Source: Achromobacter spanius
GTDB taxonomy: Bacteria > Pseudomonadota > Gammaproteobacteria > Burkholderiales > Burkholderiaceae_B
Length of the DNA stretch: 64,000 bases
Direction: 5' to 3'
NCBI RefSeq assembly: GCF_002812705.1
Contig: NZ_CP025030.1
Span: 682,001 to 746,000, forward strand
Positions within the stretch are counted from its first letter, which is position 1. Every line of letters starts with the position of its first letter. Of this stretch, positions 1 to 64,000 are shown piece by piece. Position numbers and translations under genes: made by a program. The notes under the pieces were generated by a model. The model was not told where the DNA came from. It did no database searches and saw only the letters and a list, made by a program, of their open reading frames with translations.

Positions 1-883
1 GTTGCAGGCCCAGGGCGATCAGACCCAGCAGGCAGGCATAGCCCCAGATCTTGCGCATCAGGCCCCGGCGTTCGCTGCGGTCCTGATCCAGGAACTCGGG
101 CGGCGCGCGGCCGACGTCGGTGGCGCTGGAATAGCGGGTGCGCGCCTCGCCCAGCACGGGCTCGCGGTCGTCGTCCAGGTCGCGGTCGTCGCCGAGGTCG
201 TCGTGGCGGTCACGATCGTCGTCATCATCGGGCGCGTCGCGGTCGTCCCACTTGATGATCGGTTCGTTGTCGCGCGACGCGATGATGGGCTTTTGGTAGC
301 CGGAATCGGTGCGGAAGTTGTCGGTACGGCCGGTATCGACGCGGCCATGCGGCGCTTCACGCACCTCGTCTTCCAGGTCGTGATCGTCGTAGGGCTCGTC
401 TTCCGGCAACGTGTCTTCGGGCTGCACGGGGCGGCGTATCGCATCACGCCCCCGCAGGACCGCCGGCGGGATCGCGGGCGTGGCCACGGGCGAAATCACG
501 GGTTCGGCACGCACGGTTGGCGCAACGGGAGTGAAGGGCGCGACGGGAGCGGGCGGCGGCGCGGCGGGCGCAATGGGCGCGGACCGTGGCGCGGCGGGTT
601 CGTCTTCCCAGGGTGGGGTCTGGCGCGGCTCGGCTGACGGGCGCGCCAGCGTCGGCGCCAGGACCGGCGCGGCAGCGGCGGCGGCAGACGACGCCACGGG
701 CGGCACGGGCGGCACCGGCGGCGCGGATGGCGGCAGCGATCCGGCCTCGGGCAGCAGGCAGGCTCGGCCGTCAAAGACGGTCGAGCAGGCGCCGCAGCGC
801 ACCAGGCCATTGCGAACGCGGAGCTGGTCAGGCACCACCTTGAACGTGGTGCCGCACTGCGGGCAGCGGGTGGTCAGAGCCAT
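1..883 (-). CDS. DUF3426 / MJ0042 zinc-ribbon membrane protein, partial
   Basis: Partial gene running off the left edge; the ATG is at 883, 27 bp downstream of the prmA stop. The N-terminus reads MALTTRCPQCGTTFKVV and has a second CxxC (RCGACSTVF), a four-cysteine MJ0042 zinc ribbon. A long proline/alanine-rich, then Asp/Arg-rich linker follows. At about 1-58 a hydrophobic helix (WGYACLLGLIALGL) begins, as expected for the membrane segment that precedes the C-terminal DUF3426 domain, which lies outside the window. The family is common beside prmA in beta- and gammaproteobacteria and its function is not settled. Domain order is seen directly; family assignment is confident, role unknown. Confidence 0.85.
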   Translation of the reverse strand, partial: MALTTRCPQCGTTFKVVPDQLRVRNGLVRCGACSTVFDGRACLLPEAGSLPPSAPPVPPVPPVASSAAAAAAPVLAPTLARPSAEPRQTPPWEDEPAAPRSAPIAPAAPPPAPVAPFTPVAPTVRAEPVISPVATPAIPPAVLRGRDAIRRPVQPEDTLPEDEPYDDHDLEDEVREAPHGRVDTGRTDNFRTDSGYQKPIIASRDNEPIIKWDDRDAPDDDDDRDRHDDLGDDRDLDDDREPVLGEARTRYSSATDVGRAPPEFLDQDRSERRGLMRKIWGYACLLGLIALGLQ

Positions 884-910
884 GTGATGCAATCCTGCCT
901 ATCTGGCCAC

Positions 911-1837
911 TCAGGCCTTCTGGCCGTGCAGGCATACCCAGCCGTCGCGGGCGCGCCAGACCGACATGGCGAGCCAGGGCGCGTAAGCCGCGGCCACTTC
1001 CTCGGCCTGACGCTCCAGCACGCCGGACAGCACCAGGTGGCCGCCAGCGGCAACGCGGCCCGCCAACATCGGCGCCAACACCTTCAACGGATTGGACAGG
1101 ATGTTGGCAACCACCACCTGGAAGGTGCCGTCGGCCAGCGCATCGGGCAGCATGGCTTGCAGTTCGACGCGGTTGACCTCGGCGTTGTAGGCCGTGCTTT
1201 GCACCGCCTGCGCGTCGATGTCCACGGCCAGCGTCGGACCGGCGCCCAGCTTGCGCGCGGCAATGGCCAGAATGCCCGAGCCGCAGCCGTAGTCCAGCAC
1301 CGTGGCGCCCGTGGGCAATTCGGCTTCCAGCCAGGCCAGGCAAAGATGCGTCGTGGGATGGCTGCCGGTACCGAAGGCCAGGCCCGGGTCCAGTTCGATA
1401 TGGATGGCGCCGTCTTCGGCGGCGGCCGGGTCCAGGCCCGGCACATCGGGATTGTCGCGGTGCCAACTGGGCACGATCCACAGGCGTTCAGCAATGTGGA
1501 TGGGCCCAAACTGCGATTGCGTCAGGCGCACCCAGTCGGCGTCCGGCACGTCGCGCAGCGTCCAGCCGGCAAACAGCGCCGGGTCCAGCTCGCCGGCCGA
1601 GGCGGCCTCTTCCATGATCTGCGTGGGGTCGGCGCCATCGGGCAGCAAGGCAACGACGCGGTTGCGGTCCCAGGCTTGGATGTCGGGCTCGGTGCCGGGT
1701 TCGCCGAACAAGGGGCGTTCGTCATCGGTGCCAAAGTCGGCGTCTTCCACGGATACCGACAGCACGCCCGCTTCCAGCAACGCATCCGACAGGGCTTCGG
1801 CCTGCGCCTCCAGGCAATGGAGCACGAGTTCACGCAT
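911..1837 (-). CDS. prmA: Ribosomal protein L11 methyltransferase PrmA
   Basis: Cytoplasmic SAM-dependent methyltransferase that trimethylates ribosomal protein L11. Encodes 308 residues from the ATG at 1837 ([12 protein letters not shown]), the usual family length; upstream in-frame codons are rejected because the family begins here. The N-terminal half is the L11-recognition domain. The C-terminal half is a class I methyltransferase with [11 protein letters not shown] near residue 150, the SAM glycine loop [11 protein letters not shown] near 180 and ANILSNPL near 237. It lies between accC and the DUF3426 gene, a conserved neighbourhood in this group. A rho-independent-like hairpin separates it from accC, so it may have its own promoter. 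Confidence 0.95.
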
Positions 1838-1900
1838 GATTATTCTTCCATCTGGCCATCGGGCCACGGCTCGCGCCGCGGCCCGATAGACCATAAACGT

Positions 1901-1921
1901 AAAAAGGGGCCGTGAGGCCCC
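1901..1921 (-). terminator. Intrinsic terminator downstream of accC
   Basis: Read on the minus strand: GGGGCC, loop TCAC, GGCCCC, then TTTTT. The hairpin occupies 1906-1921 and the T-run 1901-1905. It begins 13 bp after the accC stop and lies before prmA, so accB-accC transcription would end or be attenuated here. Confidence 0.75.
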
Positions 1922-1933
1922 GGGGGTAGTTGG

Positions 1934-3280
1934 TCAGGGGCGCTGAGCCAACTTGTTTTCCAGATAGTGGATGCTGGTGCCGCCTTCGATGAAGCGGGCG
2001 TCTTGCAGCAATTCACGATGCAGCGGGATGTTGGTGGAAATGCCTTCCACCACCATTTCCGACAGCGCAATGCGCATGCGGGCCAAAGCCTGATCGCGCG
2101 TGTCGCCATACGTGATGACCTTGGCGATCATCGAATCGTAGTTGGGCGGCACAAAATAGCTGTTGTAGGCATGCGAGTCGATACGCACGCCAGGACCGCC
2201 CGGCGTGTGCCAGTTGGTGATGCGGCCGGGGCTGGGCACAAAGCGGAAAGGATCTTCCGCGTTGATGCGGCATTCGATCGCATGGCCCTTGAACGTGATG
2301 TCGCGCTGGCGCAGCGTGAACTTTTCGCCCGCGGCGATCAGGATCTGCTGCTGCACGAGGTCAATGCCCGTGATCAGTTCGGTGACCGGGTGTTCGACCT
2401 GGATGCGGGTGTTCATTTCAATGAAATAGAACTCGCCGTTTTCAAACAGGAATTCGAACGTGCCCGCGCCACGGTAGCCCATCTTGCGGCAAGCGTCGGC
2501 GCAACGGTCGCCGATGCGCTCGATGGCGCGGCGGGCGATGCCGGGTGCCGGCGCTTCTTCAATGACTTTCTGGTGGCGGCGCTGCATGGAGCAGTCGCGT
2601 TCGCCCAGCCAGACGGCGTTGCGGCCGCCATCGGCCAGCACCTGGATTTCCACATGGCGAGGGTTCTCAAGGAACTTCTCCATATAGACTTCCGGGTTGT
2701 TGAACGCGGCGCCCGCTTCCGAGCGCGTCATGGTGACGGCGTTCAAGAGCGCGGCCTCGGTGTACACCACGCGCATGCCACGGCCACCGCCGCCGCCTGC
2801 AGCCTTGATGATGACCGGATAACCGACTTCGCGCGCAATGCGGATGATTTCCTGCGGATCTTCGGGCAACGCGCCCTCGGAACCCGGCACCACCGGCACG
2901 CCCGCTTCGATCATGGCGCGCTTGGCGCTGACCTTGTCGCCCATCAGGCGAATGGTGTCGGGACGCGGGCCGATGAAGACGAAGCCACTCTTTTCGACGC
3001 GATCGGCGAAGTCGGCATTTTCGGACAAGAACCCGTAACCCGGGTGGATTGCCTCGGAATCCGTCACTTCGGCGGCCGAAATGATGGCCGGCATGTTCAG
3101 GTAGCTGTCACGCGACGGCGCGGGCCCGATGCACACGGATTCATCGGCCAGGCGCACGTACTTGGCCTCGCGGTCAGCCTCGGAGTGCACGACCACGGTT
3201 TTAATGCCCAGCTCACGGCAAGCGCGCTGAATGCGCAGGGCGATTTCGCCCCGATTGGCGATCAGGATTTTTTCGAACAT
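1934..3280 (-). CDS. accC: Acetyl-CoA carboxylase, biotin carboxylase subunit
   Basis: ATP-grasp enzyme that carboxylates the biotin carried by AccB, the first half-reaction of malonyl-CoA synthesis. Its 448 residues match the family length exactly. The start [17 protein letters not shown] is canonical. Visible motifs are the glycine-rich ATP loop ([11 protein letters not shown], about residues 159-169) and [14 protein letters not shown] with the metal and bicarbonate/biotin-binding Glu, Asn and Arg. It follows accB by 9 bp on the same strand, so the two are co-transcribed. Nothing unusual is visible. Confidence 0.98.
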
Positions 3281-3289
3281 TTTCAGCTA

Positions 3290-3745
3290 TCAGCCAATGA
3301 CGAACAGGGGTTGACCGTACTCGACGGGCTCACCATTTTCGACCAGGATTTCTTTGATGACGCCGGACTTGTCGGCTTCGATTTCATTGAGCAGCTTCAT
3401 GGCTTCAATGATGCACAGCGGGTCGCCTTCCTTAACGGTGGCGCCCACGTCGATGAACGGGGCGGCGCCCGGGTTCGGCGAACGGTAGAACGTGCCGACC
3501 ATCGGCGCCTTCACGACATGGCCCTGGATGACCGGGGCGGCTTCGGCGGCCGGCGCGGCAGGCGCGGCGGCCTGGGCGACGGGTGCGGCGTGCGCGCCGG
3601 CTTCAGGCTGGTGGTAAGCCACCGGCTGCAAGGTTTGCGAGAACTTGACGATGCGTACCTTGCCTTCGCCTTCGGTGATTTCCAGCTCGGCGATACCCGA
3701 TTCAGCCACCAGGTCGATCAGGGTTTTGAGTTTTCGAAGGTCCAT
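3290..3745 (-). CDS. accB: Acetyl-CoA carboxylase, biotin carboxyl carrier protein
   Basis: Carrier subunit of acetyl-CoA carboxylase, 151 residues. Residues 1-45 form the N-terminal helical and strand region; 50-72 are an alanine/proline-rich flexible linker; 75-151 are the biotinyl domain. The biotinylation motif EAMKLLNEI places the modified lysine at residue 117, about 35 residues from the C-terminus as expected. A thumb-like [14 protein letters not shown] segment precedes it. It is first in the accB-accC pair and follows aroQ after a 90-bp gap, the classical aroQ-accB-accC order. Confidence 0.97.
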
Positions 3746-3835
3746 AGAAGCTGCTTCCCGAGATAGTGTCGGCGGCGTCCCAGCGTGGGGTCCGCGCCGT
3801 GTATAAGATGTAAAAGCCGTGAGTTTGGTGCGAGA

Positions 3836-4270
3836 TCAGTGCCGCACTGCGTAACGCAGAGCCGCCTCGTAGCCGTCCGCGCCCAGGCCGGTGATAAGGC
3901 CTATCGCCAAGTCGGACAGATAAGAGTGATGCCTGAAGGGCTCTCGCTTATACAGATTGGACAAATGTACTTCAATAAATGGGATCGCGACCCCAGCCAG
4001 CGCATCGCGAATCGCGACGCTGGTGTGCGTATAAGCCGCCGCGTTGATGATGATGAAGTCCGTGCCGTCTTGCCGGGCCGCCTGAATGCGGTCGACCAAC
4101 GCACCTTCGTGATTGCCTTGCCAAGCAGTCAGCTTGGCGCCCAATTCCCCTGCAAGCAGCTCCAGGCGCTCATTGATCTGGGGCAGCGTCAAACTGCCGT
4201 AGATATGAGGTTCCCGGGTGCCAAGCAGGTTCAGATTCGGGCCATGCAATACCAGTATGTTTTGCGCCAT
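3836..4270 (-). CDS. aroQ: 3-dehydroquinate dehydratase, type II
   Basis: Cytoplasmic dodecameric enzyme of the shikimate pathway, converting 3-dehydroquinate to 3-dehydroshikimate. At 144 residues it is the normal type II size. Conserved blocks are [10 protein letters not shown] followed by the catalytic Tyr in [20 protein letters not shown] and EVHLSN with the catalytic His, then REPFRHHSY. The start ATG at 4270 ([14 protein letters not shown]) is the standard N-terminus. It is upstream of accB on the same strand, with a 97-bp gap from the tlpA-like gene. A second shikimate gene, aroE, lies at 17.5 kb. Confidence 0.97.
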
Positions 4271-4367
4271 GCGCTTGCCAATGAGTGGATTGCCAACGGT
4301 GGAATTGCTGGCAAAACAGCCGATAAACCAGCTTTTTACGCCAATTCCTACTATTTGTCCAACAGAC

Positions 4368-4901
4368 TTATGCCTTCAAACCCGACAGGGTTTTGTTCAG
4401 GTCGTCTGGTTGGATTTCGCCCAGTATTTTCCGGTTAATTCCGCCATCAGCATTGAACACGATGGTAAAAGGCAAGCCGCCGCTGGGGTTTCCCAGCTTG
4501 CGCAAGGTGTCGATGGCGCCTGCCCCGATAACCCACAGCGGGTAGGAAACTTGCACTTTCTCGACAAATTTTTGCATGTTGGCGGCGGAATCGACGCCGA
4601 TGCCGACAAAGCGCACATGCGGGTATTTTTTCTGCAATGCATCGAGTTCGGGCATTTCGCGCACGCAGGGCGCGCACCATGTTGCCCAGAAATTGACCAC
4701 CATCGGCTGGCCTTTCCAGTTGGCCAGCGACTGCGTCGCGCCGTTCAGGTCGGGCAACTGCAACTGCATGAGTCCGGCGACGGGGTCGCTGGCGTCGGCC
4801 GGTGCCGAAGACGTGCGGGACTTTTGCCCCAGCAAGGTGTAGGCGCCCGCGACCGTGGCGGCCACTGCCACGCCGGCGGATAGAAGTAGGCGTCGATTCA
4901 T
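4368..4901 (-). CDS. TlpA/ResA-like periplasmic thiol-disulfide oxidoreductase
   Basis: Membrane-anchored or exported thioredoxin-fold protein of 177 residues. It has an N-terminal hydrophobic segment (residues 5-25) after MNRRLL, a short linker, then a TlpA-like domain with [12 protein letters not shown], the CxxC redox centre near residues 76-79. The cis-Pro region is GLPFTIVF near 144. Such proteins reduce cytochrome c haem-binding cysteines or other exported disulfides; the partner cannot be told from sequence. It is divergent from mpl across a 160-bp gap and upstream of aroQ. Confidence 0.88.
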
Positions 4902-5030
4902 GGCGCGATCATAACCGCTGCCGCTGTTTTACGCGTTGTTGCGGCGTGGCCAGGTGGGCCGGTGCCCGACGCGGAGCTCCCCGCTCGGCGCGCCCAACCA
5001 GGCGTCCCGGCTCGGTGCCCCACTCTCCGC

Positions 5031-5056
5031 TATATATACAATGCCGGACAGGAGAG
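5031..5056 (+). promoter_or_regulatory. Putative -10 region and ribosome binding site of mpl
   Basis: The run TATATATACAAT (5031-5042) stands out in a GC-rich divergent gap and offers a -10 hexamer (TATATA or TACAAT). No convincing -35 is visible. ACAGGAGAG at 5048-5056 is a strong Shine-Dalgarno 6 bp before the ATG at 5063, which decides that start over longer in-frame readings. Confidence 0.4.
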
Positions 5057-5062
5057 TTTTCA

Positions 5063-6433
5063 ATGCACCTGCACATTCTAGGCATCTGCGGTACGTTCAT
5101 GGGCGGCTTGGCGCTGATTGCGCGGGCCGCCGGCCACAAGGTCACGGGTTGCGATGCGGGCGTGTACCCGCCCATGAGCACCCAGTTATCCGAACAAGGC
5201 ATCGAGCTGATCGAGGGCTTTGGCCCCGAACAGATGGCGCTTGCGCCCGACCTGTACGTGATTGGCAACGTGGTCAGCCGCGGCAACCCGCTGATGGAAG
5301 CCATTCTGGAGTCCGGCGCGCGCTACGTGTCCGGCCCGCAATGGCTGGGCGACAACATCCTCCCGGGCGCGCACGTGCTGGCAGTGGCGGGCACGCATGG
5401 CAAGACCACCACCAGCTCGATGCTGGCCTGGATACTGGAAGCCGCGGGCCTGGCGCCCAACTTCCTGATCGGCGGCGTGGCGGCGGACCTGCACGTGTCG
5501 GCCCGCTACGACCCCGCGCGCCGTCCCTTCGTGATCGAGGCGGACGAATACGACACGGCCTTCTTCGACAAGCGCTCGAAGTTTGTCCATTACCGCCCGC
5601 GCACCGCCATCTTGAACAACCTGGAATACGACCACGCCGACATCTTCCCCGATCTGGCGGCCATCGAAACGCAATTCCACCACCTGGTGCGCACCATCCC
5701 CGCGTCCGGTCGCATCGTGCGCCCCACCCGATGCGACGCGTTGGACCGCGTGATTGCGCGCGGATGCTGGTCTGAAGCCGTCACGTTCGGCCCCGATGGC
5801 GCCTGGCAAGCATCGCCGCCCGATGACGATGGCGCGTTCACCGTGTTGCGCCACGGCGTTGAAGCCGGCACCGTGCGCTGGAACCTGAGCGGCGAACATA
5901 ACCGCATGAACGCCCTGGCCGCGCTGGCCGCCGCCGAACACGCTGGGGTTTCGGCCGCCGACGGCATCGCCGCCCTGACCCGCTTTGCCGGCGTGAAGCG
6001 CCGCATGGAATTGCGCGGCACGGTCAACGGCGTCAAGGTGTTCGACGATTTCGCGCATCACCCCACCGCCATCGCCACCACCCTGGAAGGGCTGCGCCGG
6101 CAGGTCGGATCGGCCCGCATCCTGGCCGTGCTGGAACCGCGCTCCAACACGATGAAGTTGGGCACCATGGCCGCCCGCCTGCCCGATGCCCTGGCCGACG
6201 CCGACCTGGTGTTCTGCTTCGGCGCCCACAACGGCAAGCACGCCCTGGGCTGGAACCCGGCGGACGTCCTGGCGCCGCTGGGAGACCGGGCTTCCAGTTA
6301 CGATGACATCGACGCGCTGGTCGCGGCCGTGATCGCCGCCGCCCGCCCCGGCGATCAGGTGCTGGTCATGAGCAACGGCGGCTTTGGCGGCGTCCACGGC
6401 AAGCTGCTGGATGCGCTGCGCGCACGCGGCTGA
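5063..6433 (+). CDS. mpl: UDP-MurNAc:L-Ala-gamma-D-Glu-meso-DAP ligase Mpl
   Basis: Murein-recycling ligase that attaches the recovered tripeptide to UDP-N-acetylmuramic acid in the cytoplasm. Encodes 456 residues from the ATG at 5063 (MHLHILGICGTFMGGLA), preceded by AGGAGAG. It is a Mur ligase: an N-terminal Rossmann domain with a GxxGTFM nucleotide loop, then the ATP P-loop AVAGTHGKTTTSSM near residue 110, the central domain with EADEYDTAFFD, and a C-terminal domain with FDDFAHHPTAI. Length and these Mpl-type motifs separate it from MurC. The next gene starts 25 bp downstream. Confidence 0.96.
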   Translation: MHLHILGICGTFMGGLALIARAAGHKVTGCDAGVYPPMSTQLSEQGIELIEGFGPEQMALAPDLYVIGNVVSRGNPLMEAILESGARYVSGPQWLGDNILPGAHVLAVAGTHGKTTTSSMLAWILEAAGLAPNFLIGGVAADLHVSARYDPARRPFVIEADEYDTAFFDKRSKFVHYRPRTAILNNLEYDHADIFPDLAAIETQFHHLVRTIPASGRIVRPTRCDALDRVIARGCWSEAVTFGPDGAWQASPPDDDGAFTVLRHGVEAGTVRWNLSGEHNRMNALAALAAAEHAGVSAADGIAALTRFAGVKRRMELRGTVNGVKVFDDFAHHPTAIATTLEGLRRQVGSARILAVLEPRSNTMKLGTMAARLPDALADADLVFCFGAHNGKHALGWNPADVLAPLGDRASSYDDIDALVAAVIAAARPGDQVLVMSNGGFGGVHGKLLDALRARG

Positions 6434-6458
6434 CCCCCCACTCTTGGACGAGCACGAA

Positions 6459-7061
6459 ATGATCCTCTACCTGCACGGTTTTCGTTCCTCGCCAAGCTCC
6501 ACCAAGGCCCGGCAGATGGCCGACGCCATGGCCCAGCGCGGGCTGGCCGCGCTATGGGCCTGCCCGCAGCTTCCCGCCAGCCCCCGGCAAGCCATTGCGC
6601 TGTGCATGGACATTGCCCAGCGCCAATTGCAGGGCGCTGACAGCCCCCGCGCGCTGACCGTGATCGGCTCATCGCTGGGCGGCTTCTACGCCACCTGGCT
6701 GGCCGAGCAACTGGGTTGCAAGGCCGTGCTGTTGAACCCCGCCGTCGAGGCGGCGCGCGACCTGGCCACCCAGGTTGGCGAGCACCACATGTATCATTCC
6801 AACGCGCCGTTCGTCTTTCTGCCCGAATATGTGGACGAATTGGCGGCCATCCACGTCCCTCGCATCACCCAGCCCGACCGGTACTTCCTGCTGGCGGCAA
6901 CTGGCGACGAGGTGCTGGATTGGCGCGAAATGCGCGATCGCTACCTGGGTTGCCAACAGCGTATCGTCGAAGGCAGCGACCACGGTTTGTCCGATTTTGA
7001 ACGTTGGATGCCCGAGGTGCTTGAATTCGCCCTTGGCGGCAAGCAGGTTCGCCCTCAATAA
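6459..7061 (+). CDS. YqiA/YcfP-family alpha/beta-hydrolase (esterase)
   Basis: Small serine esterase of 200 residues in the UPF0227/YqiA family. The start MILYLHGFRSSPSSTKA is canonical; an in-frame ATG upstream would overlap mpl. Catalytic elements are the nucleophile elbow IGSSLGGFYA (about residue 70), an Asp in AATGDEVLDW and a His in EGSDHGLSDFE. In E. coli YqiA acts on short acyl-CoA and pNP esters; the physiological substrate is unknown. It follows mpl by 25 bp and probably shares its transcript. Confidence 0.88.
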   Translation: MILYLHGFRSSPSSTKARQMADAMAQRGLAALWACPQLPASPRQAIALCMDIAQRQLQGADSPRALTVIGSSLGGFYATWLAEQLGCKAVLLNPAVEAARDLATQVGEHHMYHSNAPFVFLPEYVDELAAIHVPRITQPDRYFLLAATGDEVLDWREMRDRYLGCQQRIVEGSDHGLSDFERWMPEVLEFALGGKQVRPQ

Positions 7062-7138
7062 TCAGTACCAGGCATCAACACTCTATCTATATAGCTGCGC
7101 AAGGCGGCGCGTGCGCGTCGCCCAGGAAGATCCCCACC

Positions 7139-9034
7139 ATGTATGTGTTTTACGAAGATGACGGCAGCTTCAAGGCCGGCAACATCCTGTCCGAAACCGA
7201 CGCCAGCCTGCAGGTGGAGTCGGAATCGGGCAAGCGCAGCAAAATCAAGCGCGCCAACACCCTGTTCAATTTCGCGTCGCCCGAACCGGCGGCGCTGATG
7301 AGCCAGGCCGCCGCGGCCGCCGATGAGCTGGACCTGCAATTCCTTTGGGAATGCGCCCCCCAGGAAGAATTCGACACGCCGGCGCTTGCCGCCGACTACT
7401 TCGGCCATGCCCCCACGCCCGTGGAGCACGCCGCGCTGCTGATGCGTCTGCACAGCGCGCCCGCGTACTTCCACCGCCGTGGCAAGGGCCGCTACCGCCC
7501 TGCCCCGCCGGACATCCTGGCCGCCGCGCTGGCCGCACTGGAAAAGAAGCAGCGCCAGGCCGAGCAGCAACAGGAATGGGTCGATGAGATGGCCGCGGGC
7601 CGCTTGCCCGAGCCCATTGCGCAGGTTGCCGAAACTCTGTTGATCCGTCCGGACAAGAATTCGCAGCAATGGAAGGCGCTGGACGCCGCCTGCGCCAAGC
7701 TGGGCAAAAGCCCCGACCGCCTGCTGCTGGAACTGGGCGCGTGGCCGCATGCGCTGGCGCTGCACAAGCGTCGCTTCCTGGCGGTTAACTTCCCGCGCGG
7801 GCTGGAATTCCCCGAGCTGGAACTGCCGCCCATTGACCGCGAACTGCCGCTGTCGGACGCCGAGATCTATTCGGTGGACGACGTCACCACCACCGAGATC
7901 GACGACGCGCTGTCTGTCACCACGCTGCCCGACGGTCGCCTGCGGGTGGGCATACACGTGGCCGCCCCCGGCCTGTCGGTCACCCGCGACAGCGAATTCG
8001 ACAAGCTGGCGCGCGCGCGCCTGTCCACCGTCTACATGCCGGGCGACAAGATCCCGATGCAGCCCGACAACGTCATCAAGGCGTTCTCGCTGGACGCGGG
8101 CCGCGAAGTGCCCGTGCTGTCGCTGTACGTGGTGGCCGACCCTGAAACGGGCGAGATCATCGAATCGGACACGCGCCTGGAGCGCGTGGTGGTGCGCGAA
8201 AACCTGCGCCACAACATGCTGGACGCGCAGGTCACCGAGGCCAGCCTGGCTGACCCGTCGGTCGATATTCCTTACGGCCACTGGCTGCGCCCGCTGTGGA
8301 AGCTGGCCCAGGCGCTGTCGGCGCAACGCGAAAACGTGCGCGGCAAGCCCGAAAACAATTCCCGCGTGGAATACAGCTTCTATCTGGACGGCAACCCCGA
8401 CGATCCGGACACGCCGGTGCGCCTGGTTCCGCGCCAGCGCAACGCGCCGCTGGACCGCATGGTGGCCGAATACATGATCCTGGCCAACAACCTGTGGGGC
8501 GGCCTGCTGCACCAACACGGCGTGCCGGGCATCTACCGTTCGCAACAGGCCGGCCGCGTGCGCATGAGCACGCAGGCGCTGCCGCACGAAGCGATCGGCG
8601 TGCCGCAATATGCATGGAGCACGTCGCCGCTGCGCCGCTATGTGGACCTGGTCAACCAATGGCAGTTGATTGCCGCGGTGGAACACGGCGTGTCGGCGCG
8701 CCTGGTGGCCCCGTTCAAGCCGCGCGACGCGGACCTGTTCGCCATCATCGGCGCCTTCGACGCGCAGTACGCTGCGTGGGCTGAATTCCAAAGCGCCATG
8801 GAGCGCTACTGGTGCCTGCGCTGGCTCAAGCAGCACGGCGTGACCCGCACCGTAGCGCACGTGCTGCGCGACGACCTGGTCCGCTTCGCCAACGCGCCGC
8901 TGGTGACCCGCGTGGGCGGCATGCCAGAACTGGAACGCGGCACCGCCGTCGAAATCGACATCCTCGGCATGGACGAACTCGGCCTGGAGCTAGACTGCCG
9001 CTACGTAGGCGAACTCCCCCCCACTAGCCCGTAG
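7139..9034 (+). CDS. RNase II/RNB-family 3'-5' exoribonuclease
   Basis: Predicted processive 3'-5' exoribonuclease of 631 residues. An N-terminal region (1-230) without a recognised cold-shock motif is followed by the RNB domain (about 245-570). The active-site block reads SVDDVTTTEIDDAL: three of the four Asp found in E. coli RNase II are present and the second aligns with Glu. STSPLRRYVDLVNQ supplies the catalytic-Arg block. It is RNase II-like in size but divergent, so I assign no rnb or rnr symbol. The TAG stop lies inside a 65-bp dispersed repeat, so the last codons may be strain-specific. The start is preceded by CCAGGAAGA. Confidence 0.88.
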   Translation: MYVFYEDDGSFKAGNILSETDASLQVESESGKRSKIKRANTLFNFASPEPAALMSQAAAAADELDLQFLWECAPQEEFDTPALAADYFGHAPTPVEHAALLMRLHSAPAYFHRRGKGRYRPAPPDILAAALAALEKKQRQAEQQQEWVDEMAAGRLPEPIAQVAETLLIRPDKNSQQWKALDAACAKLGKSPDRLLLELGAWPHALALHKRRFLAVNFPRGLEFPELELPPIDRELPLSDAEIYSVDDVTTTEIDDALSVTTLPDGRLRVGIHVAAPGLSVTRDSEFDKLARARLSTVYMPGDKIPMQPDNVIKAFSLDAGREVPVLSLYVVADPETGEIIESDTRLERVVVRENLRHNMLDAQVTEASLADPSVDIPYGHWLRPLWKLAQALSAQRENVRGKPENNSRVEYSFYLDGNPDDPDTPVRLVPRQRNAPLDRMVAEYMILANNLWGGLLHQHGVPGIYRSQQAGRVRMSTQALPHEAIGVPQYAWSTSPLRRYVDLVNQWQLIAAVEHGVSARLVAPFKPRDADLFAIIGAFDAQYAAWAEFQSAMERYWCLRWLKQHGVTRTVAHVLRDDLVRFANAPLVTRVGGMPELERGTAVEIDILGMDELGLELDCRYVGELPPTSP

Positions 9035-9095
9035 GATGGGTGAAGCGCGCAAGGGCCAACACAAGAACGCCACCGCCCAACGCGCGCAACCCATC
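9031..9095 (+). repeat. 65-bp dispersed repeat, single copy
   Basis: Begins GTAGGATGGGTGAAGCGCGC and ends GCGCGCAACCCATC, so GATGGGT and ACCCATC are inverted terminal heptamers around a variable middle. Exactly the same length and ends recur at 22650-22714 and 22729-22793. Bases 9032-9034 are the TAG stop of the RNase gene. It sits between that gene and the response regulator. The rest of the 144-bp gap is A-rich (9125-9178) with no gene. Confidence 0.85.
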
Positions 9096-9178
9096 AAGCA
9101 CCCGTAACCAGCCCAACGCCCCACAAAAGAACCCACACCAAAACAAAAGAACAAAAACAAAAACAACGGAGACAAAAC

Positions 9179-9850
9179 ATGCGCATTCTGCTGGTCGAGG
9201 ACAACCTCGATCTGGGCGATACCGTGGAAAGCAAGTTGCGGTCCGCCGGCCATAGCGTTCAATGGGTGCGCGACGGCGTAGCCGCCTTGCGCTGGGGGCT
9301 GGACGAGACCTGGGACGCGCTGGTGCTGGACATCAACCTGCCTGGCAAGGACGGGTTCCTGGTCATCCGGGAACTGCGCGCCGCCGGGGTCGACGCCCCC
9401 GTGCTGGTCATGACCGCGCGCGCGGAAATCGAAGACAAGATCGACATGCTGGACCTGGGCGCCGACGACTACCTGGTCAAGCCCTTCGACCTGCGCGAAC
9501 TCGAAGCCCGGCTGCGTGCGCTCATGCGGCGGCCCGCCGGGCAGACCAGCAGCACTACGTCCTACGGCAATCTGAGCCTGGACCTGGCCGGGCGCAGCGT
9601 CACGCTTGCCGGCGCGCCGCTGGAACTGGGCCGGCGCGAATTCCGCTTGCTGGAGATCCTGCTGGGCCGCATTGGCCAGACCGTGGCCAAGGAACGGCTG
9701 ATGAACCAACTGTTCGACCTGGACGATGGCTCGCTCAACGCGCTGGAACTGTTGATTTCGCGGTTGCGCAAGAAGCTGGCGGGCGCGTCGATCGACATCG
9801 TTACCGTGCGCGGCGTTGGCTATCAGGTCCGCAGCCATGAGCATTCCTGA
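9179..9850 (+). CDS. OmpR/PhoB-family response regulator
   Basis: Two-component transcription factor of 223 residues, TctD/QseB-like. The receiver domain (1-115) has the acidic pocket (VEDN), phospho-acceptor Asp51 in LVLDINLPG and the conserved LVKPFD lysine near 100. A winged-helix DNA-binding domain (about 125-220) includes LGRREFRLLEILL and VRGVGYQV. The stop overlaps the start of the next gene, a histidine kinase, by 14 bp, so the two are translationally coupled. Its most likely target is the adjacent transporter operon, where a PhoB-type direct repeat is visible at 12351-12369. Confidence 0.95.
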   Translation: MRILLVEDNLDLGDTVESKLRSAGHSVQWVRDGVAALRWGLDETWDALVLDINLPGKDGFLVIRELRAAGVDAPVLVMTARAEIEDKIDMLDLGADDYLVKPFDLRELEARLRALMRRPAGQTSSTTSYGNLSLDLAGRSVTLAGAPLELGRREFRLLEILLGRIGQTVAKERLMNQLFDLDDGSLNALELLISRLRKKLAGASIDIVTVRGVGYQVRSHEHS

Positions 9851-12335
9851 AAGCGCCTCGATCCGGCGCCGCGTCTTCACGCTGGGCGCCGCGCTATTGG
9901 CCTGCGCGCTGATCGGCCTGGTGTTTTTCTTGCGGGGCTATGCGCATCGCGCGGCGGAACAGGCGTTCGACCGCTTGCTGGCCGCGTCGGCGTTGACGAT
10001 CGCGGGCTCGGTGCAGATCGACGACGAAGGCGTGACGGTGGAGCCGCCCGTGTCGTCACTGGCCATGCTGTCCAGCGGCGAGCGCGTGTTCTACGAAGCC
10101 CGCACCTCTAACGGCCGGCTGATCACCGGTTACGGCGACCTGGCCCCCAACCTGCCGCTGGCCCTGGCGGCCACGCCGGTATTCGCCTATGTGACCTATC
10201 ACAACGAACCCGTGCGCGTGGCCACCGTGGGGCGCCTGGTGTCGGCCAGCCAGCACGCAGGTTGGGTCACGGTGCGGGTGGCGGAAACGCTGGGCTCGCG
10301 CGACGCCCTGGCCGATGAAATCCTGGGGCGCGGCGTGCTGCCGCTGCTGATCATGTCCTTGGTGGCGCTGGGCCTGCTGTGGTTCGGCGTGCAACGCGCG
10401 TTTGCCCCGCTGGCCGTGCTGGAACGCGAACTGCGCACGCGCGCGCCCGAAGACCTGACCCCCGTCACCACGCCGGTGCCGCGCGAAGTGCGGCGGCTGG
10501 TCGAAGCGCTTAACGCCTTCATGCAACGCCTGTCCGTCATCATGGATACCTTGCACACGCTGGTGGCCGACGCCACGCATCAAGTGCGCACGCCGCTGGC
10601 GTCGCTGCGCGCGCAGGCCGAAGTGGCGCTGGACGAAACCGACCCCAAGCGGCTGCGCGAACGCATCACGCGCATTCACCTGAACGCCACGCACGCCAGC
10701 CAGCTGATCAACCAACTGCTGATGGACGCCACCATCACGCACCGGCTGGGCAAAGGCCCACCCGGGCCGGTGGGCGTGGCGGAAACCATCAACGAAACGC
10801 GCCGCCGCATCGGGCCGCTTGAAGCCCGGCGCCTGCGCATCGACATCGCCCCCGAGGTGCGACGCGCGCGTGTGTCAGGCGACCGCGTGGCGCTGCGCGA
10901 AATGCTGCGCAACCTGGTTGATAACGCCCTGCGCTATGCGCCGGATGGCACGGTGGACATCCAGGCCACACCGGTCGCGGGGTTCCGCGTGGCGTTGACG
11001 GTGTCCGACCGAGGGCCGGGCATTTCCGACGACGAGAAAGAAGCCGTGCAGCAGCGCTTCACCCGGGGCCGCGCGGGCGAATCGCAACCGGGTTCCGGCT
11101 TGGGGCTGGCCATTGTGCGGTCGGTGGCAACGGCGCATGGCGGTTCGCTCTGGCTGCAAGACCGGCCGGGCGGCGGGCTGTCGGCCCGCGTCATCCTGCC
11201 GCTGCTGCCCCAACCCGCCGGCCGTGGCCTGATGACCTGGCTGGGCGCCGCGTGCACCGCCTTGCTGTTGCTGGCCGGCGCGCCCGACCACGCGCAGGCG
11301 GCGGAGCTGCATGAAATCGTCACCCGCTACCCCGCGCCGCAGCCCACGTCGCGCACGCTGGTGATCGCTGGCCCAACCGACACGCCGGTCGTCGCGCCGC
11401 TGATCCAGGGGTTTCAGTCGCAGCGGCCCGACGTCACCGTCGTGTATCGCGAAATCAGCAGCCGTGATCTGTACGAAGCCACCATCGACGGACGCCTGAC
11501 GCAGGTGGACGTGCTGATGAGTTCGGCGTCCGACCTGCAAATCCGCTTGGCCAACGATGGTTACGCGCAAAGCTACGCTTCGCCCTACGCTGCCAAGCTG
11601 CCTTCCTGGGCGGTCTGGCGCCACGAGGTCTACGGCTTCACGTTTGAACCCGCGGTGATCGTCTACAACCCCAAGCGCTTTAGCGAAGCCACGGTGCCGC
11701 GCTCGCGCCAGGACATCCTGCGCCTGTTGGAACGCGAGCAGGCCAGCCTGCAAGGCCGCGTGGGCACCTACGACATCGCCACCAGCAGCGTGGGTTACCT
11801 GCTGGCCGAACAGGACGAACTGGTGTCATCCAACTTCTGGGGTCTGGCCAACGCGATGGGCCAGGTGGGCGTGCGCCTGTCGCCTACCAGCGCCCAGATC
11901 CTGGATGCCATCGAGCACGATGAACTGGATCTGGCCTACAACATCCTGGGTTCGTACGCGCTGTCGCGCGAGGCTACGGGCAGCAAGATCGGCGTGGTCT
12001 TTCCACAGGACTACGTGCTGGTGCTGGCGCGCTCGGTGTTGATATCGCGGCGCGCGCCCAGCCCTGACCTGGCGCGCGCGCTGGTGGATTGGCTGCTGTC
12101 GCCTGCCGGCCAACAGGTGGCGTCCAGCCACGCCGCGCTGGGGTCCATCATGGAAGACACGCCCGGGCGCTGGACGTCCGAGGCCGTGCTGGCACGCTCG
12201 CAAGGCATTGTGCAGCCCGTGGTGCTGAGCCCCGCGCTGCTGGTGGGCCTGGACCAACGACGGCATTCCCGCTTCGTGCAGAACTGGGTGCGCCTGGTGA
12301 CCGATACGCCCAAGCGGCCGGGGGATTACCCCTAG
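9837..12335 (+). CDS. Histidine kinase fused to a C-terminal periplasmic substrate-binding domain
   Basis: Unusual 832-residue sensor. From the ATG at 9837: TM1 about 13-32, a periplasmic loop, TM2 about 165-185, a HAMP-like linker, HisKA with the phospho-acceptor in DATHQVRTPLAS (His248), and HATPase with the N-box LRNLVDNALRYAPDG (about 358-372) and G-box GSGLGLAIV (about 420-428). In the same frame follows a third hydrophobic, signal-like segment, MTWLGAACTALLLLAG (from 466), then a complete class I solute-binding domain (about 490-832). That domain resembles the binding protein encoded next (shared YNILGSYA, EPAV.YN and TYDI blocks). Predicted topology puts it in the periplasm, tethered to the kinase C-terminus. 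It could have arisen by fusion of two genes; no stop or frameshift separates them. Confidence 0.9.
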   Translation: MSIPESASIRRRVFTLGAALLACALIGLVFFLRGYAHRAAEQAFDRLLAASALTIAGSVQIDDEGVTVEPPVSSLAMLSSGERVFYEARTSNGRLITGYGDLAPNLPLALAATPVFAYVTYHNEPVRVATVGRLVSASQHAGWVTVRVAETLGSRDALADEILGRGVLPLLIMSLVALGLLWFGVQRAFAPLAVLERELRTRAPEDLTPVTTPVPREVRRLVEALNAFMQRLSVIMDTLHTLVADATHQVRTPLASLRAQAEVALDETDPKRLRERITRIHLNATHASQLINQLLMDATITHRLGKGPPGPVGVAETINETRRRIGPLEARRLRIDIAPEVRRARVSGDRVALREMLRNLVDNALRYAPDGTVDIQATPVAGFRVALTVSDRGPGISDDEKEAVQQRFTRGRAGESQPGSGLGLAIVRSVATAHGGSLWLQDRPGGGLSARVILPLLPQPAGRGLMTWLGAACTALLLLAGAPDHAQAAELHEIVTRYPAPQPTSRTLVIAGPTDTPVVAPLIQGFQSQRPDVTVVYREISSRDLYEATIDGRLTQVDVLMSSASDLQIRLANDGYAQSYASPYAAKLPSWAVWRHEVYGFTFEPAVIVYNPKRFSEATVPRSRQDILRLLEREQASLQGRVGTYDIATSSVGYLLAEQDELVSSNFWGLANAMGQVGVRLSPTSAQILDAIEHDELDLAYNILGSYALSREATGSKIGVVFPQDYVLVLARSVLISRRAPSPDLARALVDWLLSPAGQQVASSHAALGSIMEDTPGRWTSEAVLARSQGIVQPVVLSPALLVGLDQRRHSRFVQNWVRLVTDTPKRPGDYP

Positions 12336-12350
12336 CCGCCGACCGCCGCC

Positions 12351-12385
12351 CTGACAGGACGGTGACAGACGCCGCCTCCTAAGAT
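12351..12385 (+). promoter_or_regulatory. Predicted PhoB-type regulator box and -10 of the transporter operon
   Basis: Two direct heptamers, CTGACAG (12351-12357) and GTGACAG (12362-12368), start 11 bp apart, the helical spacing bound by OmpR/PhoB-family dimers. TAAGAT (12380-12385) follows 11 bp after the second copy and is a plausible -10; there is no good -35, as in activator-dependent PhoB promoters. It lies 57 bp upstream of the binding-protein start. This is inference from spacing and position. Confidence 0.5.
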
Positions 12386-12441
12386 GGCCGCAGGCGGGAC
12401 CCAGATCCCGCTGTAGACCAATTCCAATCGGAGACGAACTC

Positions 12442-13539
12442 ATGCTTGCCAAGTCCCAACTGGCGGCCGCCTGCGCCGCTGCATTCGCCATCGCCACCGG
12501 CAGCGCCTTCGCGCAGGCCGCGCCGGCGGGTTACCCGGCCGACTATCAAAAAATCCTGGACGGCGCCAAGAAGGAAGGCAAGGTCGTCATCTATTCGACC
12601 ACCGACACCAAGGCCGCCGGCCCCATCATCAAGGGCTTCGAAGCGCTGTATCCGGGCGTCAAGGTCGAATACAACGACATGAACAGCACCGAGCTCTACA
12701 ACCGCTACATCAGCGAACAGGCGGCGGGTGGCAGCAGCGGCGACGTGGTCTGGAGTTCGTCCATGGATTCCGCCTTGAAGCTGGCCAGCGACTACGCGCT
12801 GCAGTACAAGTCGCCCGAAGCCGGCAAGCTGCCTGCCTGGGCGGTGTGGAAGGATTCGGCCTACGGCACGACCTACGAGCCGGCCGTGTTCATATACAAC
12901 AAGCGCCTGATCGCCGCCAACGAAGTGCCGACCACGCACGGCGCCCTGGCCAAGCTGATTGCCAGCCAGCCGGACAAGTTCAAGAACAAGGTCACCACCT
13001 ACGACATTGAAAAATCGGCCGTGGGCTTCATGCTGGCCGTGCAGGACAAGGCCAACGACCCCAAGTATTTCGACACGCTGAAAGACATCGCCAAGGGCGG
13101 CCTGGTGGTGCAGTCGTCCACGGGCACGATGATGGAGCGCGTGTCGTCGGGCGAGAACCTGATCGGCTACAACATCCTGGGCTCCTACGCCGAAACGCGC
13201 GCCAAGGCCGACCCGTCGCTGGGTGTGGCCTACCCCACCGACTACGCGCTGGTGCTGTCGCGCGTGGCGTTCATCAGCAAGAAGGCCAAGCATCGCAACG
13301 CCGCCAAGCTGTGGATGGACTACCTGCTGTCGCAAAAGGGCCAGGAAATCATGGCCAATCAGGCTGACCTGGCGTCGGTGCGCGACGACATCGACGGCGA
13401 CAACGATGTGGACGGCATGACCAAGAAGCTGGGCGCCTCGCTCAAGCCGATTCCGGTCAACGAAACGCTGCTGGACTACCTGGAACAGACCAAGCGTCTG
13501 CAGTTCATCAAGGACTGGCGCGCCGCGGCCGGCAAGTAA
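12442..13539 (+). CDS. ABC transporter periplasmic substrate-binding protein (class I, AfuA/PgtC-like)
   Basis: Exported binding protein of 365 residues. The signal peptide is about 1-25, with cleavage after SAFAQA. The mature part has the class I fold with VVIYSTTDTKA near its start and YNILGSYAETR. The family includes ferric-iron, phosphonate and phosphoglycerate-type binders. The Tyr-Tyr pair typical of FbpA iron binding is not seen, so the ligand is open. Near residues 315-325 an Asp-rich loop (DDIDGDNDVDG) resembles a calcium loop and is absent from the sensor's paralogous domain. It is the first gene of an SBP-permease-ATPase operon, behind a predicted regulator box. Confidence 0.9.
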   Translation: MLAKSQLAAACAAAFAIATGSAFAQAAPAGYPADYQKILDGAKKEGKVVIYSTTDTKAAGPIIKGFEALYPGVKVEYNDMNSTELYNRYISEQAAGGSSGDVVWSSSMDSALKLASDYALQYKSPEAGKLPAWAVWKDSAYGTTYEPAVFIYNKRLIAANEVPTTHGALAKLIASQPDKFKNKVTTYDIEKSAVGFMLAVQDKANDPKYFDTLKDIAKGGLVVQSSTGTMMERVSSGENLIGYNILGSYAETRAKADPSLGVAYPTDYALVLSRVAFISKKAKHRNAAKLWMDYLLSQKGQEIMANQADLASVRDDIDGDNDVDGMTKKLGASLKPIPVNETLLDYLEQTKRLQFIKDWRAAAGK

Positions 13540-13554
13540 AGGCCGCGCGGTTCC

Positions 13555-13580
13555 GGGGCGCGGCGCAATCGCCGCGCCCC
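13555..13580 (+). promoter_or_regulatory. Intercistronic stem-loop between binding protein and permease
   Basis: A perfect 11-bp GC stem (GGGGCGCGGCG / CGCCGCGCCCC) with loop CAAT and no T-run. Its position right after the binding-protein stop suggests mRNA 3'-end protection or partial termination, which would raise binding protein over permease, as known for other ABC operons. Confidence 0.6.
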
Positions 13581-13600
13581 TTCCATAACAGGATCTCCCC

Positions 13601-15379
13601 ATGCAGTCATTGCGCAGAAAATGGCAGTCCCTGCCGCGCGGCGTGGTGGTGTTGATCACGGCATTGGCCATCTACGTGCCGCTGTCGTTCATCATCATCC
13701 AGAGTTTTCTATCCGCGCCTTTCTTTGCCCCGTCCAAGGTCTTCAGCCTGGATGCGTTCCGCTTCATCTTCGCGGACCCCGATTTCTACAAGGCGCTGAA
13801 AAGCGGCTTCATCCTGGCCTTCGGGCTGGCCATCATCGCCATCCCGCTGGGCGGCATGCTGGCCTTCCTGATGATCCGCACCGACCTGCCCGGCCGCCGC
13901 TGGATCGAGCCGCTGATCCTGGTGCCGGTGTTCGTGTCGCCCATGGTGCTGGGCTTTGGCTATGTCGTGGCCGCCGGCCCCGTGGGCTTCTTCTCGATCT
14001 GGGCGCAGAACATCCTGGGCTTCGTGCCATGGAACGTCTATTCGCTGACCAGCATCGTCATCATCGCCGGCCTGACGCACGTGCCGCACGCCTATCTGTA
14101 CATCTCGTCGGCGCTGCGCAGCATGGGGTCCGACGTGGAAGAGGCCGCCCGCGTGACGGGCGCATCGCCGCTGCGCGTGATGGTGTCGGTCAGCCTGCCG
14201 ATGGTGCGCCCGGCCATGCTGTATGCCACCGTGCTGCTGTTCTTCCTGGGCCTGGAAGTGTTCGGCCTGGTGCTGGTGCTGGGCGACCCGGAAGGCAACC
14301 TGGTGCTGGCCACCTACCTGTACAAGCTGACCAACAAGCTGGGCATTCCGTCGTATCACCTGATGGCGGCCGTGGCAGTGGTCCTGATCTGCATGACGAT
14401 CCCGCTGGTGATGCTGCAACGCCGCCTGATGCGCACGGCAAACCGCTTTGTCACCGTCAAGGGCAAGGCCTCGCGCGCGCGTCCGCTGCCGCTGGGCAAG
14501 TGGCGCTGGTTGGCGGGCGCCGTGGTGGCGTTCTGGCTGCTGGTCACCATCGTGGTGCCGCTCATGGGCGTGCTGCTGCGCGCCTTCGTGTCCAACTGGG
14601 GCATGGGCGTGTCGCTCTTTGACGTGCTGTCGCTGGAAGCGTTTCGCACGGTCTTCGCGCAGCCCAACCTGATCCGCGCCATTGTGAACTCGGTGGCCAT
14701 CGGGGTGTTTGGCGGCGCGCTGGCGGTGATGTGCTACATGTTCGTGGGCCTCGCCATGCACCGCAAGCCCGACAACGTGACGCGCTTCATGGACTACAGC
14801 GTGCTGGTGCCGCGCGCCGTGCCGGGCCTGCTGGCCGGCCTGGCCTTCCTGTGGGTGTTCCTGTTTGTGCCGATGTGGCTGGACAACGCGCTGGACGTGG
14901 ACCAGAACGGCTGGCTGTCCGCGCTGCCGTTCGCCGAATGGCTGCGCGAGCACTTCATCGAATGGCTGCGCGCCATGCGCAGCACCATCTTCAGCGTGTG
15001 GCTGGCCTACACCGTGGTGTGGATGGCCTACGGGCTGCGCCTGATCTCATCCACGCTGCTGCAAGTGGGGCCGGAACTGGAAGAAGCCGCCCGCAGCGCC
15101 GGCGCGCGCCGGGGCCAGGTCACGCGCCACGTCACGGTGCCGCTGGCCAAGTACGGCCTGATCGGCTCGTGGCTGCTGATGTTCCTGATCTTCGAGCGCG
15201 AATACTCCACCGGCGTCTACCTGCTGTCGCCCGGCACGGAAACCATCGGCTCCATGCTGGTGTCGCTGTGGGCCTCGGGCGCCATCGACATCGTGGCCGC
15301 GCTTTCCTTCATCAATATCGTTCTGGTCGTGATCGGCCTGGGCATCGCCCTGCGATTCGGAGTCAAACTTCATGATTGA
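13601..15379 (+). CDS. ABC transporter permease, two fused membrane domains
   Basis: Inner-membrane permease of 592 residues with two tandem BPD_transp_1 domains, the FbpB/AfuB arrangement in which one chain forms both halves of the pore. Each half has its cytoplasmic EAA loop for ATPase docking: VEEAARVTGASPLRV near residue 180 and LEEAARSAGARRGQV near 495. About twelve hydrophobic helices are visible. It starts 62 bp after the binding protein and overlaps the ATPase start by 8 bp, indicating coupled translation. Confidence 0.95.
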   Translation: MQSLRRKWQSLPRGVVVLITALAIYVPLSFIIIQSFLSAPFFAPSKVFSLDAFRFIFADPDFYKALKSGFILAFGLAIIAIPLGGMLAFLMIRTDLPGRRWIEPLILVPVFVSPMVLGFGYVVAAGPVGFFSIWAQNILGFVPWNVYSLTSIVIIAGLTHVPHAYLYISSALRSMGSDVEEAARVTGASPLRVMVSVSLPMVRPAMLYATVLLFFLGLEVFGLVLVLGDPEGNLVLATYLYKLTNKLGIPSYHLMAAVAVVLICMTIPLVMLQRRLMRTANRFVTVKGKASRARPLPLGKWRWLAGAVVAFWLLVTIVVPLMGVLLRAFVSNWGMGVSLFDVLSLEAFRTVFAQPNLIRAIVNSVAIGVFGGALAVMCYMFVGLAMHRKPDNVTRFMDYSVLVPRAVPGLLAGLAFLWVFLFVPMWLDNALDVDQNGWLSALPFAEWLREHFIEWLRAMRSTIFSVWLAYTVVWMAYGLRLISSTLLQVGPELEEAARSAGARRGQVTRHVTVPLAKYGLIGSWLLMFLIFEREYSTGVYLLSPGTETIGSMLVSLWASGAIDIVAALSFINIVLVVIGLGIALRFGVKLHD

Positions 15380-16460
15380 GCTTTCTGTAGAAGACCTGCA
15401 CCTGGACTACGGCGACAACCCGGTGCTGAAGGGCGTGTCGATGCAACTGCGCCAGGGCGAAGTGGTGTCGCTGCTGGGACCGTCGGGCAGCGGCAAGACG
15501 ACGCTGCTGCGCGCGGTGGCCGGGCTGGAAGGCCCAAAGCGTGGCCGCATCACCATCGGCGAGCGCGTCGTCTATGACGGCGGCGCCCGCAAAGAGATTC
15601 CGGCCGAAGAGCGCAACCTGGGACTGGTGTTTCAGTCTTATGCGCTGTGGCCGCACAAGACCGTGTTTGAAAACGTGGCCTACCCGCTGAAGCTGCGCAA
15701 GGTGCCCTCGGCCGAGGTACGCGACCGGGTGCAGGCCGTGCTGGACCAACTGGGCCTGGGCAAGCTGGGCCAGCGCCATCCGCATGCGCTGTCCGGCGGC
15801 CAGCAACAGCGCGTGGCCATTGGCCGGGCGCTGGTGTACAGCCCGCCCGTCATCCTGCTGGACGAGCCGCTGTCGAACCTGGACGCCAAGTTGCGCGAAG
15901 AAGCCCGCGCCTTTCTGCGCGAACTGATCATGCGCCTGGGGCTCTCGGCCCTGATGGTGACGCATGACCAGAGCGAAGCCATGGCGATATCCGACCGCAT
16001 CCTGCTGCTGAACAACGGCAAGATCGAACAGCAGGGCACGCCGCAGGAAATGTATGGCTCGCCGTCCACGCTGTTCACGGCGGAATTCATGGGCAGCAAC
16101 AACCGGCTGGAAGGCAAGGTGATCGAACTGCGCGACGGCCGCGCCCGTATCGAAGGCCATGGCTGGGCGCTGTGGGGCAAGGCGGGCGAAGGGGTGGCCG
16201 CCGGCCAGGACGGCACCGCCGTGATCCGGGTCGAACAGGTGCGCCTGGCCGACGACCCGGACGGCAACCATCTCGACATGCCGCTCTTGACCAGCATGTA
16301 TCTGGGTGACCGCTGGGAATACCTGTTCCGCACGCCGGACGCGGATTCTCTGAACACGCTGGCCCTGCGCGCCTACGGTCCCGAAGGTCGCGATCCCGGC
16401 CCCAGCCGCCTGGCGCTGCCCGCGGACAAGGTCTGGGTTTTCCCACGTAAAAGCGCCTGA
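15372..16460 (+). CDS. ABC transporter ATP-binding protein (FbpC/PotA-type)
   Basis: Nucleotide-binding subunit of 362 residues powering the upstream permease. Walker A GPSGSGKTTLLR (about 36-47), Q-loop VFQSYALWPHKT, signature [15 protein letters not shown], Walker B ILLDEPLSNLD and the switch His in MVTHDQ are all intact. The C-terminal 120 residues form a TOBE-like regulatory domain, as in the iron, polyamine and maltose importers. The ATG overlaps the end of the permease gene. The operon ends with a strong GC hairpin 12 bp after the stop. Confidence 0.96.
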   Translation: MIELSVEDLHLDYGDNPVLKGVSMQLRQGEVVSLLGPSGSGKTTLLRAVAGLEGPKRGRITIGERVVYDGGARKEIPAEERNLGLVFQSYALWPHKTVFENVAYPLKLRKVPSAEVRDRVQAVLDQLGLGKLGQRHPHALSGGQQQRVAIGRALVYSPPVILLDEPLSNLDAKLREEARAFLRELIMRLGLSALMVTHDQSEAMAISDRILLLNNGKIEQQGTPQEMYGSPSTLFTAEFMGSNNRLEGKVIELRDGRARIEGHGWALWGKAGEGVAAGQDGTAVIRVEQVRLADDPDGNHLDMPLLTSMYLGDRWEYLFRTPDADSLNTLALRAYGPEGRDPGPSRLALPADKVWVFPRKSA

Positions 16461-16472
16461 TCTCCCTGGCCT

Positions 16473-16496
16473 GTGGCGGGGCAGGCGCCCCGCCAC
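16473..16496 (+). terminator. GC hairpin at end of the transporter operon
   Basis: A perfect 10-bp stem GTGGCGGGGC / GCCCCGCCAC with loop AGGC, 12 bp past the ATPase stop. No T-run follows, so it is either a weak intrinsic terminator or an mRNA 3'-end stabiliser. Confidence 0.5.
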
Positions 16497-16580
16497 GACA
16501 GGCGGCATGCCGTCCAAAAGCTGTTACACAGCGGTCGGCCGGCATGGCCGGGCGACGCGGACTCGCCTTACAATGCGACC

Positions 16581-17477
16581 GTGCAACGCCCTGACTCCTC
16601 CTCCCCGCTAGGCCGTTATCTGCGGTGGCTGGGCGCTCCCGCCCAGCACTACCTGCGTATCGGCATTGCAATATCGCTGTTGGTGCACGCCGGCGCCCTG
16701 GCGTGGCGCTTCGGCGCGCCCGCGCTGACGCGCCCGCCCGTGACCAGCCTGGAAGTGGTGCTGTTGAACGCGCGCAGCGAAACGCCGCCTGAGGCGCCGC
16801 GAGCCCAGGCCCAGAACCAGATGAGCGGCGGCGGCAACGCCGAACACGGCATGACCACCACGCCGCTGCCCCAGACGGGCGATTCCGCCGAAACCATCGT
16901 GCTGGAGGCCATGCGCAAACGCCAGGTGCAACTGGAAGCCGAACAGACCCGCCTGATGACCCAGTTGCGGTCTGCGGACAAGGCGGGCGCCGAACGACAG
17001 GCCGTGAACCCGTGGCCGGATGGCGCCGACCTGGGGCAAGACGCCGAAGACCAGGCCAGCGTCATCCAGAATGCGCAAGTCGCCGCCCTGGCCGAACGGG
17101 TCCAGCAATACAGCAACGAACCCCGCAAGCAATTCGTAGCGCCCTCGGCCGAGGCCTCGCGCTACGCCGCGTATCTGGACGCCTGGCGCGCCCGCATCGA
17201 GGCCATCGGCACCCAGCACTATCCCGACGAGGCGCGGGGACGCATCTATGGGTCGTTGCGCATCACCGTGTCGGTGCGTGCCGACGGCAGCATCGCCGAT
17301 GTCGAAATCGACCAGCCTTCCCCGCACGCCGTGCTGAACCAGGCCGCCCGCCGCATTGTCCAGTTGGCCGCGCCCTTCCCTCCCTTCCCGCCCGATATTG
17401 CCCGCGATACGGACGTGCTGGTCATCACCCGCACCTGGCACTTCGTCAACGACACCCTGGAAACAAAAGCCCCATGA
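16581..17477 (+). CDS. TonB-family energy transducer-like protein
   Basis: Inner-membrane protein with one N-terminal helix (YLRIGIAISLLVHAGALA) and a periplasmic domain ending in a TonB-like fold: YPDEARGRIYGSLRITVSV, ADGSIADVEIDQPS and the late hydrophobic AAPFPPFP motif. The middle is polar and Gln/Glu-rich rather than a long Pro-Lys rod. The start is taken as GTG 16581 (VQRPDSSSP), giving 298 residues; an ATG at 16473 in the same frame would run through the preceding hairpin. It overlaps aroE by ATGA. Proteins of this kind just upstream of aroE are conserved in the group; the partner receptor is unknown. Confidence 0.78.
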   Translation: MQRPDSSSPLGRYLRWLGAPAQHYLRIGIAISLLVHAGALAWRFGAPALTRPPVTSLEVVLLNARSETPPEAPRAQAQNQMSGGGNAEHGMTTTPLPQTGDSAETIVLEAMRKRQVQLEAEQTRLMTQLRSADKAGAERQAVNPWPDGADLGQDAEDQASVIQNAQVAALAERVQQYSNEPRKQFVAPSAEASRYAAYLDAWRARIEAIGTQHYPDEARGRIYGSLRITVSVRADGSIADVEIDQPSPHAVLNQAARRIVQLAAPFPPFPPDIARDTDVLVITRTWHFVNDTLETKAP

Positions 17478-18337
17478 CCGAGGCGTCCCCTCTTGCCCGC
17501 TACGCCGTCATCGGCAACCCCATTGCGCACAGCCGCTCGCCCCAGATCCACGCCCTGTTTTCCCAGCAAACCGGCAAGCCGCTCAGTTATGAGCGGCTGC
17601 TGGCGCCTGTTGATGGCTTTGCCGAGGCCGTAGCCGGGTTCGTGGCCGAGGGCGGGCTGGGTCTGAATGTGACGGTGCCGTTCAAGCTGGACGCCTACGC
17701 GCTGGCGGCGGGCAATCTATCCACACGCGCGCGGCTGGCCGGCGCGGTCAATACCTTGTCCTGGCGCGATGGCGCCTGGCACGGCTGCAATACCGACGGC
17801 GTGGGCCTGGTGTCCGACCTGCTGCGCCTGGGCGTGCACCTGTCTGATGCCGCCGTGCTGCTGGTGGGCGCGGGCGGCGCGGCCCGAGGCGTGCTGCAAC
17901 CGCTGGCGCAAGCCGGCTGCGCGCGCATCCATATCGTCAACCGCACCGCGGCCAAGGCGCTGGAACTGGCCGACGCCTGGCGCGCCAGCGGCGTGTCGCC
18001 GCAAACCCAGGTCACGGCGGGCGGCCTTGCCGACGCCGCGCGGCCTGGGGGCTGGAACGTGGTCATCAACGCCACGGCCAGCGGCTTGCAGGATGCCGCG
18101 CCCGCATTGCCCGGCGGGCTGTACGCCGGTGGCGCGGCGGCCTACGACATGATGTATGGCGCCAAGCCCACCGCCTTCATGAAACAGGCCGAGGCCGACG
18201 GCGCCGCACTGACGGCCGACGGCCTGGGCATGCTGGTGGGCCAGGCCGCCGAGAGCTTTTTCATCTGGCACGGGGTGCGCCCCGACCCGGCGCCCGTGCT
18301 GGCCGCGCTGCGCGAGGCCCTGGCGGCCGGGCACTAA
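17474..18337 (+). CDS. aroE: Shikimate dehydrogenase
   Basis: NADP-dependent reduction of 3-dehydroshikimate in the shikimate pathway; 287 residues. The N-terminal substrate domain has GNPIAHSRSPQIH and the catalytic-lysine block NVTVPFKLDAY. NTDGVGL follows, then the Rossmann loop VGAGGAARGVL. The start ATG at 17474 overlaps the tonB-like stop; the much longer upstream open frame is a shadow of that gene. mtgA starts 5 bp after the stop, so tonB-like, aroE and mtgA form an operon. Confidence 0.97.
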   Translation: MTEASPLARYAVIGNPIAHSRSPQIHALFSQQTGKPLSYERLLAPVDGFAEAVAGFVAEGGLGLNVTVPFKLDAYALAAGNLSTRARLAGAVNTLSWRDGAWHGCNTDGVGLVSDLLRLGVHLSDAAVLLVGAGGAARGVLQPLAQAGCARIHIVNRTAAKALELADAWRASGVSPQTQVTAGGLADAARPGGWNVVINATASGLQDAAPALPGGLYAGGAAAYDMMYGAKPTAFMKQAEADGAALTADGLGMLVGQAAESFFIWHGVRPDPAPVLAALREALAAGH

Positions 18338-18342
18338 GCGGC

Positions 18343-19068
18343 ATGGCGACGCGCAAACAAGGCCGATCCTGGTTCCGGATCACCACCGGCGTGCTGATGG
18401 CGCTGGTGTGCGCGGTGCTGCTGTACCAATTCTGGCTGTTCTCGCAGGTGGTCTGGTACAACTACCGCGACCCCGGCAGCAGCGCCATCATGCGCGAAGA
18501 ACGCTCACGCCTGCGCGAAGGCAACCCCGCCTTCCAGCTGAAATATGAGTGGGTCCCCTACGACAAGATCAGCCGCAATCTCAAGCGCGCGGTGGTGGCC
18601 TCCGAAGACTCTCGGTTCACCGAACACGACGGCATCGAATGGGACGCCATCCGCAAGGCCTGGGAATACAACCAGCGCCAGGAAGAGGCCGGCCGCAGCA
18701 AGATGCGCGGCGGCTCCACCATCACGCAGCAACTGGCCAAGAACCTGTTCCTGTCCAGTTCGCGCAGTTACATCCGCAAGGGCCAGGAACTGGTGCTGAC
18801 CTACATGATCGAACACGTCATGAGCAAGGAACGCATTCTTGAGCTGTATCTGAACGTGGCGGAATGGGGCGTGGGCGTATTCGGCGCGCAGGCGGCCGCG
18901 CAGCACTATTTCAATACCTCGGCCGCCAACCTCAGCGCCAGCCAGTCGGCGCGGCTGGCGGCCATGCTGCCCAACCCCCGTTTCTACGACACCCGCCGCA
19001 ATTCCAACTACCTGAACTCCCGCGTGGGCGTCCTGACCCGCCGCATGCGGATGGTTGACATCCCCTGA
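18343..19068 (+). CDS. mtgA: Monofunctional biosynthetic peptidoglycan transglycosylase
   Basis: Membrane-anchored GT51 glycosyltransferase polymerising lipid II; 241 residues with one N-terminal helix (about 12-34). GT51 motifs are present: SEDSRFTEHDG with the catalytic Glu, GGSTITQQLAKN, RKGQELVLTYMIE and ERILELYLNVAEWG. There is no transpeptidase domain. It is the last gene of the tonB-like/aroE/mtgA operon and is followed by a hairpin at 19085-19117. Confidence 0.97.
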   Translation: MATRKQGRSWFRITTGVLMALVCAVLLYQFWLFSQVVWYNYRDPGSSAIMREERSRLREGNPAFQLKYEWVPYDKISRNLKRAVVASEDSRFTEHDGIEWDAIRKAWEYNQRQEEAGRSKMRGGSTITQQLAKNLFLSSSRSYIRKGQELVLTYMIEHVMSKERILELYLNVAEWGVGVFGAQAAAQHYFNTSAANLSASQSARLAAMLPNPRFYDTRRNSNYLNSRVGVLTRRMRMVDIP

Positions 19069-19084
19069 CACGCAAAAGCACGCG

Positions 19085-19117
19085 CCGCCGTCCGGTCATC
19101 CCCACCCTGGACGGCGG
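19085..19117 (+). terminator. Probable terminator after mtgA
   Basis: A 9-bp stem CCGCCGTCC / GGACGGCGG with a 15-nt loop, followed by GATTTGTT. The T-tract is weak. It separates mtgA from lptG. Confidence 0.5.
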
Positions 19118-19159
19118 GATTTGTTAAGCTTTCACGTTTAGCGCTCCCCCATCATTTTC

Positions 19160-20338
19160 ATGCGTACCGCACGTCGCTACCTGGCCCGCGAGATCTATCG
19201 CTCTTGTGCAGTGGTCCTTATGGCCCTGCTGGGTCTTTTCACGTTCTTCGCGCTGGTGGACGACCTGGACAACGTGGGCGACAAGTTCTCCATGATGGCC
19301 CTGCTCTACATGCAGGCGCTGGCCATTCCCACCCGCTTGTATGACCTGCTGCCCATCGGGCTGCTGATCGGCGCGATCCTTGCGCTGGCCGGCCTGGCCC
19401 AGCGCAACGAGCTCGTCATCCTGCGCGTGTCGGGCGTCAGCGGCATGCGCCTGTTGCGCATGCTGTGGGTGGTGACCATTCCGCTGATGATCGGCGCGGC
19501 CTTGTTGTCCGAATACGTCACGCCCTGGGCCGAGATCAAAAGCGGTGAGGCCAACCTGATGTTTCGCGGCAAGGCCGGCGGCGACCGATTAAAGAGCGGC
19601 TACTGGTTCAAGGAACCCACCGCCAACGGCGGCATGCGCATCATCAACATCGCCGAACTCAAGGGCGACGGCCAGGTGGCCGGCATCACCCTGTACGAAT
19701 TCAAGAAAGACCAGACGCTGACCGCGCTGTCCACCGCGCCCACCGGCTTGTTCGCCCACGGCGACCTGGTGCTCAAGGACGTGTCGGAAACGCGCCTGGA
19801 TGACGACGCGGCCGATGCCCTGGCCGACGCCCGCCAGCCCAAGAACCCGCCCGCCTCGGTGGTGAAGCTGCCCGAGCGCACGGTGGACACGACCCTTAGC
19901 GCCGAACGACTGCTGGCCCGCGTGCTGACGCCCGAGCGCATGTCCATCGTTACCCTGTTGGACTATGTGGAGTATTTGCGCGACAACCAACTGCAATATG
20001 GTCGACAGGTGGTCGCCCTGTGGCGCAAACTGGCGTATCCCTTCACCCTGCTTGTGATGATCACGATTGCCGCCCCCATCGGCCTGATGCAGACGCGCCG
20101 CGGCGGCGTGGGCGCGAAGGTGTTCATCGGCATCTTGCTGGGCGTGGGCTTCTTCATGCTGAACCAGTTGGCGCTGAACGTGGGCATGCTGGGCAAATGG
20201 CCGCCCTGGTTCACCGCCCTGGGTCCGAACCTGGGCGCCATGGCGCTGGCGCTGGGCGCCATGAGCTATATGGAATACCGCCACACGATTACCCGCATCG
20301 TTCAACAACGTTGGCCCTGGAGCAAGAGTCCCGCATGA
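19160..20338 (+). CDS. lptG: LPS export ABC transporter permease LptG
   Basis: Inner-membrane half-permease of the Lpt machine that extracts lipopolysaccharide; 392 residues. Family features are the short cytoplasmic N-terminus ([13 protein letters not shown]), TM segments near 15-35, 60-85 and 100-125, a periplasmic beta-jellyroll (about 135-290) and three C-terminal helices. The LptF/G ATPase-coupling region around [13 protein letters not shown] is intact. The LptG call over LptF rests on overall sequence resemblance. lptF, often adjacent, is not in this window. The stop overlaps the apaH start by ATGA. Confidence 0.88.
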
Positions 20339-21168
20339 ACGGCAGTATCTGGATGATCGGCGACGTGCAGGGATGCTGCTCGCCGCTGGATCGCTTGCTG
20401 GCCCACCCCGACCTGGTCGGAGATCCCCGCTCGCGCTTCTGGTTCGCGGGCGACCTGGTCAACCGTGGTCCGCAGTCGCTGGATACCCTGCGTCGCATCA
20501 TCGACCTGGGCGACCGCGCGACCTCGGTGCTGGGCAACCATGACCTGCACCTTCTGGCCGCCGCCGCCGGGGTGCGCAAGCCGTCAAAGTCGGACACGCT
20601 GGACGAAATCCTGCGCGCGCCGGACGCCACCGCCCTGATCAACTGGCTACGTTTTCGCCCCCTGGCCCACTTCGAACAGGGTCACCTGCTGGTGCATGCG
20701 GGCACCTTGGCGAAGTGGGATGTCGCCAAGACGCTGGCCCTGGCGGGCGAAGTGCAGGACGCCTTGCGTGGCCCGAATTGGCAGAAGGCGCTGCAAAAGA
20801 TGTACGGCAACGAGCCGGCCACGTGGAAAGAAGACCACAAGGGCGGCAAACGGATGCGGGTCATCATCAACGCGCTGACACGCATCCGCCTGTGCACGCC
20901 GAACGGCCACATGGAGTTCGCCACCAAGGTCGCCCCCGGCGCCTGGCCCCCGGGCCTGGTGCCCTGGTTCGACGTCCCCAACCGCGCCACGCGCGACATC
21001 ACGACGGTGTTCGGCCATTGGTCCACGCTGGGCTTGCTGCAGCGACCCGACGTCATCTGCCTGGACACCGGCTGCGTCTGGGGCGGCTCCTTGACCGCGC
21101 TACGCTTGCAGGATCGCAAGCTGGTGCAGGTAAAGTGTTCGCAGTTCCAGGACCCGTTGTCGGAATAA
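20335..21168 (+). CDS. apaH: Symmetrical bis(5'-nucleosyl)-tetraphosphatase ApaH
   Basis: Metallophosphoesterase that cleaves Ap4A to two ADP; also known to remove Np4 caps from RNA in enterobacteria. 277 residues. Metal-binding blocks in order: [41 protein letters not shown] and FGHWSTLG. The start ATG 20335 overlaps the lptG stop. Twenty bp after the stop a 65-bp repeat begins, which is split by an IS256-family element. Confidence 0.96.
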
Positions 21169-21229
21169 GCGTTCACGCAACGTCGCAGATGGGTTACGTG
21201 CGGCAAGCACCGCATTTCTCGCGCAAACC

Positions 21230-22599
21230 GGGCCTGTCCGTATTTTTGTGGGCGAGGCGTTTTAAAAGTTGTTATCCCCGCACCGCAGTAAACCGTTCAC
21301 CGAACAGGATAGCAAACTGGTTCATGGCGGCTTTCCAGTCGAAGGTCGCCCTGACGGACTTGGCCAGCACATTGCGTAGCGCCAGCCATAGGAGCTTGAT
21401 GGCGGCCTCATCGTTGGGGAAGTGCCCCCGCGTCTTGATGATCTTGCGCAACTGCATGTTCAAACTTTCAATGGCGTTTGTGGTGTAAATCACGCGTCTG
21501 ATGTCTGGCGGAAAGACGAAGAACGGCGTGACGTTCTCCCAGGCCCGCTGCCAGGCCTGGACGATCGTTGGGTACTTGATCCCCCAGGGTCCATCGGCGA
21601 ACGTTTGCAGCGCCTGCTCGGCCGCTTGTTCGCTGGCGGCAGCGTAGATCGGACGCAGGGCAGCGGCCACTGCCTTGCGGTCTTTCCATCCCGCGTAATC
21701 CAGGCTGTTGCGGATCAGATGCACGATGCAGGTCTGTACCGTCGTGCGCGGGAAGGCTGCGCCAATAGCATCGGCCAGGCCCTTCAGGCCGTCGACGACC
21801 GCGATCAGGATGTCCTGGCAGCCACGGGTCTTCAGGTCATTGAAGACCTTGAGCCAGAACTTGGCCCCTTCGGTCTGCTCAACCCATAGGCCCAGCACGT
21901 CGCGCTGGCCGTCGGCCTGCACGCCCAGCGCCAGATACACCGCCTTGTTGCTGACCCCGCCGTCGTCACGGATCTTGACCCGCAACGCATCGAAGAACAC
22001 CACCGGGTACATCGCCTCCAGTGGCCGGTTCTGCCAGGCGATGGTTTCGGTCATGACCTCGTCGGTGACCGAGCTGATGAAGTCAGGCGAGACCTCGGTG
22101 CCGTAGCTCTCGGCCAGGAACGCCTGGATCTCGCGCACGCTCATGCCCCGGGCGTACATGGCAATGATCCGGTCATCGAACCCGGTGAAGCGCCGCTCGT
22201 GCTTGGGGATCAGGATCGGCGCGAAGGAGCCGTCCCGGTCGCGCGGCAGTTCCACGCGCACCGGGCCATGCTCGGTCAGCACCGTCTTGCCACTGGCGCC
22301 GTTGCGCTCGTTGGCCTGGCCTTCGGGCTTGTCCTCGCCTGGCCGATATCCCAGATGCAAATTCATCTCTGCGGCCATCGTCCGCTCGATCACGGCCTTC
22401 TGGAACGACAGGAACAGGTCTTGAACCTCGCTGGGCGTCATCGGTCCCTTGACCAGATGATCCAGCAACTCGGCCGGCACTTCAGGCAGCGGCCCGCGGG
22501 CCGCTGCCTGAGCAGCTGCTGTGCGTCTCTTCTTCATCGGCATATCCATGGTCTTTAGTCCTCATGATATGCCTCGCACACAAAATCACGGATAGGTCC
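21230..22599 (-). mobile_element. IS256-family insertion sequence, complete, 1370 bp
   Basis: Left end GGGCCTGTCCGTATTTTTGTG and right end (reverse complement) GGACCTATCCGTGATTTTGTG are imperfect terminal inverted repeats of about 28 bp, extending to GCGAGGC on both sides. The element is flanked by the direct 8-bp duplication CGCAAACC at 21222-21229 and 22600-22607, the size made by IS256-family transposition. One intact transposase gene fills it. The duplication is perfect and the ends are intact, so the insertion looks fairly recent. Confidence 0.92.
21272..22549 (-). CDS. IS256-family (mutator-type) DDE transposase
   Basis: Transposase of 425 residues. The catalytic triad region is recognisable: Asp in VVFFDALRVKIRDDG (about 190), Asp in LIAVVDGLKGLADAI (about 255) and Glu in YTTNAIESLN (about 365), the classical IS256 C-terminal signature. 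MSVREIQAFLAESYG near 135 is the helix-turn-helix-like DNA-binding part. The gene lies fully between the inverted ends and has no frameshift, so it is probably active. Confidence 0.95.
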   Translation of the reverse strand: MDMPMKKRRTAAAQAAARGPLPEVPAELLDHLVKGPMTPSEVQDLFLSFQKAVIERTMAAEMNLHLGYRPGEDKPEGQANERNGASGKTVLTEHGPVRVELPRDRDGSFAPILIPKHERRFTGFDDRIIAMYARGMSVREIQAFLAESYGTEVSPDFISSVTDEVMTETIAWQNRPLEAMYPVVFFDALRVKIRDDGGVSNKAVYLALGVQADGQRDVLGLWVEQTEGAKFWLKVFNDLKTRGCQDILIAVVDGLKGLADAIGAAFPRTTVQTCIVHLIRNSLDYAGWKDRKAVAAALRPIYAAASEQAAEQALQTFADGPWGIKYPTIVQAWQRAWENVTPFFVFPPDIRRVIYTTNAIESLNMQLRKIIKTRGHFPNDEAAIKLLWLALRNVLAKSVRATFDWKAAMNQFAILFGERFTAVRG

Positions 22600-22615
22600 C
22601 GCAAACCCTCTCGCA

Positions 22616-22664
22616 CTTCACCCATCCTACGATCCCAATCCGTAGGATCGTAGGATGGGTGAAG
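22616..22664. repeat. Head-to-head repeat ends forming a 20-bp-stem palindrome
   Basis: Arms 22616-22635 (CTTCACCCATCCTACGATCC) and 22645-22664 are perfect reverse complements with a 9-nt loop. The left arm is the end of the IS-split repeat and the right arm the start of the next repeat. It lies in the 209-bp gap between the IS and the downstream ABC gene and could act as a bidirectional transcription stop. Confidence 0.75.
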
Positions 22665-22793
22665 CGCGGCAGGGCCGCAAAAAGAACCCCACCCACGACC
22701 GCGCGCAACCCATCAAACAGCCACACCCGTAGGATGGGTGAAGCGCGCCAAGGCCGCCAAAAGAACCCATTCCACAGCCGCGCGCAACCCATC
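22650..22793 (+). repeat. Two tandem 65-bp dispersed repeats
   Basis: Copies at 22650-22714 and 22729-22793, start-to-start 79 bp. Both begin GTAGGATGGGTGAAGCGCG and end CGCGCGCAACCCATC; the middles differ by substitutions only, so length is held at 65 bp. They end 15 bp before the stop of the amino-acid ABC ATPase. No gene is seen in 22600-22808. Confidence 0.85.
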
Positions 22794-22808
22794 ACTCCCC
22801 AAAAAAAC

Positions 22809-23534
22809 TCAATGCCGAATCTCCGCCAGGAACTTCTGCGCCCGCACCGTTCCCGGCCGGTTAAAAAACCCCTCCGGCGTTCCCGTCTCCACAATCCGCC
22901 CCGCATCCATGAACCACACCCGGTCCGCCACCTCACGCGCGAACCCCATCTCGTGTGTCACGCACACCATCGTCATTCCGTCCCGGGCCAAACCCTTCAT
23001 CACCTGAAGCACCTCGCCCACCATCTCCGGATCCAACGCGCTGGTCGGTTCATCGAACAACATCACCGGCGGATTCATTGCCAGGGCCCGCGCAATCGCC
23101 ACCCGCTGCTGCTGCCCCCCTGAAAGCTGCGCCGGATACGCCTCGGCCTTGTGCGACAGGCCTACCCTTTCCAGCAACTGCATCGCCCGCTCGCGGGCCT
23201 CGGCGCGTTTTGCGCGCTTGAGTTGCAGCGGCGCCAGCATCAGGTTTTCCAGCACCGACAAATGCGGAAACAGGTTGAACTGCTGGAACACGAATCCAAT
23301 ATGGCTGCGCAACTGATCCAGGTGCACCTTCGGGCCATAGATGTCCTGGCCATTGACCTCGATCACGCCCTTCTGAATAGGCTCCAGGCGGTTCACGGTA
23401 CGGATCAGGGTCGACTTGCCCGAACCCGATGGCCCGCAGACCACCACCACTTCGCCTTGCTTGACCTCTTCGGTCACGTCGGCCAGCGCCTGGTAGTCGC
23501 CGTACCACTTCTGCACTTGTGAAAATCGGATCAT
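22809..23534 (-). CDS. Polar amino-acid ABC transporter ATP-binding protein (GlnQ/GltL-type)
   Basis: ATPase of 241 residues for the importer encoded upstream. Walker [13 protein letters not shown] (about 34-45), Q-loop [12 protein letters not shown], signature [15 protein letters not shown], Walker [13 protein letters not shown] and VTHEMGFA are complete. Length and the absence of a C-terminal regulatory domain fit the polar amino-acid class. The start overlaps the end of the second permease by ATGA. It is the last gene of the operon binding protein, permease, permease, ATPase. Confidence 0.96.
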
Positions 23535-24247
23535 GTCGGCACCACTTTAGAGACAGCACCAAGCCCGGCGCGCCGTCTGCCGATACGTCGTTCGGTCAGG
23601 TGCACCAGTGAACTCAGGCCAAAATTCAGGATGAAATACGTCATCGCCAGCAGGCCGAACACCTCGAACGGCTTGGTCAGCAAGACGCTGTTGATCTGGT
23701 TGGCGGCGTAGGTCAGTTCCTGCACGCTGATCACATAGGCCAGCGACGTTTCCTTCACCGTCGATACGAACTGGCTCAGCATGCTGGGCAGCATGTTGTA
23801 GAGCGCTTGCGGCAGGATCACGCGCCGCATCGTCTGCATGTACGACAAGCCCAACGCCCGGCTGGCCTCTTGCTGCCCCGGCGGCAAGGCCTGGATACCC
23901 GCGCGGATGATCTCGGCCAGGTAGGCGCTTTCGTAGCAGACCAGCGCCACCACCATTGTGGTCGTGCCCGCAACGGGGCGGCCGATGATGATCGGCACGA
24001 AAAAGTACGCCCAGAAGATGAACATCAAGAGCGGCAGGCCGCGCACCAGATACACCACCGCCGACGACGGCCAGTAGAAGATGCGGTACGGGCTGATGCG
24101 GCCCAGTGCCAGCAGCACGCCGCAAGGCAAGGCCAGCGTCAGGCTGATGGCCGCCAGGCCCAGCGTGGCGACCAGCCCCCCTATCGGGCCGTGCGGATAC
24201 TGCCCGATCAAGAGCAGCAGCCAATTGTCTTTCAGTATGTCCCACAT
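23531..24247 (-). CDS. Polar amino-acid ABC transporter permease (GltK/HisM-like)
   Basis: Inner-membrane permease of 238 residues with five or six helices. The ATPase-docking EAA loop reads [25 protein letters not shown] near residue 140. An N-terminal hydrophilic stretch ([15 protein letters not shown]) precedes the first helix. It is followed by the ATPase with a 4-bp overlap and preceded by the partner permease with a 1-bp gap. Substrate is not predictable beyond polar amino acids. Confidence 0.95.
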
Positions 24248-24248
24248 C

Positions 24249-24950
24249 TCAGCGCGCCCCCAGCGGACGATAACGTCGTTGCAAGATCGCGCCGCCGCCC
24301 ATGATCAGGAACGACAGCAACAGATAAATAACCGTCACCACCGCATAGGCCTCGAAGGTGCGGAACGTGTAGTTCTCGATCTCGCGGCCGGCCGCCGTCA
24401 GTTCCGTTACGCCGATCGCCATCGCCAGGCTGGTGTTCTTCAGCAGCAGCAGGGTCTGGTTCAGCAGTGGCGGAATCGCGATGCGAAACGCCTGCGGCAA
24501 CACGACGCAGCGCATCGTGCGCAGAAAGCTCAGCCCCAGCGCGCGCGATGCCTCGACCTGCCCCGGCGGGATGCCGCGCACGGCGCTGCGCAGGTCTTCG
24601 CAGATGTAGGCCGACATCACCAGCCCGATCGCGATGCACGACATGATGAATTCACTGCCGTGGCTGTTGAGCCAATCACTCAAGCCTTGCGGCAGCAACG
24701 CCGGCACGCCAAAGTACCAGAACAGGATGTGCACCAGCATGGGCACGTTGCGGTGGAACGCGACATACACCGCGATCACCGCGTTGGCCACGGGCGAACC
24801 CGTCAGGCGGATCACCGCCAGCAGGCTGCCCAGGCAGAACGCCAGAATCCAGGCCAGCCCGGCCAGCGCCAGGGTGGTGATCAACCCCCTGAGCAGCCAG
24901 TCCGGGTACTCGCCTTGGAAAATGGCGCTGAAGTCGAAAACGTAGTGCAT
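24249..24950 (-). CDS. Polar amino-acid ABC transporter permease (GltJ/HisQ-like)
   Basis: Partner permease of 233 residues. The hydrophobic pattern and the EAA loop [25 protein letters not shown] near residue 137 mark the HisM/GltJ class. The N-terminus MHYVFDFSAIFQGEYPDWLL resembles GltJ-type permeases of glutamate/aspartate importers. It lies 28 bp after the binding protein in the same operon. Confidence 0.95.
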   Translation of the reverse strand: MHYVFDFSAIFQGEYPDWLLRGLITTLALAGLAWILAFCLGSLLAVIRLTGSPVANAVIAVYVAFHRNVPMLVHILFWYFGVPALLPQGLSDWLNSHGSEFIMSCIAIGLVMSAYICEDLRSAVRGIPPGQVEASRALGLSFLRTMRCVVLPQAFRIAIPPLLNQTLLLLKNTSLAMAIGVTELTAAGREIENYTFRTFEAYAVVTVIYLLLSFLIMGGGAILQRRYRPLGAR

Positions 24951-24978
24951 CGAACGAGGCTCCAGCGCGTGTCGCGCA

Positions 24979-25806
24979 TCAACCCTTGATGGCTTCGATG
25001 CGGAAGTCGCGCTTCATGTTGAATTGCGTGCCCGCGCCGAACCACTTATCGAACAGCTTGGTGGCCTGGCCCGAGGCTTCCATGCCGTCCAGCACCTTGT
25101 TCACCTGGTTCAACATGGCGGTGTCGCCCTTGCGCACGCCCATGCCCCACGGTTCGACGAACAGCGCCGGTTGCAGGATCTTCACGGGCACCGCGCTGCC
25201 GGCCGCCTGCTGCTGCAGCTTCACCAGCATCATTTCCGACGCCACGAAGCCGCTGACCTTGCCCTGCTGCAGCGCCAGGAACGCGCCGCTGGGGTCTTTG
25301 AAAGTCACCGTATCCACATTCGGGATGTTCTTGCGCGCGCCCTGCTCCGAGGACGATCCGCGCACGGCGCTGACGCGCTTGCCCGCCAGGTCGGCAGGCG
25401 CCTTCAGGTCTTTCTCGGACTCGCGCGCCAGGATCTTCTGCAGGCTCACGAAATGCTGGTGCGAATAGTCGATCTGCTTCGCGCGGTCCGGGCTCCAGCC
25501 CAGGTTGGCGGCCACCAGGTCGACGCGGCCGGCGATCAGCTCGGGGATGCGGGCTTCGACGGCGATCAGCTTCAGTTCCAGCGGCACGCCCAGGCTATCC
25601 GCCACGGCCTGGCACATATCGACTTCGTAGCCGACCACCGCGCGGGTCTTCGGATCTTGAAAGCTGAAGGGCTCGGCCGTGCCCATGGTGCCGCAGATGA
25701 ATTTGCCGCGCGCCTTGATGTCTTGCACGGTGTCCGCGTGCGCGGCGGGCGCCAGCGTGGCGGCCAGGCCGACGGCGGCAACGAAGGAAGCAATGGTGGT
25801 CTTCAT
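24979..25806 (-). CDS. Polar amino-acid ABC transporter substrate-binding protein
   Basis: Periplasmic binding protein of 275 residues, SBP_bac_3 family. The signal peptide is about 1-24, with cleavage after PAAHA. The mature protein opens TVQDIKARGKFICGTMG, and has PFSFQDPKTRAVVGYEVDMCQA and the RIPELIAGRVDLVAANLGWSPDR block typical of glutamate/aspartate-type binders. It is the first gene of the importer operon, with an AAGGGG ribosome-binding site. Two 15-bp direct repeats lie just upstream. Linkage to an aminotransferase suggests an amino acid that is transaminated after uptake. Confidence 0.93.
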   Translation of the reverse strand: MKTTIASFVAAVGLAATLAPAAHADTVQDIKARGKFICGTMGTAEPFSFQDPKTRAVVGYEVDMCQAVADSLGVPLELKLIAVEARIPELIAGRVDLVAANLGWSPDRAKQIDYSHQHFVSLQKILARESEKDLKAPADLAGKRVSAVRGSSSEQGARKNIPNVDTVTFKDPSGAFLALQQGKVSGFVASEMMLVKLQQQAAGSAVPVKILQPALFVEPWGMGVRKGDTAMLNQVNKVLDGMEASGQATKLFDKWFGAGTQFNMKRDFRIEAIKG

Positions 25807-25827
25807 GGAAATTCCCCTTGAATGTAA

Positions 25828-25858
25828 GTATGGGTACTGCCAGGTATGCGTACTGCCA
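25828..25858 (-). repeat. Direct repeat upstream of the binding-protein gene
   Basis: GTATGGGTACTGCCA (25828-25842) and GTATGCGTACTGCCA (25844-25858), one mismatch, 16-bp period, 22 bp upstream of the start. The spacing could serve a regulator binding direct half-sites, or it may be a local duplication. Confidence 0.45.
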
Positions 25859-25888
25859 ACAAAAACGGCGTTCAGTAAAAAACCGCGT

Positions 25889-27106
25889 TCACCTCAGCGC
25901 CGCGCAGGCGCTGTCGATACGGCGGCATCCTTCTTCGATGTTCTCCATCGACGTGGCGAAGCTCAGCCGCAGGTAGGGCGACAAGCCATAGGCCGCGCCA
26001 TCCAGCACGGCCACACCGGCCTCGTCCAACAGGTACATCACCACGTCCAGATCGCTTTCCAGCACGCGGCCGGCCGGCGTGCGCTTGCCCAGCAACCCTT
26101 CAACCGACGGGTAGACATAGAACGCGCCCTGCGGCTGGGGGCAGCGGATGCCCGGCACCGCGTTCAGCAAGGCCACGATGCGATCGCGGCGTGCATGGAA
26201 TACGGTGGCGGCGTCGCTGACGCAGCGCTGGTCGGCGGTCAAGGCCACGCGCGCGGCCGACTGACTGATGGCGCTGACGCAACTGGTGCTTTGCGAAATC
26301 AGCGTGGCCATGGCCTTGATCAGCGGCTTGGGGCCGCCCGCGTAACCCAGGCGCCAACCGGTCATGGCGTAGGCCTTGGACACGCCGTTGATCGTCAGCG
26401 TGCGGCCCGCCAGCGCCGGCACCACCGCGGCGGGCGATGCGTGGCGCGCGTCGCCGTAGGCCAGGTGTTCATAGATTTCGTCGGTCATCAGCCACACGTG
26501 GGGATGGCGCGCCAGCACCTCGCCCAAGGCACGCAGTTCATCCGCGCTGTACATGGCGCCGGTGGGATTGCTGGGCGTATTCAGCAGCACCCATTTCGTG
26601 CGCGGCGTGATGGCTTGTTCCAGCGCTTGCGGCGTCAGCTTGAAGCCATCGGCTTCAGGGCAGGCCAGCACCACGGGCGTGCCATCGTTGACCAGCACCA
26701 TGTCCGGGTACGACACCCAGTAGGGCGCGGGGATGATGACTTCGTCGCCGGCTTGCACCGTGGCGGCCAGCGCGGTGAAGATCAACTGCTTGGCGCCCAC
26801 GCCGACGATCAGCTCGTCCAGCCCGTAGTCCAGGCCGTTTTCGCGCTGGAACTTGGCGCGCACCGCTTCCAGCAGCGGCTTGGCGCCGGCGGACGCGGTG
26901 TAGCGGATGTCGCCGCTATTCAGCGCGTCGATGCCCGCCTGCACAATGTGCGCGGGCGTGGGCAGGTCGGGTTCGCCCACGGTGAAGTCGACGATGTCGC
27001 GGCCCTCCGCGCGCAACTGGTCCACGCGCGTCTTGGCGGCCATGCTGGGCGACGGCTTGATCGCGCGGGCGCGTTCGGCCAGGAAGGCGGTGTCGGCGGC
27101 GCTCAT
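25889..27106 (-). CDS. Class I PLP-dependent aminotransferase
   Basis: Fold-type I aminotransferase of 405 residues, AspC/AAT-I clade. Motifs: VDFTVGEPDLPTPAHI near 40, the substrate/PLP Asn in LNTPSNPTGAMY near 178, DEIYEHL near 210, the PLP-lysine block NGVSKAYAMTGWRLGYAG (Lys about 245) and a C-terminal LRLSFAT Arg block. Acidic or broad amino donors are likely, but specificity cannot be fixed. It overlaps the RraA-like gene upstream by ATGA and sits 83 bp before the importer operon on the same strand, so import, transamination and cleavage may form one pathway. Confidence 0.93.
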   Translation of the reverse strand: MSAADTAFLAERARAIKPSPSMAAKTRVDQLRAEGRDIVDFTVGEPDLPTPAHIVQAGIDALNSGDIRYTASAGAKPLLEAVRAKFQRENGLDYGLDELIVGVGAKQLIFTALAATVQAGDEVIIPAPYWVSYPDMVLVNDGTPVVLACPEADGFKLTPQALEQAITPRTKWVLLNTPSNPTGAMYSADELRALGEVLARHPHVWLMTDEIYEHLAYGDARHASPAAVVPALAGRTLTINGVSKAYAMTGWRLGYAGGPKPLIKAMATLISQSTSCVSAISQSAARVALTADQRCVSDAATVFHARRDRIVALLNAVPGIRCPQPQGAFYVYPSVEGLLGKRTPAGRVLESDLDVVMYLLDEAGVAVLDGAAYGLSPYLRLSFATSMENIEEGCRRIDSACAALR

Positions 27107-27777
27107 GCCAGCCCCTTGGCGGCAAAGGCGGCCTGCATCCAGCTTTGCGTCTTATCGCCCTTGGCGATCTCGGCCATGATGCGTTCTTCCTTGGCCGCAT
27201 GCGCGTGCGCGGCGGCAATCAGGCTTTCCGCGTCGGACGCGGCAAAGCAGACCAGGCCGTCTTCGTCGCCCACGATGATGTCGCCGGGGTTGACGACCTG
27301 GCCGCCGATCGACACGGGCACGTTGACCTCGCCCGGGCCGTCCTTGTAAGGGCCACGATGGATGTGGCCACGCGCATAACAAGGGAAGTTGTCGGCTTCA
27401 AACGCGGCCACGTCGCGGATGGCGCCGTCCACCACCACGCCCGCGCAGCCATGCACTTGCAGGTAGCGCTTCATGATTTCACCAAGCACGGCGTTGGACA
27501 GGTCACCGCCCGCGTCCACCACCAGCACGTGGCCGGGCTGGATTTGCATCATGGCCTTGTAGATCATCAGGTTGTCGCCCGGGCGCGTCTTGACCGTCAG
27601 CGCGGTGCCCACAAGCTTGCCGCTGCCGTTGTAGCGGTGCAGGCCCGAGATGCCCTCGCGGCGCGCCAGGTTGTCGCTAAGGTGGGGCGTGACGATGCCG
27701 GCAAGCGCTTCAAGAATGGCGGCGGGAGCAACGGGGGAAGCCGGCAATTGGCGGGCGCCGGTAAGAATATTGGCCAT
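27103..27777 (-). CDS. RraA-family protein, probable 4-hydroxy-4-methyl-2-oxoglutarate/4-carboxy-4-hydroxy-2-oxoadipate aldolase
   Basis: 224-residue protein of the RraA/HMG-aldolase fold. VVVDGAIRDVAAF keeps the adjacent Arg-Asp pair that class II HMG/CHA aldolases use for substrate and metal binding and that true RraA RNase E inhibitors lack. GDNLMIYKAM and VVDAGGDLSNAVLGEIM are the other family blocks. Known members cleave 4-hydroxy-2-oxo acids to pyruvate plus a second oxo acid. It is first in a minus-strand unit with the aminotransferase and importer and divergent from a LysR gene. Aldolase role is inference from motif and context. Confidence 0.8.
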   Translation of the reverse strand: MANILTGARQLPASPVAPAAILEALAGIVTPHLSDNLARREGISGLHRYNGSGKLVGTALTVKTRPGDNLMIYKAMMQIQPGHVLVVDAGGDLSNAVLGEIMKRYLQVHGCAGVVVDGAIRDVAAFEADNFPCYARGHIHRGPYKDGPGEVNVPVSIGGQVVNPGDIIVGDEDGLVCFAASDAESLIAAAHAHAAKEERIMAEIAKGDKTQSWMQAAFAAKGLA

Positions 27778-27992
27778 GACGATCTGCAGTTCCTGGGTCG
27801 GTAGCCGCCGGCAACCCTGTGGAATTTTTCAGGATGCAGGCCGGCCGGGTGAACGGTCAGATGGCATGTTGCGAGCTTTTCCATTTTGGAAAAAGGGATT
27901 AAATTTCCACGAACCTCATCAATTTTTGGAATATAGGGGTTAGCCCTAGGCGGAAATTTCGGAATGAACATCACCACCACGCGTCACCCGGC
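27778..27992. promoter_or_regulatory. Divergent regulatory gap between the RraA-like gene and the LysR gene
   Basis: 215 bp with no gene. The half near the LysR gene is AT-rich compared with its surroundings (27885-27965). It holds TTTTGGAAAAAGGG, a related TTTTTGGAATATAGGG and the palindrome GAAATTTC (27953-27960). Any of these could be LysR half-sites; the exact operator is not resolved. Confidence 0.4.
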
Positions 27993-28883
27993 ATGCTGAC
28001 TTTCAAACAAATCGAGGCCCTGTACTGGACCGTCCGGCTGGGCACGTTTTCCGCGTCGGCGCAGAAGCTGCACACGACCCAATCGGCCATCACCAAGCGC
28101 ATCCAGGAACTGGAGGCGGACTTCAACGTAGCGCTATTCGACCGCTCGGGCCACCGAGCCGAACTGACCGCGCGGGGTCACGAGGTCTATGCGCTTGCCG
28201 AAGACATGCTGGGCCATCGAGACCGCTTGCTGGTGCGGCTGAAAGGCCAGCACACGCTGACCGGCACGTTCCGTTTCGGCATTACCGAGATCACGGCCAT
28301 GACGTGGCTGCCCGCCTTGATCCGCCTGCTGCGCGCGCACTATCCGCGCATCACGCTGGAACCGCACATCGACCTGGGCGCCGACCTGCTCAAGCGCTTG
28401 CAGGCGGGGCAGTTGGACATGGCGTTCCTGCACGGGGAATTCGCGGAACCGAACCTGCAGGTCGTGGCGCTGCAACGATTGGAATTCGCATGGATGGGCA
28501 GCCCTGACCTGATCGACGCCAGCCGCGTCTATACGCCCGCCGACATCGCGCGCCTGCCGCTCTTGCGACAAAGCCGCGAGTCGGGGTTGAACATGATCTA
28601 CGACGGGTGGCTGCGGCCTCATACGCCGGACAGCAATATCTTCACGATCAACAGCCTGATCGCCATGGCGGGCTTGACCGCCGCGGGCTTCGGCGTCAGT
28701 TGCCTGCCCCGCGATTACTTCGCGGACATGGTGAGCAAAAAGCAGTTGGTGATCGCGCGCACCAGCACCGCGCCGCCGCAATCGGTCTACAGCGCCATGT
28801 TCCGCCGTGACGCGGACGTGGCGTTTTGTGAAAGCGTGGCCGAGCTGGCGGAAAGCTGCTGCGAGTTTTCCGGCGGGGTGTAG
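27993..28883 (+). CDS. LysR-family transcriptional regulator
   Basis: 296 residues. N-terminal winged helix-turn-helix (MLTFKQIEALYWTVRLGTFSASAQKLHTTQSAITKRI region, about 1-60) and a C-terminal periplasmic-binding-like effector domain. It is divergent from the RraA-like/aminotransferase/importer unit, the usual position for a LysR activator of catabolic genes. The effector is probably the imported amino acid or its 2-oxo derivative (inference). The stop is 43 bp before the convergent acyltransferase. Confidence 0.93.
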   Translation: MLTFKQIEALYWTVRLGTFSASAQKLHTTQSAITKRIQELEADFNVALFDRSGHRAELTARGHEVYALAEDMLGHRDRLLVRLKGQHTLTGTFRFGITEITAMTWLPALIRLLRAHYPRITLEPHIDLGADLLKRLQAGQLDMAFLHGEFAEPNLQVVALQRLEFAWMGSPDLIDASRVYTPADIARLPLLRQSRESGLNMIYDGWLRPHTPDSNIFTINSLIAMAGLTAAGFGVSCLPRDYFADMVSKKQLVIARTSTAPPQSVYSAMFRRDADVAFCESVAELAESCCEFSGGV

Positions 28884-28926
28884 GGGGGAAGGCCTGCGCT
28901 TCAGGTCTGCGCTTCAGGCCCTGGCT

Positions 28927-29667
28927 TTACAACGCACCAAGAATCGCGTCGCGCGCCTGATGCGACAGTTCAAGGCGCGTCGGCAGGGTGCCATCCGGAT
29001 GCCTTGCCGCCAATACCGGCAGAAACACCACTTCGACGGACAAGCCCGTCGCGCCCAGCACGCGCCAAAGATTGGCCACCAGGCTTTCTTCGCCGACGAA
29101 CGCGGCGAAGCCGTCGCGCTTGCCGTCGCGCAGGAAGCGCAAGGCCACGGGTTGGATTTCCACGGCTGCCGAACGCGCCGGTTCGAACAGGCTGGCGTGG
29201 AAAGGAAGCATGTCGAAGCCTTCCGTCGTCGTGCCTTCCGGAAACAGCCCCACCGCATCGCCCAGCTTGAAACGGGCCTGCATGGCCTCGCCCATGGCAT
29301 GTACCGCGTGGCGTTGGCCGCGTTCGATGAAGAGCGTGCCCGCGCCCGCCACCAGCCAGCCGATCACGGGCCATTTGCGGATCTCGCTCTTGGCCACAAA
29401 CGACGTGGGGCGCGCGGAATTCAGGACGAAGATATCGATCCAGGAGACGTGGTTGGCCACCAGCAGCACCGGGCCGGTCATGCGCGGGTCACCCCTGAAC
29501 ACGACCCTCACTCCGCAGGCCGCCATCAGCGCGCGCGACCACGATCGATTCAGCCAGGCCCGGCTTCGCGGGCGGATGAAGGGGTAGACCAGCCCCACGC
29601 ACAACAAGCCATAGACGATCAGAGGCAGCACCAGGGCCAGCCGTAAGACAAAGCGCAGCAGCTTCAA
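28927..29667 (-). CDS. Lysophospholipid (1-acyl-sn-glycerol-3-phosphate) acyltransferase, PlsC family
   Basis: Membrane acyltransferase of 246 residues from a TTG at 29667, which overlaps the pyrX stop; in-frame ATGs further up lie inside pyrX. It has an N-terminal helix (KLLRFVLRLALVLPLIVYG), the catalytic HX4D block NHVSWIDIF, FVAKSEIRKWP, and the phosphate-binding FPEGTTTEG. Family members make phosphatidic acid or acylate ornithine lipids; which one applies is not clear. It is translationally coupled to pyrX on the minus strand. Confidence 0.85.
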   Translation of the reverse strand: MKLLRFVLRLALVLPLIVYGLLCVGLVYPFIRPRSRAWLNRSWSRALMAACGVRVVFRGDPRMTGPVLLVANHVSWIDIFVLNSARPTSFVAKSEIRKWPVIGWLVAGAGTLFIERGQRHAVHAMGEAMQARFKLGDAVGLFPEGTTTEGFDMLPFHASLFEPARSAAVEIQPVALRFLRDGKRDGFAAFVGEESLVANLWRVLGATGLSVEVVFLPVLAARHPDGTLPTRLELSHQARDAILGAL

Positions 29668-30989
29668 ACTGAGGTCTCCCAGGCCAGTTGACCACCGACC
29701 ACGGTGGCGCGTACCCGACCGGGCAGCATCATACCCGCGAACGGCGTATGCGGGCTGCGGCTTTGAAGCGCCATGGGCGTCACGAGCCATTCGGCGTCCA
29801 GATCCACCAGGCAGGCGTCGGCGGGCGCGCCCACGCCCAACTGGCCGGCCAGCGCGGCGGGGTTGCTTGTGCCGCTGCTGATGCCACTGAGTACCGCACC
29901 CGGACCCGACGTGACCCGAGCCAACGCATCGGCCAGCGGCACGCGATGGTCACGCGCCCATTTCAAGGTCAGCGGCAGCAGCAGTTCCAAGGCCGTCGCG
30001 CCGGGGGTGGACACCGGAAACGGCACCGCCTTGCCGTGCTTGTCCACGGGCGTGTGATCCGAACACAGCGCCTGGACCAGCCCTTCGGCCAGCGCCGCCT
30101 GGATGGCGTCGCGGTCGCGCTGGCCGCGCAGCGGCGGCTGCAGGTGGAAGTGCGTGTCGAAGAAGCCGATATCGACATCGGTCAGGAGCAGGTTGTGCGC
30201 CGACACGTCCGCCGTCACCGCCAGGCCCTCGCGCCTGGCCGCGCGCAGCAGCGCCAGCCCCGGCGCGGAGGACAGGCGGGTCAGGTGCACGCGCGCGCCG
30301 GTGGCGCGTTGCAGTTCGAAGATGGTGTTCAAAGCCACCGTCTCGGCTTGCGGCGGCAGGCCTTCCAGGCCCAGACGTTCGGCATACGCGCCGCTGGCGG
30401 CAACGGCGCCCTGGGCCAGCCAGGGGTCCTGCGGACGCAGCCACAGCGTGTAGCCCAGCCCGCTGGCATAACGCATCGCGCCCCACAGCACGCGCGTGTC
30501 CGCGATGCCGTGCTCGCCTTGGGCATAGGCCAGGCAGCCCGCTTGCGCGAGCAGGCCCATTTCCGTCAGCGTCTCGCCCGCCAGGCCCACCGTCATCGCG
30601 CCCAGCGGATGAATGCGGGGCTGGCCGGTTTCCATCTGGCGCATCAAGGTATCGACCTTGCCGGGCTCGTCCAGCGCGTCGTCTGAGGCGGCATCCGGCG
30701 GCATCACCAGCCGCGTGACGCCGCCGGCCAACGCCGCGCGCAGCTCGGCGGGCGCGAACGCCAGGCCCGTCGCGCGGCCAGGTTGCGCCACGCGCGCCGA
30801 CAGGTCCACCAAGCCAGGCAAGACCGCCAGGCCGGTTGCGTCCAGCACGCGATCGGCCTGAAAGCCGTCCGGCGCGGCGCCAGCCGGAACCACCGCCACC
30901 ACCCGGCCGTCGGCTAGGTAAAGGTCATGCGGCCCGTCCACTCCGTTGGCGGGATCGATCAAGCGGCCATTGGCGATGTGCAGCCTCAT
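29664..30989 (-). CDS. pyrX: PyrX-type non-catalytic dihydroorotase homologue
   Basis: 441-residue amidohydrolase-fold protein. Where active dihydroorotases have the metal motif DxHxHxR-PG, this one reads LVDLSARVAQPG, so both histidines are gone. Such pseudo-dihydroorotases are known in pseudomonads and relatives (pyrC' / pyrX), where they are structural partners of the ATCase encoded just upstream. The later VSAHNLLLTDVDIGF and CSDHTPVDKHGKAVPF blocks remain. It overlaps pyrB by ATGA and the acyltransferase by 4 bp. Here the ATCase partner is itself degenerate. Confidence 0.88.
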   Translation of the reverse strand: MRLHIANGRLIDPANGVDGPHDLYLADGRVVAVVPAGAAPDGFQADRVLDATGLAVLPGLVDLSARVAQPGRATGLAFAPAELRAALAGGVTRLVMPPDAASDDALDEPGKVDTLMRQMETGQPRIHPLGAMTVGLAGETLTEMGLLAQAGCLAYAQGEHGIADTRVLWGAMRYASGLGYTLWLRPQDPWLAQGAVAASGAYAERLGLEGLPPQAETVALNTIFELQRATGARVHLTRLSSAPGLALLRAARREGLAVTADVSAHNLLLTDVDIGFFDTHFHLQPPLRGQRDRDAIQAALAEGLVQALCSDHTPVDKHGKAVPFPVSTPGATALELLLPLTLKWARDHRVPLADALARVTSGPGAVLSGISSGTSNPAALAGQLGVGAPADACLVDLDAEWLVTPMALQSRSPHTPFAGMMLPGRVRATVVGGQLAWETSV

Positions 30990-32056
30990 GGCGCGTCTCC
31001 GGCCAGCACGCTCAAGGCGGCCAGGCGCAGGTGTTGTTCCAGGTCGGCCAATTGCGCCTGCACGGGCGGCAGGGCCGCGGCCACGTCGCCATCCACTTCC
31101 ACGCCCGGGGTCAGCGCGCCGCCGGGCAAGAGCAGCGCATCCGGCTTGGCGCCGGCCAGCGTGGCGGGAGTCAGGCCATAGGCATGGGCGTATTCACGCG
31201 CGGACGGCAGCAGCGCGCCGCTGATGCGTTCCACCTGCAAGGGCAGCACGATGATGACGTCGGCGTCTTGCAGCCCTTCGTGCAGGTTCACGCATTCGCG
31301 CACGCCCAGCTGCGGCAAGCCTTCGGGCAACAGCGTGCGCGGCGCCACCACACGCACCTCGGGCACACCCAAGGTCGTCATGGAGTGGATGACCGAACGC
31401 GCCACGCGCGAATGCCGGATATCGCCCACCAAGGTCACCGCCAGGTTCGTCAGGTCCTGCTTGGCGTGCAGCATCGCCAGCACCAGCGCCAGTGCCGGCA
31501 AGGGGTCCGCATGACACCCATCACCGGCGTTGATGACGCGCAAGCCCGGCGCGGCGTGGGCGGCGGCGCAATGGGCAGCGCCGCTGGCCGCGTGGCGCAG
31601 CACCAGCACGCCGGGTTGCAAGCGCGCCACCGTCTCGGCCAACGCGTCGCCCAGATGCGGGTTGAACGCCACCGCGCCCGACGGGGCATGCACGTCGGGC
31701 GCGTGTTGTGGGTGTGGCGGGTGTTGCGCGTATTGCGCATGTTGCGCGGGTTGCGCGGGTTGCGCGGGTTGCGCGTGTGGCTCAGTCTGCGCGTCCAGCA
31801 CCACGGGCAAGAGCGACAACCGGGTCGCCAGCGCGGCATAGGCATCGCCGTCGGCAAGGTCGTCGCCAAGGGATAGAAAGACGGGGCATGGCGCGGCGTG
31901 CGCGGGGGGCATCAAGGCGGCTGGAGAACCGGCGTCGCCCGCCGCCGCATAGGCACGCGCGGCGTCCAGCAAGCGCTCGACGTGGCGCTTGGGCAGCCCT
32001 TCCGTTGTCAGCAGATGAATGAGTTCGCCGCGGCGATCAAGTTGCGGATTGAGCAT
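30986..32056 (-). CDS. pyrB: Aspartate carbamoyltransferase homologue lacking catalytic residues
   Basis: 356-residue intact frame with a clear ATCase backbone: MLNPQLDRRGELIHLL, LVLRHAASGA, VINAGDG, GDIRHSRVARS, TLGVPEVRVVAP and LLPSAREYAHAYGLTP. The active site is stripped. The carbamoyl-phosphate motif STRTR is replaced by LGDDLADGD. The SxxKGE lysine block reads NPHLGDA. The HPTQ after NAGDG is DPLP. RLQNER is PLQVER and HPGPMNRG is LPGGALTPG. Residues about 93-118 are a Gln-Pro-Ala/His repeat from a 9-bp DNA repeat. It lies between ruvX and pyrX in the usual place, but pyrR is absent. Probably non-catalytic, perhaps structural or regulatory. Confidence 0.85.
   Translation of the reverse strand: MLNPQLDRRGELIHLLTTEGLPKRHVERLLDAARAYAAAGDAGSPAALMPPAHAAPCPVFLSLGDDLADGDAYAALATRLSLLPVVLDAQTEPHAQPAQPAQPAQHAQYAQHPPHPQHAPDVHAPSGAVAFNPHLGDALAETVARLQPGVLVLRHAASGAAHCAAAHAAPGLRVINAGDGCHADPLPALALVLAMLHAKQDLTNLAVTLVGDIRHSRVARSVIHSMTTLGVPEVRVVAPRTLLPEGLPQLGVRECVNLHEGLQDADVIIVLPLQVERISGALLPSAREYAHAYGLTPATLAGAKPDALLLPGGALTPGVEVDGDVAAALPPVQAQLADLEQHLRLAALSVLAGDAP
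31723..31776 (+). repeat. 9-bp tandem repeat inside pyrB
   Basis: Six consecutive 9-bp units of type GTTGCGCGG: GTTGCGCGT, ATTGCGCAT, three identical GTTGCGCGG, then GTTGCGCGT. The length is a multiple of three, so copy-number change keeps the frame and lengthens or shortens a Pro-Ala-Gln tract in the protein. Confidence 0.85.
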
Positions 32057-32078
32057 AGAAAAGGCCGGGCCACGCGCG

Positions 32079-32480
32079 TTACGCCGCAGGCAGGGAGTCT
32101 AGATATCGTTGCAGGATAACAGCCGCCGCCATCGCGTCATCGGCGGCGTGCGTGCCCAAGAGGCGCTGCGCTTCCATGCTGGAACCGCGCTCGTCCACCA
32201 GTTCGACCGCGATGCCGAAACGGCCATGCAATTGATTGGCGAAACGCCGGCAGCGCGCGGTGGCGGGCTGTTCGCCGCCATCGGCATCCAGCGCCAGCCC
32301 CACCACCACGCGATGGGGCTGCCACTCCTGCAACAGCGCGGCGATGCGGCCAAAGCGCGCATCGCGGATTTCACTGAAGATGATTTCCAGCGGGCGCGCC
32401 TGGCGCGTCAGGGTGTTGCCGATGGCGATGCCGATCTTCTTTTCGCCAAAGTCGAAACCAAGCAGTGTTTCTTCAGGCAT
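32079..32480 (-). CDS. ruvX: Holliday-junction-resolvase-like RNase RuvX/YqgF
   Basis: 133 residues, RNase H-fold family involved in 16S rRNA 5'-end maturation in E. coli. Starts MPEETLLGFDFGEKKIGIA with the first catalytic Asp; VVVGLAL, VELVDERGSSMEA and the late DDAMAAAVILQRYL complete the family pattern. The start ATG 32480 overlaps the yqgE stop by 8 bp. The pair yqgE-ruvX upstream of pyrB is widespread in proteobacteria. pyrB follows after 22 bp. Confidence 0.95.
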   Translation of the reverse strand: MPEETLLGFDFGEKKIGIAIGNTLTRQARPLEIIFSEIRDARFGRIAALLQEWQPHRVVVGLALDADGGEQPATARCRRFANQLHGRFGIAVELVDERGSSMEAQRLLGTHAADDAMAAAVILQRYLDSLPAA

Positions 32481-33060
32481 GGCCCGCATCGCCCGCCAGC
32501 ATGACCGGATCAATGCCCAGCAGCTTGAGCGCGGCGGGGTAGCGGTCTTCGGCGGGTACGTCGAAGATGATGTGGTCGTCGGCGCCCACGCTGAGCCAGG
32601 CATTCTGGCCCATTTCGCTTTCCAGCTGGCCGGCGCCCCAGCCGGCGTAACCCAGCGTGACGAGCATGCGGGCGGGGCCATTGCCGTCGGCCACGGCTTG
32701 CAGCACGTCGCGCGAGGTGGTCAGCGCCATGGCGCCCATCTTGATGCTGGAACTGTAGTCGCCGGCGGGCGCGTGCAGCACGAAGCCGCGGTCGGTCTGG
32801 ACCGGGCCGCCGAAGTAAACCAGCGTGTCTTTGACCGGGCCGATTTCAAGCGTCAATTCGATGCGCTCGAACAAGGTGCCCAGGGTCAGGTCGGTGGGCC
32901 GGTTGATGACCAAGCCCAGCGCGCCGCGTTCGGTGTGTTCGCACACGTAGATGACCGAGCCGGCCAGGCTGCCTTCGACCATGCCGGGCATGGCGATCAG
33001 GAACTGGTTGGCAAAGTTGGCCGCCTGCGATGCGGCGGATTCGTGATGTTTTTCCGTCAT
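32473..33060 (-). CDS. YqgE/AlgH family protein (UPF0301)
   Basis: 195 residues; the start ATG 33060 (MTEKHHESA) is preceded by AAAGGGG, favouring it over an upstream in-frame ATG. Core motifs are FANQFLIAMPGM, RGALGLVINRPTDLTL, VYFGGPVQTDRGFVLH and LVTLGYAGWGAGQLE. The family is conserved but without an established biochemical function; AlgH was first named from alginate regulation. Coupled to ruvX. Confidence 0.92.
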   Translation of the reverse strand: MTEKHHESAASQAANFANQFLIAMPGMVEGSLAGSVIYVCEHTERGALGLVINRPTDLTLGTLFERIELTLEIGPVKDTLVYFGGPVQTDRGFVLHAPAGDYSSSIKMGAMALTTSRDVLQAVADGNGPARMLVTLGYAGWGAGQLESEMGQNAWLSVGADDHIIFDVPAEDRYPAALKLLGIDPVMLAGDAGHA

Positions 33061-33153
33061 GGCAACCCCTTTGGGTAGTCTGAAAGAACCGTGGACGTCG
33101 CACACGCGAGCGTGGCCGTCTTGCCTGGCGGCAGACCGTCTTTGGTTACGTGG

Positions 33154-33173
33154 GATGGGGTCAATGCCCCATC
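33154..33173 (-). terminator. Hairpin between rubredoxin and yqgE
   Basis: GATGGGG (33154-33160), loop TCAATG, CCCCATC (33167-33173). It lies 36 bp after the rubredoxin stop on the minus strand, with no T-run. It may also be a remnant of the GATGGGT-type repeat family. Weak evidence for termination. Confidence 0.35.
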
Positions 33174-33209
33174 TTACGAGCCCTGGCGGAATGGGTCAGC
33201 GGATCGGGT

Positions 33210-33374
33210 TCAGATTTCCATCAATTCAAAGTCCTCTTTGCGGGCGCCGCATTCGGGACAGACCCAGTTCGGCGGCACGTCTTCCCAGCGGGTGCCGGGA
33301 GCAATACCTTCGTCGGGCAGGCCGGCCTCTTCGTCATAGACCCAGCCACAAATCAGACACATCCAAGTACGCAT
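33210..33374 (-). CDS. Rubredoxin
   Basis: Small electron-transfer protein of 54 residues that binds one iron through four cysteines. Translation from ATG 33374 opens MRTWMCLICGWVYDEEAG and closes with WVCPECGARKEDFELMEI, giving the two CxxCG knuckles (CLICG, CPECG) at residues 6-10 and 39-43, plus conserved Tyr13 and Trp37. It is a complete classical rubredoxin by length and spacing. Partners can be alkane hydroxylases or detoxifying reductases; none is adjacent. It is divergent from the thiD-like gene, a common rubredoxin neighbourhood in beta- and gammaproteobacteria. Confidence 0.95.
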   Translation of the reverse strand: MRTWMCLICGWVYDEEAGLPDEGIAPGTRWEDVPPNWVCPECGARKEDFELMEI

Positions 33375-33394
33375 AGTTCTCTCTTACATCAAAA

Positions 33395-33430
33395 CCCCAC
33401 CCGGTTCCCCGAGGCGGGGCAAAGGTGGGG
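33395..33430. other. Nested stem-loop in the rubredoxin/thiD divergent gap
   Basis: Outer arms CCCCACC (33395-33401) and GGTGGGG (33424-33430) enclose an inner CCCCG-AGG-CGGGG hairpin (33407-33419). A TAGAAT hexamer at 33440-33445 could be a -10 for thiD, which would leave this structure upstream of that transcript. It may lie in the rubredoxin leader. No TPP-riboswitch motifs are seen. Confidence 0.35.
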
Positions 33431-33536
33431 GGCTTCCATTAGAATGGGGACAATCTTACCGAAACCCAATAGGGGTTCCCCTGATTCACCTCAAAATGAA
33501 TCCGGGTACTCCGCTCAAAGCTCAAGCGCTGTCTAC

Positions 33537-34346
33537 GTGGCCCCCGTTACCCCCCCTCTCGTTTTGGTCTTCGGCCCGTTCGATCCCTCGGGATCCGACG
33601 GCTTGCCCGCTGACGCCGTCACCTGCGCCCGCCTGGGCTGTCATGGCCTGGCGGCCGTGACCGCGCTGACCGTGCAGGACACTGCCGGCATCGAAGAAAT
33701 CCATCCCGTTTCGCCCGACCTGCTGGACGACCAGGCTCGCTGCCTGCTGGAAGACATGTCCGTGCAGGCCATCAAGGTGGGCGGACTATACACCGCTGAA
33801 ACTGCCAGCGTGGCAGCCCAGGTGGCCGCTGACTACAGCCAGGTGCCGCTGGTGCTGCACCTGGGCCAGCGTGCCCCGCTGCCGACCGACGCGGCTGATG
33901 AAGACGAGGCCGACGACCTTCTGGCCGCCACGCTTGAACTGGTGCTGCCGCAGACGGATCTGGTGATCATCGAGCATTTGCGCCTGGCGCAATGGCATGC
34001 CGACGGCGACATCGATATCGGGGACGCACCTTCGCCCATGCACGCCCTGGTGGCGGCGGGCGCGCAGTGGGTGCTGGTGCTGGGCAGCCCGCAGCGGCCC
34101 GGCCATTTTGCCAATGTGCTGCTGGGCCCCAGCGGCCAGACGCACACCTGGCCGTGGCAGACGCCGCCCGACCGCAATGGCGATGCCGGCGGCCTGGCCG
34201 CCACCGCCATCACCGCCATGCTGGCGCGCGGGCTGGAGATGCCCGAGGCGGTGCGCCAAGGCCTGGCGCATGCCGATGCGTCGGTCGCGGCCAGCTTCCT
34301 GCCGGGCATGGGCCGGCGCATTCCCAACCGGATCCAACCGCAATGA
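33537..34346 (+). CDS. ThiD-like hydroxymethylpyrimidine kinase homologue, divergent
   Basis: Ribokinase-fold protein of 269 residues if started at GTG 33537 (VAPVTPPLVLVFGPFDPSGSDG); an ATG at 33444 in frame would add 31 residues, and the Shine-Dalgarno is poor for both. The N-terminal half is clearly ThiD: DPSGSDGLPADAVTCARLGCHG, TALTVQDTAGI and IKVGGLYTAE. The C-terminal half is eroded: the expected HGTGC anion-hole and catalytic block reads NGDAGG, and the VLDPV block reads LVLHLGQ. It overlaps thiE by ATGA, so a thiamine-related role is likely, but HMP-phosphate kinase activity is doubtful. Confidence 0.78.
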   Translation: MAPVTPPLVLVFGPFDPSGSDGLPADAVTCARLGCHGLAAVTALTVQDTAGIEEIHPVSPDLLDDQARCLLEDMSVQAIKVGGLYTAETASVAAQVAADYSQVPLVLHLGQRAPLPTDAADEDEADDLLAATLELVLPQTDLVIIEHLRLAQWHADGDIDIGDAPSPMHALVAAGAQWVLVLGSPQRPGHFANVLLGPSGQTHTWPWQTPPDRNGDAGGLAATAITAMLARGLEMPEAVRQGLAHADASVAASFLPGMGRRIPNRIQPQ

Positions 34347-35008
34347 AACCCTTGCGCTTTCCTGCCGGCCTGTACGGCGTCACGCCTGAATGGGACGACA
34401 CCGACCGCCTCTTGCAAGCCGTACGCAAGGCCGCCGACGGCGGCATGCGTTCCCTGCAATTGCGGCGCAAGAACGTGCCCGACGCGGTACGCGCCGAACA
34501 GGCCCGCGCGTTGGCGCCGCTGTGCCGCGAGCTGGGCGTGGTGTTCCTGATCAATGACGACTGGCGCCTGGCGCTGGACGTGGGCGCCGACGGCGCGCAC
34601 GTGGGCCGCGACGACGAAAGCCTGGCGCGCATCCGCGCCGAGGCCGGCCCCGACCTGATCCTGGGCGGTTCCAGCTACGACGACCTGACGCGCGCGCGTG
34701 AACTGCTGGACGCGGGCGCCGACTACATCGCCTTTGGCGCCATGTTCGCGTCCACCGTCAAACCCGACACCGTGCGCGCGCCGCTGTCCGTGCTCACCGA
34801 AGCCCGCCGCCTGGTCGACGAGCGTGATGCGCCGCGCCCCGCCGTGGTGGCCATCGGCGGCATCACGCCCGACAACGCACGGCTGGTGGCCCAGGCGGGC
34901 GCCGACGCCATCGCCGTCATCACCGCACTTTTCGAAGCGCCCAGCATTCGCGCCGCCGCAACGGCCTGCTCCGCGCCCTATTCCGTCAACCCTCTTCGCA
35001 AGCCTTGA
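34343..35008 (+). CDS. thiE: Thiamine-phosphate synthase
   Basis: Couples HMP-pyrophosphate with thiazole phosphate to form thiamine phosphate; TIM-barrel enzyme of 221 residues. Visible blocks: [19 protein letters not shown] (pyrophosphate-binding Arg/Lys), [49 protein letters not shown] and [11 protein letters not shown]. The start ATG overlaps the thiD-like stop; hemL begins 5 bp after the thiE stop. The thiD-thiE-hemL order is common in betaproteobacteria. Confidence 0.94.
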
Positions 35009-35013
35009 ACGCC

Positions 35014-36291
35014 ATGTCCCGTAACGAACAGCTTTTCGAACGCGCCTGCCGCAGCATCCCCGGCGGCGTCAACTCGCCCGTGCGCGCTTTCCGCTCAGTC
35101 GGCGGCACGCCGCGCTTCATCAAGCGCGCGCAAGGCCCGTACGTGTGGGACGCGGACGACAAGCAGTACATCGATTACGTGGGCTCCTGGGGCCCCGCCA
35201 TCCTGGGCCATTCGCACCCCGACGTGGTGCGCGCGGTGCAGGAAGCCGCCGTCAACGGCCTGTCGTTCGGCGCCCCCACCGAAGCTGAAATCGAACTGGC
35301 CGAAGTGTTGATCTCGCGCCTGCCGTCGCTGGAACAGGTGCGCCTGGTCAGCTCGGGCACCGAAGCCACCATGACGGCAATCCGCCTGGCGCGTGGCGCC
35401 ACCGGCCGCGCCAAGATCGTGAAGTTCGAAGGCTGCTACCACGGCCATTCCGACAGCCTGCTGGTCAAGGCGGGCTCGGGCCTGCTGACCTTCGGCAACC
35501 CCAGCTCGGCCGGCGTGCCGCCCGAATTCGTGTCGCACACGCTGACCCTGGAATACAACAATCTGGACGCGGTGCGCGAGGCCTTTGCCCAGCACGGCGC
35601 CGATATCGCCTGCATCATCGTGGAACCGGTGGCCGGCAACATGAACCTGATCAAGCCCACGGCCGGCTTCCTGGAAGGCCTGCGCGAGGTCTGCACCCAG
35701 CACGGCGCGCTGCTGATTTTTGACGAAGTGATGACGGGTTTCCGCGTGGGTCCGCAAGGCGTGCAGGGGCTGACCGGCGTGAAGCCGGACATCACCACGC
35801 TGGCGAAAGTGATTGGCGGCGGCATGCCGGTGGGCGCTTTCGGCGGCAGCGCTGAAGTCATGAAGCACATCGCCCCGCTGGGCGGCGTGTATCAGGCCGG
35901 CACCTTGTCCGGCAACCCAGTGGCCGTGGCCGCGGGTCTGGCCACGCTGCGCCTGATCGCCGCGCCCGGCTTCTACGACAAGCTGTCGGCGCAAACCGCC
36001 AAGCTGGCCCAGGGCCTGCAAGAGCGCGCCCGTGCCGCCGGCCTGGCCTTTTCGGCCGATTCGGTGGGCGGCATGTTCGGCATCTATTTCAGCAACACGG
36101 TGCCCACCTCGTTTGCCGAGGTCTCCAAGTGCGACACGGCGGCGTTCAACCGCTTCTTCCATGCCATGCTGGACCACGGCGTGCACTTCGCGCCGTCCGC
36201 GTTCGAAGCGGGCTTCGTGTCGGCCACGCACGACGACGCGGTGATCAAGTCCACGCTGGACATCGCCGAGAAGGTCTTCGCCGCGATGTAA
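35014..36291 (+). CDS. hemL: Glutamate-1-semialdehyde 2,1-aminomutase
   Basis: PLP enzyme of tetrapyrrole synthesis forming 5-aminolevulinate; 425 residues from ATG 35014 ([12 protein letters not shown]). A TTG nine bases upstream would overlap thiE and is less likely. Motifs: [61 protein letters not shown] and the PLP lysine in [18 protein letters not shown]. Followed by a bidirectional hairpin at 36346-36373 shared with the convergent transglycosylase. Confidence 0.98.
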
Positions 36292-36345
36292 GCGGCTGGG
36301 GTCCGCCCAGGGCCTCAGTTAAAAAACCCGGAATGAAAACCCCAA

Positions 36346-36373
36346 ACAAGACGCCCTGCTCAGGGCGTCTTGT
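36346..36373. terminator. Bidirectional terminator between hemL and the transglycosylase gene
   Basis: A perfect 13-bp inverted repeat (ACAAGACGCCCTG, 2-nt spacer, CAGGGCGTCTTGT). On the minus strand it is followed by TTTGGGGTTTTC, giving a usable T-rich tract. It contains the TGA stop of the transglycosylase gene (36360-36362). Confidence 0.75.
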
Positions 36374-37115
36374 ACTGTTCGTACAGGGCGGTCACGTCCC
36401 TGACATACGCCTGGGTTTCGGCATACGGCGGCACCGCATCGTATTTGCGCACCGCCCCCTCGCCCGCGTTGTACGCCGCCAGCGCCAGGTCCAGCCGGCC
36501 GGGGTATTGGTCGATCAGCCGACGCAAATGACGCGAGCCCGCTTTCACATTGGTCGCCGGGTCCACCAGCGCGCGTTCGATATCATCCACCGCCAGCACC
36601 GCCGCCGCCGTGGCGGGCATCAGCTGCATCAGCCCCAGCGCGCCCTTGGGCGAGCGCGCGTCGCTGCGAAACCCTGATTCGATGGCGATGACGGCCGTCA
36701 GCAAGGCCCGGTCCACGCCGGAATCCTTGGCGGCGCGCTCAATCAGGCCATCATGCGCGGTGGGCAGCTTGATCTCGCCCCAGCGCTGCGCCCGGGACGT
36801 CGGCGCCAGCGTCGCCATCCGCGCACCGTCGCCCTGGCGCGGCGCGCATTCCAGACAGACCTTGGTGGTGCTATTGCGGCGCCAGGCCGTGCGCGCCTGC
36901 GCCCGCTTGTAATATTTGGCGTAGCCCGTGGGCACTTTCATCACGCGCCAGACGCCGTAGGGGTCTTTGTAGCGGTAGATTTCGGCGGCCTGGGCGGGGC
37001 TTGCAGGCGCCAGCGCCAGAGCACCCACGGCCAGGGCCATCAGCACCGCCATGCCGCCGACGCGCGCCACGAAGGCGCTAAAGACAGGCGGGTAACTTCG
37101 GTGTCGAGGGTCCAT
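36360..37115 (-). CDS. Lytic transglycosylase, SLT domain
   Basis: Exported murein lyase of 251 residues. A long signal peptide (about 1-43, cleaved after AQAAE) is followed by a short DUF4124-like region (EIYRYKDPYGVWRVMKVP). The SLT domain (about 125-245) has the catalytic Glu in VIAIESGFRSDARSPKGALGLMQLMP and AAYNAGEGAVRKYDAVPPYAETQAYV. It cleaves peptidoglycan to 1,6-anhydro products. The gene is convergent with hemL and divergent from fapA. The C-terminus lies inside a terminator hairpin. Confidence 0.93.
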   Translation of the reverse strand: MDPRHRSYPPVFSAFVARVGGMAVLMALAVGALALAPASPAQAAEIYRYKDPYGVWRVMKVPTGYAKYYKRAQARTAWRRNSTTKVCLECAPRQGDGARMATLAPTSRAQRWGEIKLPTAHDGLIERAAKDSGVDRALLTAVIAIESGFRSDARSPKGALGLMQLMPATAAAVLAVDDIERALVDPATNVKAGSRHLRRLIDQYPGRLDLALAAYNAGEGAVRKYDAVPPYAETQAYVRDVTALYEQYKTP

Positions 37116-37360
37116 GGTTTGGGGCTCCGGCGGCGTCCGAAGACGCGTTGGCGAGTCCCTATGCTGCGGCGATCAACCCGGTTTGTCGCTCGCCCCTAAG
37201 CCCTAGTCCTCGTTTTGCCCAGCCAAGCCCCGAAAACTTCGAAAACCTCGGGGACTTACCTAGGGCATATGGCGGACGACTACGCTAATATGTCGCAATA
37301 TTTCCGTTATTTACCAAATGAATGAACCTGGCCGCTCGTGCCAGGCAGGGAGAGGCAAAG

Positions 37361-39175
37361 ATGGACGCAGAAAACACGTTGCAGCTGGTGCTGGATGCCG
37401 GCACCAACGTCCTGTCGGCAATTTATACGCCGCCGCCACGCCCGGATCCCGACCCGACCCCCGACCCCGACACCGCAACCCATGCCGCCGGCGAAGCCGA
37501 TCAGGGCAACCGCGGCGACGATGCCCAGGAAGCGGACACCGACGCGGCGGCCGTTGCCGCGGCGGCCGTTGCCACGGCGGCCATGGCCGAGGCAGCCAGT
37601 GACGAGCCGGTCGAGCCCGCTCCCATCATCAATACCGACATCCCCAGTTGGGAAACCCTGACCGCCGCCGCCATCGCCCAAGGCTTGAGCGCCGACGCGC
37701 TGGACAGCCACGCCGTGCTGGCCTTCATCGACCGCTGCCGCCACGCCACGGAGCCGGTGCAGTTTCCGGTGGGCCAGGTCGTGGACGGCTCGTTCGAGCT
37801 GGAACTCGACCCCGACCGCATGACCGCGCTGCTGACCCTGCACCCGCCCCGTGGCGGCCAGCCCGTCACCCTGGACGTGCTGCGCCAGGCCGTGGCCGAC
37901 CGCGGCATTGTGCAGGGCGTGCAGGAACAGGCGCTGGCCGAGGCCGTGGAAAAGGGCAATGGCGAAACCGTCGTCATCGCCCAAGGCACACCGCCCACGC
38001 GCGGCACCCCCACCCGTTTCGAAAGCCTGCTGGACCGCCTCAAGCCGCGCGCGCAGGAAATCGACGAGCTGGCCCATGTGGACTACCGCGACCTTGGCAG
38101 CCTGCTGCTGGTGTCGCCGGGCACGCCCCTGATGCGCCGCTTCCCGCCCCTGCCGGGCGTGGACGGCGTCAACGTGCTGGGCGAGCCGGTGCTGCCGGAC
38201 GAACTGCCCGACACGCCGTTCTCCAAGGACATAAGCGGCGTGGCCGTGGACCCGGAAGACCCGCTGCTGCTGCGCGCGACCATCGCGGGCACGCCCACGC
38301 TGGTCAGCCACGGCGTGCAGGTGAACCCGATGGTCGAGGTGGATGCCGTCGACCTGTCCACCGGCAACATCACCTTTGAAGGTTCGCTACAGGTGCGCGG
38401 CGACATCGCCGCCACGATGGAAGTGCGCGTGACGGGCGATGTGGTGGTCAACGGCACCATCGAGGCAGCACTGGTGGAAGCGGGCGGCAGCGTCACGGTC
38501 AAGGGCGGCATCATCGGCATGGCCGAAGCCTTGCAAGACCCCGCCGCCACCGCGCGCACCGCCCACATCGTCTGTAGCGGAACGCTGCGCGCCAAGTTCA
38601 TTGAAAACGCCATCATCAGCGCCGGGCAGGACGTGGACGTTGAACGCGAGATCCGCCAGAGCAGTATCGCGGCGGGCGGCAGCGTCAACGTCGGTCCGCC
38701 CAACACGCAGCAAAGCGCCATCACGGGCGGCCAGATCCGCGCGCTGAACGCCGTACGCGCCGGCACCATCGGGTCTCCCTCCGGCATTCCCACGCTGGTG
38801 CAGGCCGGCCTGGACCCGCATGCCGACATCAAGCGCTCGGCATTGACGCGCAAGCGCCTGAAGATGAACGAGGAAAAGGCCAAGCTGGAACAACTGCTGA
38901 TGTTCCTTCAAGCCAACCCGCAGCGCGCGCCCGGCGACGTGGTGGAACGCGCCCGCAACACCCATATGAAGCTGGGCAGCGACTTGCTGGCGCTGGACGA
39001 AGAAGAAGCCCAGTTGGTGCGCGACCTGCAACCGCTGCACACCGCCACGGTGGCCGCCACGCGGCGCTTTTGCAGCGGGACGAAGATTCAGTTGGGCAAC
39101 AAGGTGCAGGAATTCCTGGAAGACCAGATCGGCGGCAAGGCCGGGCTGGAAGAAGGCGAGATCGTCATTCGCTAA
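37361..39175 (+). CDS. FapA-family (DUF342) polymerase-like cell-surface/flagellar assembly protein
   Basis: 604 residues from ATG 37361 (MDAENTLQL), preceded by GGGAGAGG; an ATG 39 bp upstream has no such site. Residues 35-85 are an acidic Pro/Asp/Ala-rich linker. The rest is DUF342/FapA: a repeating beta-helix core (STGNITFEGSLQVRGDI, VTGDVVVNGTIEAA, GGSVTVKGGIIG, ISAGQDVDVEREI), then a coiled-coil near 500-560 (LTRKRLKMNEEKAKLEQLL). Some members affect flagellation or c-di-GMP-linked behaviour; no flagellar gene is nearby, so the role is open. The 245-bp upstream gap holds a 6-bp hairpin (CCCCGA/TCGGGG) and no gene. Confidence 0.85.
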   Translation: MDAENTLQLVLDAGTNVLSAIYTPPPRPDPDPTPDPDTATHAAGEADQGNRGDDAQEADTDAAAVAAAAVATAAMAEAASDEPVEPAPIINTDIPSWETLTAAAIAQGLSADALDSHAVLAFIDRCRHATEPVQFPVGQVVDGSFELELDPDRMTALLTLHPPRGGQPVTLDVLRQAVADRGIVQGVQEQALAEAVEKGNGETVVIAQGTPPTRGTPTRFESLLDRLKPRAQEIDELAHVDYRDLGSLLLVSPGTPLMRRFPPLPGVDGVNVLGEPVLPDELPDTPFSKDISGVAVDPEDPLLLRATIAGTPTLVSHGVQVNPMVEVDAVDLSTGNITFEGSLQVRGDIAATMEVRVTGDVVVNGTIEAALVEAGGSVTVKGGIIGMAEALQDPAATARTAHIVCSGTLRAKFIENAIISAGQDVDVEREIRQSSIAAGGSVNVGPPNTQQSAITGGQIRALNAVRAGTIGSPSGIPTLVQAGLDPHADIKRSALTRKRLKMNEEKAKLEQLLMFLQANPQRAPGDVVERARNTHMKLGSDLLALDEEEAQLVRDLQPLHTATVAATRRFCSGTKIQLGNKVQEFLEDQIGGKAGLEEGEIVIR

Positions 39176-39249
39176 GGCCGCGCCCTGCCTCCCGGCAGGC
39201 CGCCTTAGAGCCCCACGGCGCGCGTGGCCCGGCCCGATCGCTCAGGGAA

Positions 39250-40056
39250 TCAAGGCGCCAGTTCCTTGAACCAGACGCGCGGCGAAATGCCGCGGTCTGG
39301 CCCCAGGATGGAAAAGCCGCCGTCCACGGGGATGTCCACCCCCGTCATCCAGGACGCCGCATCCGAACACGCAAAGCACACGGCGGCGGCGATTTCTTCG
39401 CCCGACCCTACTCGGCCCAGCGGATGAAAGTGCGCCCCCACGGCGTCCGCCGCCTCGCGCGAGCCGCCCGACAACTGTTCCACCGACGGCGACCAGGTCC
39501 ATGCCGGCGACACCGCCAGCACCCGCACGCCGGCCGGCGCCAGTTCCACCGCGAAATTCTTGGTGATCTGCAACATGGCCGCCTTGGACGCCGGATACAG
39601 CGCGCGTCCCGCCGCGCCGAACTTGCCACCCGTGCTGCCCATGTTGACCACCACCCCGCCGCGCGGCAGATGCGGCGCGGCCAACTGCGTGAAGATGGCG
39701 GCCGAGACCAGGTTCGTGTCCAGCGTGGCGTGCCATTCGTCGCGCGAGGAGGCCAGCCCCCGGTCCGCGTACTGGCAGGCGTTGTTCACCAGGATGTCCA
39801 GACGGCCAAAGCGCGCCAGCGCGGCGTCGATGCAGCGTTGGATCTGCGCGTCGCTGCCGATGTCGGTTTCGCAAAAAAGCGCGCGCCCGTCCAGTTCCTG
39901 CTCAAGCGCCTGGCCGGCTTGCGCGTTGCGCCCCACCAGCACCACGTGGGCACCGGCGGCCGCCAGGCCGCGCGCGATGTCGGCGCCCAGCCCCTGGGTG
40001 CTGCCGGTGATGATGGCGGTCTTGCCGGCCAAGCCGGGAAAGCCTGAAAAATCCAT
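39250..40056 (-). CDS. SDR-family oxidoreductase
   Basis: Short-chain dehydrogenase of 268 residues from ATG 40056 (MDFSGFPGLAGKTAII). The cofactor loop is TGSTQGLGADIA, then DILVNNA; the catalytic set is Ser in NMGSTGG, Tyr and Lys in YPASK. IPVDGGFSILG near the C-terminus is typical. It is the last gene of the dioxygenase cluster, 13 bp after the isochorismatase-fold gene. A cis-diol or hydroxyacid dehydrogenase role in that pathway is inferred from position only. Confidence 0.88.
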   Translation of the reverse strand: MDFSGFPGLAGKTAIITGSTQGLGADIARGLAAAGAHVVLVGRNAQAGQALEQELDGRALFCETDIGSDAQIQRCIDAALARFGRLDILVNNACQYADRGLASSRDEWHATLDTNLVSAAIFTQLAAPHLPRGGVVVNMGSTGGKFGAAGRALYPASKAAMLQITKNFAVELAPAGVRVLAVSPAWTWSPSVEQLSGGSREAADAVGAHFHPLGRVGSGEEIAAAVCFACSDAASWMTGVDIPVDGGFSILGPDRGISPRVWFKELAP

Positions 40057-40069
40057 GAATAGTCCTTGA

Positions 40070-40678
40070 TCAGTGCGGCGCGGCGGCCCAGCGCACCGCT
40101 TCGGCCACCGAACCCGTTTGCGCAATCAGGCGCATGCTGGCCAGCGAGGCAGCATGCACCGCCGGGTCGGCGGACGCGCAGGCGTCCTCGGCCACCATCA
40201 CATCAAAGCCAATGTCGGCGGCGTGCCGCACCGTGCCTTCCACCACGGAATGCGTGGCCACGCCCGCCACCACCAGCCGGCGCGCGCCAATCACGCGCAG
40301 CGTTTCTTCCAGCGGCGTGCCGTAAAACGCGCTGATGCGGGTGTGCTTCACGATGAACTCGCGCGGGCTGCCGGCCAAGGGCTGCAAGCCGTCGTAGAAC
40401 TCGCTGCCCCACTGCCCTTCCGGCACCGCCCCAATCGCGGCCACGTTGCGGAAGATGGCGCAGTTGGGCAGCAGGTCGGCGTAGTCCGGGCGGAAGGCGA
40501 TGCGCACATGCACGATGGGCATGGCCTGCGCGCGCGCGCCGTCCAGCAAGGCGGCGGCGTTGTCCAGCAGGCGCTGGCGCGCGCCGTTGTCAGCGTCCAG
40601 CCCGACGCGGATCTTGCCGTCGGGGTGCAGCACGTCGTTCTGATAGTGCAGCGCCAGCACCGCGGTATCCGCCGTCAT
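40070..40678 (-). CDS. Isochorismatase-fold (cysteine-hydrolase superfamily) protein, atypical active site
   Basis: 202 residues from ATG 40678 (MTADTAVLALHYQNDVLHPDG). The fold is clear: FIVKHTRISAFYGTPLEE holds the conserved Lys and VVAGVATHSVVEGTVRHAADIG is the nucleophile loop. However the usual first catalytic Asp (DxQND) is His here (LHYQND), and the nucleophilic Cys position is Val. Cys-less isochorismatases exist, so it may still be an enzyme of another kind. Overlaps the dioxygenase beta gene by 1 bp (TGATG-type junction). Confidence 0.82.
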   Translation of the reverse strand: MTADTAVLALHYQNDVLHPDGKIRVGLDADNGARQRLLDNAAALLDGARAQAMPIVHVRIAFRPDYADLLPNCAIFRNVAAIGAVPEGQWGSEFYDGLQPLAGSPREFIVKHTRISAFYGTPLEETLRVIGARRLVVAGVATHSVVEGTVRHAADIGFDVMVAEDACASADPAVHAASLASMRLIAQTGSVAEAVRWAAAPH

Positions 40679-41211
40679 CAGACAAACACCTCGAACACGT
40701 CGTGCACGTCGTCGCAATTGACGAGGTCAACGCGCTTCATGCGGATGCGCCAGCTATCGCCATCAGCCGCCAGCTTGTGCGTGTAGCGGCCGGCCAGTTG
40801 GCGCGGTTGGCGCTTGCGCCATTCGGTCATCTGGAAGGCGGAATGCACCACCAGGTTGCCGCCCGCATCCACCCCTTCCACCTGCACGCCGCCCACCAGG
40901 CGCACGCTGCGCGTGGGCGGTTGCTGCGACCAATTGCGCGGGTGCTCCAGGCGGCGGATCCGCACATCGCGCAGCATGCGGTCTTCCCAGAACAGCGAAA
41001 TATGGTCGTACGGGCTTTGCTGGCCGTGCACGCGCGGCATCCAGTACATGCCGTCCTGCGTCCACAGCGCCTGCCAGTCGTCGTAGCGCCGTTCGTCCAG
41101 CAGCCGCGCCTCGCGGTACAGGAATTGCGCAATGCGGTGATAGGCGTCGGCGGGCACCTCGGCAGGTGCCAGGTCAGCCGTACCGACATCGAAATCCAGG
41201 TCTAGCAGCAT
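40678..41211 (-). CDS. Aromatic-ring-hydroxylating dioxygenase, beta subunit
   Basis: 177 residues, NTF2-like fold of the small subunit that stabilises the alpha3-beta3 oxygenase. Matches: AQFLYREARLLDERRYDDWQAL, DGMYWMPRVHGQ, RIRRLEHPRNWSQQPPTRSVRLV and a final RVDLVNCDDV. It overlaps the alpha-subunit stop by 10 bp. No ferredoxin or reductase gene is present in the cluster, so electrons must come from components encoded elsewhere. Confidence 0.93.
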   Translation of the reverse strand: MLLDLDFDVGTADLAPAEVPADAYHRIAQFLYREARLLDERRYDDWQALWTQDGMYWMPRVHGQQSPYDHISLFWEDRMLRDVRIRRLEHPRNWSQQPPTRSVRLVGGVQVEGVDAGGNLVVHSAFQMTEWRKRQPRQLAGRYTHKLAADGDSWRIRMKRVDLVNCDDVHDVFEVFV

Positions 41212-42545
41212 GCGCCTTCTCCCGTGGCGGGCGCGTTAGACGCCGCGCCGGCTTCCATATAGGTCTTCCATGCGTGGAACTGGTTGCGCATGGGCAGTTC
41301 GCTGGTGCCGTTGACCGACACCATGCCGTCCGCGTCGCTGCGGTCGCTGCCGTGGTAGCGGTGCATGCTGACCCATTCCCCGCCGCGCGTGGCGTTGCCT
41401 TCCTGGCAGCGGTTGTAGAGTTCGATGTCGTCGGGCATGACGTTGGACGACGGCGAGTTGATGACGTTGGCGTACAGCATTGCGCGCTTGAACACGCCGT
41501 CGGGCGCGCCCTTGCAGCGGAAGGTCTGGATCTCGATCAGCGTGCGATCCACGGCAATCGGACGGATCACGCGGAACTGCTGGAACACCGTGTGCGGTGA
41601 CCCGCTGCCATAGATGACCGTGTTGTGCCGGTTCATGCCCAGGATCTCGCGGGCGCGCTCCTCGCCGTAGGCGGCGGCCAGCGTTTCAAAGTGCGCGCGC
41701 GATACCGGGTCGCGTTCGGCGGCGCCCGGGTTGAAGATGCCTTCCATATAGCCGTGGCCGTTTTCGTAGGCGCGCAGTTCCAGCTTTTCCCAGAACTCGT
41801 AGGGTTCGCCGTTGCCGTCCATGATGTGCAGCTCAAGCGGCATTTCGCCCATTTCCTTGGCCTCGTCGCGCGCGGCGGCGTAGGACGATTCATGCGTGAC
41901 GCGGGCGTGCATGGTGTCGTGCAGGTTTTCGTAGAACACCTTCCAGTTTGACCGCTGCATCACGCGGAAGATGCCGCCCGCCACTTCCACCTCGCCTACC
42001 GGCGAGCGGTCGCACAGGTTGTCGATGGACGAGCGCACGCCGCCCAGGAAGTCGGCCAGCGCCGGGCCTTCCTTGGCCTGGCTGGCGAACACGAAGCCGC
42101 GATAGCTTTCCACGCGCGCCAGCCGGCGCATCGAGAACGCCGGGTCGGTGGGGTCATACGACGTGCCTTCCAGGCCCTGCTTGAGCGGCACGCCCAGATG
42201 GCTGCCGTCCAGCTTGAAGGTCCAGGCGTGGTACGGGCAGCGGAAGAACTTGCCCACGCAGCCTTCGCCATCCGCCACCACCTTGGCGCCCTTGTGCGGG
42301 CAGCGGTTGTACAGCACGTGCACATGTCCGTCGGACGCGCGCACCATCAGCACGTCCTGGTCGCCCACGCGGGTGGTGTGATAGTCGCCCGTCTTGGGCA
42401 CCTGGCTTTCATGGCCCACGTAGATCCAGGCGCGGCCATAGATGCGCTGCATCTCCAGGTCGAAGATGGCGGGGTCGGTGTAGACCCCGCGATGCACGCT
42501 GTCGCCACGCACCATCGCGGACAGTTGTTCGTCGGTGTAAGACAT
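41202..42545 (-). CDS. Aromatic-ring-hydroxylating dioxygenase, alpha subunit
   Basis: Rieske non-haem iron oxygenase large subunit, 447 residues. The [2Fe-2S] ligands are in NRCPHKGAK and FRCPYHAW (about 82-107). The mononuclear iron site is ENLHDTMHARVTHE, with the bridging Asp and two His near 209-218. Benzoate/anthranilate-type oxygenases are the likely group, but substrate cannot be fixed. It is co-transcribed with the beta subunit and follows the DLH-fusion gene by 9 bp. The final CC of EGACC is unusual but uninformative. Confidence 0.93.
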   Translation of the reverse strand: MSYTDEQLSAMVRGDSVHRGVYTDPAIFDLEMQRIYGRAWIYVGHESQVPKTGDYHTTRVGDQDVLMVRASDGHVHVLYNRCPHKGAKVVADGEGCVGKFFRCPYHAWTFKLDGSHLGVPLKQGLEGTSYDPTDPAFSMRRLARVESYRGFVFASQAKEGPALADFLGGVRSSIDNLCDRSPVGEVEVAGGIFRVMQRSNWKVFYENLHDTMHARVTHESSYAAARDEAKEMGEMPLELHIMDGNGEPYEFWEKLELRAYENGHGYMEGIFNPGAAERDPVSRAHFETLAAAYGEERAREILGMNRHNTVIYGSGSPHTVFQQFRVIRPIAVDRTLIEIQTFRCKGAPDGVFKRAMLYANVINSPSSNVMPDDIELYNRCQEGNATRGGEWVSMHRYHGSDRSDADGMVSVNGTSELPMRNQFHAWKTYMEAGAASNAPATGEGACC

Positions 42546-42554
42546 GGGGGGCTC

Positions 42555-43799
42555 CTACTTGTTCTCGCTGTCTTTCCAGCGCGCCATCAGCGTGTTCGAC
42601 GGCAGGGTTTCGTCCAGCAGCTTGGCGGCGGTTTCGCGGCCCGCTACCGGCAGGCCGGCGGGGTCCAGCAAGCCCACCTGCACCAGCACGCTGGCCTGGT
42701 CCCAATAGATGTGCTCGTGGTAGAGCTTGTCGCCCCGGAACTTCACAACGGCGATCAGCGGAATCTCAACCGGCCGGCCCGTGGGCGCCACGCCGGGCAG
42801 CATCCAGTCGATCTCGGTGGTGTGGGTGAAGCAGAACAGCAGTTCGTCCACGATCTGCGTGGCGCCCACCGTGCGCGACAGCGGAATCAAGCGCGTGTCG
42901 GGCGGGTTGCCGTTCACGAAATGGTGCTGGTAGAAGCGCGACAGTTCCTTGTGGCCCACGCCGCCCGTCATCGTGGGGATGTGGTTCACGTAGGGTTCGG
43001 CCACCATCGTGGCCATGGTGGCGGCCACGTCGCGCGTGCCGAATTCGTATTCGCAGTGCTTGTCCCACAGGTACGAATAATCGAACTCCGGGCCGATGGC
43101 GCGTTGCAGCGCGGCCATGCTGCGCTGGTGCGCCATCAGCGCCGACGGTTTGTCGTAGTGATCGCCGCCCGTGCGGGCGAACGCATGGTCCATGCCGGGG
43201 TACACATACAGTTCCACGCCGGGCTTGCCGCCCAGCGCATCCAGGATGCGCTGGCGCGCGGCGGGCGGACAGAAGCCATCCTGCTCGGCAATGTGCAGCA
43301 CCAGGCGGCCGCGCAAGTTGGCCGCTTCGTCCAGGCTGTCTTCGATGCCCACGCCGTAATAGCCCACGGCCACGTCCACATCGGTACAACAGGCGGCCAG
43401 GTAGGCCAGCTTGCCGCCCAGGCAATAGCCCAGCACGCCGACGCCGCCCTGTTGCTCGGGCAACTCGCGCAGCATGGCGATGGTGGACGCGATGTCTTTC
43501 AGGCCCTGCTCAACGTCGAAGCCCTGGTAGAGCTCGAACGCGCGCGGCATGTCGGCCGGGCCGTCGGTCAGTTGAATGCCGGGCTGCTGGCGCCAGAACA
43601 GGTCGGGCACCAGCACCACATAGCCCTCTTCGGCCAGCAACTGCGCAGCGCGGCGCATGAAGTCGTTCACGCCGAAGATTTCCTGGCACAGCACCAGCCC
43701 GGGGCCATGGCCCGAGGCGGGCACGGCCAGATAGGCGCTGAATGTCTTGCCATCGTGCGAGGGAATGGTCACCTCGCGCGTCGAGATCTGTTGGGTCAT
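42555..43799 (-). CDS. Dienelactone hydrolase fused to a SnoaL/NTF2-like domain
   Basis: 414 residues with two domains. Residues 1-240 are a dienelactone-hydrolase-type alpha/beta hydrolase: LCQEIFGVNDFMRR, nucleophile in GVLGYCLGGKLAYLA (Cys), Asp in HIAEQDGFCPP and His in YPGMDHAFAR. Residues about 250-414 form a SnoaL-like domain (FYQHHFVNG, IVDELLFCFTHTTEIDWMLPG, YHEHIYWDQASVLVQVGLLDP). The frame is continuous, with no stop at the junction. The lactonase-plus-cyclase-fold pairing suggests ring-fission product processing, but no ring-fission gene is nearby. Confidence 0.88.
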   Translation of the reverse strand: MTQQISTREVTIPSHDGKTFSAYLAVPASGHGPGLVLCQEIFGVNDFMRRAAQLLAEEGYVVLVPDLFWRQQPGIQLTDGPADMPRAFELYQGFDVEQGLKDIASTIAMLRELPEQQGGVGVLGYCLGGKLAYLAACCTDVDVAVGYYGVGIEDSLDEAANLRGRLVLHIAEQDGFCPPAARQRILDALGGKPGVELYVYPGMDHAFARTGGDHYDKPSALMAHQRSMAALQRAIGPEFDYSYLWDKHCEYEFGTRDVAATMATMVAEPYVNHIPTMTGGVGHKELSRFYQHHFVNGNPPDTRLIPLSRTVGATQIVDELLFCFTHTTEIDWMLPGVAPTGRPVEIPLIAVVKFRGDKLYHEHIYWDQASVLVQVGLLDPAGLPVAGRETAAKLLDETLPSNTLMARWKDSENK

Positions 43800-43859
43800 T
43801 CGGTTCTCCTGTGTTGCTTGATGCCTGATGCAAGATGCCTGGGTTGCGTGGCCGGCCGC

Positions 43860-45038
43860 CTATTTCATCTGGCAGGTAGCGGCAAACGGGTCCTGGTACT
43901 GGGTCAGCACCGTGCCCGACAGCTTGTTGGCCAGCTTGCCGTCCGCGCCCGCTTCCACGACGCGCAGGTAGTAGTTCTGGATGGGGTATTGGTTGCGGTT
44001 GAACTTGAAGTCGCCCCGCACCGATTTGAAATCCGCGCGCCGCAGCGCCGGGCGCAGCGCGTCGGCGTCAAGCTTGCCGCCCGTTTGGCGCACGGCGCTG
44101 TCCAGCAGCATGGCGGCGTCATAGCCTTGCGAGGCATACAGCGTGGGCGTGCGCTTGTAGGTCTTCTTGAAGTCTTCAACGAATTTGCGGTTGGCGGGGT
44201 TGTCCAGATCGGCCGCCCATTGCGACGTGTTGCGCATGCCGGCGATCGGCGCGCCGACGGCGGCGATGGTGTCCTCGTCGCCCGAGAAGCCCGGCGCCAA
44301 CAGCGCGATGTCCTTGGACAGGCCCGCGCCGTTGAACTGCTTGATGAAGTTCACGCCCATGCCGCCAGGCAGGAAGAAGAAGACCGCATCGGGCTTGCTG
44401 GCGCGCAAGCGCGAAATCTCAACGCCGTAGTCCAATTGGCCGAGCTGGGTGTAGATCTCTTCGGACAAGCCGCCCTTGTATAGACGCTTGAAACCCTTTA
44501 GCGACTCACGGCCGCCCGGGTAGTCGGGCGCGATCAGCGCCACGCTCTTGTAGCCCTGGTCCGTGGCGTACTTGCCCATGGCGGCCGGGATGTCTTCGTT
44601 CTGCCAGGCCACCGCGAAGAAGTTGGGGTTACAGCCCGCGCCCGCGTAGTTTTCGGGGCCGGTATTGGTGCTGAGGTAAATGGTGTCAGACTGCAAAATG
44701 GCCGGCATCACGGGCAGCAGCACGTTGGAAAACACGATCCCGGTCATGACGTCCACGCGGTCGCGCTTGAGCAGCCGTTCCACCGCCTGGCGGCCCGTAT
44801 CCGCTTTTTGCTGGTCGTCGGCCACCACGACCTCGGCGGGCAGCCCGCCCAGCTTGCCGCCCGTATGTTGCAGCGCCAGATTGAAGCCGTCGCGGATCTC
44901 GTTGCCCAGCGCGGACCCCGGACCGGACAGCGTCGTCAGCATGCCTACCTTGACCTTGTCGGCCGCCGAGGCGCCAGCCATGGCGGACATACAGACCAGT
45001 GCCGCCAGCGCGCGCCGGCTCCAGAGATTTCGATTCAT
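43860..45038 (-). CDS. Branched-chain/aromatic-type ABC transporter substrate-binding protein
   Basis: Periplasmic_binding_6 family protein of 392 residues from ATG 45038 (MNRNLWSRRALAALV); the signal peptide is cleaved after GASAA. Mature protein: DKVKVGMLTTLSGPGSALG, VEVVVADDQQKADTGRQAVERL, YLSTNTGPENYAGAGCNPN. Such binders often carry benzoate-like acids. There are no permease or ATPase genes next to it; the livFGM set at 61.8-64.0 kb is one possible partner. It is first in the minus-strand dioxygenase cluster and divergent from the AraC gene. Confidence 0.9.
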   Translation of the reverse strand: MNRNLWSRRALAALVCMSAMAGASAADKVKVGMLTTLSGPGSALGNEIRDGFNLALQHTGGKLGGLPAEVVVADDQQKADTGRQAVERLLKRDRVDVMTGIVFSNVLLPVMPAILQSDTIYLSTNTGPENYAGAGCNPNFFAVAWQNEDIPAAMGKYATDQGYKSVALIAPDYPGGRESLKGFKRLYKGGLSEEIYTQLGQLDYGVEISRLRASKPDAVFFFLPGGMGVNFIKQFNGAGLSKDIALLAPGFSGDEDTIAAVGAPIAGMRNTSQWAADLDNPANRKFVEDFKKTYKRTPTLYASQGYDAAMLLDSAVRQTGGKLDADALRPALRRADFKSVRGDFKFNRNQYPIQNYYLRVVEAGADGKLANKLSGTVLTQYQDPFAATCQMK

Positions 45039-45318
45039 GGGCCACCTTCGATTCTGCCGCCAGCCGTGCTGGCGGAAAGCTGACAGATCCCGTCTGCCGT
45101 CGGACCACGCATGTCGCCGATCAAAGTCGCCAAGCTTACGCGCCGTGACGACGCCCTCCAAGAGCTGGGGAGAGCCTGCTGGCTAGCGTATGCCTCGCGG
45201 CCGCGCGGCTCTATCCGAATACGCGCAGTCTTATCCGGGATTCACTTAATTCCAAAGCCTGGACAGTTAATTTATTCTGGGCTGCTGATACGGGAGCGTT
45301 CCCGTCCCGGAGGCACCC
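45039..45318. promoter_or_regulatory. Divergent control region, aromatic cluster versus AraC regulator
   Basis: 280 bp without a gene. AT-rich segment at 45235-45290 (TTCACTTAATTCC, GTTAATTTATTCTGG) near the araC-type gene and CCCGGAGG before its start. This is the likely site for AraC-family control of the dioxygenase cluster; no operator can be fixed by eye. Confidence 0.4.
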
Positions 45319-46305
45319 ATGCACGGCTGGTCCCGACTCGAACTGGCGCCGCTTTTCAAGCGGCGCGTGTTCAGCTCCACCCAACAGGACGAAACACGCA
45401 CCCGCGTGTCGGAAGCGCTGAAGGAACACCGGCTGACATGGAAGGCGGGCCGCGTGGACGCCGAGCTGAACCGGGGCCGGTTCGGCTCGCTAACGGTCTG
45501 TACCTTGCGCTACGGCGCCGAAGTCCACATCGAACCCGACCGCCTGCAGGACTTCATGCTGGTGCAAGTGCCGCTGCGCGGCCGCGCGCGCATCGAATGC
45601 GGCAGCGAGCACGTGGACGCCCACCCCGACTGCGCCGCCGTCATCGCGCCCAACCGCCCGGTACGGCTGCACTGGGAGGCCGGCTGCGAACAACTGTTGT
45701 TGAAGATTCCGCGCGGCAAGCTCGAAGCCATGGGCCGCCGCGCCTTTGGCGACGCCGCCACGCTGGCGCTGGACTTCCACCCCGCCCTGCGCCTGGACAA
45801 CCCGGTGGGCGCGGCCTGGCGCAGCATGGTCGCCAGCATGATCCACCTGCTGCCCACGCTGGATGACGGCGCGCGGCGCCCGCCCGCCGCGTGGCTGGAA
45901 CACCTGGAAGACACGCTGGTGCTGCACCTGCTGTACAACCAGCCCAATAGCTGGCAAGCGCAGGCGGGGCAAGCCCAAGATCTGCCGCGCCGCCTGACAC
46001 TGGCGGAATGCTATATGCGCGAGCACCTGTCGGCCCCGCTGACGCTGACGGACATCGCCCGCCACGCCGGCGCCAGCGTCACCGCGCTGACCCGCTTGTT
46101 CCAGGAACACCGCGACACCACGCCCATGATGGCGCTGCGGTCACTGCGCCTGGACACGGCAAGGCAGAAGCTGAAGACGAACGCCCACGCCAGCGTGACC
46201 GAAGTCGCGCTGGGCGTGGGGTTTGGACATCTGGGAAGGTTCTCGGAGTACTACCGGGAACGGTTTGGAGAACTGCCGCGCGAGACGCGGCGTGGGCAGG
46301 GGTAG
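45319..46305 (+). CDS. AraC-family transcriptional regulator
   Basis: 328 residues. The N-terminal half is the AraC_binding_2-type cupin (MLVQVPLRGRARIECGSE). The C-terminal 100 residues carry two helix-turn-helix motifs: APLTLTDIARHAGASVTALTRLFQEH and ASVTEVALGVGFGHLGRFSEYYRERFGELP. Domain layout resembles regulators of anthranilate and benzoate dioxygenase operons. It is divergent from the dioxygenase cluster, its likely target, and converges on the Rid-family gene of the CoA cluster. Confidence 0.92.
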   Translation: MHGWSRLELAPLFKRRVFSSTQQDETRTRVSEALKEHRLTWKAGRVDAELNRGRFGSLTVCTLRYGAEVHIEPDRLQDFMLVQVPLRGRARIECGSEHVDAHPDCAAVIAPNRPVRLHWEAGCEQLLLKIPRGKLEAMGRRAFGDAATLALDFHPALRLDNPVGAAWRSMVASMIHLLPTLDDGARRPPAAWLEHLEDTLVLHLLYNQPNSWQAQAGQAQDLPRRLTLAECYMREHLSAPLTLTDIARHAGASVTALTRLFQEHRDTTPMMALRSLRLDTARQKLKTNAHASVTEVALGVGFGHLGRFSEYYRERFGELPRETRRGQG

Positions 46306-46360
46306 AAAGCGCCCGGGGGCCGGAAAGCCCCCGGCCTCACATGGCCGTAGCCCGCACTGA

Positions 46361-46768
46361 TCAGGCCGCCGGCACCACCGCCGTCACTTCGATTTCCACC
46401 TTGGCGCGGTCCTCGACCAGGTCGGCCACTTCCACCGCCGTCATCGCCGGGAAGTGCCGGCCGATGAATTCGCGGTAGTGCTTGCCGATGGCCGGATACG
46501 CGGCCACATAGGCTTCTTTGTCGGTGACGTACCAGGTCATCCGCACAATATGTTCGGGCTTGGCGCCGCCTTCGGCCAGGATGGCGACAATGTTCGACAG
46601 CGTCTGGCGGACCTGGTCCGCCAGGTCATCCGATTCGAATTGCTGCTGCCCATTCCACCCCACCTGCCCGCCTACAAACACGAGCTTGCTGCCCACCGTC
46701 ATTTCGGTAAGCACACCATTCGAATAGCCCCGGGGCGCCATCCAATCCGGCGGTTGCAGAATCTTCAT
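46361..46768 (-). CDS. Rid (YjgF/YER057c/UK114) family protein without the canonical arginine
   Basis: 135 residues. The family core is present: VFVGGQVGWNGQ, QVRQTLSNIVAILAEGGAKPEHIVRMTWYVTD, FPAMTAVEVADL and VEIEVTAV. The position equal to Arg105 of E. coli RidA, which contacts the imine substrate's carboxylate, is Met (FPAM for FPAR); the Glu in VEIE remains. It therefore belongs with Rid groups not expected to be classical 2-iminoacid deaminases. As last gene of the CoA cluster it may act on the enamine made from 2-aminobenzoyl-CoA (inference). Confidence 0.87.
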   Translation of the reverse strand: MKILQPPDWMAPRGYSNGVLTEMTVGSKLVFVGGQVGWNGQQQFESDDLADQVRQTLSNIVAILAEGGAKPEHIVRMTWYVTDKEAYVAAYPAIGKHYREFIGRHFPAMTAVEVADLVEDRAKVEIEVTAVVPAA

Positions 46769-46818
46769 AACGTCTCATCCTATTTATAAAAAACAAACGA
46801 CAGGGTGGTCTCGCGGCC

Positions 46819-47244
46819 TTACGCCGCGGGAACCAGATAAGCCTGCATGCGTTCCCGCAGGTCGGCAGGCATGGGCATGGACTTCATCGTCCGTAAATCC
46901 ACCGTCACGATCGTCAGCGTGGCCGACAAGCGCAACTGTCCGTCCGGCCCTTCAAAGCGCACCAGCGCCTTGAAGGACGCGCCGCCAATGCGCTGGACCT
47001 CAAGCGTTTGGCGCAAGCGTTCATGCCAGCGGCTGGGCGCGCTGAAATCGCAGGTGACCGAGGCCATCGGCGTACCGATATGCCGATCGACATGCAGCGC
47101 ATGAAACGGCAGGCCCATGCCCTTGTCGAACCATTCCTCGACAAAGTCATTGATCATCTCGAAATAGCGCGGATAGAAGACAATGCCCGCCGGGTCGCAA
47201 TGACGGAAGCGGACTTCTACCTGGCTGGTGAATGCTGCGGACAT
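46819..47244 (-). CDS. 4-Hydroxybenzoyl-CoA-thioesterase-family hot-dog protein
   Basis: 141 residues from ATG 47244 (MSAAFTSQVEVRFRHCDPAG). The catalytic block CDPAGIVFYPRYFEMINDFVEEW, with Asp17, and the following PMASVTCDFSAPSRWHERL match the 4HBT/YbgC type. Acyl-CoA thioesterases of this kind release CoA from aromatic or dead-end thioesters. It lies 34 bp after the CoA-ligase stop, in the same minus-strand operon. Confidence 0.9.
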   Translation of the reverse strand: MSAAFTSQVEVRFRHCDPAGIVFYPRYFEMINDFVEEWFDKGMGLPFHALHVDRHIGTPMASVTCDFSAPSRWHERLRQTLEVQRIGGASFKALVRFEGPDGQLRLSATLTIVTVDLRTMKSMPMPADLRERMQAYLVPAA

Positions 47245-47278
47245 GATGATTTCCTGATTACTTATTTCAACGACCGGT

Positions 47279-48919
47279 TCAAGCCATCTGGCGCAACGCA
47301 AAGCGCTGCAGCTTGCCCGTTTCGGTACGGGGCAGTGCGGCCACGAACTCGATGGCGCGCGGATATTTATACGGGGCGATGCTGGCCTTCACGAACGCCT
47401 GCATGTCGGCCACGAGCGCATCGCTGGGCGCAAAGCCCGGCTTGAGCACCACGAAGGCCTTGACCAACTGGCCGCGTTCGTCGTCCTGCGCTCCCACCAC
47501 GCCGCATTCGGCCACGGCTTCGTGGCGCAGCAGCGCGTCTTCCACTTCGGGGCCGGCGATGTTGTAGCCCGCCGAGACAATCATGTCGTCATTGCGTGCC
47601 TGGTAATACAGATAGCCGTCGTCGTCCTGCATGAAGGTGTCGCCCGGCAGGTTCCAGCCCTGCTGCACGAAGCGGCGCTGGCGGTCGTCGGCCAGGTAGC
47701 GGCAGCCCGTGGGGCCCTTGATGGCCAGCCGCCCCACCGTGCCGTTGGGCACGGGCTGCATGTCGTCGTCCACCACTTGCGCCACATAGCCTGGCACGAC
47801 CTTGCCGATGGCGCCGCGCTTGACGGCCTCGGGTGGGCTGGACACGAACACGTGGATCATTTCGGTGCCGCCGATGCCGTCGATCATTTCAATGCCGCTG
47901 GCCGCTTTCCACAACTGGCGCGTGGCATCCGGCAGCGCTTCGCCGGCAGACACGCTTTTCTTCAGCGAAGACAGATCAAACTTGCCTACCAGCGCGGCCA
48001 TCTGGCGATAGAACGTGGGCGCGGTAAAGACGATGGTGGCGCGGAAGTCCTGGATCAGTTCCAGCAGGCTTTCCGGCGACAGCTTTTCGGCCAGCACGGT
48101 GCTGGCGCCCACGCGCAAGGGAAAGCACAGCAGGCCGCCCAGGCCGAACGTGAACGCCAGCGGCGGCGTGCCGCAGAAGATGTCGTCGGGGCCGGGCTTG
48201 ATCACATGCTTGGGGAACAGGTCGCACATCGCCAGCACGTCGCGATGAAAGTGCATGCAGCCCTTGGGCGAACCCGTGGTGCCGCTGGTGAAGGCGATCA
48301 GGCAGACGTCATCGGCGGCGGTGTCGCAGGCCGTGAAATCGTCGGGCTTGGCCGCGGCCAACGCGTCCAGCGCATCGGGCGCGGCATCGTTGAAGTACAT
48401 GACCTGCGCGAGTTCCGGGCAATGATGCTCGTGGCCGGGCTCGGCGCAGAAACGGGCTTCGTCCTTCAGGCGCGCATCGCACAGCACGGCCTGGATCTGG
48501 GCCTTTTCGATGATCTGCTTGAGTTCCTTGGCGCGCAGCAGCGGCATCGTGGGCACCGTCACCAAACCCGCCTTGATCGCGGCCAGCCACGAGGCCGCCA
48601 TCATCGGGTTGTTCGGCCCGCGCAGCAGCAGGCGGTTGCCGGGAACTAGACCCATGTCTTCGGTCAGCACGCGCGCAATGCGGTTGGTAAGCGCAGCCAG
48701 TTCGCGATAGGTCATCGTGGCCTGCTTGTCGCCGTCGCGCCAGCGCAGCGCCACGCGGTCGGCAAAGCCGCGTTCGGCCATGGCGTCCACCAGTTCCACG
48801 GCGCAATTGAAGCGCTTGGGGTAGGCCACGTCGGGGCCATCAAGCAGGAATTCAGGCCATTGTTCGCCCGGGGGTAGGTTGTCCCGGGCGAAGGTGTCGG
48901 TGTGGGCGGATACTTCCAT
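47279..48919 (-). CDS. Aryl-CoA ligase, 2-aminobenzoate/benzoate-CoA ligase type
   Basis: Adenylate-forming enzyme of 546 residues that activates an aromatic acid with ATP and CoA. Motifs: the P-loop-like A3 FTSGTTGSPKGCMHFHRD (about 210), IDGIGGTEMIHVF (A5), the hinge region YYQARNDDMIVSAGYNIAGPEVE (A8) and the catalytic Lys in PRTETGKLQRF (A10). The N-terminus (LPPGEQWPEFL) and GGTEMIH block resemble 2-aminobenzoate- and benzoate-CoA ligases. Presence with the FMO/OYE enzyme below supports anthranilate, with salicylate or aminobenzoate isomers as alternatives. Confidence 0.9.
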   Translation of the reverse strand: MEVSAHTDTFARDNLPPGEQWPEFLLDGPDVAYPKRFNCAVELVDAMAERGFADRVALRWRDGDKQATMTYRELAALTNRIARVLTEDMGLVPGNRLLLRGPNNPMMAASWLAAIKAGLVTVPTMPLLRAKELKQIIEKAQIQAVLCDARLKDEARFCAEPGHEHHCPELAQVMYFNDAAPDALDALAAAKPDDFTACDTAADDVCLIAFTSGTTGSPKGCMHFHRDVLAMCDLFPKHVIKPGPDDIFCGTPPLAFTFGLGGLLCFPLRVGASTVLAEKLSPESLLELIQDFRATIVFTAPTFYRQMAALVGKFDLSSLKKSVSAGEALPDATRQLWKAASGIEMIDGIGGTEMIHVFVSSPPEAVKRGAIGKVVPGYVAQVVDDDMQPVPNGTVGRLAIKGPTGCRYLADDRQRRFVQQGWNLPGDTFMQDDDGYLYYQARNDDMIVSAGYNIAGPEVEDALLRHEAVAECGVVGAQDDERGQLVKAFVVLKPGFAPSDALVADMQAFVKASIAPYKYPRAIEFVAALPRTETGKLQRFALRQMA

Positions 48920-48980
48920 GAAATTCCCCTTGCTTGTGCGGTGTGGTTTGCTGTGCTGATGGCGAGAGCTCGATGGCCCT

Positions 48981-50153
48981 TTACGCCTTCAGCAGTTCAC
49001 GGGCGATGATCAACTTCTGCACTTCGGTGGCGCCTTCGTAAATACGCAGCGCTCTGATTTCCCTGTAAAGCTTCTCCACCGGCATCCCCGACACCACGCC
49101 CGCGCCGCCAAACATCTGCAAGGCGCGGTCGATCACGGTCTGCGCCGATTCCGTGGCCATCATCTTGGCCATCGCGGCTTCGCGCGTGGTGCGCAGCTTT
49201 TGCACGTCGCGCATCCACGCGGCGCGATACGTCAGCAGCGCCGAGGCGTCGATGGCGGTGGCCATGTCGCCCAGCGCGGCTTGCGTCAGTTGCAGGTCGG
49301 CCAGCGTCTGGCCGAACATGCGGCGCGACTTGGCGCGCGCCAAGCCTTCGTCCAGCGCGCGGCGGGCGAACCCCAGCGCGGCGGCGGCCACCGAGGCGCG
49401 GAAGATATCCAGCGTCATCATGGCCAGCTTGAAGCCCTGGCCCGCATCACCCAGGCGGTGCGAGGCCGGGATGCGGCAGTTGTCGAAGGTGATCGTGGCC
49501 AGTGGATGCGGGGCGATGAGTTCGATGCGTTCGCTGACCTCGAAGCCCGGAGTGTCGGCATCCACCACGAAGGCGCTGATGCCGCGCGCGCCCGGCGCTT
49601 CGCCGGTGCGGGCGAAGACGACGTAGAAGTCCGCGATGCCGCCGTTGGAAATCCAGGTCTTGGCGCCGTTCAGCACGTAGTGCTCGCCGTCCAGCTTGGC
49701 CTCGCAGGCAAGTGCGGCCACATCCGAGCCCGCGTCGGGCTCGGACAGCGCGAAGGCGGCGATGGCCTCGCCGCGCGCCACGCGCGGCAGGTAGTGCTGG
49801 CGCAGTTCGTCAGAGCCCATCAAGGAGATGGCGCCGCTGCCCAGGCCCTGCATGGCGAAAGCGAAGTCCGCCAGCCCTTCGTGGCGGGCGAACGTTTCGC
49901 GCAGGATGCAGACGGCGCGGGAATCGACTTCCGGCAACGCGCCACCCCAGGCGCCGCCCGGGCCGCCCGCGACCGCATAGCGCAGCCAGCCGGCCTGGCC
50001 CATGGCCTTGACCAGTTTCTTGCAGGCCGCGTCGGCGTCGTGATGGTCCACGTCGCCCAAGGACGCTTCGCACCAGGCGTCGACGTCGTGCGCCAGCTTG
50101 CGGTGCGCGTCGTCAAAAAAGGGCCAGTCCAGCCAGCTTGCATCACGCATCAT
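48981..50153 (-). CDS. Acyl-CoA dehydrogenase
   Basis: FAD enzyme of 390 residues; the start ATG 50153 overlaps the crotonase stop by ATGA. Motifs: [63 protein letters not shown] and the catalytic Glu in [14 protein letters not shown]. Likely oxidises a cyclic or beta-oxidation CoA intermediate in the aminobenzoate route. Electron-transfer flavoprotein genes are not in the window. Confidence 0.94.
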
Positions 50154-51010
50154 CAGTTCCCCTCGAAGACGGGCTTTTGCTTGGCCACGAAGGCCTCGTA
50201 GGCGCGGTGGAAGTCGCGCGTCTGCATGCAGATGGCCTGGGCCTCGGCTTCGGCCTCGATGGCCTCGTCCACACCCATGTTCCATTCCTGGTGCAGCAGC
50301 TTCTTGGTGACGCCGTGCGCGAAGGTGGGGCCGGCGGCCAGTTGCGCGGCCAGCGTCTGCGCGGCCTCGGCCAAGGTGGCGGAATCGTGCAGCGCGTTGA
50401 AGAAGCCCCAGCTGGCGCCTTCGTCAGCCGTCATGGCGCGGCCGGTGTACAGCAATTCAGAGGCGCGGCCCTGGCCGATCATGCGCGGCAGCAAGGTGCA
50501 GGCGCCCATGTCGGCGCCGGCCAAACCTACGCGGGTGAACAGGAAGGCGGTACGCGCGGCGGGCGTGCCCAGCCGCATGTCGGCGGCCAGCGCCACCATG
50601 GCACCCGCGCCCGCGCACACGCCGTCCACCGCCGCCACGATGGGTTGCGGGCAGGCGCGCATGGCCTTGACCAGGTCGCCCGTCATGCGGGTGAAGTCCA
50701 GCAGTTCGGGCATGCTCATCTTGGTCAGCGGCCCGATGATTTCATGCACATCGCCGCCCGAGCAGAAGTTGCCGCCCGCGCCCGTCACCACCACCACCTT
50801 CACGTCGGTGGCATACACCAGCGAGCGGAACAGGTCGCGCAGTTCGGCGTAGGAATCGAACGTCAACGGGTTCTTGCGTTCGGGCCGGTTCAGCGTAACC
50901 GTGCCGATCTTGCCGTCGGCCGACACCTCCCACAGGAACGTCTTGGCCTGGTAACCGGCCAGCGGGCGCCTGTGGTGCTTCATGGTGTGCTCTTCGGACT
51001 GGGTGCTCAT
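50153..51010 (-). CDS. Crotonase-superfamily (enoyl-CoA hydratase-like) protein
   Basis: 285 residues. The oxyanion-hole loops are present ([34 protein letters not shown]). Both catalytic Glu of enoyl-CoA hydratases are absent: the GGGxEL position reads GAGAMV, and the second Glu aligns with Arg in [18 protein letters not shown]. The Asp in GADMG sits where dienoyl-CoA isomerases have a catalytic Asp. So it is a crotonase with another reaction, perhaps isomerisation or ring hydrolysis in the aminobenzoyl-CoA path. The start is uncertain by nine codons (MSTQSEEHT or MKHHRRP). Confidence 0.88.
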
Positions 51011-51052
51011 GGTGTCTCCGTTCGTTATCCAGGGGTTGATGGGGCGCCGGGC

Positions 51053-51844
51053 TTAGCCGGTCATCACTTCGCCGCCGTCCACGGCGATCGCCTGCCCATT
51101 GACCGAGGCGGAGGCCGGCAGCGCCAGCCAGGCCACGGTTTCGGCCACTTCCTCGGGCTGCACCAGGCGGCCTTGGGGGTTGCGCTCGGCCAGCTTGGCG
51201 CGGGCGGCGTCCGGCGTCATGCCGGTCTTTTCCACGATATTGGCGACCGCACCGCGCACGATGTCGGTCTCGGTATAGCCGGGGCAGACGGCGTTGACGG
51301 TCACGCCCTTTTGCGCGGTTTCCAGCGCCAGCGAACGGGTCAGCCCGATCACGCCATGCTTGGCGGCGCAGTAAGCGCTGACATAGCCGTAGCCGATCAG
51401 GCCGGCGGTGCTGGCCACGTTGATGACGCGGCCCCACTTGGCTTGCAGCATGCCGGGCAGCGCGGCCTGGATGCAATGGAACGTGCCGGTCAGGTTGACG
51501 GCAATCATCTGGTGCCAGAGCGCGGCGTCGGTGCGGTCAAAGCGCTGGCTGACGGCTTGGCCGGCGTTGTTCACCAGCACCAGCACCGGGCCGAATTCGG
51601 TTTCGGCCTGGGCAAAGGCGGCACGCACCGAGGCTTCGTCCGCGATGTCGGCGCTAACCGCCTGCACCTGCCCCACACTGGCCAGGCTGTCGGCGGCGGC
51701 ATCCAGCGCCGCGCCATCGCGGCCCAGCAGCGTGACGCGCGCGCCGCGCGCCAGCAGCGCCCGCGCGCTGGCCAGGCCGATGCCGCGCGCGCCGCCCGTC
51801 ACCAGCGCGTGGCGACCGGCCAAGGGTTGCGCAAGGCTCGTCAT
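51053..51844 (-). CDS. SDR-family dehydrogenase of the CoA cluster
   Basis: 263 residues, classical short-chain dehydrogenase. Cofactor loop [14 protein letters not shown] in [11 protein letters not shown], catalytic Ser in NVASTAG and YCAAK, and [10 protein letters not shown] near the end. It overlaps the monooxygenase stop by ATGA, pointing to a consecutive step, such as oxidation of a hydroxycyclohexane- or hydroxyacyl-CoA. Substrate inferred from context. Confidence 0.92.
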
Positions 51845-54192
51845 TTGATGTCCAGTTGCGCCATGGCGGCGGCGCGTTCGAAGTTGGTTTCCAGTTGGCG
51901 CTTGCCCGCGAAATACTGGCTGGGCCAGGCGATGTCACGATAGCCCACGCGCGCGGCTTCGCGCAGCGTCCAGGAGGCGTCGGCCAAGTGGGGACGCGCC
52001 AGGGCGCACAGGTCGGCACGGCCCGACGCGATGATGCCGTTGGCGTGGTCGGCTTCGAAGATGGCACCCACCGCAATGGTGGGGATGCCCGCTTCGTTGC
52101 GCACGCGGTCGGCGAACGGAGTCTGGAACATGCGGCCGTAGACGGGCTTTTCTTCCTTGCTGACCTGGCCGGACGAGCAGTCGATCATGTCGGCGCCGGC
52201 GGCCTTGAAGTAGCGCGCGATGTCCACCGCGTCATCAGCGGTGATGCCGCCTTCGACCCAGTCGCTGGCGGAAATCCGCACCGACATGGGCTTGTCTTCG
52301 GGCCAGACGGCGCGCACGGCCTTGAACACTTCCAGCGGGAAGCGCAGGCGGTTTTCCAGGCTGCCGCCGTATTCGTCGTCACGGTGGTTGGTCAGGGGCG
52401 AGATGAAGCTGGACAGCAGGTAGCCGTGGGCGCAGTGCAGTTCCAGCCAGTCAAAACCGGCCTGCTCGGCGCGGCGGGCGGCGGCAACGAAGTTGTCGCG
52501 CGCGTCGTCCATGTCGGCGCGCGTCATGGCGCGCGGCGTTTGCGACACGCCTTCGATGTACGGCAAGGCGGACGCCGACAGCAGCGGCCAATTGCCTTCG
52601 GCCAGGGGGTGATCGATTTTCTGCCAGCCCAGCTGCGTGGAGCCCTTGCGGCCGGCATGGCCCAACTGCACGCCGATGCGGGCGTCGCTATTGCCGTGCA
52701 CAAAATCCACGATGCGGGTGAATGCCTGCGCCTGCTCGTCGTTCCACAAGCCCGGGCAGCCCGGGGTGATGCGGCCATCCGGCGACACGCAGGTCATTTC
52801 CACCATGACCAGGCCGGCGCCGCCCATGGCGCGCGCGCCCAGGTGCACCAGGTGGAAATCGCCCGGCACGCCGTCGGTGCAGGAATACATGGCCATGGGG
52901 GACACCAGAATGCGGTTCTTCAACCGTACGCCACGCACCTGGTACGGCGTCAGCATCGGGATGGCGGGACGCTGGCCGGACGCGGTGGGCGCGCCGGCGC
53001 GTTCGGCGATCCAGCGCTCAAAGCCTTCCAGCCAGGCCGGGTCGCGCAAGCGCAGGTTTTCGTGCGAGATGCGCTGCGAGCGGGTCAGCAGCGAGTAGGC
53101 GAATTGCTCGGGTTCCAGTTCGGCGTAGCGCTCGACGTTTTCGAACCACTCGGTGGAGTTGCGGGCGGCGTTCTGGATCTTCAGGACCTCGACGCTACGG
53201 ACTTCCTCGTAGTGCTTCAGGCCCGCTTCGACGCTGCCTTCGGCGCCGCTCAGGCAGCGCGCGAGTTCGATGGAATCTTCAAGCGCCAATTTGGTGCCGG
53301 AGCCGATGGAGAAGTGCGCGGTGTGCGCGGCATCGCCCATCAGCACGACGGGCACGCGGCGCTGGCCGCGCGCCGTGTCCAGTGTGTTCCAGTGCACCCA
53401 GGTGTTGCAGATGACGCGCGGGAAACGAATCCAGATGGCGGACCCGCGCAGGTGCGTGGCGTTGCTGATCAGCGCATTGCCGTCCAGCCAGGGCGCGAAC
53501 AGTTTTTCGCAGTAGGCAATGCCTTCTTCCTGGCTCATCTGCTCGATGCCGGCAGCCTGCCAGGTTTCCTCGGGCGTTTCCACGATGAAGGTGGACATGC
53601 CGTCTTCGTAGCGGTAGGCATGCGCCTGGAACCAGCCGTGTTCGGTCTGGACGAAGGCGAAGGTGAAGGCGTCGAACACCTTCTTGGTGCCCAGCCAGAC
53701 GAAGCGGCAGCGGCGCTGGTCGATGTCGGGGTGGAAGGTGTCGGCGTAGCGGGTGCGGACCTGGCTGTTGATGCCGTCGGACGCAATGACGAGATCGGCG
53801 TCGTATTCCCGGGCGATGGCCTGGTCGTCCTGGACGAAGTTCTCGAACACCAGCTTCACACCCACGTCTTCGCAACGCGCCTGCAAGATGTTCAAGAGCT
53901 TCTTGCGGCCGATGCCGATAAAGCCGTGGCCACTGCTGCGGATGCTGCGGCCCTTGAAGTGGATGTCGATGTCATCCCAATGGTTGAACGCGTCGCCAAT
54001 GGTCTGAGCGGAAACGGGGTCTGCCTCGCGCAGGTTCTGCATGGTGGCGTCGGAGAACACCACGCCCCATCCAAAAGTGTCATACGGACGATTGCGTTCG
54101 ATGACAGTGACGTCGTTGGCGGGGTTCTGCAGTTTCATGAGCAGACCGAAATACAGGCCGGCGGGACCGCCGCCGATGCAGACTATTTTCAT
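51841..54192 (-). CDS. Bifunctional FAD monooxygenase / OYE-family reductase acting on aryl-CoA (2-aminobenzoyl-CoA monooxygenase/reductase or salicylyl-CoA 5-hydroxylase type)
   Basis: 783 residues in two domains. 1-370: aromatic hydroxylase fold with the FAD loop [32 protein letters not shown] and the second FAD motif [27 protein letters not shown]. About 390-780: old-yellow-enzyme barrel ([65 protein letters not shown]). This is the layout of 2-aminobenzoyl-CoA monooxygenase/reductase of Azoarcus evansii, which hydroxylates and then reduces the ring without ring-cleaving dioxygenation. First gene of a seven-gene operon; the start is followed upstream by a direct-repeat motif. Confidence 0.9.
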
Positions 54193-54249
54193 TGCCGTAA
54201 CGCTCCGAGGTACGCGACAGTCGCTCGTTTATCGGGAGCGGGGCGCCGC

Positions 54250-54275
54250 GGATATTTAGGTCTGGATAGTTTAGG
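54250..54275 (-). repeat. Imperfect direct repeat upstream of the aryl-CoA operon
   Basis: GGATATTTAGG (54250-54260) and GGATAGTTTAGG (54264-54275), start-to-start 14 bp, in an AT-rich patch 58 bp upstream of the monooxygenase start. A candidate regulator site; no regulator gene adjoins this end of the operon. Confidence 0.4.
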
Positions 54276-54367
54276 CTTGAAATATATACCCGAAGTGAGG
54301 GGTTCGCAAATGGGGGAAAGCTATTAGGCGGGAATGAAATGGGGGACGCGGTGGTGGAGGGGGAAGA

Positions 54368-54433
54368 GATGGGTTACGTGCGCTGGGCGCCGGGGTTCGC
54401 GGGACGAACAATCGCGCACTTCACCCATCCTAC
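54368..54433 (-). repeat. 66-bp dispersed repeat, reverse orientation, left border of array
   Basis: Starts GATGGGTTACGTGCG and ends GCACTTCACCCATCCTAC. It abuts the first array unit so that CACCCATCCTAC / GTAGGATGGGTG form a 24-bp perfect palindrome (54422-54445). Confidence 0.85.
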
Positions 54434-55145
54434 GTAGGATGGGTGCGGCGCGCCCACATGAAGAGAAGAACAACACCCCCCATCGCGCAAACCCATCAGC
54501 AGCGCCCCGCCCCGAGACAACGTATGAACCGCGCCCACGTAGGATGGGTGTAGCGCGCGCAAATGAAGAGAAGAACAACACCCCCCATCGCGCAAACCCA
54601 TCAGCAGCGCCCCGCCCCAAGACAACGTATGAACCGCGGCCCCGTAGGATGGGTGTAGCGCGCGCAAATGAAGAGAAGAACAACACCCCCCATCGCGCAA
54701 ACCCATCAGCAGCGCCCCGCCCCAAGACAACGTATGAACCGCGGCCCCGTAGGATGGGTGTAGCGCGCGCAAATGAAGAGAAGAACAACACCCCCATCGC
54801 GCAAACCCATCAGCAGCGCCCCGCCCCAAGACAACGTATGAACCGCGGTCACGTAGGATGGGTGTAGCGCGCAAATGAAGAGAAGAACAACACCCCCCAT
54901 CGCGCAAACCCATCAGCAGCGCCCCGCCCCAAGACAACGTATGAACCGCGGCCCAGTAGGATGGGTGTAGCGCGCGCAAATGAAGAGAAGAACAACACCC
55001 CCCATCGCGCAAACCCATCAGCAGCGCCCCGCCCCGAGACAACGTATGAACCGCGGCCCAGTAGGATGGGTGTAGCGCGCGCACATGAAGAGAAGGACAA
55101 CACCTCCAGCGCGCGAACCCATCAGCAGCGCCCCGACCCAAGACA
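54434..55145 (+). repeat. Tandem array of seven 105-bp units built on the dispersed repeat
   Basis: Unit starts (GTAGGATGGGT) at 54434, 54539, 54644, 54749, 54853, 54956 and 55061; periods 105, 105, 105, 104, 103, 105. Each unit is a 62-64-bp core (GTAGGATGGGTGTAGCGCG to CGCAAACCCATC) plus a constant 41-bp spacer containing GACAACGTATGAACCGCG. Inner units are almost identical. This and its borders fill the 1041-bp gap 54193-55234; the frames open across it come from the 105-bp period and are not credible genes. Confidence 0.9.
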
Positions 55146-55158
55146 TCCCGTCGCCGGA

Positions 55159-55223
55159 GATGGGTTACGTGCGATCGGCTTCTGCGTTCGCGGGGCCGCC
55201 TTCGCGCACTTCATCCATCCTAC
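55159..55223 (-). repeat. 65-bp dispersed repeat, reverse orientation, right border of array
   Basis: Starts GATGGGTTACGTGCG and ends GCACTTCATCCATCCTAC. Same orientation as the left border copy, so the array of forward units is bracketed by two reverse copies. It ends 12 bp before the stop of the EAL-domain gene. Confidence 0.85.
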
Positions 55224-55234
55224 GAGACGTATAC

Positions 55235-57847
55235 CTACCTGCCCCGCAGCCACTCCTCCAATTCCTCCGCCGGCAACGGCGGCGAAAACAAGAACCCCTG
55301 TCCCGCCGCGCAGCCCTGCTCGATCAGGAACCTGCGCTGCTCTTCGTTCTCGACCCCTTCGGCCACTACCGGCAGGCTCAGGCTTTCTCCGATCCTGATG
55401 ACGGCGCTGGTAAGGGCCCGCGCCGCATCGTCGCTTTCCAGGCCCTGCACGAAACTGCGGTCCAGTTTCAACTCATCCACGATCAAGCGCCGCAAGTGCC
55501 CCAGGCTGGAATACCCCGTGCCGAAGTCATCCATCGACAGCCTTACCCCCAGCCGATGCAGCTCGGCAATGGTGCGCAGCGTACCGGCCGTGGCATCCAG
55601 CACCACGCCTTCGGTAATTTCCAGCATCAAATCCGCCGGCGCCAAGCCGAACTCGGCCAGGGTCGCCGCAATCATCCGTGGCAGGTTCAGGTTGTGGAAA
55701 TTGGTCGCCGACAGGTTCACCGACACCGACGGCACCCGCAGGCCGTTGTTGCGCCAGATAGCCAGTTGCGAACACGCCTCGCGCAGCGCCCAATCACCCA
55801 GGTCGCCGATCAGCCCGCATTCCTCGGCCAGCGGCACGAAGCGCACGGGCGAAATATCGCCCAGCGTGGGATGACGCCAGCGGGCCAGCGCCTCGACCCC
55901 ATACAGGCTGCCGTTCTTCAACCCCACCTGCGGCTGATAGTGCAAGCGCAGCGCCTTGGCTTCCAGCGCATCGCGCAGCGCGGCTTCCAGGGCCAGGCGT
56001 TCTTGCGCCTGGCGGTTCATTTCGGCGCTGAAGAACGAGATGCGGTTGCGGCCCGCCGTCTTGGCCTGGTACATGGCCATATCGGCGTGGCGCAGCAAGG
56101 TATCCATGTCGCGCCCGTTTTCCGGGAACACGCTGATGCCGATGCTGACCGACGGATTCAGCGTAATACCGCCCACCGTGAACGGCTGCGCCAGCGCCAC
56201 CAGCACATGTTCGGCGGCCGCGGTCAGGCGGCCGTGTTCGAAGTCCGGCATCAGCATCACGAACTCGTCGCCCGACAGGCGGCCCACGATGTCCGACGCG
56301 CGCGCCAGGCGGCGCAGACGTTGCGCCACATCGCGCAGCAACGCATCGCCCACCGGATGGCCCAGCGTGTCGTTGACCTGCTTGAAGCGGTCCAGATCCA
56401 GGAACAGCACCGCCACGCGCTTGCGTTCCGGTTCGGCGCGCGCGATGGCCTGCTCGGCTTGCGCCAGCAGCAGATTACGGTTCGGCAGGCCGGTCAGCTC
56501 GTCGTAGAACGCCAGTTGCCGGATGCGGGCGCGCGCTTCCTCGCGTTCCAGCGCCAGCGCGCACAGGTAGACGCACACGTCGACCAGGCGATGATGGAAA
56601 TCATCAGGCAGGCGGCGTTCGCGGAAATAGAACCCGAAGGTGCCGATCACCCTGCCATCGCTGGACTTGATGGGAGATGACCAGCACGCCTTGATGTCGT
56701 CCGGCAAGGGAAGATGGCGGTAATCGTCCCACAGCGGGTCAGTGGCGATGTCCGGCACGATGACCGGGCGGCCCAGAAAGGCCGACGTGCCGCAGGCGCC
56801 CACTTGCGGCCCGATCTTCACGCCGTCCAGCGCGTTTGAATAGGCCTCCGGCATGCTGGGTGCGGCCAGCGGCCGCAGATGGCCGGTATCGTCCACGCGC
56901 AAGACCGTGGCCGCCACTTCGGGCGCCAGGCGCTCGACCTCGCGGCACACCATGTTCATGACTTCAACCACCGAAGCCTCGTTGACCATGGCCTGCAACA
57001 CGCGCCGCTGCAATACCTCATGCACCTTGGTGGGCGTAATGTCGGTCAGCACGTCGACGATATTGACCAGCGTACCCCGGTCATCGAAGACGGAATTGGC
57101 CATGACCGACACCCACAGCGGCTTGCCGCAGCGGTCATAGACCAGCACGTCCTTGTGGAAGCCTTCGCGGCAGGCGATGCGGCGGTCCAGCTCTTCGCGG
57201 GTGCCGCCATCGGGGCGACCGCCGGCCAGCAACTCGCCCAGCTCCTGCTGTAGCGCGTCGCCGCGCGCAAAGCCCAGCATGCGTTGAAAACCATCGTTCA
57301 CGTAGACGATGCGGCCATCCGAGCCGGATACCGCGACCGCGTTGCCGGTTTCATTGATGCCCAGCAGCAGCAGGCGGATTTCTTCCTGGCGTTCGGCATC
57401 GGCGATGGATTTGCGCGACACGACCGACACGCGGGCGGTCAGGCCGTCGTCGCCCGGCAAGGGCAGATAGGTGGCTTCGATCCACAAACTACCGCCGTCT
57501 TTCATGCGGTAGCGGCAGGTACCCGAAAAGTGTTCGCCCCGACGCAGCCGGGCCCACACCTGCTCGCCGCTGGCGATGCCCTTGCCTTCGTCCACGCTGT
57601 CGCACAGCATGTCGTGGCGCAGCAGCAAGGCCTCGTCAAGGGTGTAGCCCACGGCCGCCAGGAAATTGGCATTGGCGTTAAGCAGCGCGCCGTCCGTATC
57701 GAAATCGAACAGCAACAGCGCCCGGTCCATCGACGCCAGATAATTGTCGGCATGCCACGCGGCGCCCTGGGGGCCCGCGCTTGAAACGCTTGCTTGAGTG
57801 TCAAGCATAAGGGGCTCCATACCGGAATACAGCGGTTCCGGTTTCAT
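55235..57847 (-). CDS. PAS-PAS-GAF-GGDEF-EAL cyclic-di-GMP signalling protein
   Basis: 870 residues with no clear membrane segment. Two PAS/PAC domains (about 35-165, 165-290), a GAF domain (about 300-440), GGDEF (about 455-615) and EAL (about 625-870). The GGDEF signature is SGDEF, with the inhibitory RxxD (RASD) five residues before it, so cyclase activity is uncertain. The EAL domain is complete: EALARW, NLSATNF, EITEG, DDFGTGYSS, KLDRSFV, AEGVE and the GQGF block. It is a probable phosphodiesterase. The ATG directly abuts the siaD stop (TGAATG), so it belongs to the sia operon. Confidence 0.92.
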   Translation of the reverse strand: MKPEPLYSGMEPLMLDTQASVSSAGPQGAAWHADNYLASMDRALLLFDFDTDGALLNANANFLAAVGYTLDEALLLRHDMLCDSVDEGKGIASGEQVWARLRRGEHFSGTCRYRMKDGGSLWIEATYLPLPGDDGLTARVSVVSRKSIADAERQEEIRLLLLGINETGNAVAVSGSDGRIVYVNDGFQRMLGFARGDALQQELGELLAGGRPDGGTREELDRRIACREGFHKDVLVYDRCGKPLWVSVMANSVFDDRGTLVNIVDVLTDITPTKVHEVLQRRVLQAMVNEASVVEVMNMVCREVERLAPEVAATVLRVDDTGHLRPLAAPSMPEAYSNALDGVKIGPQVGACGTSAFLGRPVIVPDIATDPLWDDYRHLPLPDDIKACWSSPIKSSDGRVIGTFGFYFRERRLPDDFHHRLVDVCVYLCALALEREEARARIRQLAFYDELTGLPNRNLLLAQAEQAIARAEPERKRVAVLFLDLDRFKQVNDTLGHPVGDALLRDVAQRLRRLARASDIVGRLSGDEFVMLMPDFEHGRLTAAAEHVLVALAQPFTVGGITLNPSVSIGISVFPENGRDMDTLLRHADMAMYQAKTAGRNRISFFSAEMNRQAQERLALEAALRDALEAKALRLHYQPQVGLKNGSLYGVEALARWRHPTLGDISPVRFVPLAEECGLIGDLGDWALREACSQLAIWRNNGLRVPSVSVNLSATNFHNLNLPRMIAATLAEFGLAPADLMLEITEGVVLDATAGTLRTIAELHRLGVRLSMDDFGTGYSSLGHLRRLIVDELKLDRSFVQGLESDDAARALTSAVIRIGESLSLPVVAEGVENEEQRRFLIEQGCAAGQGFLFSPPLPAEELEEWLRGR

Positions 57848-58648
57848 TCAGCGCTTAGGAAAACCAAGGGCGACGCGGTCGCGTCCGTCCTGCTTGGCCA
57901 GATACAGCGCCTGGTCCGCGCGGCTCAGCGTCTCCGAGAAGGTTTCTCCCAACTGGTGATGCGCCATGCCGATGCTTACCGTCAGCCTCAATACGTCGTT
58001 TTCGCCCGCCGCCACCGCCAGTCCGCGCACCGCGCCGACCAGCCGGTCCATGACGCCCTGGGCGGCTTCGGGTTGGGTGTTGGGCAGCATCACCAGGAAT
58101 TCCTCGCCGCCCCAACGGCCGCACATATCGTATTCACGCAGGCTTTCGCCCAGCACGCCCGCCAGTTCGACCAGGGCGCGGTCGCCCGTTTCGTGGCCGT
58201 AGCGGTCGTTGACCGCCTTGAAGTGATCCACGTCCAGCATGGCCACCACAAAGCTCTCTCCGCTGCGCGCGGCGCGCTCCACTTCCTTCTTGATCATGTC
58301 CATCAACGCGCGCCGGTTGAGCAGGCCGGTCAGCGGGTCGCGGCTGGACGTTTCCGCAAGCGCCGTGTTCAGGTCGCGCATCATGTTCTGGTAGTGATCG
58401 GATATGCGCGCAATGCGCGTCAAGCGCCGCAATTGGCGGTCGAACTGGTCGCATAGCCCCAGCTCTCGCTCGTGCGCCATGGACTGATAGGCGTCCGACA
58501 ACTGGGTCACGCGCTCGATCCGCGCCATCTGGTCCGCCGTATGCCGCCACAGCGCCTCCAGCGCTTCGCGCAGCGGGTGTCCGGCATGGGTGGGATCAGC
58601 CAGCAGTTCGGCGATGCGGCGATCCAGTTCGGCGGCGCCCGGCTTCAT
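57848..58648 (-). CDS. siaD: Diguanylate cyclase SiaD
   Basis: 266 residues from ATG 58648, overlapping the siaC stop by ATGA. The N-terminal half is helical (coiled-coil-like, about 15-105). The GGDEF domain has RWGGEEFLVM and an I-site RxxD (REYD) five residues before it, so it should make c-di-GMP with product inhibition. In Pseudomonas aeruginosa SiaD is activated by unphosphorylated SiaC binding to its helical part. Gene order and length match that system. Confidence 0.93.
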   Translation of the reverse strand: MKPGAAELDRRIAELLADPTHAGHPLREALEALWRHTADQMARIERVTQLSDAYQSMAHERELGLCDQFDRQLRRLTRIARISDHYQNMMRDLNTALAETSSRDPLTGLLNRRALMDMIKKEVERAARSGESFVVAMLDVDHFKAVNDRYGHETGDRALVELAGVLGESLREYDMCGRWGGEEFLVMLPNTQPEAAQGVMDRLVGAVRGLAVAAGENDVLRLTVSIGMAHHQLGETFSETLSRADQALYLAKQDGRDRVALGFPKR

Positions 58649-59022
58649 TCGCGGCCAACCACCGAGAACGGAAAGGTGCAGTCTTCCTTGAATTCCTCGG
58701 CCAATTCGCCGACGCGCTCGTTGCGCTTGTCGTAGAACCAGGTGACGCTGACCTCGCGGCCCTTGCAATGGGCGGCTTCGAGCAGGTCGAAGACGTCCAT
58801 GACGGACTTGATGCTGCTGGTATTGAGGTACAGCAGTTCCAGTTCCAGGTTCAGCGGGGCGGCCGTGTTCAGCAGATAGGCTTCGACCCATTCGATCACC
58901 GGACCGAACAGTTCAAAGGAATTCTCGGGATAGGAGTCGCCGCGCATCGCCAGCACGCCGGCGGCGGCGTCGGCGGTGATGGCGGGCGTGGACTGCGTCC
59001 CGGGAATGTTCAGGTCTTTCAT
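58645..59022 (-). CDS. siaC: SiaC, phospho-regulated partner of SiaD (DUF1987)
   Basis: 125 residues, STAS-like single domain. YLNTSSIKSVMDVFDLLEA places Thr68 exactly where P. aeruginosa SiaC is phosphorylated by SiaB and dephosphorylated by SiaA. The rest (DSYPENSFELFGPVIEWVEAYL) is family-typical. Located between siaB and siaD, overlapping siaD by 4 bp. Confidence 0.93.
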   Translation of the reverse strand: MKDLNIPGTQSTPAITADAAAGVLAMRGDSYPENSFELFGPVIEWVEAYLLNTAAPLNLELELLYLNTSSIKSVMDVFDLLEAAHCKGREVSVTWFYDKRNERVGELAEEFKEDCTFPFSVVGRE

Positions 59023-59062
59023 CAGATACTCCGAAAATGATTCTTTGATGCGCGCGGAGCCT

Positions 59063-59602
59063 TCAAATCACGACGCTCAGGCTGAAGAACGCCTTGCCTT
59101 CGTGCGCGGTGGGCGTCAGGCTGGCTTCCAGCGGAGCGCCGGCGCGCCGCGCGATATCGATCAAGCCCAAGCCCGCGCCCGAGGCCACGCCCTGGGCACG
59201 CGGCTTGTGCAGCTGTGTCTTGTATTCGGCCTTCAACGCCGCCTTGTCCAGCGCGGCAAGTTCGCGGATGCGGGCGACCAGCGCGTGGCCATCGTCGGAC
59301 TTGACCAGGTTGCCCGCCGACACCACGTAGCGGCTTTCGTCGCGGCGGCCGATGACGACCGTGGCGCTGGCCTCGGCATCGCCATTGGCGGCGGCGTACT
59401 GGCGGATGTTCTGGATCATTTCGATATAGACCGAAAAGACGTCCATGGCTTCCGCCGGGCGCGCATGTTCCGCATTCAGGTAATTCTTGAGCGCGTTGCC
59501 GATTTCTTCGATCAGGCTGCGGGAGATCGGCCCGTTAAAGCAGAGCAGGGTCCGGTTCTGGTTGAACCGTTCACCCAGCGCGTAGAGATCGGAGGCATTC
59601 AT
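59063..59602 (-). CDS. siaB: SiaB kinase
   Basis: 179 residues, GHKL-like kinase fold (DUF6272): the N-box-like VYIEMIQNIRQYA near 60-72 and the G-box-like ASGAGLGLIDIARRAG near 140-155 should bind ATP. In the known pathway SiaB phosphorylates SiaC and so shuts SiaD off. It lies 23 bp after siaA and 40 bp before siaC. Confidence 0.9.
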   Translation of the reverse strand: MNASDLYALGERFNQNRTLLCFNGPISRSLIEEIGNALKNYLNAEHARPAEAMDVFSVYIEMIQNIRQYAAANGDAEASATVVIGRRDESRYVVSAGNLVKSDDGHALVARIRELAALDKAALKAEYKTQLHKPRAQGVASGAGLGLIDIARRAGAPLEASLTPTAHEGKAFFSLSVVI

Positions 59603-59625
59603 AGGGGTTACCGCCCTGATAACGA

Positions 59626-61614
59626 TTATTCGAAACGGAAAGACAACAGGGTGATGTCGTCGCGTTGCGGACGGCCACCCTGGTATTCGGCCAGCGCTTG
59701 CGAAAACGCGGCGGCCTGTTCTGTTAACGGCCGGCGCGCGTGTCTCTTGAGCATTTCCGCAAAACGGGTGTTGCCAAAGCCAAAGCCGTGCTCGCCGCCC
59801 GCCTGGTCCAGGAAGCCGTCGGTGGCCAGGTAGTACGTCCAGCCGGCCTCCAATTGCACGTCGATGTTTTCATAGCGGCCAACCCGCTTGTCGCCCAGCG
59901 CGCGCTTGCCGCCGGGCACTTCACGCAAGGTCTCGCCATCGCTGGCGTACAGGCTGATCTTGGCGCCCGCATAGCGCAGGCGCCCGGATTGGCGGTCAAT
60001 ATATACCAGGCCCGCGTCGGTATTGGTGGCCAGCGCGCGCGGCAATTGCGCATCCGCAAGCATGGCGCGGATGGCGCCGTCGGTGCGGGTCAGGACGCCG
60101 GCGGGGTCGGCGGGACCGACCTCGGTGATCGCCAGGTCAATGGCGGCGCGCGCCAGCATGGTCATCAGCGCGCCGGGCACGCCATGGCCCGCGCAGTCCA
60201 TGATGCCCAGCAGGCAGTTGGCGCCGTCGGAGCGGAACACGTAGAAGTCGCCGCCCACCACATCACGCGGCTTCCACAGCACGAAATGGTGCGCGCCCAG
60301 CGACTGCGTCAGTTGGCGGTCGGGCAGGATGGCGCGCTGGATCAGGCTGGCGTAGTCGATGGAGTCGCCAATTTTCTTGTGCGCGGCGGCCATGGCGCGG
60401 TTGGCGTCTTCCAGCGCCGAGGTGCGTTCGCGCACCTTGGTCTCCAGTTCGGCCGTGTGCTGGCGGACCTTGTCGGCCATGACGCCGAAGGCGCGGCTCA
60501 GGTCGCCGATTTCGTCCTGGCCGCCCGGCGGCAGGCGCACGTCGTAGCTGCCGTCCGCAATGGCGCGGGCCGATTGCTGCAGGCGGCGCAAGGGGCGCAG
60601 CATCAAGCGCTCGATGGCGAAACCGAAGCACAGCAGCATGGCGGCAAACAGCACCACCAGGCCGATGGCGGCCGGCCACAGCCAGTCGGTGTCCAGCACG
60701 CGCGCGGCGCCCAGGTCCACCACCGTCAGCACGTGCCAGTGCAGCTCGGGCATATAGGCCACCGACACCAGTTGGCGCGTGCCGTCCATGCTGACCCACG
60801 CCGTCTGCACCGATTGCGGGTCGGCTTGCGCCGCATGCATGGCCGAGCGCAGTTCGTCCCGGCCCGGGCCCGCGTCCAACAGGTTGTACACGCGCCCGCG
60901 ATCGGCGGCGCCGCCACCCGCGCCGGAGTTATAGGCGATCAGCGAGGCGTCCATGTGCGCCTGGATGGCGCCCTCTTCGTCCACGATGATGGGGGTGACG
61001 CCAGGCTGGCCGCTGTTGACGAATTCCCGCAGGAAGCCGCCCACGTCCAGACCCGCGCCAGTCAGCCCCACAACCTTGTTGCCGTCGCGCACCTGGACGT
61101 TGATCCACACTTTGGTGGTCTTCAGCTTCAGGTCGGGGTTGACGTTGATGTTGTATTTGGCGGGCGATTTCAGCGACGCGTAGAACCAGCCGTCGTCGGC
61201 CGCGCTAGGGCTGAGCGTATAGCGCGGCGCTTCGGACAGCGGCTTGTCGTCGTTGAAGTAGTAGTTGCCGGTGGCGGCGCTGGCGATGAAATAGGCGCGT
61301 CCAAGCAAATCGCGCCGGTAGCCATCCGCTTCTCGAAAGAACAATTCGCGCGCGGCCGGGTCGCTTTCGTTGCGCAGCCAGCGGCGGGTGACTTCGCTGT
61401 CGGCCAGGCGCAAGGACAATGCCAGTTCACGGGACACCGGCGCCAGGATGCGTTGCCGGTTCAATTGCGTGAAGTTGTCGGCGAAGGCGCGTCCGAAGTG
61501 GTCCCTGACCCCATCCAGCACCAACCAACCGATTACCGCCGCGGGCGCCAGGGCGACCACGCACGCCAACAACAGCGCCATCAATGATTTTTTGCGCAAA
61601 CCCCATTTCGCCAT
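59626..61614 (-). CDS. siaA: SiaA, membrane sensor PP2C-type phosphatase
   Basis: 662 residues from ATG 61614 (MAKWGLRKKSLMALLLA), matching P. aeruginosa SiaA in length; an upstream in-frame ATG lacks support. TM1 about 11-31, a large periplasmic dCache-like domain to about 310, TM2 about 317-340, a HAMP domain, a short coiled coil, then the PP2C/SpoIIE phosphatase (VGGDFYVFRSD, IMDCAGHGVPGALM, ATDGFLDQAGG, RDDITLLSF metal Asp residues). It dephosphorylates SiaC in the known system. First gene of the operon; the 238-bp upstream gap has an AT-rich part at 61790-61855 and no gene. Confidence 0.93.
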   Translation of the reverse strand: MAKWGLRKKSLMALLLACVVALAPAAVIGWLVLDGVRDHFGRAFADNFTQLNRQRILAPVSRELALSLRLADSEVTRRWLRNESDPAARELFFREADGYRRDLLGRAYFIASAATGNYYFNDDKPLSEAPRYTLSPSAADDGWFYASLKSPAKYNINVNPDLKLKTTKVWINVQVRDGNKVVGLTGAGLDVGGFLREFVNSGQPGVTPIIVDEEGAIQAHMDASLIAYNSGAGGGAADRGRVYNLLDAGPGRDELRSAMHAAQADPQSVQTAWVSMDGTRQLVSVAYMPELHWHVLTVVDLGAARVLDTDWLWPAAIGLVVLFAAMLLCFGFAIERLMLRPLRRLQQSARAIADGSYDVRLPPGGQDEIGDLSRAFGVMADKVRQHTAELETKVRERTSALEDANRAMAAAHKKIGDSIDYASLIQRAILPDRQLTQSLGAHHFVLWKPRDVVGGDFYVFRSDGANCLLGIMDCAGHGVPGALMTMLARAAIDLAITEVGPADPAGVLTRTDGAIRAMLADAQLPRALATNTDAGLVYIDRQSGRLRYAGAKISLYASDGETLREVPGGKRALGDKRVGRYENIDVQLEAGWTYYLATDGFLDQAGGEHGFGFGNTRFAEMLKRHARRPLTEQAAAFSQALAEYQGGRPQRDDITLLSFRFE

Positions 61615-61852
61615 GCGAAGTCTTCCTGACAGCTTGATAAGACGTACTTGCGTAACGTGCGTGCCCACTCGGTAGGCTCGCGAAGGGCCTGGCGGGACAA
61701 GTGTAGAGAACAGCCGGGGCAATTGAAACAGGCGCAAACATCAAGATTCAGTGCAGACACCTTGTGTTTCAGCCCAGCAATGAAAATGGCGGTTTATTGC
61801 GATTTATATCTAATTTTTCTTTCGCTCACCCGCGCATTGTGCAGCTTTATTA

Positions 61853-62556
<704 letters not shown>

Positions 62557-62560
<4 letters not shown>

Positions 62561-63345
62561 GCGGTCTCCTCGTCGCCCAGATAGGCTTGCCGCACTTCCG
62601 GATTGGCGCGGATTTCGTCGGGGGTGCCGGTGGCAATGACGCGGCCATACACCAGCACCGACAGACGGTCGGCCAGGCGGAACACCGCCTGCATGTCGTG
62701 TTCAACCAGCAGCATGGCGGCGCGGCCCCGCAGGGATTCGATCAATTCGGTCAGGCGCACGGTTTCGTCCGGCCCCATGCCGGCCATGGGCTCGTCCAGC
62801 AACAGCACGCTGGGGCGCGCGGCCAAGGCCAGGGCGAACTCCACCTTGCGTTGTTCGCCGTGCGGCAGCGTGCCGGCCGGGCGTTCCAGCAGGCTGGCGT
62901 CGATGGCGCATTCCCGCGCCAGCTCGCGCGCCTGTTCGTACAGCGCGGTCTGGGCCGTGCGCGGCGACCAGAAGCGGAAGCTGCTGCCCGCGTGCGCCTG
63001 CACCGCCAGCACCAGGTTGTCCAACACGGTGGACTGCTTGAAGATGTTGGTGATCTGGTAGGACCGCGACAGCCCGGCTGCCACGCGCTGGTGCGCGTTC
63101 ATGCTGGTGACGTCGCGCCCACCCACGGTCAGCGTGCCGGAATCCGCCGCCAGCGTGCCTGACAGCAGATGGATCAGCGTGGACTTGCCGGCGCCGTTGG
63201 GGCCGATCAGCGCGTGGATTTCGCCCGGGTTCAGGGATAGCGACACGTTGTCGGTGGCGACCAGGGCGCCAAAGCGGCGCACCAGGCCGGTGGCCTGCAA
63301 GGCCGGCACGCCCGAGTTGTTGTTGGTGTTGGATGCCAGGTTCAT
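62557..63345 (-). CDS. livG: Branched-chain-type ABC transporter ATPase LivG
   Basis: 262 residues from ATG 63345 (MNLASNTNNNSG), which overlaps the livM stop by ATGA. Walker A LIGPNGAGKSTLIHLLSG, the longer Q-loop region SYQITNIFKQSTVLDNL, signature LPHGEQRKVEFALAL and Walker B VLLLDEPMAGM, plus the LivG-type C-terminal NPEVRQAYLGD block. Partner of LivF; the permeases are upstream. Confidence 0.95.
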
Positions 63346-64000
63346 GATCCCACCTTGCCGGATTGGGCCGCGGCGCGTCCGCCGAACATCGGGCCGAACA
63401 GGCCGACCAGACCGCGCGGCGCGCCAAACACCACACACAGCAGCAGCACGCCCAGGGGCAGGTGCCAGTATTCGGTCCACAGGCGCAGCACTTCTTCCAG
63501 CGTCAGCATCACCACCGCGCCGGCCACACCGCCCCAGCGCAGGCCGATGCCGCCCACCAGCACCATGATCAGCAGGTTGGCCGACTGGGTCCATTGCATC
63601 AGGTTGGGCGAGATGAACAGGTTGTGGTTGGCCAGCAGCGCGCCCGCCAGGCCCGCCGCCGCGCCGCTCAGCGTGAAGGCCACGAGCTTGATGCGGTAGA
63701 CCGGATAGCCCATGGCTTCCATGCGCGATTCGTTTTCGCGGATGCCCTGCAAGGCGGTGCCGAAACGCGAAGACACCACGCGGCTGAATACCCACATCAA
63801 CACCGCGAACAGCGCCAGCACCAGGTAATAGAAGCTGACGTCGTTGGCCAGGTCGATGCCCGGCAGCGTGGAATAGCCGGGCAGGTTCAGCCCGTCTTCC
63901 CCGCCGTACTGGCGCAGCGAAATGAAGATGTAGTAGAGCATCTGCGCGAACGCCAGCGTGATCATGATGAAGTACACGCCACGGGTGCGCAGCGAGATCG
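63342..64000 (-). CDS. livM: Branched-chain-type ABC transporter permease LivM, partial
   Basis: C-terminal 219 residues of the second permease; the frame stays open to the right edge, so the N-terminus is missing. Hydrophobic helices and the LivM signature (RTRGVYFIMITLAFAQM, ALQGIRENESRMEAMGYPVYRIKLVAFTLSG region) are clear. LivH and a dedicated binding protein, if present, lie outside. The C-terminus GGRAAAQSGKVGS overlaps livG. Confidence 0.93.
   Translation of the reverse strand, partial: ISLRTRGVYFIMITLAFAQMLYYIFISLRQYGGEDGLNLPGYSTLPGIDLANDVSFYYLVLALFAVLMWVFSRVVSSRFGTALQGIRENESRMEAMGYPVYRIKLVAFTLSGAAAGLAGALLANHNLFISPNLMQWTQSANLLIMVLVGGIGLRWGGVAGAVVMLTLEEVLRLWTEYWHLPLGVLLLCVVFGAPRGLVGLFGPMFGGRAAAQSGKVGS

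Follow-up and report, generated by a model that had tools for sequence, protein, structure and literature searches.

In a window of Achromobacter spanius DNA (the whole 64,000-nucleotide stretch that was analysed), we found a single gene that encodes a sensor histidine kinase followed, in the same reading frame, by a solute-binding protein. This fusion is real and not accidental. Its sequence suggests, at a probability that we put at roughly two in three, a polyprotein that would be cut by signal peptidase I, so that the binding protein, SBP1, is freed to act as a co-receptor of the kinase.

Structure of the fused protein

The fused gene lies in a block of genes on the forward strand. Its parts, and the features around it, are as follows.

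9179..9850, + strand, OmpR-type response regulator with a receiver and a winged helix; TctD is its best NCBIfam match, below the model's cut-off
9837..12335, + strand, fused sensor histidine kinase and solute-binding protein, 832 amino acids; one frame in 66/66 orthologs
9873..9929, + strand, residues 13-31, first membrane helix (TM1), by hydrophobicity
9903..10322, + strand, residues 23-162, 2CSK_N sensor domain (Pfam PF08521)
10335..10391, + strand, residues 167-185, second membrane helix (TM2), by hydrophobicity
10557..10739, + strand, residues 241-301, HisKA domain (Pfam); phospho-acceptor His248 at 10578-10580
10878..11204, + strand, residues 348-456, HATPase_c catalytic domain (Pfam)
11205..11300, + strand, residues 457-488, internal signal-peptide-like segment with Ala-Gln-Ala at its end; signal peptidase I is predicted to cut between residues 488 and 489
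11232..11234, + strand, in-frame ATG, once proposed as a separate start; common to 2/66 orthologs
11301..12332, + strand, residues 489-832, SBP1, the predicted mature binding protein of 344 amino acids (Pfam, hydrophobicity and PDB relatives)
12353..12368, + strand, operator-like direct repeat GACAGGACGGTGACAG with an 11-bp period, proposed response-regulator site
12380..12385, + strand, TAAGAT, proposed -10 element, 11 bases past the repeat
12442..13539, + strand, SBP2, a second, free solute-binding protein with its own signal peptide (Pfam)
13601..15379, + strand, ABC permease with two BPD_transp_1 stretches (Pfam)
15372..16460, + strand, ABC ATPase (Pfam)

The sequence-only reading had described one gene, a kinase continuing into a binding domain. 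An open reading frame check agreed, as the frame at 9837-12335 (+) runs for 832 codons without a stop and its Pfam domains stand in that order: a sensor domain flanked by two membrane helices, a kinase core at residues 241-456, and a binding domain at residues 509-764. The latter is the extent of the SBP_bac_11 match, and SBP_bac_1, SBP_bac_6 and SBP_bac_8 match as well. All Pfam calls named here for the fused protein exceed the Pfam cut-offs. The description of the kinase by His248 and its N and G boxes likewise held, with His248, Asn359, Asn363 and several G-box glycines invariant in 63 aligned fused proteins. In existing annotations the fused proteins appear as "sensor histidine kinase" or as "extracellular solute-binding protein."

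Hydrophobicity ranked three 19-residue windows highest, at residues 13-31 (2.55), 167-185 (2.43) and 464-482 (1.72); the next, at 1.60, falls within the binding domain. The third hydrophobic segment of the earlier description is thus present, but its interpretation as a permanent helix is not supported, since the stretch is shaped like a signal peptide and has a kept signal peptidase site (see below).

Conservation and origin of the fusion

The architecture of kinase, membrane segment and binding protein had been proposed as something to look for across genomes. A search of 268 genomes of the family, which was preceded by one of 61 genomes and scored at most three candidates per genome, found the fusion intact in 68 genomes of 10 genera (counted by hand from the result rows), at identities down to 43%. 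Of 43 Achromobacter genomes, 38 carry it whole, and in G020 and G065 contig ends cut it; it was not found in G005, G009 and G028, the last of which is 78% complete. The remaining 30 genomes lie outside that genus; genera with fused relatives include Bordetella, Schauerella, Alcaligenes, Castellaniella and Pigmentiphaga.

Our set of 66 orthologous loci comprises these 68 genomes minus G062 and G063, which carry the fusion and lie outside the set. Genome G200 (locus L068) was also excluded; its kinase, SBP1 and permease frames are all broken, which we took as poor assembly or decay. All 66 orthologs read through in one frame and are 819 to 911 amino acids long. Among the database proteins listed as matches (the best 120 of 308 and the best 120 of 163), 225 of 236 are at least 780 amino acids long, though sequence counts do not equal independent events. 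Because one open frame is kept across 68 of 268 genomes and 10 genera, the fusion is not a sequencing accident, and this conservation rules out a frameshift or assembly error as its cause. A frameshift or stop near 11200-11235, which would have left two ordinary genes, is contradicted by the open frame in all 66 orthologs.

The searches of family, order and class scored only two to four candidates per genome. Outside the family, no fusion appeared among the candidates scored in 399 genomes from the order (some of the family included, at most two candidates per genome) or in overlapping samples of 274 and 229 genomes of the class, searched with the more distant query P0235. Some divergent fused proteins, for example P0232-P0237, may stem from outside the family, and a partial fused protein, P0212, is labelled Methylobacterium and is possibly mis-binned.

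More distant relatives encode the two proteins as separate genes. In seven of eight such pairs, the kinase stop overlaps the binding-protein start in a different frame, as ATGA in L111, L114 and L070, over eight bases in L031, L037 and L038, and as GTGA in L113. The eighth pair, L112, has the kinase and the binding protein on opposite strands and no such overlap. Three of the separate trios, L031 (from the same genome as the fusion), L111 (G817) and L114 (G925), resemble the fusion in gene order and families, and their binding proteins are 35-42% identical to SBP1. They differ from the fusion in that kinase and binding protein are separate genes read in different frames, and L031 adjoins a CitMHS-family citrate transporter gene, not an ABC operon.

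In a tree of 36 kinases, all 23 fused ones form one clade beside six separate ones, with support of 94/93, just below the tool's own mark for strong support. The 23 fused binding domains group weakly (63/35) in a tree of 46 binding proteins, in which the 15 SBP2-type rows form their own clade (100/98). The latter clade leaves a recent copying of SBP2 into SBP1 unsupported. The simplest history would be that two translationally coupled genes were joined once, with later loss of the second start and retention of the signal peptide.

A signal-peptide-like junction

The sequence-only reading had a signal run backwards through the third helix. The junction points to another arrangement, as it resembles a signal peptide with a kept signal peptidase site. 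In a plain alignment, the -1 column (residue 488) is Ala in 65 of 66 orthologs, and the sole exception, L042, is shifted by one residue, with Leu-Tyr-Ala adjacent. The -3 column (residue 486) holds Val in 32, Ala in 29, Thr in 2, and Leu, Ser and Lys in one each of the 66; the Lys should belong to the shifted L042. Columns 484 and 485 are variable, with eleven residue types each among the same orthologs, and the linker from the site to the start of the conserved domain ranges from 3 to 68 residues.

We also searched for sites up to 13 residues past the strongest 12-residue hydrophobic core, using a loose rule (Ala at -1 and a small or aliphatic residue at -3) and a strict one ((A/V)xA). At the junction, 66/66 orthologs have a loose site and 62/66 a strict one, close to the signal peptides of SBP2-type proteins (40/40 and 38/40, a few from loci without the fusion). 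The same rules gave 50/66 and 8/66 at TM1, and 13/66 and 1/66 at TM2. The proteins are rich in Ala. Since TM1 so often passes the loose rule, it is the strict rule and the fixed column alone that set the junction apart. Across 282 distinct sequences (the 66 orthologs plus the database proteins listed), the junction passes the loose rule in 280 and the strict rule in 257; the two that fail the loose rule, P0009 and P0010, have Thr at -1.

Hydrophobicity and charge follow the same pattern. The mean 19-residue hydrophobicity is 1.84 at the junction and 1.63 in SBP2 signal peptides, compared to 2.70 in TM1 and 2.45 in TM2. The mean net charge of 15 residues is +2.15 before the junction core versus -0.95 after it, with the charge before exceeding that after in 62/66 orthologs; this favours the direction predicted earlier, in which the binding domain would lie outside. 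The third stretch is therefore probably an internal cleavable signal peptide rather than a permanent helix. Given this shape and the kept site, the binding protein is probably released and would signal in the ordinary way, via the N-terminal periplasmic domain of the kinase.

The ATG at 11232 had been suggested as the start of a separate exported protein. We rejected it, since only 2 of the 66 orthologs share it and no Shine-Dalgarno-like stretch is visible by eye upstream. Between the final codons of the kinase and the hydrophobic core, 48/66 orthologs lack any ATG, and 14/66 lack ATG, GTG and TTG altogether, so that in those 14 the binding protein could not be started near the junction unless a rarer start codon were used. 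The other 52 have at least one of the three codons there, at unconserved positions. A second start at the junction is thus unlikely, a judgment drawn solely from the unconserved positions and the 14 orthologs that have none.

Operon and putative operator

The regulator gene stands directly before the fused gene, and the SBP2 gene after it, in all 66 loci (30/30 of L001-L030 and the other 36). In the 36 loci beyond L001-L030, permease and ATPase genes come next in order wherever the stretch reaches them. SBP2 shares 33% identity with residues 459-819 of the fused protein. Two of these genes are split over two frames at single loci, SBP2 in L044 and the permease in L057.

OmpR-type regulators use direct repeats with an 11-bp period, and such a repeat lies between the fused gene and SBP2. 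With one mismatch allowed, it has 2 matches in the window against a shuffle mean of 0.98. That count alone proves nothing, and the case for an operator lies in the conservation of the repeat across loci. GACAG-N6-GACAG occurs within 330 bases past the stop in 59/66 loci and, once the search also covers the 40 bases ahead of the stop, in 65/66; in the 66th, L026, it lies 779 bases on. The repeat overlaps the stop codon of the fused gene in 16/66 loci (10 + 6). Outside those 330-base stretches, the loci (956,740 bases, both strands) hold 8 matches, seven of which should be the additional boxes named above. Of 65 loci, 58 have a TAAGAT-like hexamer that starts 10-12 bases past the repeat, and one has it at a greater distance; in the other 6 it was not found.

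In the 6,425,783-bp genome, GACAGGANNNYGACAG has one exact match, which is the repeat at 12353-12368, and its backward control has none. As this match is unique, the regulator probably serves mainly the adjacent transporter.

Comparison with known systems

A close likeness is to BctC-BctE-BctD. According to two reports on Bordetella pertussis (PMC9602780, PMC5812351), BctC loaded with citrate makes contact with the periplasmic domain of BctE and increases expression of bctCBA. The shared principle is a ligand-loaded binding protein that contacts the periplasmic domain of a sensor kinase and turns on transporter genes, as we propose here. We found features of the BctE kind in the fused protein, namely a sensor domain between two helices and a predicted exported binding protein encoded with the kinase. 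BctC is the product of a separate gene, belongs to the TctC family and a tripartite transporter, and serves both transport and signalling. Here, in contrast, the binding protein is of another family and fused to the kinase, and a second, free one accompanies an ABC transporter. By analogy, the present system most likely works like BctC-BctE, with the co-receptor delivered within the kinase's own chain.

TctD/TctE offers a further likeness. The kinase carries 2CSK_N, JGI names several fused orthologs TctE, and the regulator's best NCBIfam match is TctD, at 205.5 bits against an equivalog cut-off of 337. TctE itself is not known to carry a binding domain. In PgtB/PgtC, which senses phosphoglycerate, a kinase and a dedicated sensory binding protein come from separate genes; that pairing is its likeness to the fusion, and we set it alongside by description. 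Bradyrhizobium fbcH, the cytochrome b/c1 precursor, makes two products from one chain split at an internal signal peptide, and differs in belonging to respiration rather than to signalling. BvgS-type kinases carry venus-flytrap domains before the kinase in the same polypeptide, where they stay attached. The fused protein is not of this type, since its binding domain (509-764) follows the catalytic core (241-456). In the open-access literature, covered as titles and abstract openings with few subscription journals, we found no description of a kinase-SBP fusion.

The binding domain is of the SBP_bac_11/6 kind. Among PDB structures, it is closest in sequence to 3c9h (5.7e-66) and to the 7f6e group (1.1e-40), which we take to be citrate or metal-citrate binders; the depositors' name for 7f6e says iron. 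A literature search for the ligand returned nothing useful. Our tentative guess, drawn from these relatives and from the citrate transporter gene beside the paralogous L031, is a carboxylate, perhaps metal-citrate.

Proposed mechanism and alternatives

Synthesis would begin with the kinase, which would enter the membrane so that its sensor domain faces outward and its catalytic domain inward. The third stretch, which we propose to be the former signal peptide of a once separate, overlapping binding-protein gene, would then start export in mid-protein. Signal peptidase I would cut after Ala488 and leave a free periplasmic protein of 344 amino acids, one per kinase. Ligand-loaded SBP1 would dock on the 2CSK_N domain of the kinase, as citrate-loaded BctC does on BctE, and the kinase would phosphorylate the response regulator, which may bind the repeat at 12353-12368 and switch on SBP2, the permease and the ATPase. 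What we found for such a polyprotein is one frame for both products and an internal hydrophobic core that positive charge precedes and a -3/-1 site follows.

The third stretch might instead be an anchor, with the attached domain touching the sensor outside or signalling through the helix. Short hydrophobic anchors exist, the frame is open in all 66 orthologs, and an anchor would hold ligand binder and sensor together. However, an anchor would not need a -3/-1 site, the charge pattern or signal-peptide hydrophobicity, yet the -1 Ala is kept in 65/66 amid drifting neighbours, the linker varies from 3 to 68 residues, and the hydrophobicity is that of a signal peptide. We regard a permanent tether as unlikely. 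Rather less probable is partial or regulated cleavage, giving tethered and free forms with different jobs, such as sensing and delivery. Cutting may be less efficient at sites within multi-spanning proteins, and the locus already encodes two adjacent binding proteins, but the sequence gives no pointer to two forms, and SBP2 can already serve the transporter. Were cleavage incomplete, the uncut chain would be a kinase that carries a ligand domain outside, after the catalytic domain.

Two ordinary products, with most binding protein made from an internal start near the junction, would fit the 52 orthologs that have an ATG, GTG or TTG there and the existence of separate-gene relatives. We consider this very improbable, as no position is conserved, 14/66 have none of the three codons, and the ATG at 11232 occurs in two orthologs without a Shine-Dalgarno-like stretch that we could see before it. 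An artefact joining two genes has a negligible chance; one small indel could join the unfused relatives, which overlap out of frame, but that would hardly give a fused frame in 68/268 family genomes of 10 genera or 225/236 proteins of at least 780 amino acids among the matches listed.

Implications

For the polyprotein reading as a family-wide one, we hold it fairly likely that a kinase and its exported co-receptor are made in a strict 1:1 ratio and split by signal peptidase I, from what were translationally coupled overlapping genes. Bacterial polyproteins are few, and we know of none in two-component signalling. The putative operator is unique as an exact match in the genome and would give a clean reporter for finding the ligand. 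The mixed annotation of these proteins as kinases or solute-binding proteins means that similar cases may hide elsewhere. If the proposal is true, one-to-one production would fix the ratio of receptor to co-receptor, and the proposal suggests how overlapping genes could become one fused gene in which the old signal peptide is kept as the cutting site.

Gene end and putative operator

In 16 of the 66 orthologous loci, the stop codon of the gene fusing the sensor kinase to the solute-binding domain SBP1 is overlapped, as TGACAG, by the putative operator repeat, the proposed response-regulator site (L019, L055, L059, L061-L066, and L069, plus L052-L054 and L056-L058). This overlap ties the end of the protein to a putative regulatory site. 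At L026 (genome G007), the fused gene and its putative operator are kept apart by about 0.7 kb of extra DNA.

Paralogous and disrupted loci

The genome that carries the window also encodes a second regulator-kinase-binding protein trio, found with its neighborhood at locus L031:

L031:567-1907, minus strand, and
L031:2098-5392, plus strand: second trio and neighborhood

Unlike the fused gene, the genes of this trio are separate and overlapping, and a CitMHS citrate transporter gene adjoins them. Among relatives, frames are disrupted in the kinase end, SBP1, and the permease at L068 (G200), in the free binding protein SBP2 at L044 (G106), and in the permease at L057 (G097). The family genome search, with at most three candidates scored per genome, did not find the fused gene in Achromobacter genomes G005 and G009 (rated 100% complete), where the best match was a kinase with 42% identity at a different locus.

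Variation at the junction

Past the predicted signal peptidase I cut between kinase and SBP1, the linker has expanded into an Ala/Thr/Pro/Ser-rich stretch tens of residues long at loci L069 (G212) and L034 and in database protein P0142, which belong to separate lineages. In two orthologs, P0009 and P0010, Thr replaces Ala at the predicted -1 position, providing a natural test of the importance of the site.
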